In this document: one piece after another, positions 1 to 64,000 of the stretch | Layout: each line of letters begins with the position of its first letter | Numbering within the stretch: position 1 is the first letter of the stretch | NCBI RefSeq assembly: GCF_007970465.1 | Contig: NZ_CP042429.1 | Coordinates: 2,232,001-2,296,000 of the forward strand | Reading direction: 5' to 3' | DNA: 64,000 nucleotides | Origin: Corynebacterium nuruki S6-4 | GTDB taxonomy: Bacteria; Actinomycetota; Actinomycetes; Mycobacteriales; Mycobacteriaceae | The notes under the pieces: model-generated | The model's input: the letters and a program-made list of their open reading frames with translations, nothing else | Databases searched by the model: none | What the model was told of the DNA's origin: nothing | Position numbers and translations under genes: made by a program

Positions 1-1332
1 CTCGTCGCCATGTACGGCCTGTGGCGCTGCGGCGCCGTGCTCGTCCCGGTGAACCACAAGATGACCCCGCCGGAACTCGCCCAGATCGCCGCCAACTCCC
101 GCGCCGTCCTCGGCGTGGTCAGCGACCGGTTGGCGGAGACCGCGCAGGAGGGCGCCCCGGACATCCCCTGGCTGACCACCGGCCGGGAACCCGGCACCTT
201 CGAGGACGCCGTGGCGGCCGCCGCGCCGTACCGGGGCGACCTCGCCGACGAGACCGACTACGCCCAGGTGCTCTACACGTCCGGCTCCACCGGCAACCCC
301 AAGGGCTGCGTGATGACGCACCGGGCGGTCAGCGCCATCGCACCGAACATGGTCTCCAACATGCCCTTCACCCCGGACGAACGCATGCTGATGAGCATGC
401 CGGTCTGGCACGCCTCGCCCCTGAACAACTGGCTGCTGACCACCCTGTTCGTCGGCGGAACCGTGGTGCTCATGCGCGAGTACGACCCGGCGCAGTTCCT
501 GGCCGTGCTCGAGGAGCGGCGGATCACCGCCGTCTTCGGCGCACCCGTCGCCTTCATCGCCCCGGTGCAGCTGGCGCGGGCCGGCGTCGGGGAGGGCGTC
601 CGGCAGCCGTCCGACTACGACCTGTCCGCGGTGAACATGCTGATCTACGGTGCCGCGCCACTCGGCGAGGAGATGGCCCGGATGCTCATCGACGCCTACG
701 GCACCGACCGCTTCTACCAGGTCTACGGCATGACCGAGACCGGGCCGTCGGGCACTGTCCTGCATCCGGCCGACCAGGTGCGCAAGGCCGGGTCCATCGG
801 CCGCGGCGGCATGCTCGGCGTGGACCTCAAGGTCGTCGCCGAGGACGGGTCGGAGGTCGTGGCCGACGGGGAGGGCGAGATCTGGATGCGGTGCGACTCG
901 ATGATGAGCGTCTACCTCTCGAACCCCGAGGCCACCGCCGAGGTGTTCCTCGACGGCTGGTACGTCACCGGGGACGTCGCGAAGGTGGACGCCGACGGGT
1001 ACATCTACATCGCCGACCGGAAGAAGGACGTCATCATCACCGGCGGGGAGAACGTCTACTCCTCCGAGGTCGAGGAGGCGATCCGCGACATGCCCGAGGT
1101 CCGGGACGTCGCCGTGGTCGGCCGCGTGCACCCCGAGTGGGGCGAGACCGTCGTCGCGGTCGTGGTGACCGACGAAGGGCAGCTGCTCGGGGTGGACGAG
1201 GTCCGGGCCCACCTGGCCGGCAAGCTGGCGAAGTACAAGATCCCGCGGGAGGTCGTCGTCGCCCGCGGCCTGCCCCGCAACCCGTCGGGCAAACTGCTCA
1301 AGCACGTCATCCGTGCGGAGGTGAACGCGTAG
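1..1332 (+). CDS. Acyl-CoA synthetase (AMP-dependent ligase), 5'-truncated
   Basis: This is the C-terminal 443 residues of an ANL-superfamily acyl-CoA ligase; the reading frame is open from the first base, so the start lies upstream of the window. The family adenylates a carboxylic acid and transfers it to CoA. Visible motifs are the ATP-binding loop YTSGSTGNPKGC (about residues 90-101 of the fragment), YGMTETG, the hinge region YVTGDVAKVDADGY, DRKKDVIITGGENVYSSEVE, and the C-terminal SGKLLK with the catalytic lysine. The substrate cannot be told from sequence; the family pattern suggests a fatty or aryl acid used in lipid degradation or synthesis. The stop is followed 45 bases later by the end of a convergent membrane-protein gene. 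Confidence 0.93.
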   Translation, partial: LVAMYGLWRCGAVLVPVNHKMTPPELAQIAANSRAVLGVVSDRLAETAQEGAPDIPWLTTGREPGTFEDAVAAAAPYRGDLADETDYAQVLYTSGSTGNPKGCVMTHRAVSAIAPNMVSNMPFTPDERMLMSMPVWHASPLNNWLLTTLFVGGTVVLMREYDPAQFLAVLEERRITAVFGAPVAFIAPVQLARAGVGEGVRQPSDYDLSAVNMLIYGAAPLGEEMARMLIDAYGTDRFYQVYGMTETGPSGTVLHPADQVRKAGSIGRGGMLGVDLKVVAEDGSEVVADGEGEIWMRCDSMMSVYLSNPEATAEVFLDGWYVTGDVAKVDADGYIYIADRKKDVIITGGENVYSSEVEEAIRDMPEVRDVAVVGRVHPEWGETVVAVVVTDEGQLLGVDEVRAHLAGKLAKYKIPREVVVARGLPRNPSGKLLKHVIRAEVNA

Positions 1333-1377
1333 GGACGGTACCGGCGGTGGGGGCTCAGCGGGTGCGCAGCGGGGTGA

Positions 1378-2016
1378 TCAGCGGGTGGTCGAGGAACCGT
1401 AGGTCGGGGGATTGGCCTTGTCGTACTCGTCCTGCCCGGCACCGACCAGCGCCCCACCGACGATGCCGAGCAGCACGGTGGCGGCACCGACCACCTTCCA
1501 GTGGCGGGGGACCGGGGTCGGCCGCGGTGCGGGGGCGAGGCCGGCGGCGATGGCGGCGTCCTCCTCGGTGAGCAGGGCCGACAGTTCCCGGTTGCGGCGG
1601 ACGTCCTCCTCCCACGCGGTCAGGGCCTTCCTGTCGATGTGTCGGCGGGACAGCGGCCAGGCGCAGGCCAGGGTGACTGCCGCACTGATGCACAGGCCGC
1701 CGAGGGCGTACGGCACCGAATCGCCGAACTCGGTGAAGGTGCCGAGGAAGGCGAGGACCCCGCAGACCGCGCCGATCCACAGCAGCACGGTGGAGATCAG
1801 GCCCGGGCGGGTCGCATGGACCTCCTGCAGCGCGGCGACGGTGGTGTTCGCGACGCGGGACGCCGTGGACGCGGCGGGGGCCGCCGGCGCCTGTTGCGGC
1901 TGGTACTGCGGCTGCGGTGCCGCGTAGGGGTTCGACGGCCCGGGTTGCCGGTCCTGCGGGACCGCGTACGGGTTCACCGGGCGGTTCCGGGGATCGGGGG
2001 TGGTGTGGTCGGTCAT
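1378..2016 (-). CDS. Two-TM membrane protein with Pro/Gln-rich N-terminus, function unknown
   Basis: A 212-residue protein of unknown function. It has a disordered N-terminus rich in Pro, Gln and Tyr (NPYAVPQ, NPYAAPQ repeats, about residues 14-45). Two hydrophobic segments lie near residues 70-115 (LISTVLLWIGAVCGVLAFLG and LGGLCISAAVTLACAWPL), followed by a charged cytosolic stretch with EEDVRRNRELSALL and a last hydrophobic helix near residues 180-200. I chose the ATG at 2016 rather than the longer upstream reading because the N-terminal repeat starts right after it and a purine-rich GAAAGAG lies about a dozen bases upstream. Similar NPYxxP N-termini are common in small actinobacterial envelope proteins. 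It is transcribed divergently from the glutamate decarboxylase gene. Confidence 0.75.
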   Translation of the reverse strand: MTDHTTPDPRNRPVNPYAVPQDRQPGPSNPYAAPQPQYQPQQAPAAPAASTASRVANTTVAALQEVHATRPGLISTVLLWIGAVCGVLAFLGTFTEFGDSVPYALGGLCISAAVTLACAWPLSRRHIDRKALTAWEEDVRRNRELSALLTEEDAAIAAGLAPAPRPTPVPRHWKVVGAATVLLGIVGGALVGAGQDEYDKANPPTYGSSTTR

Positions 2017-2362
2017 CGTGATCTGGCTCTTTCTGGTGCAGCTGCGCCCGGCGGATGCGGGACAGTCCACAGCGTAACCGGCCGGTAGGACAGGATCGTT
2101 ACCGTGCAGAACGGATGTTCGGGGCGGTGTGCCCGGGCCACCATGTGGGGGCTCCGGATTATGCGCCGACATATCCGGCATTCTGTGGCAGCGGTCGACG
2201 GAAAAGTCGGCGCATATGCCGGGCGCGTGTGCCGCCGGCGGCCCGGATGTGTGGATGCCGGCGGAATTCCCGGGCTGCCACCCCCTGGTTCCCGCGTACC
2301 CTCGGCGTCACAGCGTCCTGACCAGCAGGGCGTCCGGAACTGCACGAGAACGGAGACCTCCG
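2017..2362. promoter_or_regulatory. Divergent intergenic region with a 10-bp inverted repeat
   Basis: This 346-base gap lies between the divergent membrane-protein gene and the glutamate decarboxylase gene. It holds a perfect inverted repeat, ATGCGCCGAC (2161-2170) and GTCGGCGCAT (2206-2215), 35 bases apart. This could be an operator or a loop structure controlling the decarboxylase. I see no convincing gene here and cannot assign a regulator. Confidence 0.35.
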
Positions 2363-3757
2363 ATGAGGGACGTCGAACTCAACCCCCTGTTCGCCCGCGC
2401 CGGGGAGGCGACGAGCTTCCCGCGCCACCGCATCCCGGAGAACGGCAGCCTGCCGGAGACCGCCTACCAGCTCATCCACGACGAGGCGATGCTCGACGGC
2501 AACGCCCGGATGAACCTCGCCACCTTCGTCGGGACGTGGATGGACGACCACGCCGACCGGCTGTACCGCGAGGCCTTCGACAAGAACATGATCGACAAGG
2601 ACGAGTACCCGGCCACCGCGGAGATCGAGAACCGGTGCTGGAAGATGATCGCCGCCCTGTGGAACGCACCCGACCCGGAGCACACCATCGGCAGTTCCAC
2701 GGTCGGCTCCTCGGAAGCCTGCATGCTCGGCGGGCTCGCGCTGAAGCGGCGCTGGCAGCACCGGCGGCGGGCGGCGGGGGAATCCACCGCCACGCCGAAC
2801 ATCGTGCTGTCCTCGGCGGTGCAGGTGTGCTGGGAGAAGTTCTGCAACTACTTCGACGTCGAACCCCGCTACGTCCCCGTCACCGCGGAGCACCGGGTGC
2901 TCGACGGGCATGACCTGGACAGTTACGTCGACGAGAACACCATCGGCGTGGTCGCGATCATGGGGGTGACCTACACGGGCATGTACGAGCCGGTGAAGGA
3001 GATCGCCGCCGCGCTCGACGACATCGAGGCCCGCCGCGGCCTGGACATCCGGATCCACGTGGACGCCGCCTCCGGCGGCATGATCGCCCCGTTCCTGCAG
3101 CCCGACCTCGAATGGGACTTCCGCCTGCCGCGGGTGGCCTCGATCAACGTCTCCGGGCACAAGTACGGACTGGTGTACCCGGGACTCGGCTGGATCGTGT
3201 GGCGTACGGCGGAGGATCTGCCCGATGACCTGGTCTTCCGGGTGAGCTACCTCGGCGGCGACATGCCGACGCTCGCCCTGAACTTCTCCCGCCCCGGCGC
3301 TCAGGTCCTGCTGCAGTACTACCTGTTCCTGCAGCTCGGGATGGACGGCTACCGGCGGGTGCAGGGCAACACGATGGAGGTCGCCGAGTACCTCGCCGGC
3401 GAGATCGGCCGGATGCCGGACTTCGAACTGTGGAACGCTGACCTGGACATCCCCGTGTTCGCGTGGCGTCTCGCCGACCGGCAGGACGCCGCTGCCACGT
3501 CTGGACGGCAGCGCCGGTGGACGCAGTACGACCTGTCCGAACGGCTGCGGATGCGCGGCTGGCAGGTCCCGACCTACCCGATGCCGGACGCCCTCTCCGA
3601 CGTGACCGTGCAGCGCATCGTGGTCCGCAACGGGATGAGCCATGACCTCGCGACGCTGCTGGTCCGCGACATCCGGGCCTGCGTGCACTACCTCGACGGG
3701 CTGGACGCCCCGCTGCCCTCCAGCGCGGACGGGAACCGCAGCGGGTTCCACCACTGA
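2363..3757 (+). CDS. gadB: Glutamate decarboxylase
   Basis: A 464-residue group II PLP-dependent decarboxylase that converts L-glutamate to GABA and CO2, consuming a proton; this is a typical acid-stress enzyme. The PLP lysine is K267 in NVSGHKYGLVYPG. Other family signatures are HVDAASGG (the PLP-ring-stacking region), GSSTVGSSEACMLGG near residues 110-125 (phosphate binding), and WEKFCNYFDVE. Length matches E. coli GadB (466). The ATG at 2363 is chosen over a longer open frame: CGGAG sits 7 bases upstream and the family N-terminus (LNPLFAR) follows directly. No adjacent glutamate/GABA antiporter gene is seen, so export must be encoded elsewhere if it exists. A hydrophilic C-terminal tail (SSADGNRSGFHH) ends the protein. 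Confidence 0.95.
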   Translation: MRDVELNPLFARAGEATSFPRHRIPENGSLPETAYQLIHDEAMLDGNARMNLATFVGTWMDDHADRLYREAFDKNMIDKDEYPATAEIENRCWKMIAALWNAPDPEHTIGSSTVGSSEACMLGGLALKRRWQHRRRAAGESTATPNIVLSSAVQVCWEKFCNYFDVEPRYVPVTAEHRVLDGHDLDSYVDENTIGVVAIMGVTYTGMYEPVKEIAAALDDIEARRGLDIRIHVDAASGGMIAPFLQPDLEWDFRLPRVASINVSGHKYGLVYPGLGWIVWRTAEDLPDDLVFRVSYLGGDMPTLALNFSRPGAQVLLQYYLFLQLGMDGYRRVQGNTMEVAEYLAGEIGRMPDFELWNADLDIPVFAWRLADRQDAAATSGRQRRWTQYDLSERLRMRGWQVPTYPMPDALSDVTVQRIVVRNGMSHDLATLLVRDIRACVHYLDGLDAPLPSSADGNRSGFHH

Positions 3758-3884
3758 ACCCCGGCGCTGCGCTCGCGACGGCCCGGTCGACGCCCCGGTG
3801 ACGGGCGGTTGACTTCCCCGGGAACCCGGCTATGGTCGAGCATGACGACATCATTTGTTCTGCGAAAACAGAGGGAATGGAAAA

Positions 3885-4583
3885 ATGAGTATGCCGAGGT
3901 CAGGCGCCCGGCTCCTCCGGGTGGCGGCCATAGCCGGTGCACTGGTGCTCATCGGCCTCATCCTCTGGATCGACGTCACCACCGCAGTCTGGCAGGAGGT
4001 GGTGATCCTCTCCGGGCTCGCCGCCGGACTCGTGACCTTCCTGCTCACCGTCCTCGTCCTCGACAAGGTCATCGCCCGGTCGACGGCCCGTCGGTGGGAT
4101 CCGGTGAACCGGCTGGCGCTCACCGAATTTCTCCATGCCATCGCCGATGACGACCGCAGTGAGATCTCCCGGGGTCACATCGTCGCCCGCGCCCTGCCGG
4201 GCATCGACCGCACCGAGGCTCTGCACCCCCAGCTCGTCGACCTGCGGGAACGGATCCTGGAGGAACGCGCCCTGCTCTCCGACGTGCTGAGCCGCTGGAC
4301 CGATTTCCTGGCGTCCAGCGGAGACAACGAGGAGGTCCTCCGGCACGTCGCCGGAGTTGCCCTGCACCTTGACCGGGCGCGGGACGCCGCCCTGGTCGCC
4401 GAGCTCGACGCCTCCCCGGAGAACCTGACGGCGCTCGAGAGGGAGATCACGGACTGCAACGGGTACTTCACCGCGCTCGAGGAGGAGTTGCGGAGCAGGC
4501 TGGAGGTTGACCGGTCGCCGCGGCTCCGGCGCCCCGGAAGCTCCGGAAGCTCCGGGACTTCCCAGCGCCCTGCCGTGGCGTGA
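3885..4583 (+). CDS. Membrane-anchored protein of unknown function
   Basis: A 232-residue protein I do not recognise. The N-terminus has two closely spaced membrane helices (about residues 10-30 and 38-60) and a short basic N-terminal end. A long soluble, acidic, helix-rich domain follows (LRERILEERALLSDVL, ALEREITDCNGYFTALEEELRSRLE) that could form a coiled coil, then a Ser/Gly-rich tail. The ATG at 3885 follows a GAGGGA motif at good spacing; the TTG further upstream in the same frame is less likely. It converges on the glutathione peroxidase gene 42 bases away. A stress-related or scaffold role would be speculation. Confidence 0.75.
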   Translation: MSMPRSGARLLRVAAIAGALVLIGLILWIDVTTAVWQEVVILSGLAAGLVTFLLTVLVLDKVIARSTARRWDPVNRLALTEFLHAIADDDRSEISRGHIVARALPGIDRTEALHPQLVDLRERILEERALLSDVLSRWTDFLASSGDNEEVLRHVAGVALHLDRARDAALVAELDASPENLTALEREITDCNGYFTALEEELRSRLEVDRSPRLRRPGSSGSSGTSQRPAVA

Positions 4584-4625
4584 GCGGTGGCGGACGGGTC
4601 GACCTGCCGTTGACCCGGCGGCTCT

Positions 4626-5138
4626 CTACACCGCCGCCTCGATCGCCGCGACGACCGCCGGATCGTCCGGTGTGGTCTGCGGCCGGAAGCGGGCGAGCAC
4701 CGTGCCGTCGGAACCGACGAGGAATTTCTCGAAGTTCCACTGGATGTCGCCGGCCTCGCCGTCGGCGTCCGGAACCTGGGTGAGCGCCCGGTAGAGCGGG
4801 TGCCGGTGATCCCCGTTGACCTCGGTCTTCTCCAGCAGGGGGAAGGTGACGCCGTAGGTGGTGGAGCAGAACGTGTCGATCTCCTCGGCGGTGCCGGGCT
4901 CCTGGCCGGCGAACTGGTTGCACGGCACGCCGACGACGGTGAGGCCGGCCGGATGGTCGGGGCCGCCGTAGGTCTGCTGGAGTTTCTCGAGTGCCGTGTA
5001 CTGCGGGGTCAGTCCGCACTTCGAGGCGACGTTGACGATGAGCAGCGGTCCGCCGAACGACGCGAGGTCGAGTTCGGAGCCGTCGAGGGCACGGACGGGG
5101 CTGTCGGGGATGGTGATGGTGTCGGTGGTGTCTGCCAT
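4626..5138 (-). CDS. Glutathione-peroxidase-family thiol peroxidase
   Basis: A 170-residue thioredoxin-fold peroxidase of the GPx family, which reduces hydrogen peroxide or lipid hydroperoxides. The catalytic set is complete: peroxidatic Cys41 in NVASKCGLTPQY, Gln75 in CNQFAGQEPG, and Trp and Asn in QWNFEKF. The active residue is encoded as cysteine, not selenocysteine. A second cysteine, C73 (VPCNQF), and another in IDTFCSTTYG could act as resolving residues, as in thioredoxin- or mycoredoxin-dependent bacterial homologues; corynebacteria use mycothiol rather than glutathione, so the physiological donor is probably thioredoxin or mycoredoxin (inference). The start at 5138 gives the normal family length; the upstream in-frame extension has no family similarity. 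Confidence 0.93.
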   Translation of the reverse strand: MADTTDTITIPDSPVRALDGSELDLASFGGPLLIVNVASKCGLTPQYTALEKLQQTYGGPDHPAGLTVVGVPCNQFAGQEPGTAEEIDTFCSTTYGVTFPLLEKTEVNGDHRHPLYRALTQVPDADGEAGDIQWNFEKFLVGSDGTVLARFRPQTTPDDPAVVAAIEAAV

Positions 5139-5193
5139 GGGGCCAGGGTAGGCCAGGGGCGGTCGCCCACGCAGGCTCCGGTTACGGCCCCGG

Positions 5194-6051
5194 CTACAGC
5201 CGGTGGCGGCCGGCGCGGTGCCGGGAACCGGGCCGCTCTGTCCCGGACAGGTCAGCACCGGTGGGGGAGGGCGTGGACAGGTCGGCGCCGTAGTGCGCTT
5301 CCTCGCGCTGTCGCGGGGACTGGTAGGCCGCGGCGGGATACCCGGTGAGGAAATCGACCGGATCGGGTTCGGGCGGGGCGTCCACGACGGCGGCGCGGGT
5401 GCCCGGCTTCCACCGGGTCACGGCGGACTCGAGGTCCCCGTAGCTGTACTCGTTGGCCGCCGTGGTCAGCGCGAGCCGCAGGTCGGCGAGGCACTGCGGT
5501 CGGTGGTGGCCGGCGAGGTCGGAGATCCAGGGGAGCACGGCCGTTGCCGCGCTCGCGAAGTCGGGGGCGTCCTCCCGCGCAGACAGCAGCATGAGCATCA
5601 GCTCCATGCCGCCCGGTTCCGCATAGGAGGCCGCGTAAGACGCGTCGTCAGGGGTCGCATCGGACGCCTCGGCAGTCACCGGTTCCGCGACGGGCTCCGG
5701 TTCAGCGGGGGCTTCCACGATCGGCTCGATGACCGGCTCGGCGACCGGCTCGAAGACCGGTGTGCCCTCATCTGTCGGACGACGGTTCTCGAAGTACGTC
5801 GGGGCGGGATCGCCGATACCGCTCTCCGGTTCGATGGTCAGGACGACTTCGACCGCACTGTGGTCGGCGCCCCCGGAGCCGGCGGGCTGCCGGGCGTCCA
5901 GGTAATTGCGGACGGCGGCCGGGGCGTCGTCCAGGGTGCCGACACGAAGGGTGTGGCCGTTGTCGAGCGTCAGCGCCCAGCCGTCGGCGAGACTGTCGAC
6001 ATCCCAGAGGCGCCGGGCGCGGACGGACACGCCGTATCTGACTGCACTCAC
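5194..6051 (-). CDS. Hypothetical protein with possible HicB-like N-terminal domain
   Basis: A protein of about 285 residues with no firm assignment. The first 55 residues (YGVSVRARRLWD, then GWALTLDNGHTLRVGTLDDA and VRNYLDAR) resemble the small beta-beta-alpha layout of HicB-type antitoxin domains; this is a weak visual match. A low-complexity linker of Pro, Glu, Val and Ala follows (EPVAEPV, EPIVEAP), then a helical C-terminal part (LADLRLALTTAANEYSYGDL) and a basic tail. No HicA toxin lies next to it, so a toxin-antitoxin role is not supported. I prefer the GTG at 6051, which has AGGGAAAGG upstream; an in-frame ATG at 6099 is the alternative. Confidence 0.65.
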   Translation of the reverse strand: MSAVRYGVSVRARRLWDVDSLADGWALTLDNGHTLRVGTLDDAPAAVRNYLDARQPAGSGGADHSAVEVVLTIEPESGIGDPAPTYFENRRPTDEGTPVFEPVAEPVIEPIVEAPAEPEPVAEPVTAEASDATPDDASYAASYAEPGGMELMLMLLSAREDAPDFASAATAVLPWISDLAGHHRPQCLADLRLALTTAANEYSYGDLESAVTRWKPGTRAAVVDAPPEPDPVDFLTGYPAAAYQSPRQREEAHYGADLSTPSPTGADLSGTERPGSRHRAGRHRL

Positions 6052-6271
6052 CGCTGCCGCCTTTCCCTGTTGTCCAGCGCTGTGACGCCCCTCCGGCATC
6101 CCCGTGCCGTGGTGCGTACTCTCCGAGGGATCGAACTGTTTCTGCAGCGCACGCTACCTGAGTTGACGCCCCTGTTGCCTCGGTTCCCCCCAAAAGTTCA
6201 CAAAATTATACTTAACGGGTGCTACTCCCAGACCGGGGCAAGGAAGCTCTCGGTTTTCTCTGCGATCACGG

Positions 6272-6529
6272 CTAAGCGGCGTGCTTCTCGGCCTCGATGA
6301 TGCGGGCGCCCTCCTCGGTGATGCTCGTCAGGAGGAGTTCGCCCCCGAAGGACCGGGCTCCGCGGAGCAGATCGTGGCTGCAGAGCCAGTCCGCCGCCCG
6401 GCGACCCGCGTCCGGGGTGAGGTCCGCCTCCGCGGCGAGCGTGGCGGGGACGAGTGTGGTGACGGTACTGCCGTTGGAGGAGACGTAGGCGGCGCGAAGG
6501 AGAGACCGGGCGGCAGTGGGGAGGTTCAT
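6272..6529 (-). CDS. Small winged-helix-like protein
   Basis: An 85-residue protein whose pattern (LLRAAYVS, then PATLAAEADLTPDAGRRAADWLCSHDLLRG, then ELLLTSITEEGARII) fits a compact winged-helix DNA-binding fold of the MarR/PadR type. The helix-turn-helix would lie near residues 30-60 and a short beta-wing near the C-terminus. No ribosome-binding site is obvious before the ATG at 6529, and upstream in-frame starts (for example 6580) exist, so the N-terminus is uncertain. It is divergent from the cytochrome b561-like gene and shares a 474-base intergenic region that contains several inverted repeats. Local or autoregulation is possible but is inference only. Confidence 0.6.
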   Translation of the reverse strand: MNLPTAARSLLRAAYVSSNGSTVTTLVPATLAAEADLTPDAGRRAADWLCSHDLLRGARSFGGELLLTSITEEGARIIEAEKHAA

Positions 6530-7003
6530 GCCGTTCACTGTAGCCGCCACCCGGACAGGGAGCGAAAGAAAATAGAACATACTGATGGTCGACCACAGCG
6601 CGACACCCCTTTTCGTGGGCTGGTCGTGTGCCCGACCAGGAGTGTCGCGATCGTCGACATCATGATCGAAGATGTGTCGACGACCGGGGTCGATGCCCAG
6701 CGGCCGGTCACACCGCGGTGCGGGTGCAGGCGGGGCACTGCTGCCGGTTCGAGGGTGGGCGGGGGTTGCGGAAACCGGGCAGGTGGGTAGTGATCTACCT
6801 CCAAAGGTGAGTCCGAATGCAACTGACGTCACGTGTTCGGCTATTTTCAAGACAACGACGCATGGTCCGCTATCCTGATAACCAGGATAGTTATCATTTC
6901 AGATGTGGTCGGGCGTGAGGACTCGGCCCCGTCGGGAACCTGCGCACGGTTTTATGTACCTGACCAGCGCCAGTGACGAGCCACAACAGTAGGAGACGAG
7001 ACG
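6530..7003. promoter_or_regulatory. Divergent intergenic region with several inverted repeats
   Basis: This gap of 474 bases separates the small winged-helix gene and the cytochrome b561-like gene. It contains a short hairpin CTGGTCG/CGACCAG (6620-6626 and 6633-6639) and an 8-bp inverted repeat TCGTCGAC/GTCGACGA (6651-6658 and 6676-6683). The interleaved palindrome at 6871-6895 is listed separately. A TTATGTACCT near 6952 is a possible -10 for the downstream gene, which has the ribosome-binding site AGGAGACGAG. No convincing gene is present. Confidence 0.4.
6871..6895. promoter_or_regulatory. Interleaved double palindrome, putative operator
   Basis: Two overlapping inverted repeats share bases. 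TATCCTG (6871-6877) pairs with CAGGATA (6883-6889), and GATAAC (6877-6882) pairs with GTTATC (6890-6895). The site sits about 110 bases before the cytochrome b561-like gene. Interleaved half-sites like this often bind a dimeric regulator on two faces. It does not match the DtxR or GlxR consensus I know. Confidence 0.45.
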
Positions 7004-8728
7004 ATGTCTGCTGATCCCCAGAGCCCCGGGCAGTCCGGGGAGCCGATCAAGATCACGCCGCCCGCAGCGGCTGCGCCCGGTGCCCCTGCGGCACCGTCCC
7101 AGCCTGCTGCACCGGCTCAGCCGGCTGCGCCCGCTGCGGAACCGGCCCAGCCGGCTGCGCCCGCTGCGGAGCCGGCCGAGCCGACCGCGCCCGCAGAGCC
7201 TGCAGCGCCCGCGAATGAGCCGGCCGCCCCGGCAGCTCCGAGCACTCCGGCCGCTCCGAGCGCACCGGCTGCTCCGAGCGCACCGGCTGCCCCTGCGGCG
7301 CCCGCCGCTCCCGCAGCACCGAGCGCTCCGGCAGCTCCGGCTACCCCCGCAGCTCCGGGGGCTCCCGCCGCGCCTGCCGCAGGCGCTCCGTCTGCTCCGG
7401 CCGCCCCCGGCGCCCCGGCCGCCCCTGGTGCTCCCGCAGCTCCCGGCGCCCCGGCTGCTCCTGCTGCCGGTGCTCCCTCAGCCCCTGCGGCTCCGGGTGC
7501 CCCGACCGCTCCTGGTGCTCCCTCGGCCCCGGGCGCTCCCGGTGCCCCCGCCGCCGGTGCTCCCTCAGCTCCCGCTGCACCCGGCGCCCCGGCTACACCG
7601 GGAGCCCCCGGCGTCCCGGGTGCGCCCGCAGCTGCTCCGACCGCCCCCGGCGTCCCCAGTGTCCCGGGCGCCCCTGCTGCTGCGCCGGGTGCGCCTGCAG
7701 CCGGCGCCCCGGGCGTCCCCGGCGCCCCCGCCGCTGCAGCGGCAACCGCCGGTGCCGGTGCCGCCGCAGCGACCGCGAAGGCCGCGACCAAGCCCAAGGC
7801 CAAGCCGAAGAAGAAGCGCGAGCCCGTCGAGATCGCCGGACACCCGCTCAACGAGATCCTCACGAAGGGCGGGCTGGCACTTGTCGGCCTGGTCATCCTC
7901 GCCGCGGTCGTCGTCCTGGTGTGCCGCTGGTTCACCCACCTGGACCCGATCGCCAGCTGGATCGAGGACTACCCGGGCGAGTACGAACCGGCCCACAAGC
8001 CAGCCGAGGGCTTCCCGATCTGGGCGCGGTGGCAGCACTACCTCAACTTCTTCTTCATGGCGCTGATCCTGCAGTCCGGTCTGCGCGTCCGGCAGCAGCA
8101 GAAGCCGCCGGCCGTCTGGCAGCCCAAGAAGGGCGGCAAGAAGATCAGCATCAACCTGTGGCTCCACACCTCGCTGGACCTGTTCTGGATGCTCAACGGC
8201 CTTATCTTCATCGTCCTGCTGTTCGTCTCCGGCCACTGGGCCCGGATCGTCCCGACGAGCTGGGAGGTCTTCCCGAACGCGGTCTCCGCGGCGCTGCAGT
8301 ACGCCTCGCTGGAGTGGCCCGCCGAGAACGGCTGGACGAACTTCAACTCCATCCAGCAGATCATGTACTTCCTGGTGATCTTCATCGCCGCACCGCTGGC
8401 GATCATCTCCGGTCTGCGGATGAGTGAGTGGTGGCCGAAGGAGGCCAAGAAGCTCAACAAGCTCTACCCGGCCCCGGTCGCCCGCCAGATCCACTTCCCG
8501 ACGATGATCTTCTTCGTCATCTTCGTGATCATCCACGTGTTCCTGGTCTTCGCGACCGGCATGCGGGAGAACCTCAACCACATGTTCGCCGGGAACGACT
8601 CCTCCAACTGGGGCGGCTTCATCTGGTTCGTCTGCGGCCTGCTCGTGGTCGTCGGCACGCTGTTCGCGACCCGGCCGCTGGTGCTGGCCCCGGTCGCCGG
8701 CAAGTTCGGTACCGTGAGCGCCCGCTAG
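7004..8728 (+). CDS. Cytochrome b561-like membrane protein with long Ala/Pro-rich N-terminus
   Basis: A 574-residue protein in two parts. Residues ~10-255 are almost only Ala, Pro and Gly with Ser/Thr/Val (APAAPGAP-type repeats), followed by a basic stretch (KPKAKPKKKREP, ~262-275). Residues ~285-574 form a multi-helix membrane domain of the cytochrome b561 / hydrogenase-type b-cytochrome kind. Candidate heme ligands are the histidines in WARWQHYLNFFFM, INLWLHTSLDLFW, ARQIHFPTMIFF and IIHVFLVFA. Such proteins move electrons across the membrane, but no partner dehydrogenase or hydrogenase gene lies nearby, so the redox partner is unknown. The Ala/Pro arm is predicted to be cytoplasmic or wall-spanning depending on topology, which I cannot settle. 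The start at 7004 has the strong site AGGAGACGAG. A large hairpin follows the stop. Confidence 0.85.
   Translation: MSADPQSPGQSGEPIKITPPAAAAPGAPAAPSQPAAPAQPAAPAAEPAQPAAPAAEPAEPTAPAEPAAPANEPAAPAAPSTPAAPSAPAAPSAPAAPAAPAAPAAPSAPAAPATPAAPGAPAAPAAGAPSAPAAPGAPAAPGAPAAPGAPAAPAAGAPSAPAAPGAPTAPGAPSAPGAPGAPAAGAPSAPAAPGAPATPGAPGVPGAPAAAPTAPGVPSVPGAPAAAPGAPAAGAPGVPGAPAAAAATAGAGAAAATAKAATKPKAKPKKKREPVEIAGHPLNEILTKGGLALVGLVILAAVVVLVCRWFTHLDPIASWIEDYPGEYEPAHKPAEGFPIWARWQHYLNFFFMALILQSGLRVRQQQKPPAVWQPKKGGKKISINLWLHTSLDLFWMLNGLIFIVLLFVSGHWARIVPTSWEVFPNAVSAALQYASLEWPAENGWTNFNSIQQIMYFLVIFIAAPLAIISGLRMSEWWPKEAKKLNKLYPAPVARQIHFPTMIFFVIFVIIHVFLVFATGMRENLNHMFAGNDSSNWGGFIWFVCGLLVVVGTLFATRPLVLAPVAGKFGTVSAR
7060..7790 (+). 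repeat. Degenerate Ala-Pro-Gly codon repeat tract
   Basis: About 730 bases within the cytochrome b561-like gene are built from degenerate units encoding APAAPGAP and GAPSAPAAPGAP. The opposite strand reads as a Gly-Ala-rich open frame purely because of this composition. Such tracts can change length by in-frame recombination. Confidence 0.8.
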
Positions 8729-8747
8729 ACGGTAGCCGGTCGGCAAC

Positions 8748-8815
8748 GTACGCAACGCGCGACGTGAGGACGGTGTCAGCTACGGCTGACCGACCTCACG
8801 TCGCGCGTTGCGTAC
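8748..8815. terminator. Large bidirectional hairpin between convergent genes
   Basis: A perfect 22-bp inverted repeat (8748-8769 with 8794-8815) encloses a second hairpin, GTCAGC-TACG-GCTGAC (8775-8790). It lies between the stop of the cytochrome b561-like gene and the stop of the convergent YdcF-type gene, the expected place for a two-way terminator. There is no T-run, so it may act through RNA stability or Rho rather than as a classical intrinsic terminator. Confidence 0.7.
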
Positions 8816-8842
8816 CGGGGTGTGTGACGGGGCTTATCCGGT

Positions 8843-9520
8843 TTATCCGGTGCCGCCGACCCACCCGAAGGCCCGGATGCCGGCGTCCCGGTAGTTGGCC
8901 AGCGCCCGGAGGTAGTGCGGGTCAGAGGTGACGACGACCGCGGTGCCGCCGAGCTTCCGGATCATGGGGGCGGTGTACTCGACGTTCTGCAGCGTGTTCC
9001 ACGCATTGTTCTCGAGCACGATCCGGTTGCGGACGCCGCGGTCGCGCAGCCCCTGTGTCATCGCCTCCGCCTCGGTGATGCTCGGGCACCGGTCGCTCCG
9101 GCCACCGGTGACGATGACGGGGTTCCGGGGGTGGGACGCCAGGAGACGTGTCGCGGCGTCCAACCTGTCCTGGAGTACCTCCGGGCGGGAGCAGTCCTCG
9201 TTGATCTGTGCGCCGAGCACCACGACCGGGGTGTCCGGGTTGAGGTCGAGGATGGCGTGGGCGAGGGGCCCGCGGACGAACTCGGAGTCCGTGACCGTGT
9301 GGATCTGCGTCCGCATCCGGTCGAGGAGGTCATCGAGTGCGCCCGAGCCGGTAGTTGAGCCTGGAGCGGACCCGGCGGAACTGCCGGAGCCGGCTGACGA
9401 CGTCTCCGGCAGATCGACGGACCCGGCCCCGGCAGTCGGGGTGATCGCGATCCCCAGCGTCAGGGCGGTGGCGACCGCCGCAGCGGAGGTGGCGAGGGTG
9501 TGGCGTTGTGGCACAGACAT
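8843..9520 (-). CDS. Secreted YdcF/SanA-type (DUF218) protein
   Basis: A 225-residue exported protein. The N-terminus is a signal peptide (hydrophobic core ATSAAAVATALTLGIAITP, then a Gly/Ser-rich linker to ~residue 60). The rest is a DUF218 (YdcF, SanA, ElyC) domain: VVVLGAQINEDCSRPEVLQDRL, NPVIVTGGRS, a short EAEAM helix, RIVLENNAWNTLQNV and AVVVTSDPHYLRA. Members of this family are linked to cell-envelope integrity and possibly undecaprenyl-phosphate handling; their biochemistry is poorly defined. An AGAGAAGAG motif precedes the ATG at 9520. The gene follows the Ltp-like gene by 11 bases in the same direction, so both are probably one transcript. Confidence 0.88.
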   Translation of the reverse strand: MSVPQRHTLATSAAAVATALTLGIAITPTAGAGSVDLPETSSAGSGSSAGSAPGSTTGSGALDDLLDRMRTQIHTVTDSEFVRGPLAHAILDLNPDTPVVVLGAQINEDCSRPEVLQDRLDAATRLLASHPRNPVIVTGGRSDRCPSITEAEAMTQGLRDRGVRNRIVLENNAWNTLQNVEYTAPMIRKLGGTAVVVTSDPHYLRALANYRDAGIRAFGWVGGTG

Positions 9521-9531
9521 TCTCTTCTCTG

Positions 9532-10197
9532 TCAGCCGAGGTTGGCGACAGCGTAGTCGGCTTCCTCCTGGGTGAACTTTCCGCCGTACTCACTGCTCAA
9601 CTGGTCGCGGATGGCCTCGGGAGACATGGACATCGTCTCCTGGTAGTTCTTCGCGCTCTCCAACGCATTCGCGTTCCAGTCGGCGTCGATGTTGTCGACG
9701 GCGTACTGGGCGGCCTCCGGCGAGAACTTGTCCGCGTATTCGCTGGTCAGCTGGTCGTAGAGTCCGGCCTTCGACATGTGCATCATGTCGGAGTAGCGCT
9801 CTGCGCTGCGCAGCGCGGCCCGGAAATCCGAGGGGACATCGTCAGATTCGCCGGTGTCCTTCGATGCGGCGTCCGGCTGGTCGCCGACCGGGGCGGTGAC
9901 GCTGCCGGAGGACGCCTTGTCGTCGCTGTCGCCGCCGCTGACTGCGGCGGCGATGATGCCGATGACGACGATGACCAGAACGATGATGAACCAGGCCCGC
10001 TTGTAGAACGGCTTCTTCTGCGGTGCCGGCGGCTGACCGTACGGCTGGGGCTGACCGGGCTGACCGTAGGGCTGCGGCTGGCCGGGGTAGCCGGGCTGCT
10101 GCGGCGCACCGTACTGGTTCGGCTGCTGCGGCTGGTTCTGCGGCTGTTGGTTCTGGGGCTGGTTACCGGACTGGTCGCCGGGGAACTGCTGGGTCAT
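9532..10197 (-). CDS. Ltp-family (superinfection-exclusion-like) membrane protein
   Basis: A 221-residue protein with a Gln/Pro/Gly/Tyr-rich cytosolic N-terminus (GQPQPYGQPGQPQPYG; ~residues 1-60). One membrane helix (AWFIIVLVIVVIGIIAAAV, ~69-87) and an external region with two tandem Ltp repeats follow. Each repeat reads roughly A-L-x-S-A-x-x-Y, M-S, L, Q-L-x-S-E-Y, F-(S/T)-x-E-x-A-x-Y-A-V, at ~130-175 and ~178-221. The Ltp domain (Pfam Lipoprotein_Ltp) is named from the Streptococcus phage TP-J34 superinfection-exclusion lipoprotein and is common in actinobacterial surface proteins. Here it is anchored by a transmembrane helix rather than a lipobox. It is upstream of and probably co-transcribed with the YdcF-type gene. 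Confidence 0.88.
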   Translation of the reverse strand: MTQQFPGDQSGNQPQNQQPQNQPQQPNQYGAPQQPGYPGQPQPYGQPGQPQPYGQPPAPQKKPFYKRAWFIIVLVIVVIGIIAAAVSGGDSDDKASSGSVTAPVGDQPDAASKDTGESDDVPSDFRAALRSAERYSDMMHMSKAGLYDQLTSEYADKFSPEAAQYAVDNIDADWNANALESAKNYQETMSMSPEAIRDQLSSEYGGKFTQEEADYAVANLG

Positions 10198-10417
10198 GAT
10201 GCCCGTCTCTCTCTGGATGGTGGATGCGCCCTTCTCCTCGAGGACGCGGGATCAGATCATATAGGCACTTCCGGACAGGAACGTTCTCCGTTCGAACCAG
10301 TTGTTCGACCCGTTACCCCCGTCGGTTCACAGGAAACGGAGACAGCATCCCGCAGAACCGTTAAGGTCACCAAAAGTAACGTGAATCACAGCGACGTCAG
10401 ATGCGGAGGACCGGAGC
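10198..10417. promoter_or_regulatory. Divergent promoter region (Ltp-like gene / secreted lipase)
   Basis: This gap of 220 bases is more AT-rich around 10250-10400. GGTCACCAAAAGTAACGTGA near 10366-10385 is a mixed repeat (GTCAC/GTGA and GTTA/TAAC halves). A single GGAGGACCGGAGC just before the lipase ATG serves as its ribosome-binding site. Confidence 0.35.
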
Positions 10418-11821
10418 ATGCAGGGGAAGCCGACGAAGAACAGGACCGGCCGGACAGGGACGACCTACCGGACGTTGGTGGCGACGGTCGCCGCGCTCGG
10501 CATCGGTGCCGCGACCTGGGCGCCCACCGCCGGCGCCGCGGCCAGCAGCAATGCCGTCCACGGCCAGGCCGGCCGGGTGGAGATCGAGAACCACGACCCG
10601 TTCTACGACACGGATGACCTCGCCGGCGCCCTGCCCGGTGCCGCGCCCGGACAGGTGCTGCGCACCGCCACCGCGCCCTACACCCCGAATCTCGCCGGAC
10701 TGGACGCCGGCCTGCTCGCCGCCGCCCCGTCGACCGTCCAGAAGATCATGTACAACTCCGTCGACGAATGGGGGGAGAACACCCCGGTGAGCGGCTATGT
10801 CGTCGAGCCGAATGCGCCGTGGCGGGGGGCGGGGGAGCGGCCCACCGTCGTGATCGGACGCGGCACGGTCGGCCAGGGAGACCAGTGCGCCCCGTCCCGC
10901 AACTGGCCGCTGGACAACCAGCCCGACCCGATCTCCTCCGGTCGGGCGGTGGCCCTCGAGGGTCTCTACGACCTCATCTGGGCGTCCCAGGGAGTCCGCG
11001 TGGTGGTCACCGACTACGTCGGCATGGGGACCCCGGGCATGCACACCTACATGAACAAGCTCGACCAGGCGCACGCCGAACTGGACGCCGCCCGGGCCGC
11101 CCGCTCCATGGTGGAGGACGCCGGCGGCGCCTTCGGCAAGGTCGCCTTCTACGGTCACTCGCAGGGAGGTGGGGCGGCTGCGGCCTCGGCCGAGCAGGCG
11201 GCGTCCTATGCGCCGGATCTCGACGTCGCCGGGGTGTACGCCTCCGCCCCGCCCGCCGAACTCGGTGCGGTGCAGCGCAACATCGACGGCTCCGACCTGG
11301 TCGGCGCGATCGGCTACACCATCAACGGGCTGCGGGCCCGCTACCCGGAGCTGCAGCCGCTGCTCGACGAGAACCTCTCCGACCGGGGCCGGGAGACCCT
11401 CGACGCGATCAGCGGGCAGTGCACCGACGAGATCACCGACAACTTCGGCCACCAGACCACCTCGGAATGGACGAAGGACGGCCGGTCCCTCGACGCACTG
11501 CTGTCCGACATGCCGGAGGCGCAGCGGGCGATGGAGGACCAGCACATCGGCGCACCGGGGAACCCGCTGCCCACGGTGCCGGTGATGATCATCTCGGGAC
11601 GCTACGACCAGAACGTGGAGTACAACCAGGCGAAGGATCTCGCCGAGCACTGGTCGCAGGAGGGGGTGCCGGTGACCTACCGCAACGACATCATGCCGCC
11701 GCTGGCCGACTACAACCACTTCGTCCAGGCGATCAGCGGCGGTCCGTTCGGCATCAGTTTCCTGCTCGACCGGTTCAACGGGGTGCCGTACGGCGAGGGG
11801 ATCACCGACGGCTGGGCCTGA
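10418..11821 (+). CDS. Secreted lipase, LIP family
   Basis: A 467-residue alpha/beta-hydrolase of the secretory lipase (LIP, PF03583) family. A Sec-type signal peptide is clear (basic start, hydrophobic LVATVAALGIGAATWAPTAGA, ~residues 20-40). The nucleophile elbow GHSQGG places the catalytic Ser at residue 248. Other family features are the oxyanion-side segment VVTDYVGMGTPGMHTY and late Asp and His candidates in ISGRYDQNVEY and ADYNHFVQ. It would hydrolyse acylglycerols or similar esters outside the membrane, consistent with corynebacteria that feed on surface lipids. Start at 10418 follows a GGAGGACCGGAGC site. It is a different branch from the three lipases at 23-27 kb. Confidence 0.9.
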   Translation: MQGKPTKNRTGRTGTTYRTLVATVAALGIGAATWAPTAGAAASSNAVHGQAGRVEIENHDPFYDTDDLAGALPGAAPGQVLRTATAPYTPNLAGLDAGLLAAAPSTVQKIMYNSVDEWGENTPVSGYVVEPNAPWRGAGERPTVVIGRGTVGQGDQCAPSRNWPLDNQPDPISSGRAVALEGLYDLIWASQGVRVVVTDYVGMGTPGMHTYMNKLDQAHAELDAARAARSMVEDAGGAFGKVAFYGHSQGGGAAAASAEQAASYAPDLDVAGVYASAPPAELGAVQRNIDGSDLVGAIGYTINGLRARYPELQPLLDENLSDRGRETLDAISGQCTDEITDNFGHQTTSEWTKDGRSLDALLSDMPEAQRAMEDQHIGAPGNPLPTVPVMIISGRYDQNVEYNQAKDLAEHWSQEGVPVTYRNDIMPPLADYNHFVQAISGGPFGISFLLDRFNGVPYGEGITDGWA

Positions 11822-11850
11822 GTGTGATGGCGGACACCCTGAGAGAGGCA

Positions 11851-11866
11851 TAGTCTGGGTCGGGTG
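11851..11866 (+). promoter_or_regulatory. Leaderless-type -10 element of the MFS gene
   Basis: TAGTCT (11851-11856) lies 7 bases before the GTG start at 11864 and no ribosome-binding site fits between. This is the arrangement of a leaderless transcript in actinobacteria. Confidence 0.4.
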
Positions 11867-13132
11867 ACTGTCCCATCCTCCACCCGGACCCGGCCCGCCC
11901 GGGGCACCGCATCCCGTCCGACCGGGCGGTCGCTGGCCGCCGCCGCGTACATTTTCGCGGTCGTGATGATGGGCACGACGATGCCCACCCCGCTGTACCC
12001 GACACTGTCCGCCGCCTTCGGCTTCGGTTCGGCGGCGACGACGGTGCTCTTCGCGGTCTATGCGGTGGGTGTCGTCGCCGGGCTGGTGGTTTTCGGGAAT
12101 CTCTCGGAGAAGATCGGACGCCGCCCGGTCCTCTTTCTGGCCGTGGCACTGTCCCTGGTGTCCACGGTGCTGTTCCTGGTGGCGGGCCTGCCGACATCCG
12201 GAGCCGGGGCCACCGCGACCGGGGGGACGACGACCGGCCTGGTGCTCATGTACTGCGGACGGGTGCTGTCCGGACTCGCGGCCGGGATCTTCACCGCGAC
12301 GGGAACCGTCACGGTGATGGAGAACGCACCCGCCGGGCGGGCCACCTTCGCCGCCGCGGTCGCCACGGCGGCGAACATCGGCGGGCTCGGGCTCGGCATC
12401 CTGGTCGCCGGGGTGACCGCCGAAGTGGTGGATACTCCGCTGACCACGCCGTTCATCGTGCATGCGGTCATGCTCGCGGTCGCCGCACTGTTCCTTCCCG
12501 GGGTCCGGGACGCCGTGGACCGGGGCAGGGGTGTCCGGGCCCGACCCCGGTTGCCGGAGATCCCGGCGAAGGTCCGGGGCCTGTTCGTCGCCGCGGTCCC
12601 GGCCGTCATCGCCGGGTACACGGTGTGCGGTGTCTATTCCTCCCTCACGCCGAACTTCATGAGCCACGAACTCGGGGTCAGCTCGCCGGCAACGATCGCC
12701 GCGGTCACTGCCGCGCTCTTCATCGCCTCGGCGGCGGCGCAGATCGTGCTGCGCAATATCTCCGACCGGACGCTGATGGTGACGGGGCTGTCCCTGCTGA
12801 TCGGCTGCGCGGTCCTGCTGGTCGTCGCGCTGCGGCTGGACAGTCTCGCGCTCCTGCTCATCGCCTCCGTCATCGGCGGCGCGGGGCAGGGGGTGAGCTT
12901 CATGACCGGGATGCGGGCGATGACCTCGCAGGTGGAGCCGGAGGAGCGGACGGCGGTGACGACCGCCTACTTCATTGTCGGCTATCTGGCGTTGGCCGTG
13001 CCGGCGATGCTGGCGGGCCTGCTGACGATCCCGCTCGGCCTGGTGGGCTCGACGACGGTCTTCGCGGTGCTGGTGATCGTCCTGTCCCTGGCCGGCATGA
13101 CGACGGTGCGCCGGTACGGGCGGTACCGCTGA
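11864..13132 (+). CDS. MFS transporter, drug/metabolite exporter type
   Basis: A 422-residue polytopic protein with about twelve hydrophobic segments and a central cytosolic loop (ARPRLPEIPAKV, ~residues 225-240). The MFS motif A is present between helices 2 and 3 as GNLSEKIGRRPV, and a motif C-like Gly-rich helix occurs later (NIGGLGLGILVAG). The family uses the proton gradient to export small molecules; the substrate cannot be predicted. The N-terminus is a basic, Thr/Arg-rich stretch. It starts with GTG at 11864. It begins 42 bases after the secreted lipase in the same direction but appears to have its own leaderless-type promoter. The rrn operon follows. Confidence 0.85.
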   Translation: MTVPSSTRTRPARGTASRPTGRSLAAAAYIFAVVMMGTTMPTPLYPTLSAAFGFGSAATTVLFAVYAVGVVAGLVVFGNLSEKIGRRPVLFLAVALSLVSTVLFLVAGLPTSGAGATATGGTTTGLVLMYCGRVLSGLAAGIFTATGTVTVMENAPAGRATFAAAVATAANIGGLGLGILVAGVTAEVVDTPLTTPFIVHAVMLAVAALFLPGVRDAVDRGRGVRARPRLPEIPAKVRGLFVAAVPAVIAGYTVCGVYSSLTPNFMSHELGVSSPATIAAVTAALFIASAAAQIVLRNISDRTLMVTGLSLLIGCAVLLVVALRLDSLALLLIASVIGGAGQGVSFMTGMRAMTSQVEPEERTAVTTAYFIVGYLALAVPAMLAGLLTIPLGLVGSTTVFAVLVIVLSLAGMTTVRRYGRYR

Positions 13133-13537
13133 GGAAAACCGGCCGAAAACCCTGTGACCTGCGGAGTTGTGGGTTCGGTGGTCGGTGAGTACATTAGTGC
13201 AGGTCGCCGAGACCGGCCGGGGGTTGAAATCCTGGTCAGTGGTTGTCGGTGTGCGTAGGTTGTTTGAGAACTCAATAGCGTGATGAACCAAGTTTTTTGT
13301 TGCACGACAGTGTGCGCAGGACAACGGTTGGTCTGTGTCGGTGGTGCCGGCGAGCCCTGAATAGTCGGGGGTTCGTTAAATCATTGATATCTGATTGTTG
13401 CTGTTGCTGTGTCACTGTGGTGATTGGTCCGACCCTGGTCCCCCGACCGGGTCGGATTGTGATGATCTTTTGATTGTCAGCAGTTCAGTATTTTGTTTTA
13501 TTTTTTGCCAGTGAGGGCTCTTTGTAGGGTTTTTGCT
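13133..13537 (+). promoter_or_regulatory. rrn promoter and leader region
   Basis: This 405-base stretch before the 16S gene has a good promoter, TTGTGG (13167-13172), 17 bases, TACATT (13190-13195). The leader contains TGTTTGAGAACTCAATAG (from 13261), the actinobacterial rrn nut/boxA-like element linked to antitermination. The same core recurs in the 16S-23S spacer. T-rich sequence from 13480 leads into the 16S 5' end. Confidence 0.7.
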
Positions 13538-18445
<4,908 letters not shown>

Positions 18446-18597
18446 CAGTCACGTTGGTGGTTGTTGGTGTGCGGCATGTGTTGCAGCGTAGGAGAGTTTT
18501 CGCGTCCATTGTGCAGTGTCTGGAACGGCACAGCATACTGTTCCCCGCCCGTGTGGTGGTGGTTTGGGTGTGTGTGTGGTTGTTTCGTTGATAGATT

Positions 18598-18714
18598 TGT
18601 CGGTGGTTTTGGCGGTGGGGTCACGCCCGGTCCCTTTCCGAACCCGGTAGCTAAGCCCACCTGCGCCGATGGTACTGCACCTGGGAGGGTGTGGGAGAGT
18701 AGGTCGCCGCCGGC
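18598..18714 (+). rRNA. rrf: 5S ribosomal RNA
   Basis: About 117 bases carrying the 5S core CGCCCGGTCCCTTTCCGAAC, AGCTAAGCCCACCTGCGCC, GATGGTACTGCACCTGGGAG and GTGGGAGAGTAGGTCGCCGC. The ends are estimated from pairing of the terminal stem. Confidence 0.92.
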
Positions 18715-18816
18715 ATTAAACATGTGTGGGAGGTCCTGCCCCCTGCTCTGGTCGACTTGTGGTCGGTCGGGGTGGGGGCGGGGCCTCTTTCGTTTTGTGT
18801 GCGGTTGTTGTTGTGT

Positions 18817-18876
18817 GCGCGTACGCCCCCGGGCTGGTGTCTGCCGGTCGGGGGCGTGCGCGCCTTTTGTGTTTTC
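18817..18876 (+). terminator. rrn intrinsic terminator
   Basis: A 14-bp stem (18817-18830 with 18850-18863, one G-T wobble) is followed directly by a CTTTTGTGTTTT tract. This is the best classical terminator after the 5S gene. Confidence 0.75.
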
Positions 18877-18882
18877 CGGGCG

Positions 18883-18941
18883 CGGGTGTGCGTCGGCAGG
18901 GTGGCCCGGTGGGGAGAATCCACCCTGCCGACGCACACCCG
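18883..18941. terminator. 22-bp perfect hairpin downstream of rrn
   Basis: A perfect 22-bp inverted repeat (18883-18904 with 18920-18941) with a 15-base loop lies just after the rrn terminator. It may be a back-up terminator or a repeat element; no T-run follows. Confidence 0.55.
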
Positions 18942-19042
18942 GGGGCCGGGCCCGTTGCTGCGCGCTTTTCTGCACTTGTGGGGCGGGTGCGGGTTCCGGC
19001 GGATGCCGGTTCCGGCGGAGGCGACCGGCGCCGGGTGCGGTG

Positions 19043-19105
19043 CGTGAAGTCGAGCAGGAAACCCGCCCGGGGGTGTCGTCGCGCTGATCGGTGCTCGACT
19101 TCACG
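19043..19105. repeat. 14-bp inverted repeat hit by the insertion sequence
   Basis: CGTGAAGTCGAGCA (19043-19056) pairs with TGCTCGACTTCACG (19092-19105). The last 8 bases of the right arm are the target site duplicated by the adjacent insertion sequence. Confidence 0.75.
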
Positions 19106-20570
19106 GGCTCTTCGCGTTCTAGAGTGCGTTGATCCGGTCCTGCAGCTGACCTGAGTGGATCAGTGACCTCAGGATGTAGTGGTTCAGGTTTCTGAACCCC
19201 AGGGCGATGCCGCGCAGATGCTCCAGCCGTCCATTGATCGCCTCCACCGGCCCGTTGGTCGCGCCAAGGTCGAAGTACGCGAGGATGTCGGCCCGTCGGC
19301 GCCACAGGGTCCGTCCAAGCTGTGCCAACTCCTCCAGCCCCGCGGGTAGACCCTGACGCAGAGCGTCGATCACCCTGGACATCAACTTCTTGCCCCGTGA
19401 CTTGTCCGGGTGGCCGTACGCGGCGATGACGTCCTGGTAGAACTCCCAGGTCACCTGCAACGCTACGTAGTCGTCGTCGGTGTCCCACAGCAGATCCAGA
19501 CGTTGTTTCTGCCGGTCGGTGAGGAAGTTCGTCCTTGTCAGCAGCGCCCGGCGGTGCTTGTACAACGGATCGTCCTTCCTCCCCCGCCGCCCGGTGGTTT
19601 CGCGCTGCAGGCGTTGCCGACACCCCGTCAGCTTCTCGGCGGCCAGGTGGACGACATGGAACGGGTCCATGACCTTCCTCGCCGCTGGTAGATCGTGGTC
19701 GACGGCGGTGGCGTAACCGGCGAATCCGTCCATCGTCACGACCTGTACCCCGGCCCGGAACTGCGGGTCACGTTCACGAAGCCAGGTCCGCAGAACCTCT
19801 GCGCTGCGGCCCGGCCGCATGTCGATCAGACGGGCCGGACCCGCCCCGTCGACCAGTGGGGTCAGGTCCACCAGGACGGTGACCATTGAGGACGGCTCGC
19901 CGGGCCGGCGGGTGTGCTTCCAGACATGCTCATCGACTCCGAGGATCCGTACTCCGGCCAGGTGCGACGGGTCGGCGTAGACGAGGTTCCGGGTGGCGGT
20001 GACGGCGACCTTGTTGACCAATTCCCAGCCCACGCCGAGGGCCTTGGCGGTTGCCGCGACACTCATCCGGTCGATGGCAAGGCGCTGGAGGATCCAGCGG
20101 GTCACCCGACGGGTCAGCGTGGCTCCATCGTCGGCGCACGGCAGGGAGGTCTGGAAGATCTTCCTGCTGCACGTGGGGTTGGTGCAGGTGAAGCGCGGTA
20201 CCCGGACGTGCAGGCGAGTGGGGAACCCGACGACCGGCAGGTCGACGAGTCGACGTCGGACGTGGTCCCGCTTCGCCCCAGGCATCGCGCAGTCCGGGCA
20301 GGAATCGGCGACTGCCAGCGGGGCAGCGTCGATGATGGTGAGTGTGCCGGCGTCGGCAGCACCGGTGATCGTCAGTCCGAGTTCCGCAGTGCGGCAGATG
20401 GTGTCGGCGACGAGGTTGCCAGTAGGGTGCACGATAGGGTCCTGGTTCGGTCAGATGAAGGTGTGGTAACTCTCATCTTGTACCGGCCAGGGCCTCTGTA
20501 TGTTGTGCCACCCCGGGTCCTCGTCGACCCCGCCCGAACGTCAGCTACGCACTCTCAACCGCGAAGAGCC
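19106..20570 (-). mobile_element. Intact ISL3-family insertion sequence
   Basis: A 1465-bp element with imperfect 23-bp inverted ends: GGCTCTTCGCGTTCTAGAGT... at 19106-19128, matched by GGCTCTTCGCGGTTGAGAGT... read inward from 20570 to 20548. It is flanked by the 8-bp direct repeat ACTTCACG at 19098-19105 and 20571-20578, the duplication length expected of ISL3. It carries one full-length transposase. Intact ends, intact gene and perfect duplication point to recent insertion. Confidence 0.95.
19119..20432 (-). CDS. ISL3-family transposase
   Basis: A 437-residue transposase. The N-terminus has a zinc-finger-like set of cysteines (CPDCAMPG; then FTCTNPTCSRKIF). A helix-turn-helix region follows (MSVAATAKALGVGWELVNKV), then the DDE catalytic domain (ILGVDEHVWKH; VVTMDGFAGYATAV; late acidic residue in GPVEAINGRLEHLRG). 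This order and length are typical of the ISL3 family, which includes IS31831-type corynebacterial elements. It starts with GTG at 20432 preceded by AGGA, inside the element, and reads opposite to the rrn and glycosidase genes. No frameshift or internal stop is present, so the gene looks functional. Confidence 0.95.
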   Translation of the reverse strand: MHPTGNLVADTICRTAELGLTITGAADAGTLTIIDAAPLAVADSCPDCAMPGAKRDHVRRRLVDLPVVGFPTRLHVRVPRFTCTNPTCSRKIFQTSLPCADDGATLTRRVTRWILQRLAIDRMSVAATAKALGVGWELVNKVAVTATRNLVYADPSHLAGVRILGVDEHVWKHTRRPGEPSSMVTVLVDLTPLVDGAGPARLIDMRPGRSAEVLRTWLRERDPQFRAGVQVVTMDGFAGYATAVDHDLPAARKVMDPFHVVHLAAEKLTGCRQRLQRETTGRRGRKDDPLYKHRRALLTRTNFLTDRQKQRLDLLWDTDDDYVALQVTWEFYQDVIAAYGHPDKSRGKKLMSRVIDALRQGLPAGLEELAQLGRTLWRRRADILAYFDLGATNGPVEAINGRLEHLRGIALGFRNLNHYILRSLIHSGQLQDRINAL

Positions 20571-20667
20571 ACTTCACGGAGGATCGTGCGATTCGCGGGC
20601 CCGGCCCACGATGGCGGTGAGGCGCCGCCGCGGGCGCGGGGGTGGGGACCGCAGGTACAAAGGGGGC

Positions 20668-22968
20668 ATGAAACCCGACACCACTTCCCCTGATGCCACC
20701 ACCGCAGACCTTCCGCTGGAGACGCGCGCCGCCCTCGGCTCGGGCAGAGACTTCTGGACCACCAAGGACGTCGCCGGCGTCCCGTCGATCACCCTGACCG
20801 ACGGCCCGCACGGCATCCGTCTGCAGACCGGTGCGACCGACCACCTCGGCCTCGCCGGCAGCCTCCCCGCGACCTGTTTCCCGCCGGCAGCCGGACTGTC
20901 GCAGAGCTGGGATCCGGAGCTCGTCGAGCGCGTCGGCGCCGCCCTCGCCGAGGAGGCGCAGGCTGCGGACGTACAGGTACTGCTCGGCCCCGGGATCAAC
21001 ATCAAGCGGTCACCGCTGGGCGGCCGCAACTTCGAGTACTACTCGGAGGATCCCCACCTGGCCGGCACGTTGGGGGCCGCGTGGGTCTCCGGTCTGCAGG
21101 GCGGAGGCGTGGGAGCCTCGCTGAAACACTTCGCACTGAACAACCAGGAGGACGACCGCATGCGCGTCAGCGCGGATGTCGATCCCCGGCCGCTGCGGGA
21201 GCTCTACCTGCGTGCCTTCCGGCGGGTGGTGGAGGATGCGCAGCCGGCGACGGTGATGTGCTCCTACAACGCGGTCAACGGCGTCCCGGTCCGCCATAAC
21301 CGGCATCTTCTCACCGACATCCTGCGCGGCGAGTGGGGATTCCGGGGCGCGGTGGTCTCCGACTGGGGCGCGGTCGGCGGCCGGGTCGAGGCCGTCCGGG
21401 CCGGGCTCGACCTGCAGATGCCCTCCGACGGCGGCGGATCGGACGCCGAGGTCGTGGCCGCCGTCCGGTCGGGGGAGCTCGACGAGACGGCGGTGACGAC
21501 GGCCGCTGACCGTGTCGCCGCGCTGGCGCGGAACGCCCGGGCGGCGCGGCGGGAGGGGGCGTCCTTCGGCGACGACGTGCAGCAGGCCCACCATGAACTG
21601 GCCCGCGAGGCGGCGGCACGGTCGATCGTGCTGTTGAAGAACGATCCGGCCGACGGCCGCCACATCCTGCCCATCGCGGATTCGGGGGTGACCGGCTCGG
21701 TGGCTGTCATCGGCCCCTTCGCCGAAACACCCCGCTACCAGGGTGGCGGCAGCTCCCACGTCAACGCCACCGAGGTCGACAGTCCGCTGGAGCAGCTGCG
21801 GGAGCGGCTCGGCGCCCCGGTCACCTACGCCGCCGGGTTCACCACCGACGGTTCCGGCAGGAACGCGGCGCTGCTCGCTGAGGCGGTGGAGGACGCCGCG
21901 AATGCCGATATCGCCGTGGTGTTCCTCGGTCTAGCGGAGAACCAGGAATCGGAGGGTTTCGACCGGACGACCATCGAGCTGCCGGCCGAGCAGCTGTCGC
22001 TGCTGCGGGCTGTGCGGGCGGTGCAGGAGCGGGTCGTCGTGGTGCTCTCCCACGGTGGTGCGCTGGAACTCGGCCAGGTGAAGCGGTCGGCGCCGGCGAT
22101 CCTCGACGGCAACCTGCTGGGGCAGGGCGGTGGCGCAGCACTGGCGGATGTCCTGACCGGCGTGGTGAACCCCTCCGGCAAACTGAGTGAGACCATGCCG
22201 GCCCGCCTCGCCGACAACCCGGCCTACCTGGACTTCCCCGGTGAGCACGGGCATGTCCGCTACGGCGAGGGGCTGTTCGTCGGCTACCGGTGGTACGACG
22301 CCCGGGAGCTGGGCGTCGCCTTCCCGTTCGGGCACGGCCTGTCGTACACGACGTTCGCCTATTCGGAGGCGTTCGCGCAGCCCGACGATGACGGTGACGG
22401 CATCACGGTGAGCCTGACGGTGACGAACACCGGGAAACGGGCCGGGCGGGAAGTTGTCCAGGCCTATGTCGCGGTGCCGGATTCCGCGCAGGTCCGGGTC
22501 CCGCGCGCTCTCGCGGGATTCGGGTCGGTGACGCTGGAGCCGGGGGAGTCCTCGGACCTGGAGATCCATCTGGACCGTCGTGACCTGGAGTACTGGGACA
22601 TCCGGGCGGACCGGTTCGTCCTGGAACCCGGCAGGTACGTGGTGCATCTCGGCTCGTCGAGCCGGGACCTGCGGGCGGAGGTCGAGGTCGATCTGGAGGG
22701 TGAGGAGGTCGCGGTCCCGCTGACGCTGCAGTCCAGTCTGGGTGAGGCGATGGCACATCCGGCGGTGGCGCAGGCGCTCGGCCAGGCCATGGCGGCGTTC
22801 ACCGGAGGTGACGGCGACGGTGACGGCGCAGCCACCGGTGAGGCACTCGGGGTGGACATGGCGAAGATGATGGCCTCGATCCCGCTGGACCGGATCGTCG
22901 GTTTCTCGAACGGTGCGGTCTCCGCCGAGCAGCTCCAGCAGCTGCTGGACGCGGCGAACCACCACTGA
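20668..22968 (+). CDS. Beta-glucosidase-type glycoside hydrolase, family 3
   Basis: A 766-residue GH3 enzyme without a signal peptide, so probably cytosolic. The (beta/alpha)8 domain contains GPGINIKRSPLGGRNFEYYS, the KHFALNNQE segment, and GAVVSDWGAV, whose Asp232 is the expected nucleophile. The alpha/beta sandwich domain starts near residue 310 (SIVLLKND, VAVIGPFAETPRYQGGGSSH), and a fibronectin III-like domain lies near 570-690 (VTNTGKRAGREVVQAYV). An extra C-terminal helical tail ends in AVSAEQLQQLLDAANHH. It would release terminal beta-linked sugars from oligosaccharides or glycosides. Start is the ATG at 20668 after AAAGGGGG. The insertion sequence ends only 97 bases upstream and may have replaced or separated its native promoter. 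Confidence 0.93.
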   Translation: MKPDTTSPDATTADLPLETRAALGSGRDFWTTKDVAGVPSITLTDGPHGIRLQTGATDHLGLAGSLPATCFPPAAGLSQSWDPELVERVGAALAEEAQAADVQVLLGPGINIKRSPLGGRNFEYYSEDPHLAGTLGAAWVSGLQGGGVGASLKHFALNNQEDDRMRVSADVDPRPLRELYLRAFRRVVEDAQPATVMCSYNAVNGVPVRHNRHLLTDILRGEWGFRGAVVSDWGAVGGRVEAVRAGLDLQMPSDGGGSDAEVVAAVRSGELDETAVTTAADRVAALARNARAARREGASFGDDVQQAHHELAREAAARSIVLLKNDPADGRHILPIADSGVTGSVAVIGPFAETPRYQGGGSSHVNATEVDSPLEQLRERLGAPVTYAAGFTTDGSGRNAALLAEAVEDAANADIAVVFLGLAENQESEGFDRTTIELPAEQLSLLRAVRAVQERVVVVLSHGGALELGQVKRSAPAILDGNLLGQGGGAALADVLTGVVNPSGKLSETMPARLADNPAYLDFPGEHGHVRYGEGLFVGYRWYDARELGVAFPFGHGLSYTTFAYSEAFAQPDDDGDGITVSLTVTNTGKRAGREVVQAYVAVPDSAQVRVPRALAGFGSVTLEPGESSDLEIHLDRRDLEYWDIRADRFVLEPGRYVVHLGSSSRDLRAEVEVDLEGEEVAVPLTLQSSLGEAMAHPAVAQALGQAMAAFTGGDGDGDGAATGEALGVDMAKMMASIPLDRIVGFSNGAVSAEQLQQLLDAANHH

Positions 22969-23010
22969 CCGGCCCCGGTCCGGCCCGACCGCTCCGGGGG
23001 ACCGGCACCG

Positions 23011-23025
23011 TACCATGACGGTGTG
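23011..23025 (+). promoter_or_regulatory. Leaderless-type -10 element of lipase 1
   Basis: TACCAT (23011-23016) lies six bases before the GTG start at 23023, with no ribosome-binding site. This matches the spacing seen at other probable leaderless genes in the window. Confidence 0.4.
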
Positions 23026-24390
23026 AGTGTCCACGGTTTCCTGCGGTCCGTGCATACCGTGCTGCGCACCGTCCGGCTGACGGTGCAGCGTGCCGCCGGT
23101 GTGGTGCTGTGCGGTCCGGTGCTGGTCATCGGGGTGCTCGCGGCGGATGCGGTCATCGTCCCCGACTCAGCCACCGTCGCCGCGGATTCCGCCGACGCCC
23201 GCGGCTTCTTCGGTCTGCCGGCGCCGGCGGTGCTGCAGGACGCCGCCCCGGGTGAGCCCCTGGCGACCCGGGAGGTGCCGGTCGCACTCGGTGCCCGGGC
23301 CGCCGGACCGGTGCTGACGCTGCCGTTGACGGCGACCCAGGTGCAGTACCGCACCACCGATGCGCAGGGGCGTCCGACCGCGGCGGTGACCACGGTGCTG
23401 CGTCCGCCGGGCGGCGGGAACGGGACCGCGGTGATGTACGCCAGCTACTACGATTCGTTGGATCCGGCGGACAGTCCGTCGCGGGCGATCGCGGGGATGC
23501 CCGTCGCGGACGCCTCCACGATCAGCGGTGAACTCGCGCTCGTCGCCCCGTTGCTCGCGTCGGGCACGACCGTCATCCTCCCGGACATCCAGGGGGAACG
23601 GGGCATCTTCGCCGTCGGCGAGGAGTACGGCCACATCACCCTCGATGCACTGCGCGCCACCGCGCGCACCAGCGGTTCCGGCTACACGGGGCAGACCCCG
23701 ACTGTGCTGGCCGGGTATTCGGGCGGGGCCATCGCCGCGGCCTGGGCCGGGTCACTCGCCGCCGACTACGCTCCCGAGGTGGCGTCCTCGATCGTCGGTG
23801 TGGCGCAGGGCGGACTGATGGTGACCCCGGAGCACAACCTCGACTATGTCGCGGAGAGTCCCACATGGTCGGCGGTGGCGGGGATGGCGTTCCTCGGCAT
23901 GGCGCGCGCCTACGGCGTGGACCTGGATCCGTACCTCACCGCGCACGGCCGGCAGGTGCTCGGCGGTCTCGACGGGGTGATCATCGGGGACGCCAAGCAC
24001 CGCTTCGACCATCTGCGGTGGGACGAGCTGTTCCGGCCGGAGTTCCCGGGGCCCGACAGTGTGCCGGCGATCCGGCGGATCCTCGACGCCACGGACCTGT
24101 CGCGGCGTCCGGCGCCGGATTACCCCCAGTTGATCGTGCAGGGCACCGGCGGGGTCGAGGACGGGACGCCGGATTCGCCGACGCTCGGCGGCGGCGACGG
24201 GGTGATGCTCACCCGTGATGTGCGGGGTTGGGCGCGGCGGCTGTGCGGCGCGGGCGCACCGGTGGACTACCGGGAGGTCGGGGCGGCCCACGGCCCGGCG
24301 GGCGGGCAGTGGGCGCGGGAGGCGGCGACGTGGATCCGGGACGCCCTGTCCGGAGCGGCCGTATCAGACAACACCTGTGAAAACATATAG
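23023..24390 (+). CDS. Secreted lipase paralogue 1 of 3, LIP family
   Basis: A 455-residue exported alpha/beta-hydrolase. The long N-terminus has a hydrophobic export segment (AAGVVLCGPVLVIGVLAADA, ~residues 25-45). The mature part begins with FFGLPAPAVLQDAAPGEPLA, a motif shared with the next two genes. The nucleophile elbow is GYSGG with Ser233. VILPDIQGERGIFAVGEEYG and VAQGGLMVTPEHNLDYV are also common to all three. The C-terminus has cysteines (RRLCGAGAP, NTCENI) that may form a disulfide. It acts on external acyl esters by family inference. This copy is the most diverged of the three: it lacks the EKTPPHPTLGDG form (here DGTPDSPTLGGG) and the SLTD end. Confidence 0.88.
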   Translation: MSVHGFLRSVHTVLRTVRLTVQRAAGVVLCGPVLVIGVLAADAVIVPDSATVAADSADARGFFGLPAPAVLQDAAPGEPLATREVPVALGARAAGPVLTLPLTATQVQYRTTDAQGRPTAAVTTVLRPPGGGNGTAVMYASYYDSLDPADSPSRAIAGMPVADASTISGELALVAPLLASGTTVILPDIQGERGIFAVGEEYGHITLDALRATARTSGSGYTGQTPTVLAGYSGGAIAAAWAGSLAADYAPEVASSIVGVAQGGLMVTPEHNLDYVAESPTWSAVAGMAFLGMARAYGVDLDPYLTAHGRQVLGGLDGVIIGDAKHRFDHLRWDELFRPEFPGPDSVPAIRRILDATDLSRRPAPDYPQLIVQGTGGVEDGTPDSPTLGGGDGVMLTRDVRGWARRLCGAGAPVDYREVGAAHGPAGGQWAREAATWIRDALSGAAVSDNTCENI

Positions 24391-24561
24391 TAAAAGAAAA
24401 ATATGGGGATACTGACAGTAGATTTCGGGACTGTCAGTGACGCGACTGTCATTCGTGTCTTCCCAGGTGGCGGGTATTCCGGAGGGTGCGGCGGTGAGAT
24501 TTTTCCGCGGCATGTCCGAATGTCACCGCCGGAAAGTTGCGCCAGTCATAGTGTTCACTAC
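24391..24561. promoter_or_regulatory. Inter-lipase region with two inverted repeats
   Basis: This AT-richer 171-base region holds ACTGACAG/CTGTCAGT (24411-24418 and 24431-24438) and CGGCGGTGA/TCACCGCCG (24489-24497 and 24523-24531). A third CTGTCA half-site lies near 24446. These could be operator sites for the second lipase. Confidence 0.4.
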
Positions 24562-25911
24562 ATGAAAACACATGGAATCCTCCGGTCCGTATGCAGTGCT
24601 GCTGTGCTGGTTCCCGCGCTCGTCGCCGGGACGGCATTCGGCGGAGTGACCGCCGGGGCGGCGGCAGGCACTGCCACGGACACGGCGGCGGAGACCGTCG
24701 CCTCCGACGGTGACTTCTTCGCCCTGCCCGACCCCGCCATCCTCGCCGACCTCAGCCCCGGCACCCCGCTGAAACAGCGGCAGATCCCGCTGCACGTCAA
24801 CGCATTCCCCACCCCGCTGACCGTCACCCAGGTCCAGTACCGCAGCACCGACACCCTCGGTCACCCCACCGCTGCCGTGACCAGCGTCCTGCAGCCGCCG
24901 CCCGGGATCACCCCGACCGGGAACACCGTCATGTACGGCAGCGTCTACGATTCCATGCGCCCGGAGGACGGCCCCTCCCGCGTCCTCTCCGGCACCGTCA
25001 CCGAGGGTGGGGCCATGGTCACCACGGAGATGGCCTACGTCGCCCCGCTGCTCGCCGCCGGACACACCGTGGTGATGCCCGATATCCAGGGTGAGCGGGA
25101 GATCTTCGCCGCCGGCCCCGAATACGGCCGGATCATCCTCGACGGACTGCGTGCCGCCCGGCGCACCCCGGCCGCGGCGGTCGCCGACGGTTCCCCGACC
25201 GCCTTCCTCGGCTACTCCGGCGGTTCCATCGGCGCCGGCTGGGCGTCCATCCTCGCCGCCGACTACGCCCCGGACATCGCCCGCGACATCGTCGGCGTGG
25301 CACAGGGCGGCACGATGGTGCGTCCGGAGCACAATCTCTTCTACGCTGCGGAGGGTGCGGGCTGGTCCGGGGTCGTCGGCATGGCGATCGTCGGGATGAC
25401 CCGTGCCTACGGGGTGGACCTGGATCCCTACCTCACCGACTACGGTCGCGAGGTGACCGCCGAACTCGACCGGGTGGCGATCGGGGACGCCTCGGACCGC
25501 TACGACCACCTGCGGTGGGAGGAGCTGGTACGCCCCGAGTACCCGGAGCCGGCGTCCATCCCCGAGGTGAAGGCACTGCTCGACGACACGAACATGGGAC
25601 TGCGTGCCACGCCGGCGTTCCCGCAGCTGCTCGTGCAGGCCGGTGGGGGCGAGGCGGAGAAGACCCCGCCGCACCCCACCCTCGGCGACGGTGACGGGGT
25701 GATGCTGCTGGGCGACACCCGCGCGCTCGCCACGCAGTACTGTGCCGACGGCACGCCGGTCGACTACCGGGAGCAGGCCACCGGCGGGCACTCCCAGGGC
25801 TCCTTCGCGTGGTTCGGCGCCGCGCTGCCCTGGGTCAACGACCGTTTCGCCGGGGTTCCCGCCTCCTCCACCTGTGCTGATGTCCCGGCCGGGAACTCAC
25901 TGACGGACTGA
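24562..25911 (+). CDS. Secreted lipase paralogue 2 of 3, LIP family
   Basis: A 449-residue secreted hydrolase with a classical signal peptide (MKTHGILRSVCSAAVLVPAL, cleavage probably after TAGAAAG). The mature start FFALPDPAILADLSPGTPLK matches its neighbours. The catalytic Ser219 is in FLGYSGGSIGAGW. Acid and His candidates lie in LVQAGGGEAEKTPPHPTLGD and ATGGHSQGS. The end, STCADVPAGNSLTD, is nearly the same as in the third copy. By family it is an extracellular esterase or lipase. I take the ATG at 24562 because it directly opens the signal peptide; a longer frame exists but gives no sensible N-terminus. Tandem copies suggest dosage or substrate diversification on lipid-rich surfaces. Confidence 0.9.
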   Translation: MKTHGILRSVCSAAVLVPALVAGTAFGGVTAGAAAGTATDTAAETVASDGDFFALPDPAILADLSPGTPLKQRQIPLHVNAFPTPLTVTQVQYRSTDTLGHPTAAVTSVLQPPPGITPTGNTVMYGSVYDSMRPEDGPSRVLSGTVTEGGAMVTTEMAYVAPLLAAGHTVVMPDIQGEREIFAAGPEYGRIILDGLRAARRTPAAAVADGSPTAFLGYSGGSIGAGWASILAADYAPDIARDIVGVAQGGTMVRPEHNLFYAAEGAGWSGVVGMAIVGMTRAYGVDLDPYLTDYGREVTAELDRVAIGDASDRYDHLRWEELVRPEYPEPASIPEVKALLDDTNMGLRATPAFPQLLVQAGGGEAEKTPPHPTLGDGDGVMLLGDTRALATQYCADGTPVDYREQATGGHSQGSFAWFGAALPWVNDRFAGVPASSTCADVPAGNSLTD

Positions 25912-25999
25912 GCGGCGGCGAGCAGGCACAGACCGGCCCGAACCGGGCCCGGCCGGCGCGGATCAGACGGAAACCGTCCGGCGCTGTCCGGCCGCCGGT

Positions 26000-26013
26000 T
26001 AATATGTTCCGAC
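26000..26013 (+). promoter_or_regulatory. -10 element of lipase 3
   Basis: TAATAT (26000-26005) sits eight bases before the ATG at 26014, giving a nearly leaderless arrangement. Confidence 0.4.
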
Positions 26014-27381
26014 ATGGAAATAACATCACCGTGGCGACGGACGCTCGCCGCAGCCCTGCTGGTCCCCGCGCTCGTGGTGACGGGCACCGGGACCGCCGTC
26101 GCCGGGGCGCCCGCCGATCCGACCGTGCCGGCCGCGGAGGACGCGGCGGCCCCGGGGATCCCTGTCGTCGATGACGACGCCTCCTTCTTCGCACTGCCGG
26201 ACGCCGCCACGTTGGCTGATCTCGCACCGGGCACCCCGCTGAAACAGCGGGACGTCGTCGCCCGGGTCTCCGGTCTGGAGACCCCCGCCACGATGACCCA
26301 GATCCAGTACCGCAGCACGACCGTCACCGGTGAACCCACCGTCGCCGTCACCAGCATGCTGCACCCGACCGGAGCGGCCGCACCGACCGGGGACACGGTC
26401 ATGTACGCCAGTTTCTACGACTCGATGGATCCGGAGGACGGCCCCTCCCGGCTGCTCGCCCGCGGCACCCAGACCGAACTGCTGGACAAGGCCGAGGCGG
26501 GCTTCGTCGCCCCGGCGCTCATGGCCGGTCACTCCGTCGTCATGCCGGACATCCAGGGCGAACGGGGAATCTTCGCCGTCGGCAAGGAGTACGCCCACAT
26601 CATCCTCGATTCGCTGCGGGCCGCCCACCGCACCCCGGCCGCGGCCGTCGACGAGACGTCCCCGACCGTGTTCGCCGGCTACTCCGGCGGCTCCATCGGC
26701 GCCGGCTGGTCGGCGATCACCGCGGACGACTACGCCCCGGAGATCGCCGAGCATGTCATCGGGGTGGCGCAGGGCGGCACGATGGTCCGGCCCGAGCACA
26801 ACCTCGCCTACGCCGGCGAGGGGCCGAAGTGGTCCGGGGTCGTCGGCATGGCGCTCGCCGGGATGGCACGGGCCTACGGCGACGACCTCACCCCGTACCT
26901 CACCGATTTCGGGCGTGGGGTCGTCGACCACATGGCCGGGATCGCCATCGGGGACGCCGAGAATCTCTACCCTCACCTGCGGTGGGACGAGCTGTTCCGG
27001 CCCGATTACCCGACCCCCGATGACGTCCCCGCGATCCGTCGGGTCCTCGACGACACGAACATGGGTCTGGCGGCGTCCCCCTCCTATCCGCAGCTCATCG
27101 TCCAGGCCGGCGGTGGGGAGCAGCAGCAGAAGACCCCGCCGCACCCCACTCTCGGTGACGGTGACGGGGTGATGCTGCTCGGCGACACCCGTGCCCTGGC
27201 CGCAAAGTACTGCGGTGACGGTGTGCCGGTGCAGTACGTCGAACCCGGTCCGGTCGGGCACACCATCGGGGCGGTCGCCTGGTTCGGCATGGCCCTGCAG
27301 TGGGTCAACGACCGCTTCGCCGGCGCGGCTGCGCCCTCGACCTGCGGTGATGTCCCGCCGGGGAACTCGCTGACGGACTGA
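26014..27381 (+). CDS. Secreted lipase paralogue 3 of 3, LIP family
   Basis: A 455-residue secreted hydrolase closely related to the previous gene. The signal peptide is RTLAAALLVPALVVTGTGTA followed by an Ala/Pro spacer to ~residue 50. The mature opening is FFALPDAATLADLAPGTPLK. The catalytic Ser224 lies in FAGYSGGSIGAGW. TTVTGEPTVAVTSML, VMPDIQGERGIFAVGKEYAH, VAQGGTMVRPEHNLAYAGEG and KTPPHPTLGDGDGVMLLGDT align with paralogue 2. The protein ends STCGDVPPGNSLTD. The family hydrolyses acylglycerols and related esters outside the cell. The Old Yellow Enzyme gene follows 62 bases later in the same direction but is not functionally linked in any obvious way. Confidence 0.9.
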   Translation: MEITSPWRRTLAAALLVPALVVTGTGTAVAGAPADPTVPAAEDAAAPGIPVVDDDASFFALPDAATLADLAPGTPLKQRDVVARVSGLETPATMTQIQYRSTTVTGEPTVAVTSMLHPTGAAAPTGDTVMYASFYDSMDPEDGPSRLLARGTQTELLDKAEAGFVAPALMAGHSVVMPDIQGERGIFAVGKEYAHIILDSLRAAHRTPAAAVDETSPTVFAGYSGGSIGAGWSAITADDYAPEIAEHVIGVAQGGTMVRPEHNLAYAGEGPKWSGVVGMALAGMARAYGDDLTPYLTDFGRGVVDHMAGIAIGDAENLYPHLRWDELFRPDYPTPDDVPAIRRVLDDTNMGLAASPSYPQLIVQAGGGEQQQKTPPHPTLGDGDGVMLLGDTRALAAKYCGDGVPVQYVEPGPVGHTIGAVAWFGMALQWVNDRFAGAAAPSTCGDVPPGNSLTD

Positions 27382-27443
27382 GTTCCGGGAGTACCCCGGG
27401 GGCACCCGGGAATAGCGCCCCGCCGCCACCGGTTCCCCGTGGC

Positions 27444-28535
27444 ATGACCTCACTGTTCGCTCCGCTCACCGCCGGAGATCTGCACCTCGACAACCGCATC
27501 ACCATGGCACCGCTGACCCGGCAGCGCGCCGGGGAGGACGGCATCCCGTCCGACCTGCACGTGGACTACTACAGCCAGCGCGCCTCGGCCGGGCTCGTCG
27601 TCACCGAGGGCACGTTCCCGGCGTTCTCCTGCCGCGCCTTCCCCGGCCAGGCCGGTATCGCCGACGAGGCGCAGGCCGCCGGCTGGGCGCGGGTCGCCGA
27701 GGCGGTGCACGCCGCCGGCGGAACGCTCGTCATGCAGATCATGCACGGCGGCCGCACCAGCCATCCTGACCTGCTGCGCGGCGGGGAGCCCGAGGCTCCC
27801 AGCGCGATCGGCACCGGTGGCCCGGTCCGCGGCTTCTCGGGCAAGCTCGACGGCGTGGTCCCCCGCGCGCTGGGCACCGAGGAGATCCCGCGCATCATCG
27901 ACGAGTTCGTCGTCGCCGCCCGCCGCGCCGTCGATGCCGGGGTGGACGGCGTGGAGATCCACGGCGCAAACGGCTACCTGCTGCACGAGTTCACCGCCGC
28001 GTCCTCGAACCACCGCACCGACGGTTACGGCGGGTCGCCGGAGAACCGGGCGCGGCTGACCGTCGAGGTGGTGCGTGCCGTCGCCGCCGAGATCGGGGCC
28101 GGACGCACCGGTCTGCGGATCTCCCCGGAGCACGGGGTCCAGGGCGCGACCGAGGACGACCGGGCCGACGTGCTCGCGACCTACGGTGCGCTGCTCGACG
28201 GGATCGCCGGCATCGGTGGCACCGACGGCACGGGCATCGCCTACCTCTCGGTGCTGCACGCCGACATCGACGGCGACCTCGTCGCGGACCTGCGCTCCCG
28301 CTTCGGCGGCGCATTCCTGCTCAACAGCGGGTTCGGGCACGTCACCGATCTCGCCGAGGCCCGGCACATCGTCGAGGACGACCGGGCGGACGCCGCGGTG
28401 GTGGGCCGCGAGCTCATCGCCAACCCCGACCTGGTGCGCCGGTGGCGCGACGGACTGGAGCTCAACACGCCCGACCCGTCGACGTTCTACGTCGGCGGCG
28501 CGCACGGCTACACGGATTACGCTTTCGCGCGGTAG
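27444..28535 (+). CDS. Old Yellow Enzyme family ene-reductase
   Basis: A 363-residue FMN-dependent oxidoreductase of the NemA/OYE class, a TIM barrel that reduces activated C=C bonds, nitrate esters or quinone-like electrophiles using NADPH. Family marks are LHLDNRITMAPLTRQRA at the start, QIMHGGRTSHPD, the active-site pair in GVEIHGANGYLLHEF (His and Asn), SSNHRTDGYGGSPENRARL, and the phosphate-binding end (LNSGFGH, AAVVGRELIANPDLVRRW). Length is normal for the family. It ends close to the convergent arsO gene. Its role is probably detoxification, although the link to the neighbouring ars genes is only positional. Confidence 0.92.
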   Translation: MTSLFAPLTAGDLHLDNRITMAPLTRQRAGEDGIPSDLHVDYYSQRASAGLVVTEGTFPAFSCRAFPGQAGIADEAQAAGWARVAEAVHAAGGTLVMQIMHGGRTSHPDLLRGGEPEAPSAIGTGGPVRGFSGKLDGVVPRALGTEEIPRIIDEFVVAARRAVDAGVDGVEIHGANGYLLHEFTAASSNHRTDGYGGSPENRARLTVEVVRAVAAEIGAGRTGLRISPEHGVQGATEDDRADVLATYGALLDGIAGIGGTDGTGIAYLSVLHADIDGDLVADLRSRFGGAFLLNSGFGHVTDLAEARHIVEDDRADAAVVGRELIANPDLVRRWRDGLELNTPDPSTFYVGGAHGYTDYAFAR

Positions 28536-28578
28536 CCGGCTGCGCCCGGGGTGCCGTGCGCTCCGACCGTGATCGTGG

Positions 28579-29628
28579 TCAGGGTTGCGTGGCGGTCCCG
28601 GTGGCGATCTCGCCGGCGACCTGCTTCGCGTACATTCCCACCCCGGTGATCGTCGCCGCACCGGGGCCGACCAGGTCCCCGTAGCCCACCAGGTGCAGTC
28701 CCGGCTGCCGGGGGATCCCGTGGGAGAGCAGGCTCCGGAACGGGCCGAGGGCGGGGCGGAAACCGGTGCACCAGATGAGGTGGTCGGTGGCGATGTCGTC
28801 GAGGGAATCCACCATCGGTGTGGCGGTGAGCAGTCCGGCATCACGGGCGCGACGGACTGCGGGGACCATGACGATGTCGCCGAGGGAGGTGTCCGCCCCC
28901 GGATCCGGTTCACCGCGCGCCACGGTCAGGGCGCGGCTCCGGTTGCGGCGGAACAGTGCCCGCCCGTCGACGTCGTCCGGCATCCACCGGGGAGGATGCC
29001 TCGTGTACCAGGTCACGGGGTTGCCGCTGCCGGTTCCTCCGTCCCCGGACTCCGCCGCGGCGAGGGCCAGCTCGGCGGCGATCTGCGCCCCGGAGTTCGC
29101 GCCGCCGACGACGGCCACCGTCGATCCCCGGAACGCGGCTGGACCGGGGTAGGTCACCGTGTGCCACTGCCGGCCGCCGAAGGTGCCGGGCAGGGCGGGG
29201 ACGAACGGGGCGGACCAGGTGCCCGTGGCGGCGACGACGTGCGGTGCGGTCCAGGTCCGGGGGCCGGTGTCTGTCATCCCGTGGACTGTGTAGCGTCCTG
29301 CCGACCAGGTCACCCCGGTGACGTGCACCGGACGCTCCACCGTGAATCCGTAGCGGGCCTCGTAGGAGGCGAGATAGTCGACGACATGCGTGGCCGGCGG
29401 GAAGCCGTCGTAGCGGGGCATCGGACGTCCGGGCAGGTTCGAGAATTCGGCGGTGGAGAACAACCGGAGCGACGGCCAGGCGTGCCGCCACGCCCCGCCC
29501 GGGCCCGGCTGATCGTCGAGGATGACGAACGGGACGCCCGCGCGACGCAGATAGAAGGCGGTGGCGAGCCCGGCCTGGCCGCCACCGACGATGACGGCGG
29601 TGGGCTGCTGTGTGTCTGGGGTGGTCAC
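28579..29628 (-). CDS. arsO: ArsO-type flavin monooxygenase of the ars cluster
   Basis: A 349-residue FAD/NADPH oxidoreductase. The FAD site is VIVGGGQAGLATAFYLRRAG near the N-terminus and the NADPH site is VAVVGGANSGAQIAAELALA in the middle. ATGTWSAPFVPALPGTF is the flavin-containing-monooxygenase-like linker. The late HLIWCTGFRPALGPF and LVGYGDLVGPGAATITGVG complete the fold. Proteins of this kind next to arsR and acr3 are named ArsO in actinobacteria; their proposed role is oxidation of arsenic compounds or supply of redox power, not firmly shown. It starts with GTG at 29628, only four bases after the arsR stop, so the two are co-transcribed and probably translationally coupled. Confidence 0.85.
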   Translation of the reverse strand: MTTPDTQQPTAVIVGGGQAGLATAFYLRRAGVPFVILDDQPGPGGAWRHAWPSLRLFSTAEFSNLPGRPMPRYDGFPPATHVVDYLASYEARYGFTVERPVHVTGVTWSAGRYTVHGMTDTGPRTWTAPHVVAATGTWSAPFVPALPGTFGGRQWHTVTYPGPAAFRGSTVAVVGGANSGAQIAAELALAAAESGDGGTGSGNPVTWYTRHPPRWMPDDVDGRALFRRNRSRALTVARGEPDPGADTSLGDIVMVPAVRRARDAGLLTATPMVDSLDDIATDHLIWCTGFRPALGPFRSLLSHGIPRQPGLHLVGYGDLVGPGAATITGVGMYAKQVAGEIATGTATQP

Positions 29629-29632
29629 GGTC

Positions 29633-29971
29633 TCAGCCGATCTGCAGGACGCGACGGAGTGCGGTGAAAGGTTCCGGACGGACCCGGTGGAGGACGCGCC
29701 GACCGTCCCGGATGCGGTCCAGCAGGCCGACGTCGACGAGCTTCTTCAGGTGGTGGGAGACGGTCGGCTGGCTCAGCCCGACCGCCGTCGTCAGGTCACC
29801 GACAGTGACCGGAGCGCAGCCGCCGGCGGCGATCTCGGAGAGAATGCGCAGGCGGGCGGGGTCGGCGAGGGCGGTGAACAGTCCGGCGTACCGGGTCGCG
29901 TCGTCCGGGGACAGTGGTCCGGTACCGAGACTGCAGCAGTCGGCGTCCGGAGAGTTCGGAGGAATGGGCAC
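29633..29971 (-). CDS. arsR: ArsR-type arsenic-responsive repressor
   Basis: A 112-residue winged-helix repressor of the ArsR/SmtB family. The recognition helix lies in VGDLTTAVGLSQPTVSHHLK, and the beta-wing in GLLDRIRDGRRVLHRV. Cysteines are at 12, 13 (DADCCSLG) and 52 (AAGGCAPV). This spacing is that of the C. glutamicum ArsR As(III) site (Cys15, Cys16, Cys55), and differs from the E. coli helix-based CxC site. It should release DNA when arsenite or antimonite binds, derepressing both arsR-arsO and the divergent acr3-arsC. The palindrome at 29994-30009, just upstream, is the likely operator. Confidence 0.93.
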   Translation of the reverse strand: MPIPPNSPDADCCSLGTGPLSPDDATRYAGLFTALADPARLRILSEIAAGGCAPVTVGDLTTAVGLSQPTVSHHLKKLVDVGLLDRIRDGRRVLHRVRPEPFTALRRVLQIG

Positions 29972-29993
29972 GGGTCCAGAGTACCCGTGACAT

Positions 29994-30009
29994 ATTGACG
30001 GGTGTCAAT
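29994..30009. promoter_or_regulatory. Putative ArsR operator
   Basis: The perfect palindrome ATTGAC-GGGT-GTCAAT lies between divergent arsR and acr3. Its TTGAC/GTCAA halves are like those of known ArsR-family sites, and its place near both transcript starts fits dual repression. Confidence 0.7.
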
Positions 30010-30089
30010 GATTCGGCTACTGTCCGGTCCGTTACCTGTTCGGCCGGGGGGTGTCCCCCGGACAATCCGATGGAAGAAGGCCTGTCCCC

Positions 30090-31169
30090 GTGTCGCTCAC
30101 CGACCGGCTCCTGCCGGTGTGGATCATCCTCGCCATGGCCACCGGCCTGCTGCTCAGCCGCACCGGACTGGCGGACGTGCTCGGGGCCTCCGAGATCGCC
30201 GGAGTCTCGCTGCCTGTCGCCGTCGGTCTGCTCGTCATGATGTACCCGCCACTGGCCAAGGTCCGCTACGACACGGCCGGGCGGATCGCCGCCGACCGGC
30301 GGCTGATGGCGGTATCCCTCACCCTCAACTGGCTCGTCGGGCCGGCAGTGATGTTCGCCCTCGCCTGGCTGTTCCTGCCCGACCAGCCGGAACTGCGCAC
30401 CGGGCTCGTCATCGTCGGCCTGGCCCGCTGCATCGCCATGGTGCTCATCTGGTCCGAGCTCGCGTGCGGGGACCGGGAGACCACGGCCGTGCTGGTCGCG
30501 GTGAACTCGGTGTTCCAGGTCCTCATGTTCGGCGCCCTCGGCTGGTTCTACCTGCAGGTGCTGCCGTCGTGGCTGGGGCTGGACACGACCTCGGCGGAGT
30601 TCTCCTTCCTCGCGATCGCCGGCTCGGTGCTCGTCTTCCTCGGCATCCCGCTGCTCGCCGGTGCCGCCTCCCGGCTGCTCGGCGAGCGACTCCGTGGCCG
30701 CCGCTGGTACGAGGACGTGTTCCTGCCGCGTGTCTCCCCGCTCGCGCTGCTCGGGCTGCTGTACACCATCGTGGTCCTGTTCACCCTGCAGGGACGCCAG
30801 GTCGCCGACGACCCGTGGGCGGTCGTCCGTGTCGCCCTGCCGCTGGTGGTGTACTTCGCCGTCATGCCGGCACTCGCACTGGCACTGTCCCGCGCGGTCG
30901 GACTGGGGTACGCCCGGTCGACCTCGGTGGCCTTCACCGCGGCGGGCAACAACTTCGAACTCGCCATCGCCGTGGCGGTCGGCACGTTCGGTGCGGACTC
31001 CGGCCAGGCACTCGCCGGCACTGTCGGGCCACTCATCGAAGTACCGGTGCTGGTCGGGCTGGTCTACGTTGTCCGGCGTCTCGGCCCGGTGCTCTTCCCC
31101 GGCGACCCGACCCTGCCGTCGGGCCGCACGGCGTCCACCCCGTCCCCCGTTCCGACCACCACGGAGTAA
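30090..31169 (+). CDS. acr3: Arsenite efflux permease ACR3
   Basis: A 359-residue integral membrane carrier with about ten helices that exports arsenite, driven by the proton gradient. The conserved cysteine lies in GLARCIAMVLIWSELACGDRE, and the conserved NNFELAIAVAVGTFG helix carries the key Asn and Glu. TLNWLVGPAVMFALAWLFL is also typical of the ACR3 family. I chose the GTG at 30090 with GAAGAAGG upstream rather than an earlier in-frame start, because it gives the usual short N-terminus before helix 1. arsC follows eight bases after the stop, so they form an operon under the shared ArsR operator. Confidence 0.92.
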   Translation: MSLTDRLLPVWIILAMATGLLLSRTGLADVLGASEIAGVSLPVAVGLLVMMYPPLAKVRYDTAGRIAADRRLMAVSLTLNWLVGPAVMFALAWLFLPDQPELRTGLVIVGLARCIAMVLIWSELACGDRETTAVLVAVNSVFQVLMFGALGWFYLQVLPSWLGLDTTSAEFSFLAIAGSVLVFLGIPLLAGAASRLLGERLRGRRWYEDVFLPRVSPLALLGLLYTIVVLFTLQGRQVADDPWAVVRVALPLVVYFAVMPALALALSRAVGLGYARSTSVAFTAAGNNFELAIAVAVGTFGADSGQALAGTVGPLIEVPVLVGLVYVVRRLGPVLFPGDPTLPSGRTASTPSPVPTTTE

Positions 31170-31177
31170 GCGAAGCC

Positions 31178-31654
31178 ATGGGCATCACTGACCACACCCC
31201 GTCTCACACCCCGTCGGTCCTCTTCGTCTGCGTGAGCAACGCCGGCAAGTCCCGGATGGCCGGCGCGCTGGCCGAGAACATCCTCGCCACCACGGGAGGA
31301 CGCCTCGACGTGCACTCCGCCGGAACCCGACCCGGAACCACCGCGAACGCGGAATCCGTCGCCGCCCTCGCCGAGATCGGTGTCGCCGCACCTGCGACTC
31401 CGCCACAGCCGGTCGACCCCGACCTGCTGCGCACCGTGGACCGGGTCGTCCTGCTCGGCACCGGGGCACAGCTCAGCCTGCCCGAGGACGCCCACGGCAC
31501 CCTGGAACGCTGGGTCACCGACGAGCCCTCGGCCCGGGGGATCAGTGGCATGGAACGGATGCGGCTGGTCCGCGACGACATCGCCGCCCGGGTCAGTGAC
31601 CTGGTCAGGGATATGACCGGCGAGAGGGCCGGCGGCGATGACCGGCGGCGATGA
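31178..31654 (+). CDS. arsC: Arsenate reductase, low-molecular-weight phosphatase fold
   Basis: A 158-residue thiol arsenate reductase. The active-site loop is VLFVCVSNAGKSRMAGALAE, carrying the nucleophilic Cys of the low-molecular-weight phosphatase-like fold. It lacks the paired resolving cysteines of thioredoxin-coupled ArsC, in line with the mycothiol/mycoredoxin-dependent type known from C. glutamicum (inference). The C-terminal part has GISGMERMRLVRDDIAARV. It reduces As(V) to As(III), which ACR3 then exports. The gene follows acr3 closely. A larger reading frame that starts over acr3 is an out-of-frame artefact. Downstream lies a dispersed palindromic repeat that may end the transcript. 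Confidence 0.9.
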   Translation: MGITDHTPSHTPSVLFVCVSNAGKSRMAGALAENILATTGGRLDVHSAGTRPGTTANAESVAALAEIGVAAPATPPQPVDPDLLRTVDRVVLLGTGAQLSLPEDAHGTLERWVTDEPSARGISGMERMRLVRDDIAARVSDLVRDMTGERAGGDDRRR

Positions 31655-31691
31655 GGTCGGCCGGTCCGCTGACGGTTCCCGGTCAGGCCTC

Positions 31692-31777
31692 GAAAAGTAT
31701 TACCACCCCGACGGTCCCCGACGAGACATTTCCGCAGGTCACGAAAAGTGTTACCGAGCGGAACCGGTAACACTTCC
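31692..31777. repeat. Dispersed palindromic repeat, copy A
   Basis: An 86-bp element begins GAAAAGTATTACC and ends GGTAACACTTCC, with an inner GAAAAGTGTTACC (31743-31755). Read in the opposite orientation, copy B at 48755-48841 aligns along its whole length at about two thirds identity by hand count, with both ends and an inner CAGGTC conserved. It sits after arsC and before the 3' end of the convergent copA gene. Confidence 0.65.
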
Positions 31778-31826
31778 GGATCCCCGTCACGGGGCCCGGC
31801 GGGGGATCCCCGCCGGATGGTCGGGC

Positions 31827-31894
31827 CGAACGGATCGACCCTGATCCGTTCGCCGGCGACGCGGCCAGGAACGGATCGACCCTTGTCCGTTCCT
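31827..31894. repeat. Tandem hairpins with a 15-bp direct repeat
   Basis: GAACGGATCGACCCT occurs at 31828-31842 and 31869-31883, 41 bases apart. Each copy forms a hairpin: CGAACGGATC/GATCCGTTCG (31827-31852) and AGGAACGGA/TCCGTTCCT (31867-31894). A third AGGAACGGA (31908-31916) runs into the copA stop. Probably termination for the convergent arsC and copA transcripts. Confidence 0.6.
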
Positions 31895-31905
31895 CACGGT
31901 GCCGG

Positions 31906-34266
31906 TCAGGAACGGACTGAGCGGAAACCGCGCAGCCGCAGCGAGTTGGAGACCACGAACACCGAGGAGAACGCCATCGCGATCCCGGCGAGCATCGGGT
32001 TGAGCAGCCCGAACGCCGCCACCGGGATGAGGGCCACGTTGTAGGCGAAGGCCCAGAACAGGTTGCCGTGGATGGTGCGCAGGGTCCTGCGGGACAGTCG
32101 GACGGCGTCCACCGCGGAGCGCAGGTCGTTGTTCATCAGGGTGATGTCACCGGCCTCGATGGCCACGTCGGTGCCGGAACCCATCGCCAGGCCCAGGTCG
32201 GCCTTCGCCAGGGCGGCGGCGTCATTGACGCCGTCGCCGACCATCGCGACATTCTTCCCGGCGTCCTGCAGGGCGCTGATCCGCTCGACCTTCTGCTCCG
32301 GGCGTACCCCGGCAATGACGTTGTCCGGGTCGATACCGACCTCGGCGGCGACGGCCTCCGCCGCACCCGCGTTGTCACCGGTGAGCAGCACCGGGGTCAG
32401 CCCGAGTCCCCGGAACTCGGCGACGGCCGCCGCGGAACCGGGCTTGACGGTGTCCCGCACGGTGACCACGCCGGCCGGCGTGCCGTCGACGGTGACGAGC
32501 ACCGGGGTGGCGCCGTCGGCCTGCGCGCCGGTGAACGCCTCACGCAGCGGGGCCGGCAGGGCACCCGGCGAGTCCGGACGCCCCACCTCGACCGTGCGCC
32601 CCTCAACGGAACCTGTCACGCCGTGACCTGCGGTGGAGGAGAAATCGGTGACCTCGGGGACGCTGCCCTCCCCGCCCTCCTCTTCCGCGGCGGCGACGAC
32701 CGCCGTCGCGATCGGGTGCTCGGAGCCGGCCTCCACCGCCGCGGCGAGCCGGAGGATGTCAGCGTCCGCCACGCGGTCACCGGTGACCCCGGTGACCGCC
32801 ATGACACCGGTGGTGACCGTCCCGGTCTTGTCCATGACGACCGTGTCGACGCGCCGGGTGGACTCCAGCACCTCCGGCCCCTTGATCAGCAGCCCCAGCT
32901 GGGCGCCGCGGCCGGTGCCGACGAGCAGTGCGGTCGGTGTGGCCAGGCCCAGGGCACAAGGGCAGGCGATGATGAGGACAGCGACGGCGGCGGTGAAGGC
33001 GGCGGAGACCTCCGCCCCGCCGGCGAGGTGTGCGATCAACGTGATGACGGCGACGGCCATGACGACCGGCACGAAGACCTGTGAGATCCGGTCGACGAGC
33101 CGCTGGACCGGTGCCTTGGCGGCCTGGGCGTCGGCGACGAGTGCCGCCATCTGCGCGAGGGTGGAGTCCGCCCCGGTGCGGGTGACCTTCACGAGCAGTC
33201 GGCCGGAGGTGTTCACCGTCGCCCCGGTGACCGTGGAGCCGACGGTGACCTCCACCGGCACGGATTCGCCGGTGAGCATCGATTCGTCGACGGCGGAGGT
33301 GCCGTCGGTGACCTCACCGTCGGCGGCGATCTTCTCGCCGGGGCGCACGATGATCACGTCCCCGACCTGCACCCGGGCGACCGGGATGCGGACCTCGTGA
33401 CCGTCGCGCAGCACGGCGGCGTCCTTCGCGCCCATGTCGAGCAGTGCGCGCAGCGCCTCGGAGGAGCGTCCCTTCGCCCGGTTCTCGAACCACCGGCCGA
33501 GCAGCAGGAAGACGATGACCACACCGACGGACTCGAGGTAGATCTCGTCCATGCCGTGGGTGTCGCCGGGGCGGAAGAGGTGCATCTCCATCGTCATGCC
33601 GGTCATCCCGGCGTTGCCGAGGAACAGGGCCCACAGGCTCCACAGGTAGGCGGCGGTGGTTCCGAGGGAGACCAGCGTGTCCATGGTGAATGCGCCGTGG
33701 CGCAGGTTGACCAGGGTGGCGCGGTGGAACGGGGCGCCGCCCCAGAAGTACACCGGGGAGATCATCGTCAGCGCGGCCCACTGCCAGTTGTCGAACTGCA
33801 GGGCGGGGATCATGCTGACCAGCACGACGGGGAACGCGAGGACCGCGGAGATGATCGCGCGTTTCTTCAGGTCACCAGCCTCGGCGTCCCGGGCGGCGTC
33901 CACCTTCGCCTGGCCGGTGGCCGCCGGCAGTCCGGACGCCGCCTCCCGGTCGTCAGAACTGTCGTCCTCACCGGCGTCGTCGGTGCTGTCGGCGAGTGTG
34001 AATGCGTCGTAGCCGGTCTTGCGGACGGTCGCGATGACGTCGTCCGGGGTGGTCTTCGCCGGATCGTAGCCGACCTGGGCGGATTCGGTGGCGAAGTTGA
34101 CGGTGGCGTCCACCCCGTCCATCCGGTTGAGCTTGCGCTCGATGCGGGCGGAGCAGGAGGTGCAGGTCATCCCCGTGACGCCGAGGTCGAGCTGGACCAG
34201 ATCGACGGGGTCGACGGCCGGTTCCGTCGGTTGGTCCGGTGCGGCGACCGCTGCCTGCTGTGTCAT
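31906..34266 (-). CDS. copA: Copper-exporting P1B-type ATPase
   Basis: A 786-residue heavy-metal P-type ATPase. The N-terminal HMA domain has the metal site GMTCTSC (~residues 32-38). The actuator domain has [12 protein letters not shown]. The ion-binding helix has CPC in [20 protein letters not shown], which is typical of Cu(I) transporters. The phosphorylation site is DKTGTVTTG, the nucleotide-binding domain has the SEHPIATAV histidine motif, and the hinge is [20 protein letters not shown]. Of several MetHis residues, [20 protein letters not shown] in an early membrane loop adds a Met/His-rich extracytosolic segment. It pumps cytosolic copper outward using ATP. copZ lies 24 bases upstream in the same operon. 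Confidence 0.95.
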
Positions 34267-34290
34267 TGCTGGTCAGTCTTTCTGCGGGTG

Positions 34291-34494
34291 TTACTTGGCG
34301 AGGTCGTAGCCGGCTTCGTCGACGGCGGCGGCGACCTGCTCGTCGGTGAAGCCGTCACCGGTGACGACGACGGCCCCGGTGGCCGGGGTGGCCTCGACGG
34401 CGGTGACGCCCTCGATGGCGCCGACCTCCTCCTCGACGGCGGCCTTGCAGTGTCCGCAGCTCATGCCGGTGACGGTGTAGTTCTTCGTGGCCAT
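34291..34494 (-). CDS. copZ: Copper chaperone CopZ
   Basis: A 67-residue single HMA domain with the metal-binding loop VTGMSCGHCKAAVEEEV (two Cys). It would bind Cu(I) in the cytosol and hand it to the adjacent CopA. Length and the beta-alpha-beta-beta-alpha-beta pattern are standard. The gene is first in the copZ-copA operon; the ATG at 34494 is preceded by GAAAGGACGACC. The promoter region upstream contains a CsoR-like operator at 34559-34575. Confidence 0.95.
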   Translation of the reverse strand: MATKNYTVTGMSCGHCKAAVEEEVGAIEGVTAVEATPATGAVVVTGDGFTDEQVAAAVDEAGYDLAK

Positions 34495-34558
34495 GGTGGT
34501 CGTCCTTTCGGTCAGGGTGGGGCGGGGACAGTCCCGCGTCCCGTACCGTTCCGACGGT

Positions 34559-34575
34559 ATACCCCCTAGGGGTAT
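34559..34575. promoter_or_regulatory. CsoR-like copper operator 1
   Basis: ATACCCCCTAGGGGTAT has 7-bp arms ATACCCC/GGGGTAT around CTA, a G-tract palindrome of the CsoR kind. It lies between divergent copZ-copA and the first small secreted protein gene, so it may control both. No csoR gene lies in the window. Confidence 0.65.
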
Positions 34576-34696
34576 GTTTCAAGGACGGTGCGGGAGGTGG
34601 TGCACCGGCGCGGGGGTGCCGGGACCGGCCCTGCGACGTCATGATGTGGGGTGAGCGGGGCACCGTGCCCTGCGTCTGTCCGAAGAGAGGAACATC

Positions 34697-35029
34697 ATGT
34701 ACGGCGAACCTTCATGCACCGTTCGCACGACTCATCACGACCCGGAACATGCCAGGCGGCCCGGCCGCGCGCGGGGGCGGGTCATCGCCGCCACCGCCGC
34801 CACCCTGATCGCCGTCGGGGGCGGCGCCGCTGTCGCCCCGGCCGCTACGGCGCAGGGGCTTCCGGAGCCGGTCCAGACCTCCTACGATGCCCTGCCGCCG
34901 GACGTGCAGTCGATCGTCGGCAGCGTCGCACTCAGCGGGCCTCTCGGTCTCGCCGCGCTCTACTATTTCGTCTGGTGCCCGATCGTCAACGGGCCGTGGA
35001 ACCCGACGCCGGACTCCTGCTCGTTCTGA
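34697..35029 (+). CDS. Small secreted protein, copper-island paralogue 1
   Basis: A 110-residue protein I do not recognise. It opens with MYGEPSCTVRTTHH, then a basic stretch and a hydrophobic export segment (VIAATAATLIAVGGGAAVAP) ending in ATAQ, a good signal-peptidase site. The short mature part has LPEPVQTSYDALPPDVQSIV, a second hydrophobic stretch (GPLGLAALYYFVW) and two cysteines near the end (CPIVNG; DSCSF). It has a close paralogue at 35817, with a 56-base stretch identical at DNA level. It begins across a CsoR-like operator from copZ, so copper regulation is likely. Ribosome-binding site GAGAGGAA precedes the ATG. The function is unknown. Confidence 0.75.
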   Translation: MYGEPSCTVRTTHHDPEHARRPGRARGRVIAATAATLIAVGGGAAVAPAATAQGLPEPVQTSYDALPPDVQSIVGSVALSGPLGLAALYYFVWCPIVNGPWNPTPDSCSF

Positions 35030-35056
35030 CCGGGCACTGCGGCTGAGGGTGTCGAC

Positions 35057-35076
35057 ATAACCCGAGGGGGTATACC
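35057..35076 (+). promoter_or_regulatory. CsoR-like copper operator 2 and promoter
   Basis: ATAACCCGAGGGGGTAT (35057-35073) resembles operator 1 and overlaps a CCGAGGG/CCCTCGG palindrome and a TATACC -10-like hexamer. It lies directly before the DUF1541 lipoprotein gene. Confidence 0.55.
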
Positions 35077-35085
35077 CTCGGCGGC

Positions 35086-35694
35086 ATGAAGTTCTCACGC
35101 ACCCCGGTCCTGGCGTCCCTGATCCTGCTGCCCGCCCTCACCCTCGCCGCGTGCGGGGATGATTCCGACGGGGACGCCGGGGGCCACAGTGCCGCCGAGG
35201 CTCCGTCCACGTCGACCGGTCCCGGAAACACGGACGGTATGGGCGACATGGACATGCACGACCATGCGATGGACGGCGGCGACGCCCCCGCCGGTATCGT
35301 GGACGCCCCCGATCCCGCCTACCCGGTCGGCACCCGGGTCACCGTCACCGCCGACCACATGCCCGGCATGCAGGGGGCGGAAGGCACCGTGACCGGCGCC
35401 TACGCCACCACGGCCTATGCGGTGAGCTACACCCCGACCGACGGTGGCGCCCCGGTGACCGATCACCGGTGGGTGGTGCAGGAGGAGCTGGAGAATCCGG
35501 GCCCTGCCCCGCTCGCCGACGGCACTCCGGTGACGATCGGGGCCGACCACATGTCCGGGATGAAGGGGGCGGCGGGCACGGTGGATTCCTCGATGCAGGG
35601 GACCGTCTACATGGTGGACATCACCACGGCGGACGGCACGACCATGACGAACCACAAGTGGGTCACCGGGGACGAGCTCGCCCCGGCCGGGTAG
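35086..35694 (+). CDS. YdhK-type DUF1541 lipoprotein, copper-associated
   Basis: A 202-residue lipoprotein. The signal peptide ends in a lipobox (LTLAAC), so Cys22 should be lipidated and anchor the protein outside the membrane. A Met/His/Asp-rich stretch follows (GMGDMDMHDHAMDGG, ~residues 50-65). Two DUF1541 repeats come next (YPVGTRVTVTADHMPGMQGA and GTPVTIGADHMSGMKGA, each ending in DHRW or NHKW). The repeated DHM-GM motifs suggest extracytosolic metal binding. DUF1541 (YdhK) genes often sit with copper genes. Here it is preceded by a CsoR-like site and bracketed by the two small secreted paralogues, so the three are likely one copper-responsive group. Binding of copper itself is inference. 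Confidence 0.85.
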   Translation: MKFSRTPVLASLILLPALTLAACGDDSDGDAGGHSAAEAPSTSTGPGNTDGMGDMDMHDHAMDGGDAPAGIVDAPDPAYPVGTRVTVTADHMPGMQGAEGTVTGAYATTAYAVSYTPTDGGAPVTDHRWVVQEELENPGPAPLADGTPVTIGADHMSGMKGAAGTVDSSMQGTVYMVDITTADGTTMTNHKWVTGDELAPAG

Positions 35695-35816
35695 TGCGCG
35701 TCCGTCCGGCGTCCGTCCCAGGGGGTACCGGTGGACTGCGGTGGAGAGCAGGGTGGGGTGGGTGGGGCACAGCATCCCGAACCAGCGTCCCGCACCAGTC
35801 CACCGAGAGGATCATC

Positions 35817-36164
35817 ATGTACGGCGAACTTTCAGCTACCGTTCGCACGACGCATCACGAACCCGGTCACACCGTCCACCACCGCCGGCACCGTCGCCTG
35901 CGCGGACGGGTGGTCGCCGCCACCGCCGCCACCCTGATCGCCGTCGGGGGCGGCGCCGCTGTCGCCCCGTCCGCTGCAGCACAGGATCTGCCGGGATCCG
36001 TCCAGGGCTCCTACGAGTCGCTGCCTCCGGAGGCGCAGCAGGTCGTCGGGAGCGTCGTCGGCGTCGGAGCGGCTGCCGTCCTGCTGCCCTACTACTTCAT
36101 CTGGTGTCCGATCGGCATCGCCGCCGGCTCGATCGACGCCACCACGGGTGCCTGCACGTTCTGA
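35817..36164 (+). CDS. Small secreted protein, copper-island paralogue 2
   Basis: A 115-residue paralogue of the protein at 34697. It shares MYGE, VRTTHHEPGH, an export segment identical over AATAATLIAVGGGAAVAP, and the QDLPGSVQGSYESLPPEAQQ region. The mature part again has a hydrophobic stretch (GAAAVLLPYYFIW) and two cysteines (CPIGIAAG; GACTF). Upstream DNA is also related (GAGAGGATCATCATG versus GAGAGGAACATCATG). The ATG at 35817 is chosen by that match. No known domain is recognised. Its place after the DUF1541 lipoprotein suggests a shared role in copper handling at the envelope, which is not shown. Confidence 0.75.
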   Translation: MYGELSATVRTTHHEPGHTVHHRRHRRLRGRVVAATAATLIAVGGGAAVAPSAAAQDLPGSVQGSYESLPPEAQQVVGSVVGVGAAAVLLPYYFIWCPIGIAAGSIDATTGACTF

Positions 36165-36302
36165 CCGTGGAGCTCCGGGGAGAGGCGTCCGGTATATGCT
36201 GCCCTCTCCGGTCCGGATCAGATAGAGGTCTCCCGGCAGTCAGCTATTTTGTGCAGAGTCCGTTTTACAGCATTTGTCGGAGGATGTTGCTCCGGGGTGC
36301 AC

Positions 36303-36369
36303 GTGAAAAGCCGGTCCGGTTCGGGGACGTCGATGCACTCGGCGTCCCCGAATCGGACCGGCTTTTCAC
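36303..36369. terminator. Bidirectional intrinsic terminator
   Basis: A 27-bp stem with one G-T wobble (36303-36329 with 36343-36369) has a 13-base loop. The stem ends in GTGAAAAG/CTTTTCAC, giving T-runs in both directions. It separates the copper island from convergent dprE2. Confidence 0.85.
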
Positions 36370-36417
36370 CGCCCGGGACAGCGCTCCGTCACAGCCGCCT
36401 CCGGAGTGTGCCGGAGC

Positions 36418-37176
36418 CTAGATCGGCAGCTTCCGCACGATGAACTGCGGCAGGTTCTTCAGGATCAGCATCACCCAGCGGAACAGCGGGTGGACCCAGA
36501 TGACCGTCTTCTTGTTGTCCACGCCGGCGGCGATGGCCTTCGCGGCGTCCTCCTTGTCGACGGTGAGCGGGGCATCGTCGAGGCCCTTGGTCATGTTCGT
36601 GCGGACCTGACCCGGGCGGACGGTGAGCACGCGCACGCCGGTGCCGCGCAGGGCCTCACCGAGCATGCGGTAGAAACCGTCAACGCCGGCCTTGGTGGAG
36701 CCGTAGACGAAGTTGGAGCGGCGGACCATCTCACCGGCGACCGAGGAGAAGACCACGATCTGGCCGTGGCCCTGCTTCTTCATCCGGTCGGCGAGCAGCA
36801 CGCCCACCGAGACCGCACCGGTGTAGTTGACCTGCGCGGCGAGCACGGTCTGCTTCTGGTCGTGCCACTGGACCTCGTTGTCCCCGAGGACGCCGAAGGC
36901 GACGATGGCGAGGTCGATGTCGCCCTTCGCCCAGATCTCGTCGATGACGGCCTCGTGGGTGTCGAAGGCGGTCGCGTCGAAGTCGACGGTCTCCACCGAG
37001 GACGCCCCGGCGGCCTCGCACCGGGCGATCGGGGAGGACAGGTCGTCGCCGGCGCGGGCGGCGAGCACCACGCGCGCCGGGCCGCGGGAGAGGAACTCCT
37101 CGACGACGGCGAGCCCCATGTCGGAGGCGCCGCCGAGCAGCAGGATGGACTGGGGCTTACCCACAGCGTTGATCAT
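36418..37176 (-). CDS. dprE2: Decaprenylphospho-beta-D-erythro-pentofuranosid-2-ulose 2-reductase
   Basis: A 252-residue short-chain dehydrogenase. The Rossmann site is LLLGGASDMGLAVVEEFL and the catalytic pair is in NFVYGSTKAGVDGF (Tyr, Lys). With DprE1 it completes the epimerisation of decaprenylphosphoryl-ribose to decaprenylphosphoryl-arabinose, the only arabinose donor for arabinogalactan and lipoarabinomannan; DprE2 does the NADH-dependent reduction. The C-terminus has a membrane-associating stretch (HPLFRWVMLILKNLPQFIV). It follows dprE1 by 28 bases in the same operon. The ATG at 37176 has TAGGAGAC upstream; the longer frame lacks family similarity. Assignment is supported by the neighbouring dprE1 and by match to Rv3791. 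Confidence 0.95.
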   Translation of the reverse strand: MINAVGKPQSILLLGGASDMGLAVVEEFLSRGPARVVLAARAGDDLSSPIARCEAAGASSVETVDFDATAFDTHEAVIDEIWAKGDIDLAIVAFGVLGDNEVQWHDQKQTVLAAQVNYTGAVSVGVLLADRMKKQGHGQIVVFSSVAGEMVRRSNFVYGSTKAGVDGFYRMLGEALRGTGVRVLTVRPGQVRTNMTKGLDDAPLTVDKEDAAKAIAAGVDNKKTVIWVHPLFRWVMLILKNLPQFIVRKLPI

Positions 37177-37204
37177 TGAAAAGTCTCCTAGCAGGTAAGA
37201 CGGT

Positions 37205-38620
37205 CTAGTGCAGCTCGAGGCGGCGGGACATGTCGGAGGCGAAGACACCGGTCGGGTCGATCCCGTGGCGGGTCTCCAGCCAGCCCTGGAGCCCCGGGTA
37301 CATCCGGTGGAAGTTCTCCGCGGTGGTGCGGGACTCCTTGGCCAGGTAGAGGCGTCCGCCGAACTCCATGACCTGCTCGTCGAGCCGGTCGAGGAAGGCG
37401 CCCAGGCCCGGACGCACCGGGAAGTCCACGCAGACGTTCCAGCCGGGCATCGGGTAGCTCAGCGGGGCACGGTTGCCCGGGCCGAACAGCTTGAACACGT
37501 TGAGCGCCGAGTAGTGCCCGGAGCCCTGGATGTCCTTGATGATCTGCTTGAACGGCTCGACGGCCTCGGTCGGCACCACGAACTGGTACTGCAGGAAACC
37601 CTTGGAGCCGTAGCCGCGGTTCCACTCCCCGATGAGGTCGAGGGGCTGGTAGAACTGCGTGAGGTTCTCGGTCTGGTTCCGTGCCGGCTTGCCCATCGCG
37701 TAGTAGGCCAGGCCCACCGCCGACAGGGTCAGCTTGTTCATCGTGAAGGACGGGAAGATGTCCGGCACGGTCATCAGCTGCGGGGCGTTGAACTTCAGCG
37801 GATCCGCCGCCAGCTTCGGGGCGAACTCCTTGAGCTGGTCGAGGGTGGCCAGCGACCCCCGGGAGATCGTCGCCCGGCCGAGCTTGGGCTCCGGGGAGAT
37901 GCAGTCGAACCACGCCGAGGAATAGGTGTAGTTGACCTCGGAACCGTCGGAGTGGGCGGCGATGGTCTCGTCGAGGTTCTCCGTGCGGTCGGTGTCGCAG
38001 ATGAAGTAGGCGGTCTCCGTCTTCGTCATCTCGATGGTCGCACGCAGGATCACGCCGGTCAGCCCCATGCCGCCGACGGTGGCCCAGAACAGCGTCCCGG
38101 CCGGGTCGTCGGCGGAGCCCTCCGGCTCCAGGTGCAGCACACGACCGTCGGCCACCAGCAGTTCGATGCTGCGGACGTGGTTGCCGAAGGAACCGGCGGA
38201 GTGGTGGTTCTTGCCGTGGATGTCCGGGCTGATCGCACCGCCGATGGTCACCTGACGGGTGCCGGGCAGCACCGGGACCCACAGCCCGTAGGGCAGGGCG
38301 GCCTTCATGAGCTGGTCGAGCGTCACGCCGGCGTCCACGTCGACGATGGCCGTCTCCGGGTCGATGGAGTGGATCGTGTTCAGCGGCTGCATGTCGATGA
38401 CCAGGCCGCCGCTGTTCATGGCGGGGTCGCCGTAGGAGCGGCCCATGCCGCGGGCGATCACGCCACGCCGGAGGTGGTCGGGCTTGTCCGCGTTGGCGTC
38501 GGCGACCTGCGCGACGGCGGCGGCGATGACGTCGACGTCCGGGGTGGACAGGACCTCTGCGGTGGTCGGGGCGGTGCGGCCCCAGCCGGTGAGGGTCCGG
38601 GTGTGCGTCTTCAGTTCCAT
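37205..38620 (-). CDS. dprE1: Decaprenylphosphoryl-beta-D-ribose 2'-oxidase
   Basis: A 471-residue FAD oxidase of the vanillyl-alcohol-oxidase fold. It oxidises the 2'-OH of decaprenylphosphoryl-ribose. The FAD-binding part contains [40 protein letters not shown] and [12 protein letters not shown]. The cysteine that benzothiazinone inhibitors attack in mycobacteria (Cys387 of Rv3790) is present here as Cys397 in [11 protein letters not shown]. The end, [14 protein letters not shown], is standard. I use the ATG at 38620; an in-frame GTG three codons earlier is possible. The product of this pair feeds the arabinosyltransferases, which are outside the window. It is divergent from the first of the two large unknown paralogues. 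Confidence 0.96.
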
Positions 38621-38721
38621 GCGGACCACCCTACAGTCGCCGTCGGACAGTTCCGGTCATGACGAGCACAACAGTGACGTCTGTGACACCCGGTCACGGG
38701 ACACGGGGTATGCCACTGTGC

Positions 38722-38736
38722 CATAGTAAGGGAATG
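38722..38736 (+). promoter_or_regulatory. Leaderless-type promoter of unknown paralogue A
   Basis: CATAGT (38722-38727) is six bases before the ATG at 38734. The same hexamer, spacing and following AAGG-ATGG context recur before paralogue B at 41190, which supports both starts. Confidence 0.5.
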
Positions 38737-41019
38737 GTTAGTTATGGTGGCCTCAGTGAGGACAGGGTAACGCGCTCGACCTGGCGCTGGGAGCGGCTCC
38801 GCGCGGCACATGACCGGGGTGCGGTCCCCGGGGGCGTGTACCTGCGCAGTCTGGCGGTCCTCTCGGACGAGCTCGCCGGACTCGAGGCCGGGTTGGCGTC
38901 CTGCCGCTGTACCCGGCAGGCGCGTCGCGCGCTGGAGCTGCGCCACCGTGTCGACCTCACCCGGCTCGGCCAGGTGTGCCGCACCGGGTCGGGCACCCCC
39001 GCCGAGCGGGCGGAGACCGTCTCGCTGCTGCCGGAACTGTGGCAGCGGCACGACCGGGACACCGCCCGTTTCCCCGCCCACCCGGACGCCGTCGGCGCGG
39101 CCGTCCCTCCGGTCGACGGTGACGGTGGTGACCTGCCCGACCTGCTGCTCGCCGGGTGGGAGGAGGCGGCGGCACTGCTCGCACCGGACGCCGCCACCGC
39201 CGAGGTGGACCGCCTCGCCGACCGGGCCGCGGCGGTGCTCCGCAGGCGCGGGGGAGGCTGTGCCGGCATGACCGGCATGACCGGCATGACCGGCACGACA
39301 GGGACAGCGGGCACAGCCGCCACCGTGGCCGTCGCCGAGGCGCGGGTCAGGGCCCTCGCCGCCACCGGACGCCACGCGCAGGCGGCGGAGATCATCGCCC
39401 TCCTCCCGGCTCCGACGGTGCCGCGCGACCCCGCACCACAGGACGTGCACCGTCATCACCGTGCCCTGGCGGCGCGGCTGAGGGTGGCGCTGGGCTCCGG
39501 TGACCTGGAACTCGCCGCCTCCACGGTCGCGCTGGTCGAGGACTCACCCGCACCCGCCGTCGGGGACCGGGACCTCGCCACGGCGGCGGTCGCGGAATCA
39601 CTCGTCCCGCTGGCGCACGTGGTGGCCCCGGAGGTGACCGCGCGGCGGGTGCGGCGGGTCGTGACCCGCGCCGCAGGCCGGGCCGACCTCGTCCCGGCGA
39701 TGGCACGGGTGGCGGACTATCTCGCGGCGGCGGGGGAACCGGCCGGTGCCGCCGCGGTCCGCGCGAACTGTGCCGCACTGCGCCCCGGCTGGCGGGCGGG
39801 CCGGGATGTGCCCGGCCCACCGGTGCCGCCGGCTGATCCCACGGTGCCCGCACTGCCCGGCATCGGTCCCGCGGTGCCGGAGGAGGAGATCCGGTGCACC
39901 GGCGCGGACCTGGACTGCGCCGGACCCGTCGACCTGGCCGCGCTCGACCTTTCCGACGTGGTGTGCGGCACCGTGTTCTGCACCCTGCTGGACTTCACCG
40001 GCGCCGCCACCGCGTTCGCGGGTCGGCTGGGCGAGCTGCTCGACCGGCCCGCCCACCCCGACGATCCCGCCGCCGAGGGGGAGCGGGCGGTGGCCGCGCA
40101 CGTCCTCGCGCGTGTCACCGGAGACAGGGAGGACAGGGACAACAGGGACAACAGCGAAGGTGTCCCGGCACCGTCCGGCCATCCCCTGATCGCCGAGGTG
40201 GACCGGATGCTCACCCGCAGCTGCTGCGCGGGTACCTGCGGTGCGGACCCGGCCCGCGCCCGCGAGGTCACGGGCCTGTGGCAGGGGGCATCCCCGCTGG
40301 TGCGGCGGCTGATCGAACTCGATCTCCTGCTCGGTGGTGCGGTGCCGTCCCCGGCCACCGCCACACTCGCGCTCCGGGCCCTGCCACGGCTCGCCCGGAC
40401 CATCCCCCGGGCGGTCCCGCTCGCCGGGGCCACCCTGCTCGAGGCTCTCTCCGGTGCAGGTGGGCAGCGGGCAGCGGACCTCCGGTCGGCCGCCCGGACG
40501 GTCGCGGCGGTGGCGCGGACCCTCCCGGCCCCGCCGGGTCCGGCTGCGGCGGTGCACACCGACGATCTGCTCGACCTCGCCGAGACGCTGCTCGATGTCG
40601 GGGCGTACCACGAGACGGCGGCACTGTGCACCGTGTTCCGTACCGCCCTGCACGGCGACGCCGGGGTCCCGCCGGCGGAGGTCCGCCCGGATGCCCCGGC
40701 ACTGCTGCTGCGCTACCACGCCGAGGCCCTGGCGGGGCTCGGCAATCTCCGCGGCGCCGCCCTGTTCGCCGAGCGGGCCGCACGGTGCGCCGCCGTCTGC
40801 GGTGCCCCGGGGTCCGGCCGCCTCGCCGCGGACTGCCGGCTGGTCTCCGCCGCCGCAGGCATCGCCGCCGGTGAGGGCACCGATCTCGACCGGGCGCGGT
40901 GCACCCTCGACCTGCTGGACGCCGCCGACCGTGCCAATGACCCCGACGGCACCGCGGGCGACCCGGACCTGGTCCGTCGCCGCCGGGACCTGGCCGCGGT
41001 GCTGGACGGCGTCGCGTAG
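38734..41019 (+). CDS. Large helical-repeat-like protein, unknown paralogue A
   Basis: A 761-residue, Ala/Arg/Leu-rich protein that I do not recognise. It has no signal peptide or membrane segment. The pattern of paired amphipathic helices with Ala at tight positions looks like a TPR- or solenoid-type scaffold. Blocks shared with the next gene are HPDAVGAAVPPVDGDG (~residue 125), VDLAALDLSDVVCGTVFCTL (~400), and SPLVRRLIELDLLLGG with RTIPRAVPLAGATLLEAL (~518-575). A short tandem repeat encodes GMTGMTGMTGTTG near residue 180, and an acidic GDREDRDNRDN linker lies near 465. Cysteine-rich spots (RSCCAGTCGAD, ASCRCTRQ) could bind a metal. It opens a block of unknown genes inserted in the cell-wall cluster. 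Confidence 0.75.
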   Translation: MVSYGGLSEDRVTRSTWRWERLRAAHDRGAVPGGVYLRSLAVLSDELAGLEAGLASCRCTRQARRALELRHRVDLTRLGQVCRTGSGTPAERAETVSLLPELWQRHDRDTARFPAHPDAVGAAVPPVDGDGGDLPDLLLAGWEEAAALLAPDAATAEVDRLADRAAAVLRRRGGGCAGMTGMTGMTGTTGTAGTAATVAVAEARVRALAATGRHAQAAEIIALLPAPTVPRDPAPQDVHRHHRALAARLRVALGSGDLELAASTVALVEDSPAPAVGDRDLATAAVAESLVPLAHVVAPEVTARRVRRVVTRAAGRADLVPAMARVADYLAAAGEPAGAAAVRANCAALRPGWRAGRDVPGPPVPPADPTVPALPGIGPAVPEEEIRCTGADLDCAGPVDLAALDLSDVVCGTVFCTLLDFTGAATAFAGRLGELLDRPAHPDDPAAEGERAVAAHVLARVTGDREDRDNRDNSEGVPAPSGHPLIAEVDRMLTRSCCAGTCGADPARAREVTGLWQGASPLVRRLIELDLLLGGAVPSPATATLALRALPRLARTIPRAVPLAGATLLEALSGAGGQRAADLRSAARTVAAVARTLPAPPGPAAAVHTDDLLDLAETLLDVGAYHETAALCTVFRTALHGDAGVPPAEVRPDAPALLLRYHAEALAGLGNLRGAALFAERAARCAAVCGAPGSGRLAADCRLVSAAAGIAAGEGTDLDRARCTLDLLDAADRANDPDGTAGDPDLVRRRRDLAAVLDGVA

Positions 41020-41189
41020 CCGGCCTTCCCGGGGAGGTCGTGGACGCTACCGGCGGTTTTCAGGACCGGGGGCCTACTGGCTCCTGCGGATGCGGGGTTG
41101 ACGAGCCCAGGTGCTGTCCGGGGACGGGAAATCCGACCTGCCGGTTCGTTCCGTGGACATCGGGGTCAGTGGCGTGACCGGGTGCGTGA

Positions 41190-41204
41190 CATAGTGAAGG
41201 CATG
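41190..41204 (+). promoter_or_regulatory. Leaderless-type promoter of unknown paralogue B
   Basis: CATAGT (41190-41195) is six bases before the ATG at 41202, the same layout as for paralogue A, suggesting the promoter was duplicated with the gene. Confidence 0.5.
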
Positions 41205-44200
41205 GCAGGGATCTCAGGTGGCCCAGGTGGCTCAGGTGGCCCGGGCGACGGCACCGGGGCCGCGGTCGCCCGGGCGGCCCGGCGGTGGGAGGAGCTGCGC
41301 GGCGCCGTCCGGCGGGGCGAGACCGGACCGGCCGGTCTGACCCGCGGTCTGCAGGAGATCTCCGGGACTGTCACGGACCTCGCCGCGGCCGGGGACCGGG
41401 CTGCCGCGCAGCTCGCCTACCGGGTCGACCTCCTGCGCTGCCGGCTGTGTGACCCGGCGGACGCCGCCTGGGCGCTCGACGCACTGCCGCGGCTGTGGCA
41501 GCTGCACCGGACCGACGCGGCGTCCTACCCCGCCCACCCCGACGCCGTCGGTGCCGCCGTCCCGCCCGTCGACGGTGACGGGGAACCGCTGCCCGAGGTG
41601 TGGCCGTCGGTGTGGCGGGATGTCGCGGTCACCGCCGCCGTCGACCCGGCGGTGTCCGTCGTCGACCTCGACGCGTTCGGTCGGCAGGCGCAGGAGGCGC
41701 TGACGGGCTACGGCGACGGTGCGGCGGAGAAGACCGCCGTCGACATCCTGCTGGTCACCGCCCGGGTCGACGAGGCGCAGCGGCTGCTCGACCGCATGCC
41801 GCCGCCCGGGATGCCCGGACTGTCGGATCCGCCGCAGTGGGAGGAGGTGGCCGGCGTGCAGCGCGACCTCGACCAGCGTGCGATGGTCGCCCTGCTCCGC
41901 GGGGACGCCACGGGTGCCGCCGGATACCTGGCGGACATGGAGGCACTGCCGGAGGCAGGCGGTCTGCCCACGCTCATGCAGGCCGAGGCGCTCATCCCGC
42001 TGGCGGCCACCGGTCCCGCGGCGGATACCGCCCGGCGGGCCGCCGCAGTCGCGCAGCGCTGCATCGGCCTGCCGTCGGCGGCGACGGCACTGCTGCAGGT
42101 CACCGGATACCTGGCCCGGGCGGGGGAGGCGCGGGCCGCCCTCGGGCTGCTGGAACGGAGCTGGCCGGTCCTGCAGCTGCGCCACCACCGGCCGGTCACC
42201 GAACCGCACGTCGTGGAGACCCTCGCCGGGATCTTCGCCGATGCCGACGCCGCGGGACTGGGCACCGCCCGCCTGCCGTGGGCCGGACTGTCACCGGTCA
42301 CCGACTGGCTCGCCGACGAGGTCCGGCCGCTCGCCGCCGGTGCCGAACCGACCGTCGCGGAGCTGGCGGAGGCCACCGGACGGTTGAGCAGGCGGGCCGT
42401 CGCCGCGCTCGACGCCCGCAACACCGCCGCACCCGGGGCCGCCACCCGCGCGGAGACCGGCCGGCTGTGGGACGCAGAGGTGCCGCCGGCGGACCCGGAC
42501 CTCACCGGACAACTGCCGTTCGCGGCCACCCCGCCACTGCACAGCGGCATCGTCGGCGGACTCCCGGACTGGGCGGACCCCGCCTGGTTCGAGCTGCCGG
42601 CCGAGGTCGGCCGCTGGACCGCCGACGCCGTCCCGGAGATCCCGCCGCTCGGCCCCGTCGACCTCACGACCCTGAGCGCCGCCGACCTGTTCACCGCCAC
42701 GGTGCTGTACTCCCTGCTGGGTATGGCGGACGCCGTCGCGCTCGCCGCCCCACGCCTGGCGGACCTCGCCGGGGACCCGGTCCTCGGCCCCGCCTGCGCA
42801 GAACTCGCGGACCGCATCCGGCACAGCACCGGCGCGTCCGGGGGCGGGGAAGACACAGAGGACAGAGAGGACAGGGAGGACACAGCGGGCACAGCGGAGA
42901 TCCCGGTCATCGCCGACCTCGACCGGATGCTCGAGGTCCGGGTCGGGGCCCAGGAGGACGCCCGCCGCGGCGCAGAACTCTCCGACGCCCCCGCCCGCGA
43001 CATCCTCGCCGCCCGGGTGGCGGCAGTCCTCGAGATCCGCGACGGACTCCACCCGCTCATCCGGCACCTCGTCGATCTCGACGTCCTGCTCGGTGGGGTC
43101 CTGCCGGACATCACCGCGCTGCGTCCGGCCCTGGCGGCCCTGCCGACCGCGGTCCGGCTCATCCCCCGGGCGGTTCCCCAGCTCGGCGTCGGGCTGCTCA
43201 CCGGATACAGCGACATCACCGACGGGGCAGTCGACGACCGCTCCTTCGATCTGCGGATCCATATCGCCGTCGGCCACCTCGTCACCGGTGTGGCGCTGTG
43301 CCTGCCACCGGAGCCGCCGGCGACGGCCGGACACCCGGACCGGGGCGGTGACCAGGTCAGTGACCTGCTGCTGCTCTCCCGCTGCCTCGGCGGGGGCGGC
43401 ATGCTCCACGAAGCGCTCGCCCTGCTGGACCGGGGACTCGACCTGCTGGACGCCGGAGCTCCGGACCCGGGCTGTGACCAGGGCAGAGACCAGGGCGGTG
43501 ACCAGGGCGGTGACAACGTCAGCGACCTGCTGCGCCTGCAGCTGATGACCGACCGGTTCCCGCTGCTCGCCGACCTGGGCAACGACCGTGCGGCGGCCGC
43601 GGCGGCCGGGATGACCGCCGAATCCGCGGCGCACCGGGGTGACCTGCGCACCGCGCTGTACTGCCGGACGATGCAGGTCGCGGCACTGCTCGACGACGGG
43701 GCCTTCCCCGCGGCCGCGGCCGTCCTCGCCCGGATCCACGACCACGGCCCCGATCCGGCCCGCTTCCCGCACGAGAACTATCTGCTCCGGGTCCAGGAGG
43801 CGTGCCTGTCGGCCGCCCTGACGGACACCTGGTTCGCCGACGAATGGCCCGACCGTCGTACCGGACTCGCCGAGGCGTGGGACGGCTACCGCGCCGCCGC
43901 ACTCGTCGCCGACGGGGAGGAGCCCGGTACCGGTCCGGACGCCGGCACGGCTGCCGGGGCACTCGCCGGAGCCACCGCGGAGGCGGTCCGTGGCATCCTG
44001 CGGATCAACCACCGGCTCGTCCGCGCCGGGCGGATCGACGAGGCCCTCGACCTGGTCTCCTGGGGTGCGACAACCGTCACCCGGGGCGGTGTCCTCCAGC
44101 CGCACCTGGATATCCTCACCGAACAGGCACTGCTGCTGCACGTTGCCGGACGCGACGACGAGGCACTGCTCATCTTCGAGTCCGTCGTCCAGCAGGCCCG

Positions 44201-44333
44201 CCGCGCCGGGCTGGGCAGTGTGGTCGCCGCCGTCCTGCAGCGAGCGGAGGCGGCGTCCCGGCTCGCGGAGGATCCGGTGCTGCGCCGCCGCTACGCGGAC
44301 TTCGTCGCCTCGGTCACCGGAACTGCCGACTGA
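41202..44333 (+). CDS. Large helical-repeat-like protein, unknown paralogue B
   Basis: A 1043-residue protein homologous to the preceding gene but longer. Shared blocks are SYPAHPDAVGAAVPPVDGDG (~residue 107), VDLTTLSAADLFTATVLYSL (~487), a DLDRMLEVR segment (~570), and HPLIRHLVDLDVLLGG with RLIPRAVPQLGVGLL (~615-665). The extra C-terminal part (~700-1043) has further helix pairs such as RAAAAAAGMTAESAAHRGDL, VRAGRIDEALDLVSWG and AGRDDEALLIFESVVQQARR, which read like TPR units. Linkers contain micro-repeats (GISGGPGGSGGPG at the start; EDTEDREDRED near 550; CDQGRDQGGDQGGDN near 758). No signal peptide or membrane helix. A cytosolic scaffold or regulator is the most I would infer. Confidence 0.78.
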   Translation: MAGISGGPGGSGGPGDGTGAAVARAARRWEELRGAVRRGETGPAGLTRGLQEISGTVTDLAAAGDRAAAQLAYRVDLLRCRLCDPADAAWALDALPRLWQLHRTDAASYPAHPDAVGAAVPPVDGDGEPLPEVWPSVWRDVAVTAAVDPAVSVVDLDAFGRQAQEALTGYGDGAAEKTAVDILLVTARVDEAQRLLDRMPPPGMPGLSDPPQWEEVAGVQRDLDQRAMVALLRGDATGAAGYLADMEALPEAGGLPTLMQAEALIPLAATGPAADTARRAAAVAQRCIGLPSAATALLQVTGYLARAGEARAALGLLERSWPVLQLRHHRPVTEPHVVETLAGIFADADAAGLGTARLPWAGLSPVTDWLADEVRPLAAGAEPTVAELAEATGRLSRRAVAALDARNTAAPGAATRAETGRLWDAEVPPADPDLTGQLPFAATPPLHSGIVGGLPDWADPAWFELPAEVGRWTADAVPEIPPLGPVDLTTLSAADLFTATVLYSLLGMADAVALAAPRLADLAGDPVLGPACAELADRIRHSTGASGGGEDTEDREDREDTAGTAEIPVIADLDRMLEVRVGAQEDARRGAELSDAPARDILAARVAAVLEIRDGLHPLIRHLVDLDVLLGGVLPDITALRPALAALPTAVRLIPRAVPQLGVGLLTGYSDITDGAVDDRSFDLRIHIAVGHLVTGVALCLPPEPPATAGHPDRGGDQVSDLLLLSRCLGGGGMLHEALALLDRGLDLLDAGAPDPGCDQGRDQGGDQGGDNVSDLLRLQLMTDRFPLLADLGNDRAAAAAAGMTAESAAHRGDLRTALYCRTMQVAALLDDGAFPAAAAVLARIHDHGPDPARFPHENYLLRVQEACLSAALTDTWFADEWPDRRTGLAEAWDGYRAAALVADGEEPGTGPDAGTAAGALAGATAEAVRGILRINHRLVRAGRIDEALDLVSWGATTVTRGGVLQPHLDILTEQALLLHVAGRDDEALLIFESVVQQARRAGLGSVVAAVLQRAEAASRLAEDPVLRRRYADFVASVTGTAD

Positions 44334-44366
44334 GGGAATGAGGTACAGACGGCCCCGGCGGCCCGG

Positions 44367-44762
44367 CTACAGGTTCATGATCTCGCGGACCTCGTCGGGC
44401 AGCTCCGCCACGCACGTGATCTGCGGTTTCCCCGCCTCCTGGTGTTCCCGCAGCGCATGGTTGATGACCGAGCGGCTGCTCGAGTCGAGGATCGGCAGTT
44501 CCTGGGCGATGAGCCGGGTCATGAACTCGTTGAGCGGGGCCGTGGTGTGCTGGGCCGCCTCGTAGTGTGCCGCCGGGTCGGTCCCGCCGACGACCGCGGT
44601 CTGCGCCATCGAGCCACGCTCCCCGGCGGGTTTCCCGTCGTTGGCCTTGGCGATGTTGCGCCGCATCTGGTCCTTGAGCCGGTCTCTGCCCTTGTCGACC
44701 TTGCTGCCCTTGTCGCCTCTGCTGTCACCGGCGGCGTCCCCGCGGTTTCTCCTGCCGAACAT
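44367..44762 (-). CDS. Small hypothetical protein of the dprE1-gtrA insert
   Basis: A 131-residue soluble protein. The N-terminus is strongly basic and polar (FGRRNRGDAAGDSRGDKGSK, DKGRDRLKDQMRRNIAKAND). The C-terminal half is helical (APLNEFMTRLIAQELPILDS, SVINHALREHQEAGK) and ends EVREIMNL. No domain is recognised. The ATG at 44762 has AGGATGGGGG just upstream; an ATG three codons earlier is the alternative. The gene is divergent from the membrane protein at 44848 and convergent with paralogue B. Function unknown. Confidence 0.6.
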   Translation of the reverse strand: MFGRRNRGDAAGDSRGDKGSKVDKGRDRLKDQMRRNIAKANDGKPAGERGSMAQTAVVGGTDPAAHYEAAQHTTAPLNEFMTRLIAQELPILDSSSRSVINHALREHQEAGKPQITCVAELPDEVREIMNL

Positions 44763-44847
44763 GACCCCCATCCTACCCCGGTACTCCACTAGACTCGGGG
44801 CCGCACAAGCCCCACCGGCACCCGACCAGCAACGGAAGGTGTGAGTC

Positions 44848-45471
44848 ATGCCGAACCCACCTGTCACCACCACCAACGTCCCCGGACCAGCAGAAATCGG
44901 CGGGGTGCCGACCGCGCCCCTCGCCGCCACGATCGTCGGCTACTACCTGGCCGCCGATCTCGTGACGGGGCCGTGGAAGCGGCGTGTGGTCCGGGCCCTC
45001 ATCCTCGCCGCCGGGGCCGGTACGGCACTGGGACTGCAGAAGAGGACGGGGCAGACGTCGCAGCAGCAGGCCGCCACCGCGCCGGCGACCCCCGGCTGGC
45101 AGGGCGAGGAGGGGCGGGCCGGTGCGGCGGCCTCCCCCGATCCGGCGTCCGGCCATGTCGCCGGCACCGCCACCGGCCACGGTGAGGTCCACGGCCAGCG
45201 CGGCCAGTTCACCGGACAGAACGCCGGGATGGTGGTCCTCGGGGCGGCCGCCGTCATCGGAGGGACGTGGCTCAACGCCCGCATCGACCGCGCCGCCGCC
45301 GGGTTCATCTCCCGCGTCGGCGGGAAGCTGCCGGTGATCGGCCGGGTACTGCGCCGGTTCCCGAACGCCGCCTGGGGTGCGGCACAGGTCGGTATCGTCG
45401 CCGCCGGTCCGGCGCTGCAGGAACGGATCGAATCCGCCACCGCACCGACCGCCAACCCGCAGTTCCGGTGA
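44848..45471 (+). CDS. Membrane-associated protein of the dprE1-gtrA insert
   Basis: A 207-residue protein with a short hydrophobic segment near residues 25-60 (PLAATIVGYYLAADLVTG, VVRALILAAGAGTALGL) and another near 125-145 (AGMVVLGAAAVIGGTWL). A Gln/Gly/Ala-rich, His-containing linker lies between (SGHVAGTATGHGEVHGQRG). The C-terminal part has RVGGKLPVIGRVLRRFPNAA. No family is recognised. The ATG at 44848 follows GGAAGGTGTGAG. The next gene begins eight bases after the stop, so the two form an operon. Confidence 0.7.
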   Translation: MPNPPVTTTNVPGPAEIGGVPTAPLAATIVGYYLAADLVTGPWKRRVVRALILAAGAGTALGLQKRTGQTSQQQAATAPATPGWQGEEGRAGAAASPDPASGHVAGTATGHGEVHGQRGQFTGQNAGMVVLGAAAVIGGTWLNARIDRAAAGFISRVGGKLPVIGRVLRRFPNAAWGAAQVGIVAAGPALQERIESATAPTANPQFR

Positions 45472-45479
45472 GCGGCGGC

Positions 45480-46139
45480 ATGACGGACACGACTGTGACG
45501 ACAGAGACGACCGACGCGACCGATACTGCCGAGGACGCGACCGTCGCGGACGCCGCCGCCCTCGGCGGCACCCGCCCCCAGGACCCGCCGCTGCTCGTCG
45601 CCGCGACCGTCGGCGGGGTCACCGCCGTCTGGCAGGTCGAAGTGGACGCCCGCGTCCTGCTCGGCGACTTCAGCGGCGCCTGGCTCGTCGACGGCGACGG
45701 CATCCGCGGGTTCGCGGCCGACGCCGACTGGATCCCGCAGCGCGGCGACCGCGACGCGGTCCTGCGCACCCTCCTCGCCCACCCGGTGCTCCTCGCCGAG
45801 GGCGACGACCCGCTGCCCGTCGACGGGGTGGACGTCATCGACCTCGACGCGACCGTGGCGGGCATCCACGACCGGGTCCGGCGCAACCACGACGACTTCG
45901 CCGCCGCCCACCCCGGCAAACGTCAGCCCGCCTGGGGGGCGCCGGACGCCATCGGCTACCGCACCCAGGACGGCCCCGCCCCGCACGGCCTCGACGGGGA
46001 CGCCGCCACCGCCGTCACCCGCTGCCTGGCCGCCGCACGGGGCCTGCGTGCCCTGGTCCGGGACTGGAACCGGGTGGAGAAGCTCCGCGCCCAGCGGCTC
46101 GGCGGGGACCTGCAGGCCCTGCCCGTCGAACTCGTCTGA
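45480..46139 (+). CDS. Hypothetical soluble protein of the dprE1-gtrA insert
   Basis: A 219-residue acidic protein with a Thr/Asp-rich N-terminus (TDTTVTTETTDATDTAEDAT). A compact domain follows with strands (PPLLVAATVGGVTAVWQVEV, RVLLGDFSGAWLVDGDGI), and a C-terminal helical part has RCLAAARGLRALVRDWNRVE. No motif points to an enzyme. The ATG at 45480 lies eight bases after the membrane-protein stop, so translation is probably coupled. A longer frame from 45267 overlaps that gene and is not used. Imperfect 11-bp repeats (GTCAGAGYCC type) follow the stop at 46144-46185. Confidence 0.65.
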   Translation: MTDTTVTTETTDATDTAEDATVADAAALGGTRPQDPPLLVAATVGGVTAVWQVEVDARVLLGDFSGAWLVDGDGIRGFAADADWIPQRGDRDAVLRTLLAHPVLLAEGDDPLPVDGVDVIDLDATVAGIHDRVRRNHDDFAAAHPGKRQPAWGAPDAIGYRTQDGPAPHGLDGDAATAVTRCLAAARGLRALVRDWNRVEKLRAQRLGGDLQALPVELV

Positions 46140-46256
46140 GCCTCGTCAGAGTCCCGTCTGAGTTCCGTCAGAGCCCGGTCAGACCACTGCCGGGCCCCGG
46201 CGGGTGCACCCGCAGACCGACGGCACGCCTCCGGAACCGGCGCTACGCTGGGCGGT

Positions 46257-47501
46257 ATGAGCGCACAGCAACTTCCGCGCGCGTCCCGGACGCGACCGCG
46301 GACCACGACCGGGGCCCGGGCACACCACGCCGGGTCGGGTCTGGCGGATGTGCTGAACCTCGCCGACCTGCCCGGCTTCGACCCGGAACTCGGTGATGTC
46401 CTCGACACGGCGCTGACCTCCGGTCCCGTCGACATCACGGCGTCTGCACCGTCTGCGTCGTCGGTGACATCGCCGGCGTCTGCGGCCTCTGCGGCCGCGA
46501 CAACCGCACCGGTGGACACCACCCTCCTCGTCCTCGCCGAACACCACGTCGACGGCATCGGCTGGTTCACCCGCACCCTGGGCCTCAACGGGGCCCTCTC
46601 CGTCGCGGAGACGGTGCGGGCGGTCCTCATCGCCTTCAGCTGGCCCGGGGCGTCCGGCATGCTCGACGGCGGCCGCGACCGCACGGACGTGGTGGGCGGT
46701 TGGTCACTGCAGGCCCGCCGCGATGACCGGCTCCGCGTCTACAGCCCCACCGCCGGGCCGGTCGGGACCCGCCTCGACGAAGCCCTCGGCCGGGACGGCA
46801 CCGGCACCATCGTCGCCGACGGCTACCCGATCAGCGTCACCACCGCGGGCACGATGCCGCGCGACGGCCACACACCGGACGCCGTCTGCCTCGCCGGCAG
46901 TTTCGCCCCCGACCCCGGAGCGGCGGCCGACCACCCCGCCGGGGTGCCGGGCGATGTCGACCTCGCGGCGGTGAACGTCGCCCTGGCCGGGGAAGAGACC
47001 GTCGACGAGGTTCTCGCCGAACTCGACCCCGAACTCGCCGACCTGATCCGCGCCGGGGCACTCTACGAGTTCATCCCGCTGCTGCAGGCGCTCGACCTGG
47101 AGCGTCCGGCACAGGTCCCGGACCGGACCCGGGCGGTTCTCGCCGGCCTGCCCGCCGAGACCACCGCCGCCGGCCGGGCCGCCGCCTGGGCACGCATCAT
47201 CGCCCTGTCCACCCTGTCCACCCTGTCCGAGCGGGGTGCCGTCGACGCGATCGCCGCGACCCTGCTCGGCTCGCTCGGCATCACCGCACCCGACGGCGCC
47301 CCGCTCGACGAAGCGCAGGCCAGAGCGCTGTGCCGGGAGTCCGCGCACCGGCTCGCGACCTGCGGGGCGGACGCCTGGAGCAGTCTGCCGGGGGAGACGG
47401 TCGCCACGCCGCTCGTGCCGCGCTGCAGCCTGCTGGACCGGCTCGAAATGTACCGTTTTCTGCTGCAGCGCCGGGAGGTGGCGTCCGGCGGAGGGGCCTG
47501 A
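46257..47501 (+). CDS. Hypothetical protein of the dprE1-gtrA insert, last gene
   Basis: A 414-residue protein without recognised domain. A basic N-terminus (PRASRTRPRTTTGARAHH) is followed by a Ser/Ala linker of micro-repeats (SAPSASSVTSPASAASAA, ~residues 62-80). A central region has HHVDGIGWFTRTLGLNGALS, and Trp-rich strands follow (WSLQARRDDRLRVYSPTAG). The C-terminal half is helical, with ELADLIRAGALYEFIPLLQA, a STLSTLSE repeat and CSLLDRLEMYRFLLQRREVA. A -10-like TACGCT (46244-46249) lies seven bases before the ATG with no ribosome-binding site, so it is probably leaderless, as for paralogues A and B. This may mean the block is controlled together. Confidence 0.68.
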   Translation: MSAQQLPRASRTRPRTTTGARAHHAGSGLADVLNLADLPGFDPELGDVLDTALTSGPVDITASAPSASSVTSPASAASAAATTAPVDTTLLVLAEHHVDGIGWFTRTLGLNGALSVAETVRAVLIAFSWPGASGMLDGGRDRTDVVGGWSLQARRDDRLRVYSPTAGPVGTRLDEALGRDGTGTIVADGYPISVTTAGTMPRDGHTPDAVCLAGSFAPDPGAAADHPAGVPGDVDLAAVNVALAGEETVDEVLAELDPELADLIRAGALYEFIPLLQALDLERPAQVPDRTRAVLAGLPAETTAAGRAAAWARIIALSTLSTLSERGAVDAIAATLLGSLGITAPDGAPLDEAQARALCRESAHRLATCGADAWSSLPGETVATPLVPRCSLLDRLEMYRFLLQRREVASGGGA

Positions 47502-47609
47502 CATGCGGCCCGACACGCCGGAGCAGGTTTCACCGATCGGGGTCTGACTGGGTAGCGTGGCAGTGTTCACCGCTGTATCCGCCGCCGCCGAGAGAAAAGG
47601 ACCCGTGTC

Positions 47610-48278
47610 GTGACAGACGCCGTCGCAGAACGTGGCGGGGACAGTGCCGCCGGAGACGGCGACGCCGTCCCCGACGCGGCCACCCTCGCCCGACAGCGTC
47701 GCGACGCGGCGAAGGCGCGCAGCATGCGCATCCTCCGCCAGTTCATCAAGTTCGGCATGGTCGGCGCCTCCGGGTTCGTCGTCAACCAGGCCGTGATGGT
47801 GCTGGCGAACAAGCTCACCCAGTGGCTGTGGGGCTTCGACCAGTACTCGCCGTTCGTCAACCTCTTCGGGTCGGCGTTCCACGTGCGCTGGTACCACGTG
47901 TTCAGCATCCTGGCGTTCATCGTCGCCAACATCTGGAACTTCTTCCTCAACCGGCGCTACACGTTCCGCATGAAGCACGGCACCCCGTGGTTCCGGCCGA
48001 TGCTGAGCTTCATGCTCGTCGGGGCTTTCGGCCTGCTCATCACCCTGCTGGTCTCCACCGCACTGGTCAACGACGATTCGCCGATCGCCCTGTCGCACAG
48101 CATCTGGGACGATTCGACGGGCCTGCGGACGCGCGCCTACTGGGGCAACTTCATCGGCGTGATCGTCGCCATCCCCGCGAACTTCCTGTTCAACAAGCTG
48201 TGGACGTTCCGGTCGCACGGCCACGGCGGGCATGGCGGGCACGGTAAGGGCGAGGTGCGGGTGACGCATGTCGGCTGA
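47610..48278 (+). CDS. GtrA-family membrane protein 1
   Basis: A 222-residue protein with four membrane helices of the GtrA family, after an acidic, cytosolic N-terminal extension of ~40 residues. Typical features are IKFGMVGASGFVVNQAVMVL in helix 1, NIWNFFLNRRYTFR, and NFLFNKLWTFR at the end. GtrA proteins are thought to flip or position polyprenyl-phosphate sugars; the mycobacterial homologue Rv3789, beside dprE1, has been linked to arabinose-lipid metabolism. The C-terminus has a His/Gly micro-repeat (SHGHGGHGGHGKGE) that could bind metal. It starts with GTG at 47610 after AGAAAAGGA. The next gtrA-like gene overlaps its 3' end by 11 bases. Confidence 0.9.
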   Translation: MTDAVAERGGDSAAGDGDAVPDAATLARQRRDAAKARSMRILRQFIKFGMVGASGFVVNQAVMVLANKLTQWLWGFDQYSPFVNLFGSAFHVRWYHVFSILAFIVANIWNFFLNRRYTFRMKHGTPWFRPMLSFMLVGAFGLLITLLVSTALVNDDSPIALSHSIWDDSTGLRTRAYWGNFIGVIVAIPANFLFNKLWTFRSHGHGGHGGHGKGEVRVTHVG

Positions 48279-48690
48279 GGGCGTCATCGTGCGGGTGCCG
48301 TTGGCGACCCAGCTGTTCCGGTTCATCTGCACCGGTGTGGTGGGGGCCGTCGTCGACTTCGGGTCGACCTACCTGCTGTCGCTGGCGGGCCTGTCACACG
48401 GCGGATCGAAGACCGTCGGCTTCGTCCTGGGGACGCTGACCGCCTACCTCATCAACCGGCGGTGGACCTTCCAGGCCGCGCCGTCGACGAAGCGTTTCCT
48501 CGTCACCATGTGCTCCTACCTGCTGACATACCTGGTGCAGGTCAGCCTGTTCCTGGTGTGCATCCCGTGGCTGGAGGACCACGACTTCTCCGACTTCTGG
48601 ACGCAGGCGATCAGTTTCGTCATCGCGCAGGGGACGGCGACGGTGCTGAACTTCGCCATCCAGCGGTGGGTCATCTTCCGGGTGCTGTAG
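48268..48690 (+). CDS. GtrA-family membrane protein 2
   Basis: A 140-residue GtrA-family protein with four helices: LFRFICTGVVGAVVDFGSTY, TVGFVLGTLTAYLINRRWTF, FLVTMCSYLLTYLVQVSLFL and AISFVIAQGTATVLNFAIQR ending WVIFRVL. The N/R-W-TF motifs mark the family. It overlaps the previous gtrA-like gene by 11 bases, so translation is coupled and the two may form a heteromer. Together with GlfT1 and the ABC exporter downstream they point to lipid-linked sugar handling in arabinogalactan synthesis. The dispersed repeat copy B begins 65 bases after the stop. Confidence 0.9.
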   Translation: MSAEGVIVRVPLATQLFRFICTGVVGAVVDFGSTYLLSLAGLSHGGSKTVGFVLGTLTAYLINRRWTFQAAPSTKRFLVTMCSYLLTYLVQVSLFLVCIPWLEDHDFSDFWTQAISFVIAQGTATVLNFAIQRWVIFRVL

Positions 48691-48754
48691 GGGAACTCCG
48701 CCTTCCGGAGTGGGGATCTACGGAGTACCACCCGGGGCACAACCCGGGACCACC

Positions 48755-48841
48755 GGAAAGTATTACCAGTTCAGACCGGTAGAAAATTTTGCGACCTGGG
48801 GAAACGCCGGATCCGGGGTCCCGTAGCTGGTAACACTTTCC
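48755..48841. repeat. Dispersed palindromic repeat, copy B
   Basis: An 87-bp element starts GGAAAGTATTACCAG and ends CTGGTAACACTTTCC, so its ends are inverted repeats with one mismatch. It is in the opposite orientation to copy A at 31692-31777. Like copy A it lies between convergent genes, here gtrA 2 and glfT1. Confidence 0.65.
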
Positions 48842-48907
48842 GGGTCCGGCGGGTCCGGCGGGGACAGCTCCGGGAACGGTCCAGGGAAGGACGCCGGGGG
48901 CCGGAAC

Positions 48908-49852
48908 CTACGGCCGGTAGAACTTCTCCTGCTGCCCCTGCCGCAGCAGCCGCAGCCACTCCAGGAACCCCTTCGGGTCCTTCTGCTGCACCAGGAAGTA
49001 CCAGCCGAAGCGGGCGTACTCCTGGGGCAGCAGCCGCCGCATCCCCGGCTGGTTCATGAGGAACCCCCGGTTGCGGTAGGTGAAGTAGCGCTTGAACGCG
49101 CTGTCGGGGTACTGGGTGTGCATCTTCCCGCCGAGGATCGGCCGGAACTCGTCGGAGCCGTCCGGGTGCAGGTAGGCGGTCGTCAGGCAGGTGCCGAACG
49201 GCAGGCCGGACCGCACCAGGCGACGGTGGTACTCCACCTCGTCGCCACGGATGAACAGCCGGTAGTCCGGCACACCGATGACCTCCATCGCCGCCGCGCT
49301 GATCAGCGCCCCGTTGAACAGGCTGGCGATGCCGGGCAGGAAGTCACCCTCCAGTTCCGACAGGTAGCGGTGCCACACCACACCCTGACGCAGCGGGAAG
49401 GCCAGCCGGCCGGGTTCGTCGATGTTGCAGACGACCGGGGAGACCTCGGCGAGCCCGTTCGCCTCAGCCACCCGGTACAGCGTCTCCAGCACCTGCTCAT
49501 CGGCGGGGCGGCCGTCGTCGTCGGCGCACCACACGGCGTCCATCCCCAGGGACAGGGCGGTGAGGAAACCGAGGGCGAAGCCGCCCGCGCCACCGAGGTT
49601 GGTCTTCGACGGGACGTAGACGGCCCGGTCGCCGGCGGTCTGCTCGACGAGCTCGCGCACCGCGTCATCGGCACCGTTGTCGACCACGATCACCTTGTCC
49701 ACCGGGTGGGTCTGGGAACAGACCACGCCGAGGGAGCCCTGCAGCAGCTCGACCCGGTTGTGGGTGACGATGACCGCGGCGGTGGTGCCGGTGCGGTCGA
49801 GGAGGGCGGTGCTGACTGGGCTGGCTGGGCTGGCGTCTGACATGGAACTCAT
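48908..49852 (-). CDS. glfT1: Galactofuranosyltransferase GlfT1
   Basis: A 314-residue GT-A fold family 2 glycosyltransferase. The start VIVTHNRVELLQGSLGVV and VIVVDNGADDAVRELV are the nucleotide-sugar site, and the acidic metal motif is VWCADDDGRPADEQVLE. IRGDEVEYHRRLVRSGLPFG is typical of galactofuranosyl transferases, and GKMHTQYPDSAFKRYFTYRN also fits. By synteny with Rv3782 it adds the first galactofuranose units to the decaprenyl-diphospho-GlcNAc-rhamnose carrier. Starts at 49852 and 49843 are both possible; neither has a clear ribosome-binding site. The Pro/Ala/Ser-rich N-terminus (SDASPASPVST) has a micro-repeat. The gene is divergent from the methyltransferase. Confidence 0.9.
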   Translation of the reverse strand: MSSMSDASPASPVSTALLDRTGTTAAVIVTHNRVELLQGSLGVVCSQTHPVDKVIVVDNGADDAVRELVEQTAGDRAVYVPSKTNLGGAGGFALGFLTALSLGMDAVWCADDDGRPADEQVLETLYRVAEANGLAEVSPVVCNIDEPGRLAFPLRQGVVWHRYLSELEGDFLPGIASLFNGALISAAAMEVIGVPDYRLFIRGDEVEYHRRLVRSGLPFGTCLTTAYLHPDGSDEFRPILGGKMHTQYPDSAFKRYFTYRNRGFLMNQPGMRRLLPQEYARFGWYFLVQQKDPKGFLEWLRLLRQGQQEKFYRP

Positions 49853-49995
49853 TGTGCCACGGGCCCGGTCCGGCCCCGTCCGGCGCTGTCCCGGTGTGGG
49901 TCGGCGGCGGCGTCCGGCGGCAACGCCTATGCTCGGGTGGGAGACGGGACACACTCGACGCGCCACGCACGCCGACATCACACGGAGGAGAGCGA

Positions 49996-51225
49996 ATGAC
50001 CCAGAAGACCGCTGAACAGCAGGTTCTCTACCCAGCGGTGCCGACCGGGAGGTATGCGCGGGTGGCGGCCCGGGTCGCGGAGGGGATCGTCCGGCGGGCG
50101 GCACGGCTCACCGGGATCACGGTGGGGACCGCGGCGGACCGGCCGGACGCCGATCTCGTCCTCATCCGGCCACGGGACTTCTACACCCGGCTGGGCGTCG
50201 GCGGGCTCACCGGTTTCGGCGAATCCTATGTCGCCGGCGACTGGGAGTCCGCCGACCTCGCCGGCACGCTGACCGCCCTGTGCCGGAAGATGGCGTCGCT
50301 GGTCCCGGGATGGATGCAGACCTTCCGCGGGTTCTATAACGCGCGGCGTCCCGCATCACAGAAGAACACCGTCAGCGGGGCGAAGCGCAACATCAGCGCC
50401 CACTACGACCTGTCCAACGACTTCTTCGCGACGTTCCTCGACCCCGGGCTGAGCTACTCCTCGGCCCTGTTCGGCGGGCATCCGGAGCGCACCCTCGCCG
50501 AGGCGCAGGACGCCAAGGTCGAGCGCGCCCTCGACCGGGCGGGCGTGGGGGAGGGCAGCCGGGTCCTCGAGATCGGTACCGGCTGGGGCGAGCTCGCGCT
50601 GCACGCCGCCCGCCGGGGTGCGCAGGTCCGGTCGGTGACGTTGTCGACCGAGCAGGCGGACCTCGCCCGGCGGCGCATCGCCGACGAGGGGTTCTCCGAC
50701 CTGGTCGACGTCGACCTCTGCGACTACCGGGAGACCACCGGGACCTATGACGCGGTGGTCTCCATCGAGATGATCGAGGCCGTCGGCGCGGAGTACTGGG
50801 ACAGCTACATGCAGGTCGTGCACGACCGGCTGGCACCGGGCGGGCGGGCGGTGATCCAGGCGATCACCATGGACCACCAGCGCATGCTCGCCACTTCGGA
50901 CGCCGCCACGTGGATCACCACCTATGTCTTCCCCGGCGGGGTGATCCCCTCGGTGACGGCGTTGAATGAGGCGGCGCAGCGGGCGGGGCTGCACCTGGGC
51001 ATGCGGTTCAGCTTCGGGGAGGATTACGCGGAGACGCTGCGGCGCTGGGATGTCGCTTTCCGGGACGCCGCGGCGTCCGGTGCGGTGGAGGAGCTGCACG
51101 ACGGGGCGACCGGGGCGGTGTTCGACCCGGCGTTCCAGCGGCTGTGGCACTTCTACCTGTGCTACTGCGAGGCCGGCTTCGCTGCGCACTACATCGACGT
51201 GGGGCAGCTGGAGTACGTGCGGTAG
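49996..51225 (+). CDS. Cyclopropane-fatty-acid/mycolic-acid-synthase-type methyltransferase
   Basis: A 409-residue SAM-dependent methyltransferase of the CFA synthase family. It has an N-terminal region (~1-115) absent from short mycolic acid synthases but present in full CFA synthases and UfaA-type proteins. Motif marks are NISAHYDLSNDFFATFLDPG, YSSALF, the SAM loop VLEIGTGWGELALHAARRG, VSIEMIEAVGAEYW, and the late YLCYCEAGFAAHYIDVGQLE with its conserved cysteine. It modifies unsaturated acyl chains of phospholipids (cyclopropane or methyl branches, such as tuberculostearic-type). CGGAGGAGAGCG precedes the ATG at 49996. The gene interrupts the otherwise mycobacterial-like order between glfT1 and the galactan exporter. 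Confidence 0.9.
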   Translation: MTQKTAEQQVLYPAVPTGRYARVAARVAEGIVRRAARLTGITVGTAADRPDADLVLIRPRDFYTRLGVGGLTGFGESYVAGDWESADLAGTLTALCRKMASLVPGWMQTFRGFYNARRPASQKNTVSGAKRNISAHYDLSNDFFATFLDPGLSYSSALFGGHPERTLAEAQDAKVERALDRAGVGEGSRVLEIGTGWGELALHAARRGAQVRSVTLSTEQADLARRRIADEGFSDLVDVDLCDYRETTGTYDAVVSIEMIEAVGAEYWDSYMQVVHDRLAPGGRAVIQAITMDHQRMLATSDAATWITTYVFPGGVIPSVTALNEAAQRAGLHLGMRFSFGEDYAETLRRWDVAFRDAAASGAVEELHDGATGAVFDPAFQRLWHFYLCYCEAGFAAHYIDVGQLEYVR

Positions 51226-51256
51226 CGCGGCGGGGGAGTGGTGCTGCCCGGGGTGG

Positions 51257-51766
51257 TCAGACTGTCCGCCGCATCGCGACCCGCGGGGCGACGTCCAGCC
51301 CCGCCGCGCGCTCGGCATCCCGGATCCGGCGCAGGTCGGGGCCCAGCTCGTCGTCGGTCAGCTCGGAGAACCCGAGCCGCCGGTACAGCGGCGCATTCCA
51401 CGGCACGGTACGGAACGTCGTGAGACCCACGCCAGGGCGTCCTGCGGCACGGGCGAGGTCCACGGCGTGTCCGATGAGGCCGGTGCCGAGGCGCCTGCCG
51501 CGGCAGGACGGGTCCACCGAGACCTGTTCGATGAGGAGGTCACCGTCGGCCTCCGACAGCCACAGCCAGGCGACCAGGTCGGGCTCTCCGGCGCCGGTGC
51601 CGTCGATGACGGTGATGCGGCCCCGGTCGACCGCCGCGACGAGATCGGCGACGGCGGGCGGTTCGTCGTCGGCGATGGTGGGCAGCCCGATCGCCCGGAA
51701 CGGTTCACCGGCCCGGCGTTCCAGGTCGCGGACGGCCGGGATGTCGGCCGCGGTGGCGGTGCGCAC
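51257..51766 (-). CDS. GNAT-family N-acetyltransferase
   Basis: A 169-residue GCN5-related acetyltransferase. The acetyl-CoA motif is seen in IEQVSVDPSCRGRRLGTGLI (R/Q-x-x-G-x-G/A-like as CRGRRLGTG), followed by HAVDLARAAGRPGVGLTTFR and the C-terminal RRLGFSELTDDELGPDL. It transfers an acetyl group from acetyl-CoA to an amine; the substrate is unknown. The start is the GTG at 51766, only 12 bases after the ATPase stop, so it is the last gene of the wzm-wzt operon. A role in wall-sugar modification is conceivable but not shown. Confidence 0.88.
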   Translation of the reverse strand: MRTATAADIPAVRDLERRAGEPFRAIGLPTIADDEPPAVADLVAAVDRGRITVIDGTGAGEPDLVAWLWLSEADGDLLIEQVSVDPSCRGRRLGTGLIGHAVDLARAAGRPGVGLTTFRTVPWNAPLYRRLGFSELTDDELGPDLRRIRDAERAAGLDVAPRVAMRRTV

Positions 51767-51778
51767 CTGTGGGAACCC

Positions 51779-52567
51779 CTACAGCCGCCCCAGGTCGCGC
51801 AGCACGTGCCGCACGTGCTCCTTGGCGTCCGGGCCCTCGTAGTCGCCGACGATCTCGTCGACGGGGCCGCAGGACTTGATCTCGCCGTGGTTCACCCAGA
51901 TCGCCGAGTCGCACAGCTGCGCCAGGAACTCGTTGGAGTGCGAGGCGAACACGAGGATGCCGGACTTGGCCACCAGGGCGGAGAGCCGCTCGCGGGCCTT
52001 CGCCATGAATGCGGCGTCCACCGCGCCGATCCCCTCGTCGAGCAGCAGGATCTCCGGCTCGATGGAGGTCACCACACCGAGGGCGAGGCGCACGCGCATA
52101 CCGGAGGAGTAGGTGCGCAGCGGCATGGCGAGGTAGTCGCCGAGCTCACTGAACTCGGCGATGTCGTCCATCTTCTTCTGCATGGAGCGCTTGGACTCGC
52201 CGAGGAACAGGCCGCGGATGATGATGTTCTCGTAGCCGGAGATCTCCGGGTCCATGCCCACACCCAGGTCGAACACGGGGGCGACGCGGCCCTTGACCAC
52301 GGCGGAACCGCGGGTCGGCTCGTAGATGCCGGAGAGCAGCCGCAGCAGGGTGGACTTGCCGGCGCCGTTGTGGCCGACCAGTCCGATGCGGTCGCCCTCC
52401 TCGAGGTGGATGTTGACGTCGCGGAGGGCCTCGACGACGACGGTGTTGTCCTCGTTGCGACCGATGGCGCCGCCGGCGGCGCCGAGGAAGGCCTTCTTCA
52501 GGGAGCGGGACTTCGCGTCGAAGATGGGGAAGTCCACGCAGGCGTTGTAGGTGTCGATCGAAACCAA
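51779..52567 (-). CDS. wzt: Galactan ABC exporter, ATP-binding subunit
   Basis: A 262-residue ABC ATPase of the Wzt/RfbE type, corresponding to Rv3781. Walker A is GHNGAGKSTLLRLL, the signature is TYSSGMRVRLALG, Walker B is ILLLDEGIGAVD, and the switch histidine is in FASHSNEF. There is no C-terminal carbohydrate-binding domain, as in the mycobacterial protein. With Wzm it exports the lipid-linked galactan across the membrane. The start is a TTG at 52567 with a very strong ribosome-binding site (AAGGAGAG, about five bases away). A longer upstream frame overlaps wzm and is an artefact. Confidence 0.92.
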   Translation of the reverse strand: MVSIDTYNACVDFPIFDAKSRSLKKAFLGAAGGAIGRNEDNTVVVEALRDVNIHLEEGDRIGLVGHNGAGKSTLLRLLSGIYEPTRGSAVVKGRVAPVFDLGVGMDPEISGYENIIIRGLFLGESKRSMQKKMDDIAEFSELGDYLAMPLRTYSSGMRVRLALGVVTSIEPEILLLDEGIGAVDAAFMAKARERLSALVAKSGILVFASHSNEFLAQLCDSAIWVNHGEIKSCGPVDEIVGDYEGPDAKEHVRHVLRDLGRL

Positions 52568-52578
52568 GGGGACTCTCC

Positions 52579-53514
52579 TTAAACCCAGTAACTGACGCGG
52601 GCGCGCCACTGCCGCATGAAGATCATGGCGAACAGGGTGCCGAGCACGGTGAGGACCACGACGATGATCCAGGAGCGCAGGGCGACGGGTTCGTTGATCA
52701 TGGGGCCGCGCACGACGGCCATGTAGTGGTACAGCGGGTTCAGCTCGGCGAGGTAGGCCTTGTTGCCGAGGTCGCCGACCCGGTCCTTCAGCGTGGAGTC
52801 CATCCACACGATCGGGGTCATGTAGAACAGCAGCTGCACCAGGGATTCGAGCAGTGGGGCGACGTCGCGGAACCGGGTCGCGATGATGCCGAAGAACATG
52901 GTCACCCACACGCCGTTGGCGACGAGCAGGGCCAGGCCCGGGACGGCGAGGATGACCTCCCAGCCGACGGGGATGCGGAAGATCGCCAGCAGGACCAGCC
53001 AGATCACCAGGTTGTGCAGCAGGAACAGGAACTGTTTCCACACCAGCCGGTAGACGTGGACGCTCAACGCACTGGGGAGCTGTTTGATCAGGCCCTCGTT
53101 GGCGATGAAGACCTGCGAGCCCTCGTTGATGCAGCCGGCGATGAATCCCCAGAGGATCAGGCCGACGGCGACGTGCGGCAGGAACGTCTTGATGTCGATG
53201 TTGAACAGCAGGGAGTACAGCAGGCCGAGGGCGGTGGCCATCACGCCGGTGGCGATGGTGATCCACAGCGGCCCCAGGACGGAGCGGCGGTAGCGCTGCT
53301 TGATGTCCTGCCAGCCGAGGGCGAGCCACAGTTCGCGCTGGGCGAAGCCCCGCTTGAGGTCGTCCCATGCGGCGCCGAAGGTCTGTGACGTCGACGGCGG
53401 GGGGACTGTCCCCTCCGGCGTCGTGACGAAACGTTCGAATTCCGGGGACAGGGCGATGCCGCCGGTCTCCGGGGCCGCCACCGGGTCGTTCTGGGGTTTC
53501 TCTGGTTCGGACAC
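52579..53514 (-). CDS. wzm: Galactan ABC exporter, membrane subunit
   Basis: A 311-residue ABC-2-type permease, the Rv3783 (RfbD) counterpart. The N-terminal ~60 residues are cytosolic and Pro-rich. Then come the gate helix WQDIKQRYRRSVLGPLWITI and about six membrane helices (VMATALGLLYSLLFN; VGLILWGFIAGCINEG; VWVTMFFGIIATRF; LVQLLFYMTPIVWM). RFRDVAPLLES is typical of the exporter family. It pairs with the ATPase encoded 11 bases downstream. The start is the GTG at 53514. In corynebacteria and mycobacteria this transporter is proposed to flip the decaprenyl-linked galactan for arabinan attachment outside. Confidence 0.92.
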   Translation of the reverse strand: MSEPEKPQNDPVAAPETGGIALSPEFERFVTTPEGTVPPPSTSQTFGAAWDDLKRGFAQRELWLALGWQDIKQRYRRSVLGPLWITIATGVMATALGLLYSLLFNIDIKTFLPHVAVGLILWGFIAGCINEGSQVFIANEGLIKQLPSALSVHVYRLVWKQFLFLLHNLVIWLVLLAIFRIPVGWEVILAVPGLALLVANGVWVTMFFGIIATRFRDVAPLLESLVQLLFYMTPIVWMDSTLKDRVGDLGNKAYLAELNPLYHYMAVVRGPMINEPVALRSWIIVVVLTVLGTLFAMIFMRQWRARVSYWV

Positions 53515-53712
53515 GTGACAACGGTACCTTGCCCGGCGGCGTCCGCGGCAAAACCCGGCAGACGGGGCGGGTACGGGGCAGGGACGGGGTAGGCGGCTGT
53601 TGCGCCCTTGCGGCGCTGTCCGGTGGGGGCGGTAGTATCGGGTCCGATCAACAGGAAGTGGAGCCAGGACGCAGGACCCTGGCCGATAAGTGGGCTGGAA
53701 GGTGCGTCTGGA

Positions 53713-54996
53713 GTGTTCGATGCTGCGAGGGCCCGGGGGCTCTACGTCTCATTGTCCGACGGGTGGACCTATCTGAATGCGGGGCACCGCGCCCAGGTGC
53801 CGGAGAAGGTGAGTTCCGCCGTCTCCCGCGCGTTCCGTGCCGCGCCGCTGCAGGCGAACGGGGTCGACGGGGACGAGGGGACCGCCGTCGGTCTGACCCG
53901 GGGGGACGACTATGTCGCCGCCGCCCGCCGCGCTGTCGCCGATCTCGTCGGCTCGCGGCCGGAGTGCGTGGTGCTCGGCCCCAACCGGGCGGCGCTGCTG
54001 AGCTCGCTGGCGACGGTCATGCCCGCGAAACTGCGGATGGGCCGGGAGGTCGTCCTGTCCCGCTCCGATGAGCCGGCGAACATCGACCCCTGGGTCCTGG
54101 CCGCCGACCTCTACGGGGCGACCGTCCGGTGGGCGGAGGCGGACCTCACCGCCGGGACGTTGCCGACGTGGCAGTACAGCGACCTCATCGGCTGGGAGAC
54201 GTCGGTCGTCGCCGTCACCGCGGCGAATGCGCACCTCGGCACGGTCACCGACGTGCGCCGGATCGCCGACCAGCTGCACGCGAAATCGCGCGGTTGGCTC
54301 GTGGTGGACGCCACCGCGGTCGCCCCCTACCGGACGATCGACATGGCCGCCTGGGGTGCGGATGTCGTCGTGCTCGACTTCGCGCCGCTCGGCGGCCCGG
54401 AGGTCGGGGCGATGGTCGTGCGGGATCCCGCCATGCTCGGCGAACTCAAGCTCGTGGAGGCCCGGACGGGCCGGCACTCCACCCCGGATCCGGACGCCCT
54501 CGCCGCCCGCCGCCTCGCCGCCCTCGAACGCGGTGCGGTGAGCCCGGGACTGCTCGGTGCGGTGCCCGCCACCGTCGACCACCTCGCCTCCCTCGACGAG
54601 GCGGCGACGGGGACCCGCCGCGAGCGCCTCGCGGTCTCCCTGCCGGGTGCGGAGGACTACCTGCTGGGCCTGGCCCGGCACCTCGTCGACGGGCTGCAGG
54701 GTCTCGGTGGCGTGCACGTCATCGGCGCCGACGGGGAGGGCTACGGCTCGTCGTTCACCGGCTCCGACCGCGTGCCGCGCGTCAGTTTCCTCGTCCCCGG
54801 GCTGGACGCCGCGTTCGTCGGCGCCCGCCTGCTGGACAACGGTGTGGTCGCCCAGGTCGTGGGGCTGGAGGACAGCGCCCTGTTCGACCAGATGGGGGTC
54901 GCGGAGATGGGCGGCGCGGTGTGTGTCGCCCTGGCCCCGCACAACACCCGCTTCGATGTGGACCACCTGGTCCGCGTCATCGGCGGAATCGTGTAG
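53713..54996 (+). CDS. Class V aminotransferase-like protein lacking the usual PLP-lysine motif
   Basis: A 427-residue protein with the cysteine-desulfurase/class V fold, equivalent to Rv3778c by place and sequence (FDAARARGLYVSLSDGWTYL at the start). Fold marks are ECVVLGPNRAALLSSLATVM, VAVTAANAHLGTVTDVRRIA and WLVVDATAVAPYRTIDMAAW. Where class V enzymes have a His-Lys for the PLP Schiff base, this reads VVVLDFAPLGGPEVGAMVVR, so the lysine is absent at the expected place. It may be a non-catalytic relative or use another residue. I chose GTG 53713 because the family N-terminus begins there, with GGAAGG upstream. It is divergent from wzm and convergent with the quinone oxidoreductase. Confidence 0.85.
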   Translation: MFDAARARGLYVSLSDGWTYLNAGHRAQVPEKVSSAVSRAFRAAPLQANGVDGDEGTAVGLTRGDDYVAAARRAVADLVGSRPECVVLGPNRAALLSSLATVMPAKLRMGREVVLSRSDEPANIDPWVLAADLYGATVRWAEADLTAGTLPTWQYSDLIGWETSVVAVTAANAHLGTVTDVRRIADQLHAKSRGWLVVDATAVAPYRTIDMAAWGADVVVLDFAPLGGPEVGAMVVRDPAMLGELKLVEARTGRHSTPDPDALAARRLAALERGAVSPGLLGAVPATVDHLASLDEAATGTRRERLAVSLPGAEDYLLGLARHLVDGLQGLGGVHVIGADGEGYGSSFTGSDRVPRVSFLVPGLDAAFVGARLLDNGVVAQVVGLEDSALFDQMGVAEMGGAVCVALAPHNTRFDVDHLVRVIGGIV

Positions 54997-55029
54997 CCGG
55001 GTTCCACCCGGCTCCCCGCCGGCCCGCCG

Positions 55030-56019
55030 TCACCCCTCGGTGACCTGCAGCACCGCCTTGCCGGTGATCTCCCCGGCGAGCAGTGACCGGTGCGCGGCGG
55101 CGGCGTCCTGCACGGGAAGCACCCGGTCGACGTGGTGGCGGACCTGCCCGGTGGCGAGCATCGGCCACACGTTCGCGACCGTCTCGGTGACGATCCGGGC
55201 CTTGTCATCGAGATCGCGGTAGCGCAGGCCCGTCGCCGAGATGTTCCCCCGCTTGTTGAGCAGCCGGCCGATGTTGAGCTCGCCCTTCACCCCGCCCTGC
55301 ATGCCGATGATGACGAGATGCCCGTCCTTGGCCAGTGACTTCACGTTCCGGTCGAGGTACTTGGCGCCGATGATGTCGAGGATGACGTCCGCACCACCCT
55401 CCTCCTTCATGACCTCGGCGAAGTCCTCGTCGTGGTAGTTGATGAGGATGTCGGCACCGTAGCCGGCACAGACGTCGAGTTTCTCCTGGCTGCCGGCGGT
55501 GACCGCTACCCGGGCGCCCAGGGCGGTGGCCACCTGGACGGCGAAGAGGCCCACGCCGCCCCCGCCGCCGTGGATGAGGACCGTGTCGCCCTCGTCGATG
55601 TGGGCGGTCATCATGAGGTTCGACCAGACGGTGCAGGCGACCTCGATGACACTGGCGGTCTCCAGGAGGCTGTATCCCTCGGGGACCGGCAGCAGCTGGC
55701 CGACGGGGACGGTGACGAATTCCGCGTAGCCGCCGCCGGACAGCAGTGCCCCGACCTCGTCACCGGCCTGCCAGGGGGTGCCGTCGGGTCGGACGCAGCC
55801 GTTGGCGTCCTCGATGATGCCGGTGGCCTCCAGTCCGAGGATGTCGGTGACCCCCGCCGGCGGCGGGTAGTGGCCCTGGGCCTGGAGGGTGTCCGCCCGG
55901 TTGAGCCCGGCGGCGGTGACGCGCACCAGGACCTCGCCGGACGCCGGGGTCGGGGTGGGGGTGTCCTGCCAGGACAGGGCGGAGGGGTCGGTGGGGTCAG
56001 TCTGGATGATCGCCTTCAT
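55030..56019 (-). CDS. NADPH:quinone oxidoreductase, zeta-crystallin type
   Basis: A 329-residue zinc-independent MDR-superfamily enzyme, matching Rv3777 in place. It opens with MKAIIQTD and has GEVLVRVTAAGLNRADTLQA. The NADPH site is VLIHGGGGGVGLFAVQVATA. GADVILDIIGAKYLDRNVKS and the C-terminal GEITGKAVLQVTEG are typical of PIG3/QOR proteins. No catalytic zinc ligands (Cys/His) are present. It reduces quinones or enones using NADPH. The start at 56019 gives the family N-terminus; the longer frame runs into the tRNA region and is not used. Confidence 0.92.
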   Translation of the reverse strand: MKAIIQTDPTDPSALSWQDTPTPTPASGEVLVRVTAAGLNRADTLQAQGHYPPPAGVTDILGLEATGIIEDANGCVRPDGTPWQAGDEVGALLSGGGYAEFVTVPVGQLLPVPEGYSLLETASVIEVACTVWSNLMMTAHIDEGDTVLIHGGGGGVGLFAVQVATALGARVAVTAGSQEKLDVCAGYGADILINYHDEDFAEVMKEEGGADVILDIIGAKYLDRNVKSLAKDGHLVIIGMQGGVKGELNIGRLLNKRGNISATGLRYRDLDDKARIVTETVANVWPMLATGQVRHHVDRVLPVQDAAAAHRSLLAGEITGKAVLQVTEG

Positions 56020-56108
56020 GGTGCCCAGCCTAACGGCGTCCCGCCCGCGGTGCGCTAGGATTGTCGGCGCTGCCGCGGCACGGTCGACCGTGCCGGTACC
56101 GGTGGCAG

Positions 56109-56193
<85 letters not shown>

Positions 56194-56202
56194 CAGGAAC
56201 AC

Positions 56203-56256
56203 CCGGACAGCACAGACCCCCGCACCCGTGACGGTGCGGGGGTCTGTGCCGTCCGG
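56203..56256. terminator. Hairpin after tRNA-Ser
   Basis: A 24-bp stem with one mismatch (56203-56226 with 56233-56256) around a short loop follows the tRNA by ten bases. It is a likely terminator for the tRNA, although no T-run follows. Confidence 0.65.
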
Positions 56257-56385
56257 CGCATCCGGGCTCACCCGCTGTGCGGGGACGCCGGGTGTACGTC
56301 GACCGGGTGGTGCCGGGCCTTCCGGACCGCCCCCTCATCGCACACCTGGCGCGGGTCGGGACGCCCTGGGCGGGGCCGGATCCGG

Positions 56386-57042
56386 TCAGGCCACGACGTC
56401 GACGACGTCACCGGGCTGCAGCCAGTCGAAGAAGGCCACTGCGTCATCGTGCAGGAGATGGATGCAGCCGTTCGACAGGACGCCGGGGTCGCCCTCGTGG
56501 AAGGCGATGCCGATGTCACCGGGGTAGGTCGTGCCGGCGGAGAAGTACACCGAGTAGGGCATCGGCGCGTTGTAGGGCACCGACCATTCGTCGATCACCT
56601 TGCGGGTGACCTGGGTGGTCCCGACCGGGGTCTCGAAGCCGGGCTTGCCGGAGCTGATCGGCACCGGGCCGCGGACGATGTTCCCGGCGCCGTCCTGCAG
56701 CCAGGCGGTCTGGTTGGTGAGGTTGATGCACGCCTTCGCCTGGACCGCACACGGTGCCGGCGCGGGGGCGGGATCAGGTGCCGGAGCCGGGGCCGGTGCG
56801 GGAGCCGGCGCAGGCACCGGGTCAGGGGCAGGGGCCGGTGCCGGTGTGGCATTGTCACCGGGTGCCGGAGGTGCCGGCGGCGCCGGGAGATCCGGCAGGC
56901 CGGGCAGCTGCGGCACGCTGATCGGCGGCAACTGCGGAAGCTGCGGCAGTTCCGGCAGCGCCTGCGCGGCGGCGGTCGGGGCGAACGCGAGGGCGAGGAC
57001 GGCGCCGACGGCTGCGGTCAGGTATTTCAGGAGCGATCTCAT
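56386..57042 (-). CDS. L,D-transpeptidase (YkuD domain)
   Basis: A 218-residue secreted enzyme. The signal peptide ([20 protein letters not shown], ending AAAQA) is followed by a Pro/Leu-rich and then Pro-Ala spacer ([17 protein letters not shown]; ~residues 30-100). This would let the catalytic part reach across the wall. The YkuD domain holds the catalytic motif [20 protein letters not shown], with the nucleophilic Cys in SNGC-H and the His upstream. It forms 3-3 peptidoglycan cross-links, or attaches proteins. It is smaller than mycobacterial LdtMt2 and lacks the Ig-like domains, so it is closer to the minimal YkuD type. The ATG at 57042 is preceded by GGAGGTGGG, a strong site. Confidence 0.92.
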
Positions 57043-57150
57043 GCTTCCCACCTCCGGGGTTGTCAGTGGTTCCCAGGGTACGTCGCGCACACCACCCCCG
57101 CCGGTCACATTCCGGTTTCATTCCGGCCACACTCCGGCCGCACCCCGGCG

Positions 57151-57873
57151 TCACTCCAGCACGGTGATGCCCGTGACCTCCGGCAGTCGCAGCGTCCGCC
57201 CGTTCTGCAGTGCGACCACCAGCGGTTCCCCGATGTCACCGGCGATGAGCCGCGCCCAGGACAGCCGGTCGGTGCGGACGTCGCGGCGTCCGATGTCGTA
57301 GAGCCAGAGGGTGCGGTCGACGAGCACGGTGGTGCCCGCGAGCTCGTCGCCGTCGAGTTCGATGAGGTAGACGTGGCCGTCGAGGTCGCGTCGGCGCAGT
57401 CCGGTCAGGGAGACGGGCGCGGGGTCCGCGCTCCCGGCGGTCAGGTTCGCGACGAGGCCGAGGTGGTGGGGGATGTCGGCGGAATCCAGGACGACGAGCG
57501 GTTGGCCGACGGTGCACCGGCGGATCCCGTGGTGGGTCCAGACGACGGGCTGCGGCACCCGGCCGTGGCTGCCGGGCGCCGGGGCGCGGCGCACCGCGAT
57601 CCGGGTCCCGTCGACGGTGATGCGCTGGTCGGGTTGCTCGGTGACGACGAGGACGCGGGTGGTCTCGGGCGCGCCGGGGATGTCGGCGAGCCGGCCGGGG
57701 TGGTCGGCGGTGAGGTCACCGAGGGCGGTGGTGACTTCGTCGTCGGTGGAGTTCCAGGCGATGCCGCGGGCCTCGAGCTGGCCGTAGAGCTGGGGGAGGG
57801 TGAGGTCGGGCTGTGCCTCCCAGGCGCGGCCGAGGGCGGCGAGGACGCCGGGAATGCGGAGCGGGTCTTTCAC
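57151..57873 (-). CDS. Hypothetical protein
   Basis: A 240-residue protein of no recognised family. The N-terminal ~60 residues are helical (VLAALGRAWEAQPDLTLPQL, STDDEVTTALGDL) and could form a small DNA- or protein-binding unit. The rest is strand-rich with RVLVVTEQPDQRITVDGTRI, CTVGQPLVVLDSADIP, HVYLIELDGDELAGTTVLVD and PLVVALQNGRTLRLPEVTG. It has no signal peptide or membrane segment. The GTG at 57873 is taken, with a GGA nearby, but starts up to 57906 are open. It is divergent from gltB. Confidence 0.65.
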   Translation of the reverse strand: MKDPLRIPGVLAALGRAWEAQPDLTLPQLYGQLEARGIAWNSTDDEVTTALGDLTADHPGRLADIPGAPETTRVLVVTEQPDQRITVDGTRIAVRRAPAPGSHGRVPQPVVWTHHGIRRCTVGQPLVVLDSADIPHHLGLVANLTAGSADPAPVSLTGLRRRDLDGHVYLIELDGDELAGTTVLVDRTLWLYDIGRRDVRTDRLSWARLIAGDIGEPLVVALQNGRTLRLPEVTGITVLE

Positions 57874-58240
57874 GGTGGTCCATCGTAGGCCACCGCCGGA
57901 ATTCAACGCGAACGAAACCCTCAGGAAACACGCATGTTACAAAGCGTCCATATGATGGGAATCGAGCATCCGAAATATGAGATTAGCCTGATCATTACGT
58001 GTTTCGCTTGTCAGGCGCTACGATACAAATACACCATTGAGTACTGGCAGAGCACTGACGACAGCTCGCCCGGCGGCCCGCGACCGTGCCCACCACAGCA
58101 CCGGTTCCCGGGTCGGTGACTGCACTGACTGCATCGGCGCCCACCGTGGCGACGACTACCGGCAGGGACACCGGACGAGGACGCACCATCGGCGTCCCTC
58201 CCCGTACCCCGTCCCCGCCCGATTCGGAGGCTGACGACCT
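57874..58240 (+). promoter_or_regulatory. Upstream region of gltB
   Basis: This gap of 367 bases before gltB is AT-rich at 57930-58060, unlike its surroundings, which suggests the promoter and regulator sites for gltBD. TGAGATTAGCCTGATCATT (57978-57996) contains TTAGCCT and matches 12 of 19 bases of a DtxR-box consensus I recall; this is weak. I see no clear AmtR site. A 61-codon open frame at 57934 is not supported as a gene. The ribosome-binding site GGAGG (58228-58232) precedes the gltB ATG. Confidence 0.4.
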
Positions 58241-61200
58241 ATGTCCCACTATCCGGCCCCGCAGGGTCTGTACCACCCCTCCTACGAGCACGACGCCTGT
58301 GGCGTCGCGTTCGTCGCCGACATGCACGGCCGCCCCACCCACGACATCGTGGAGAAGGGTATCCAGGCACTGGTCAACCTGGAGCACCGCGGCGCCGCCG
58401 GCGCCGAGAAGAACACCGGCGACGGCGCCGGCATCCTCATCCAGGTCCCCGACCGGTTCTACCGGGAGATCCTCGCCGCCCAGGGCATCGACCTGCCCGC
58501 ACCGGGCTGCTACGCCACCGGCATCGCCTTCCTCCCTGCCGCCCGCATGGCCGCGCTGGACGCCATGCGCGCCGTCGAGGCCATCATCGCCGAGGAGAAC
58601 CTCGAGCTGCTGGGCTGGCGCGAGGTCCCGGTCGACGACACGAGCCTCGGCGCGATGGCCCGCGACGCCGAACCGATCTTCTACCAGCTCTTCCTCGCCG
58701 GGAAGGACGCCGAGGGCAACCAGCTCGGCGGCATCGAACTGGACCGCCGCGCCTGGTTCGTGCGCAAGCGCGCCGAGCGGGAACTCGGGTCGAAGGGCCC
58801 CGGCGAAGGACCCGGCGGCGACACGGTCTACTTCCCGTCCCTGTCCGCCCGCACCATCGTCTACAAGGGGATGCTCACCACCCCGCAGCTCCGGGAGTTC
58901 TACCTGGACCTGCAGGATGACCGGGTGGCCTCGGCCCTGGCGGTCGTCCACTCCCGGTTCTCGACGAACACCTTCCCGTCCTGGCCGCTGGCCCACCCGT
59001 ACCGGATGGTCGCCCACAACGGTGAGATCAACACCGTCCGCGGCAACGAGAACTGGATGCGTGCCCGCGAGTCCCAGATCCGCAGCGAGACCCTCGGCGA
59101 CATCGAGCGGGTCCTGCCGGTCTGCGACCCCGCGGGCTCGGACACCGGACGCTTCGACGAGGCCCTGGAGATGCTCCACCTCGCCGGCCGGTCGCTGCCG
59201 CACGCGGTGATGATGATGGTGCCGCAGGCCTGGGAGCGTAACCCCTCCATCGACCCGGCGATCCGGGCGTTCTACGAGTACCACTCCTGCCTCATGGAGG
59301 CGTGGGACGGCCCCGCCGCCCTCGTCTTCACCGACGGCACGGTGCTGGGTTCGGTCCTCGACCGCAACGGACTGCGTCCGGGCCGTATCTGGGTCACGAA
59401 GGACGGCCTGGTCATCGGCGGGTCCGAGACCGGCCTGCTGCCCGTCGACCCGGCGGACGTCGTCGAACGCCGCCGCATCGAGCCGGGCCGCATGTTCCTC
59501 GTGGACACCGCCCAGGGCCGCATCATCCCCGACGAGGAGATCAAGGCGAAGCTCGCCGACGGTCCCTACCGGCAGTGGGTCGACGACAACATCGTCCGCT
59601 TCGGCGACCTGCCCCAGGTCGACTACGAGCCGATGAGCCATGAGCGCGTCGTGCTGCGGCAGCGCGTCTTCGGCTACACCGAGGAGGAGGTCGAGTCCCT
59701 CATCCGGCCGATCGCGGTCACCGCCGGCGAGGCCATCGGCTCGATGGGCACCGACACGCCCATCGCCGCCCTGTCCGACCGGTCGCGGATGCTGTTCGAC
59801 TTCTTCGCCCAGCGGTTCGCGCAGGTCACGAACCCGCCGCTGGACTCCATCCGGGAGAAGATGGTCACCAGCCTGTTCACCCAGCTCGGTGCCCAGGTCG
59901 ACGTCACCACCGAGGTGCCGGAGGCCGCCCACCGCATCCAGCTCGAGACCCCGCTGCTGCTGAACTCGTCGCTGGCGACCCTGCGCGGCGCCGGCGGCCA
60001 CGACGGCTTCGACGCCTTCCGCTCCACCGTCATCTCCGGGCTGTACCCGGTCGCCCACGGCGGCCGCGGCATGCGCCAGGCGATCGACCGGGTGCGCCGG
60101 GAGGTCTCCGCCGCCATCGAGGACGGCTGCTCGCTGATCATCCTGTCGGACCGGGAGTCCGACGAGCGCCTCGCCCCGATCCCGTCCCTGCTGCTCACCA
60201 GCGCCGTCCACCAGCACCTCGTCGCGGAGCGGACGCGCACGCGGGCGTCCCTCATCATCGAGACCGGCGACGCCCGCGAAGTCCACCACATGGCGATGCT
60301 GCTCACCTTCGGTGCGGACGCGATCAACCCCTACATGGTCATGGAGTCCATCGACGAACTCGGCAAGCAGGGCCGGCTCGGCGGTGTCGACGTCGAACAG
60401 GCCTGCCGCAACTTCATCGCGGGCGCCGCCGCCAGCGTGCAGAAGATCATGTCCAAGATGGGCATCGCCACCGTGGCGTCCTACCGCGGTGCACAGCTCG
60501 CCGACGTCACCGGCCTGTCCCAGGCGCTGCTCGACGAGTACTTCACCGGCTGCGTCAGCCCGATCTCGGGCATCGGCCTCGACGAGATCGCGGACGCCGT
60601 CGCCGTGCGCCACCGCTTCGCCTTCCTCCCCCGGCCGGAGGAGGCCGCCCACCGGGAGCTCGAGATCGGCGGCGAGTACAAGTGGCGCCGCGAAGGCGAG
60701 TACCACCTGTTCAACCCGGAGACGATCTTCAAGCTCCAGCACGCCACCCGGACCGGCACCTACCGGATCTTCAAGGAGTACACGGAGAAGGTCGACAACC
60801 AGTCGGCGCGGCTGGCCACGCTGCGCGGCATGATCGACCTGCACTCCGACCGCCGGCCGATCCCGGTCGAGGAGGTCGAACCGGTCAGCGAGATCGTCAC
60901 GCGGTTCTCCACCGGCGCCATGAGCTACGGCTCCATCTCCGCCGAGGCGCACGAGACCCTCGCCATCGCCATGAACCGGCTGCACGGCAAGTCGAACTCC
61001 GGTGAGGGCGGCGAGGATTCCGCCCGCTTCGAACCGGACGCCAACGGCGACTGGCGCCGCTCGGCGATCAAGCAGGTGGCGTCCGGCCGCTTCGGCGTCA
61101 CGAGCCACTACCTCAACAACTGCACCGACATCCAGATCAAGATGGCGCAGGGCGCGAAGCCCGGTGAGGGCGGCCAGCTGCCGCCGCACAAGGTGTACCC

Positions 61201-62845
61201 GTGGATCGCCGAGGTGCGTGTCACCACGCCAGGTGTGGGACTGATCTCCCCGCCGCCGCACCACGACATCTACTCGATCGAGGACCTCGCCCAGCTCATC
61301 CACGACCTGAAGTCGGCGAACCCCGACGCGCGCATCCACGTCAAGCTCGTCGCCGAGCAGGGCGTGGGCACCGTCGCCGCCGGTGTGTCGAAGGCGCACG
61401 CCGACGTGGTGCTCATCTCCGGGCACGACGGCGGCACCGGGGCGTCCCCCCTGAACTCCCTGAAGCACGCGGGCGGCCCGTGGGAGCTCGGCCTCGCCGA
61501 GACCCAGCAGACCCTGCTGATGAACGGTCTGCGTGACCGCATCACCGTGCAGTGCGACGGCCAGCTGAAGACCGGCCGGGACGTCATCGTCGCCGCACTC
61601 CTCGGCGCCGAGGAGTTCGGCTTCGCCACCGCCCCGCTGGTGGTCTCCGGCTGCATCATGATGCGCGTCTGCCACCTGGACACCTGCCCGGTCGGCGTGG
61701 CCACCCAGAACCCCGAGCTGCGGAAGAAGTACACCGGCCAGGCCGACCACGTCGTCAACTTCTTCACCTTCATCGCCCAGGAGGTGCGCGAGTACCTGGC
61801 GGAACTCGGCTTCCGGTCGATCGAGGAGGCCGTCGGCCACGCCGAATGCCTCCGCCAGCGCCAGGTCGACCCCTCCCACACCACCGCCTCGCAGCTCGAC
61901 CTCTCGCCGATCTTCGCGATCCCCGACAGCCCCTTCATGCACCAGGACCGGCACCGGACGAAGGCGCAGGACCACTCGCTGGAGGAGTCGATCGACAACC
62001 GCATCCGGCGCGACGCGGAGGAGACCATCCGCCGCGCCGCCGCCGGGGAGGGCACCACCGTCGAGCTGGCCTACCCGATCAGCAACGTCGACCGCTCGGT
62101 CGGCACGATGACCGGGTCCCTCATCAGCCGGGTGGCGGGCCGCGACGGCCTGCCGGCGGACACGGTGGACATCACGTTCACCGGGTCGGCGGGCAACTCC
62201 TTCGGCGCCTTCGTGCCGAAGGGCATGACGATGACACTGGTCGGCGACGCCAACGACTACGTCGGCAAGGGCCTGTCGGGCGGCACCATCGCCATCCGGC
62301 CGGACGCCCGCGACGGGGCCCTCGGTCCGCACCAGACCATCGCCGGCAACGTGCTCGGCTTCGGCGGCGTGTCCGGTGAACTGTTCATCCGGGGCGCGGT
62401 CGGCGAGCGGTTCGGCGTCCGGAACTCCGGCGTCACCGCCGTCGTCGAAGGCGTGGGCAACCACGGCTGCGAGTACATGACCGGCGGACGCGTCATCGTC
62501 CTCGGCCCGGTCGGCGAGAACTTCGCCGCCGGCATGTCCGGCGGTATCGCCTACCTGCTCGACGACGGCACCGGGATCGAGGGCATGTCCGCCCACGTCA
62601 ACCCCGGCCTCGTCGACGTCGAGGAGCTCGACCCGGTGACGGACGCCGACGAGATCGACTGGCTCGTCGCCACGATCGCCCGGCACCGCCAGCTCACCGG
62701 ATCCACCGTGCCCGTCGACCCGCGGGCACTCATCAGGATCATGCCGCGCGACTACCGCCGCGTGACCCGCACCATCGAAACCGCCCGCGCCGCCGGGCTG
62801 GACGAGGACGGCATCGCCGCCGCGATCATGGAGGAAGTGAAGTAA
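58241..62845 (+). CDS. gltB: Glutamate synthase, large (alpha) subunit
   Basis: A 1534-residue glutamate synthase alpha subunit, which makes two glutamates from glutamine and 2-oxoglutarate using electrons from the small subunit. The class II amidotransferase starts after a 19-residue propeptide at Cys20 in [14 protein letters not shown]. Further signatures are [35 protein letters not shown] and GEINTVRGN. The FMN domain contains [30 protein letters not shown] and [15 protein letters not shown], and the Fe-S cysteines are in [19 protein letters not shown]. The C-terminal beta-helix has [20 protein letters not shown] and [13 protein letters not shown]. Full length and intact. gltD begins one base after the stop. 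Confidence 0.98.
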
Positions 62846-64000
62846 ATGGCTGACCCGCACGGATTCCAGAAGTTCCGCCGCGAAGAGGCGCACCACCGGC
62901 CCGTCCCGCTGCGCCTCATGGACTGGAAGGAGGTCTACGAGACCTTCCCCGACGGCAAGGTGCAGACCCAGGCGACCCGCTGCATGGACTGCGGCGTCCC
63001 GTTCTGCCACGACGGCTGCCCGCTGGGCAACATCATCCCGGAGTGGAATGACCTGGTGCGCCAGGGCCGGTGGCGCGAGGCCTACGACCGGCTGCACGCC
63101 ACCAACAACTTCCCCGAGTTCACCGGGCGGCTCTGCCCCGCCCCGTGCGAGGGCGCCTGCGTCCTCGGCATCTCCGAGGACCCGGTGAGCATCAAGTCCG
63201 TCGAGCTCACCATCGTCGAGCACGCCTGGGCCCGGGGCTGGGTGAAGCCGGTGAAGGCCTCGTTCTCCACCGGACAGTCCGTCGCCGTCGTCGGCTCCGG
63301 CCCGGCCGGTCTCGCCGCTGCCCAGCAGCTCACCCGCGCCGGCCACGACGTCACCGTCTTCGAGCGGGCCGACCGCATCGGCGGCCTGATGCGCTACGGC
63401 GTGCCCGAGTACAAGATGCAGAAGGAGTGGATCGACCGCCGGCTGGCGCAGATGGAGGCCGAGGGCACGACCTTCCGCACCGGCGTCTCCCCGTCCGCCG
63501 CCGACCTCGCCGGCTTCGACGCGGTCGTCCTCGCCCTCGGCTCCACCATCGGCCGTGACCTGCGGGTCCCCGGCCGGGAGCTGGACGGCGTGCACCAGGC
63601 GATGGAGTACCTGCCGTGGGCCAACAAGGTCCAGGAAGGCGACCTCGCCGAGCCCGGTATCGATGCGTCCGGCAAGCACGTCGTCATCATCGGCGGCGGC
63701 GACACGGGCACCGACTGCTTCGGCACCGCCCTGCGCCAGGGTGCGGCCTCGATCCGCCAGTTCGACATCAACCCGGCGCCGCCGGCCGAGCGTGCCGACG
63801 ACAACCCGTGGCCGACGTACCCCCGCATCTGGCGTACCGCCACCGCCCACGAGGAGGGCGAGTACCGGATCACCGGCAACGAGTCCGCCGACGAGATCGT
63901 CGCCCTCGGGCTGGCGTCCCGCACGGTGGGTGAGGAGCTCGGCGAGCGTGATTTCGGGGTGAACACCGTCGAGCTCACCGGCACCGACGGGCATGTCACC
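62846..64000 (+). CDS. gltD: Glutamate synthase, small (beta) subunit, cut by window end
   Basis: The first 385 residues of the glutamate synthase beta subunit, which oxidises NADPH through FAD and passes electrons to GltB. The N-terminal Fe-S cysteine set is visible in TRCMDCGVPFCHDGCPLGN and in RLCPAPCEGACVLGI. The FAD site is VAVVGSGPAGLAAAQQLTRA and the NADPH site is HVVIIGGGDTGTDCFGTALR. ATG at 62846 directly follows the gltB stop (TAA), so the subunits are translationally coupled. The 3' end lies beyond the window. A very long open frame on the opposite strand across gltB-gltD is only a composition shadow. Confidence 0.97.
   Translation, partial: MADPHGFQKFRREEAHHRPVPLRLMDWKEVYETFPDGKVQTQATRCMDCGVPFCHDGCPLGNIIPEWNDLVRQGRWREAYDRLHATNNFPEFTGRLCPAPCEGACVLGISEDPVSIKSVELTIVEHAWARGWVKPVKASFSTGQSVAVVGSGPAGLAAAQQLTRAGHDVTVFERADRIGGLMRYGVPEYKMQKEWIDRRLAQMEAEGTTFRTGVSPSAADLAGFDAVVLALGSTIGRDLRVPGRELDGVHQAMEYLPWANKVQEGDLAEPGIDASGKHVVIIGGGDTGTDCFGTALRQGAASIRQFDINPAPPAERADDNPWPTYPRIWRTATAHEEGEYRITGNESADEIVALGLASRTVGEELGERDFGVNTVELTGTDGHVT

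Follow-up and report, generated by a model that had tools for sequence, protein, structure and literature searches.

The stretch between dprE1 and gtrA in Corynebacterium raises the question of what six genes are doing between two flanking genes that, in M. tuberculosis, we take to be the direct neighbours Rv3790 and Rv3789. The window analysed here, a 64-kb stretch of a Corynebacterium genome of 3.17 Mb, carries these genes, termed A to F, in the position where the original prediction had placed them, and had read them as the best candidate there for an undescribed system. On the left, dprE1 (37205..38620, minus strand) matches NF053785 with 737.7 bits; its true start is probably ATG 38620, which comparison of loci favours over GTG 38629, and a −10-like TAGGGT at 38628-38633, also placed by comparison, makes the gene apparently leaderless in the window. 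On the right, gtrA1 (47610..48278) and gtrA2 (48268..48690), both on the plus strand, match PF04138. The flanks presumably correspond to those of M. tuberculosis, but Corynebacterium has C to F between them, and C is found in Corynebacterium only.

None of the six proteins in the window reaches the cut-off of a Pfam or NCBIfam model, so that the expectation of six genes without a family stands at that level; it does not stand for more distant likeness, F having a pRiA4b ORF-3 fold, E being probably related to DUF6218, and A and B being predicted TPR-type solenoids. No part was assigned to a catalytic family in the searches. Matches of single members to Pfam models (virus polymerase palm, Cdc6 lid, PPR_1, GGDEF, Abhydrolase_9_N, Colicin_V and others) were discounted as chance or uninformative, and a role of A-F in anti-phage defence was rejected, the PADLOC library giving no match to them at E 0.01.

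The large genes A (38734..41019, plus strand, 761 aa) and B (41202..44333, plus strand, 1043 aa) are paralogues as predicted, a query with A finding the B frame at E 1.2e-23 with 41% identity and their alignment showing A to be shorter at the C-terminus. A model of B from a 16-member alignment is almost wholly helical (pLDDT 81.8, pTM 0.84), and Foldseek matches it to varied TPR and other solenoid proteins at TM-scores under 0.45; since the matches are of many kinds and the scores low, only the fold class is claimed. B is thus predicted to be an all-helical, TPR-type repeat solenoid, a description that draws on the model, the Foldseek matches and weak TPR profile matches in relatives, the gene's promoter being a further basis for its annotation, and A is placed in the same class by alignment with B. 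Among the relatives TPR_19 matches 5 of 13 (best 0.015) and TPR_2 reaches 2.3e-4 at best; in the window A has no match, and B shows PPR_1 at 0.013, below cut-off. A and B accordingly resemble TPR/alpha-solenoid proteins in predicted helical repeat fold and in the weak matches of their relatives, but their repeats are too diverged for curated TPR models. One public record of an A/B relative bears a name starting 'Tetratric'.

At this locus the A/B family is an addition confined to one branch, which holds C. variabile, C. terpenotabidum, C. glyciniphilum, C. kalidii and relatives, and lies there between dprE1 and C; other species have A/B relatives of 831-912 aa at other loci (L098-L102). The family is doubled in the window, and in C. 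variabile (L112) the match is split over two overlapping frames, so that a clear doubling is seen in the window only.

The distribution of the six genes was surveyed in 151 genomes of the genus, in which single-protein matches were obtained for C in 150, F in 128, E in 35, B in 16, A in 11 and D in 10, the rates for D and E being underestimates; profile searches of the same genomes raise D to 99 and find the A/B family in 18. For gene order, 108 fetched loci (from three sets of 20, 8 of 14, and 80) and the window were scored with one profile per gene, and loci represented more than once were collapsed by their score signature. Similarity to C had selected 80 of the fetched loci, and the others were taken around matches to C or F, so that the rate of C within the loci is not independent, and the independent rate is the 150 of 151 genomes. 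Loci with both dprE1 and gtrA formed a set of 90, from which L144, L175 and L177 were excluded, gtrA not being in range.

Within these 90 loci C occurs in 89, F in 78, D in 66, E in 48 and A/B in 11. The commonest contents are CDF (27), CDEF (17), CEF (12), A/B with CDEF (11) and CF (10), followed by CDE (6), CD (4), CE (2) and DF (1). The DF locus is L190, in which tblastn does find a C, one that falls under the ORF limit. C is thus the constant part, accompanied in one locus or another by each tested combination of D, E and F, though never with all three absent, and across the genus D, E and F are placed between C and gtrA, each having been lost independently. That the six might work as one dedicated envelope unit could draw on the 11 loci in which all six families stand together, in the same order except in the overlap case L059, yet A/B is missing from the other 79 and C keeps company with nearly any subset of the rest. 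This loss pattern largely refutes a single six-gene system, which we consider very unlikely, and the candidate system of the original prediction turns out to combine known folds with small proteins specific to the genus. The looser idea of a shared envelope function retains the constancy of C with dprE1 and the genus-wide placing of D, E and F; the co-occurrence of all six is the part that falls. Membership of known, unrelated families, or occurrence apart from the block, was found for A/B, partly for E and F, and not for C.

The most constant element, C (44367..44762, 131 aa), lies on the minus strand, that of dprE1. It is absent from one genus genome (G113, in about 380 contigs), and among 181 genomes sampled across 31 genera of the family it was matched in 14, all Corynebacterium, with no match in the other 30 genera. 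Among 96 distinct loci, C and dprE1 occur together in 93, ORF calling finding C in 91 of these and tblastn recovering it in L144 and L190. Three loci have C without dprE1: in L150 and L184 the sequence stops 0.6 and 2.5 kb past C, with no dprE1 in range, and L179 is a true exception, dprE1 being absent from the 9 kb past its C, a stretch filled by genes that look by eye like those of sugar metabolism. In 64 of the 78 loci that lack A/B, the two genes share a strand and no more than 325 bp separate the end of C from dprE1; in the remaining 14, inserts widen the gap to 0.7-6.2 kb. C stays with dprE1 even where D, E or F is missing. The conserved place of C beside dprE1 is a real result. On the other side, in 62 of 65 loci C and D are divergent and no more than 263 bp apart. 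The block is therefore not random, C keeping with dprE1 and D, E and F lying between C and gtrA.

An alignment of 21 C proteins shows a conserved C-terminal stretch ending ELP-x2-IR-x-IMDL. Pfam gives only scattered single-member matches (best 0.0074), a sequence search of solved structures finds none at E 1, and the description of C as basic was not clearly borne out, its net charge being +1. The C. glutamicum member of the family is cgp_0239, neighbour of Cgp_0238, which the available part of a 2024 paper identifies as DprE1 (PMC11175481). No paper was found that mentions cg0239, cg0240, cg0241 or variants of these tags alongside Corynebacterium glutamicum. The text of PMC7205459 has no cgp_023 or cgp_024 tags and no dprE, and that of PMC10166564 no DIP015-DIP018 tags; the supplements, which lay outside these searches, may hold transposon data. 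The accessible portion of PMC12826051 contains nothing on the block genes.

D (44848..45471, plus strand, 207 aa) was identified across the genus by profile matches and alignment, although the alignment of 13 members is poor, with few fixed positions, and diverged copies may have been missed among the 52 of 151 genomes without a profile match. It had been called a membrane protein, a description that rests mostly on its relatives, which are membrane-type as judged by eye, since D of the window has a single 19-residue stretch above a mean hydropathy of 1.5. Profile matches of D to SecE chains (E 6e-4 to 1.8e-3) were read as shared transmembrane composition, and kinship with SecE was rejected. 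A membrane-type protein between dprE1 and gtrA, matched in 99 genus genomes, could suggest the flippase of decaprenylphosphoryl-arabinose (DPA), with E and F as partners, the more so as the C. glutamicum DPA transporter is called unidentified in the part of the 2024 paper available (PMC11175481). Yet 24 of the 90 loci keep dprE1, dprE2 and gtrA but have no D, which makes D unfit as a general DPA flippase; 52 of 151 genus genomes give no D match, D of the window has few hydrophobic segments, and the GtrA-type Rv3789 has, according to the accessible text of PMC11127046, already been proposed for the DPA step in M. tuberculosis. The flippase reading is the least likely of those weighed here.

Eight bp past D lies E (45480..46139, plus strand, 219 aa), which is probably a distant member of DUF6218 (PF19726). 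E of the window has no match to the Pfam model at E 1, 2 of 15 E members match it weakly (best 5.7e-4), and a match above the DUF6218 cut-off occurs in nine of 249 genomes sampled from the order, but not in that of the window. A profile-profile comparison of the E alignment with an alignment of four of those DUF6218 proteins gives a probability of 90.3 and an E-value of 1.4e-6 over 166 columns, a comparison made without a control pair, and the E profile in turn matches five of six fetched DUF6218 loci (best 1.7e-8). The likeness spans a VWQ...GAW start and a W...R end; unlike E, the DUF6218 loci have no dprE1, and in 4 of 6 an exonuclease-like gene (by eye) adjoins. No solved structure was found for E by sequence at E 1, and no papers were found that pair DUF6218 with Corynebacterium.

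F (46257..47501, plus strand, 414 aa) has as its closest named match a C. nuruki protein (94% identity over 93%), metagenome proteins reaching 98%. In the family sample its profile finds 12 Corynebacterium genomes and three from two other genera, these three matches being weak and covering part of the profile only. Residues about 85-243 share the fold of MM3350 (2I1S), which a sequence search of solved structures with F finds at E 0.057. This places F near the pRiA4b ORF-3-like family (PF07929), to which F of the window itself has no match: 4 of 18 relatives match (best E 2.4e-7), and among six further relatives five do so with 14.4-24.4 bits, under the cut-off of 26.6. F differs from that family in a predicted helical C-terminal domain, and the matches of its relatives, where bit scores are given, are mostly below cut-off.

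The original prediction further saw leaderless genes with similar promoters, and as a prediction from sequence this layout is beyond chance. CATAGT lies six bases upstream of the ATG in 10 of 10 A/B genes examined at nine loci, the pattern having permitted other hexamers and several of the loci being close relatives; in the window it occupies 38722-38727 before A and 41190-41195 before B. A TANNNT site that precedes an in-frame start by six or seven bases, such as TAGGAT at 44770-44775 for C and TACGCT at 46244-46249 for F, occurs in 72 of 90 relatives of C, 66 of 80 of F and 39 of 67 of D. Among the controls, the other two frames yield 0 and displaced windows 0-6; for C and F, frame-shifted or displaced controls yield 0-1. 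Sites of this type also precede dprE1 in 29 of 93 loci, the window included, E in 6 of 49 and gtrA2 in 8 of 109, and dprE1 need not share the transcript of C, having its own leaderless-type promoter in those 29 loci. Such a layout is commonplace and does not point to one system, since in C. glutamicum about 33% of mRNAs (707 of 2,147) lack a leader, with no preference for a functional category in the part of the study available (PMC3890552).

These separate promoters for A, B, C and F, of a kind common in C. glutamicum (PMC3890552), fit a bystander reading, in which lineage-specific proteins whose functions are unrelated happen to be encoded in a stable part of the chromosome, as do the independent loss of D, E and F while dprE1 and gtrA remain, the A/B relatives at other loci and the unrelated genes inserted in the dprE1-gtrA stretch of L069 and L071. 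Gene order is generally stable in Corynebacterium, so that conserved neighbourhood by itself says little about a common function. What mere bystanders explain poorly is that C is kept almost throughout the genus and beside dprE1 whatever else is lost. A support role in the envelope pathway is the likeliest explanation, at about an even chance together with the composite anatomy, and the bystander reading is nearly as likely.

The anatomy itself is the firmer part, the block being very probably a composite of parts with different histories. Its first part is C, Corynebacterium-specific, near-universal and as a rule immediately upstream of dprE1 on its strand; its second, the gtrA-side set of D, E and F, variable, divergent from C and with any one of the three missing in some loci; its third, the A/B solenoids, at this locus in one branch and with relatives elsewhere. 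In the support reading no A-F protein would be an arabinan-pathway enzyme, the likeliest role being non-catalytic support at the inner membrane. C may be cytosolic, acting with DprE1/DprE2 to help regulate or assemble the DPA-forming epimerase, D may anchor its soluble partners E and F near GtrA, and A/B may be interaction scaffolds that arrived later. C as an adaptor of DprE1 is a tentative proposal that we regard as doubtful, and a membrane complex of D, E and F is somewhat less likely still; equally unlikely is the joint proposal that C is a partner or regulator of the DprE1-DprE2 epimerase with D, E and F as optional membrane-linked modulators of DPA use. Counting against a support role are C without dprE1 within 9 kb in L179, the inserts between C and dprE1 in 14 of 78 loci, the promoter of its own that dprE1 has in 29 of 93, the stability of gene order in the genus, the other Mycobacteriaceae genera, which give no match to C although M. 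tuberculosis uses DprE1/DprE2, and the unrelated context of DUF6218 elsewhere.

The original prediction is thus partly supported. In the available part of a C. glutamicum two-hybrid study of arabinogalactan proteins (PMC4213368), twelve proteins are given as tested, none of them from the block: WecA, WbbL, GlfT1, GlfT2, AftA-D, Emb, UbiA, DprE1 and DprE2. After the survey D no longer stands as a general candidate for the flippase, and the block would bear on the control of DPA supply and on the movement of DPA across the membrane. DprE1 is a drug target, of benzothiazinones and related compounds, and C, a small protein whose gene almost every Corynebacterium keeps next to dprE1, is an obvious candidate partner of that target and easy to delete.

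The two TPR-type solenoid paralogues, A and B, each contain a short low-complexity run, that of A (39265-39318) being rich in glycine, methionine and threonine and that of B (42855-42893) in charged residues (glutamate, aspartate and arginine); the latter coincides with a low-confidence part of the predicted all-helical structure of B. At a C. variabile locus (L112:10260-13734), the match to A/B is split over two overlapping frames, reflecting either disruption of the gene or an error in the sequence.

Unrelated genes are inserted between the small-protein gene C and D/E (D membrane-type, E a probable distant DUF6218 protein) in L069 (8932-12838) and L071 (7724-13955), those in L069 appearing by eye to be pilin-like with LPxTG-type ends, and larger gaps are also found in L148 and L174. 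In Corynebacterium sp. 74A (L179:9693-17621), sugar-metabolism-like genes extend for 9 kb beyond C, in place of dprE1. At the other end of the block, the window carries two gtrA genes overlapping by 11 bp (47610-48690); across the genus, gtrA is present in one, two or three copies and its strand varies, being the minus strand in seven of the distinct loci compared.

Outside the genus, in four of six DUF6218 loci (L204, L205, L206 and L207, from other families of the order), the start of the gene adjoining the DUF6218 gene resembles, as judged by eye, that of a DEDD-type exonuclease (VVDTETTG motif).
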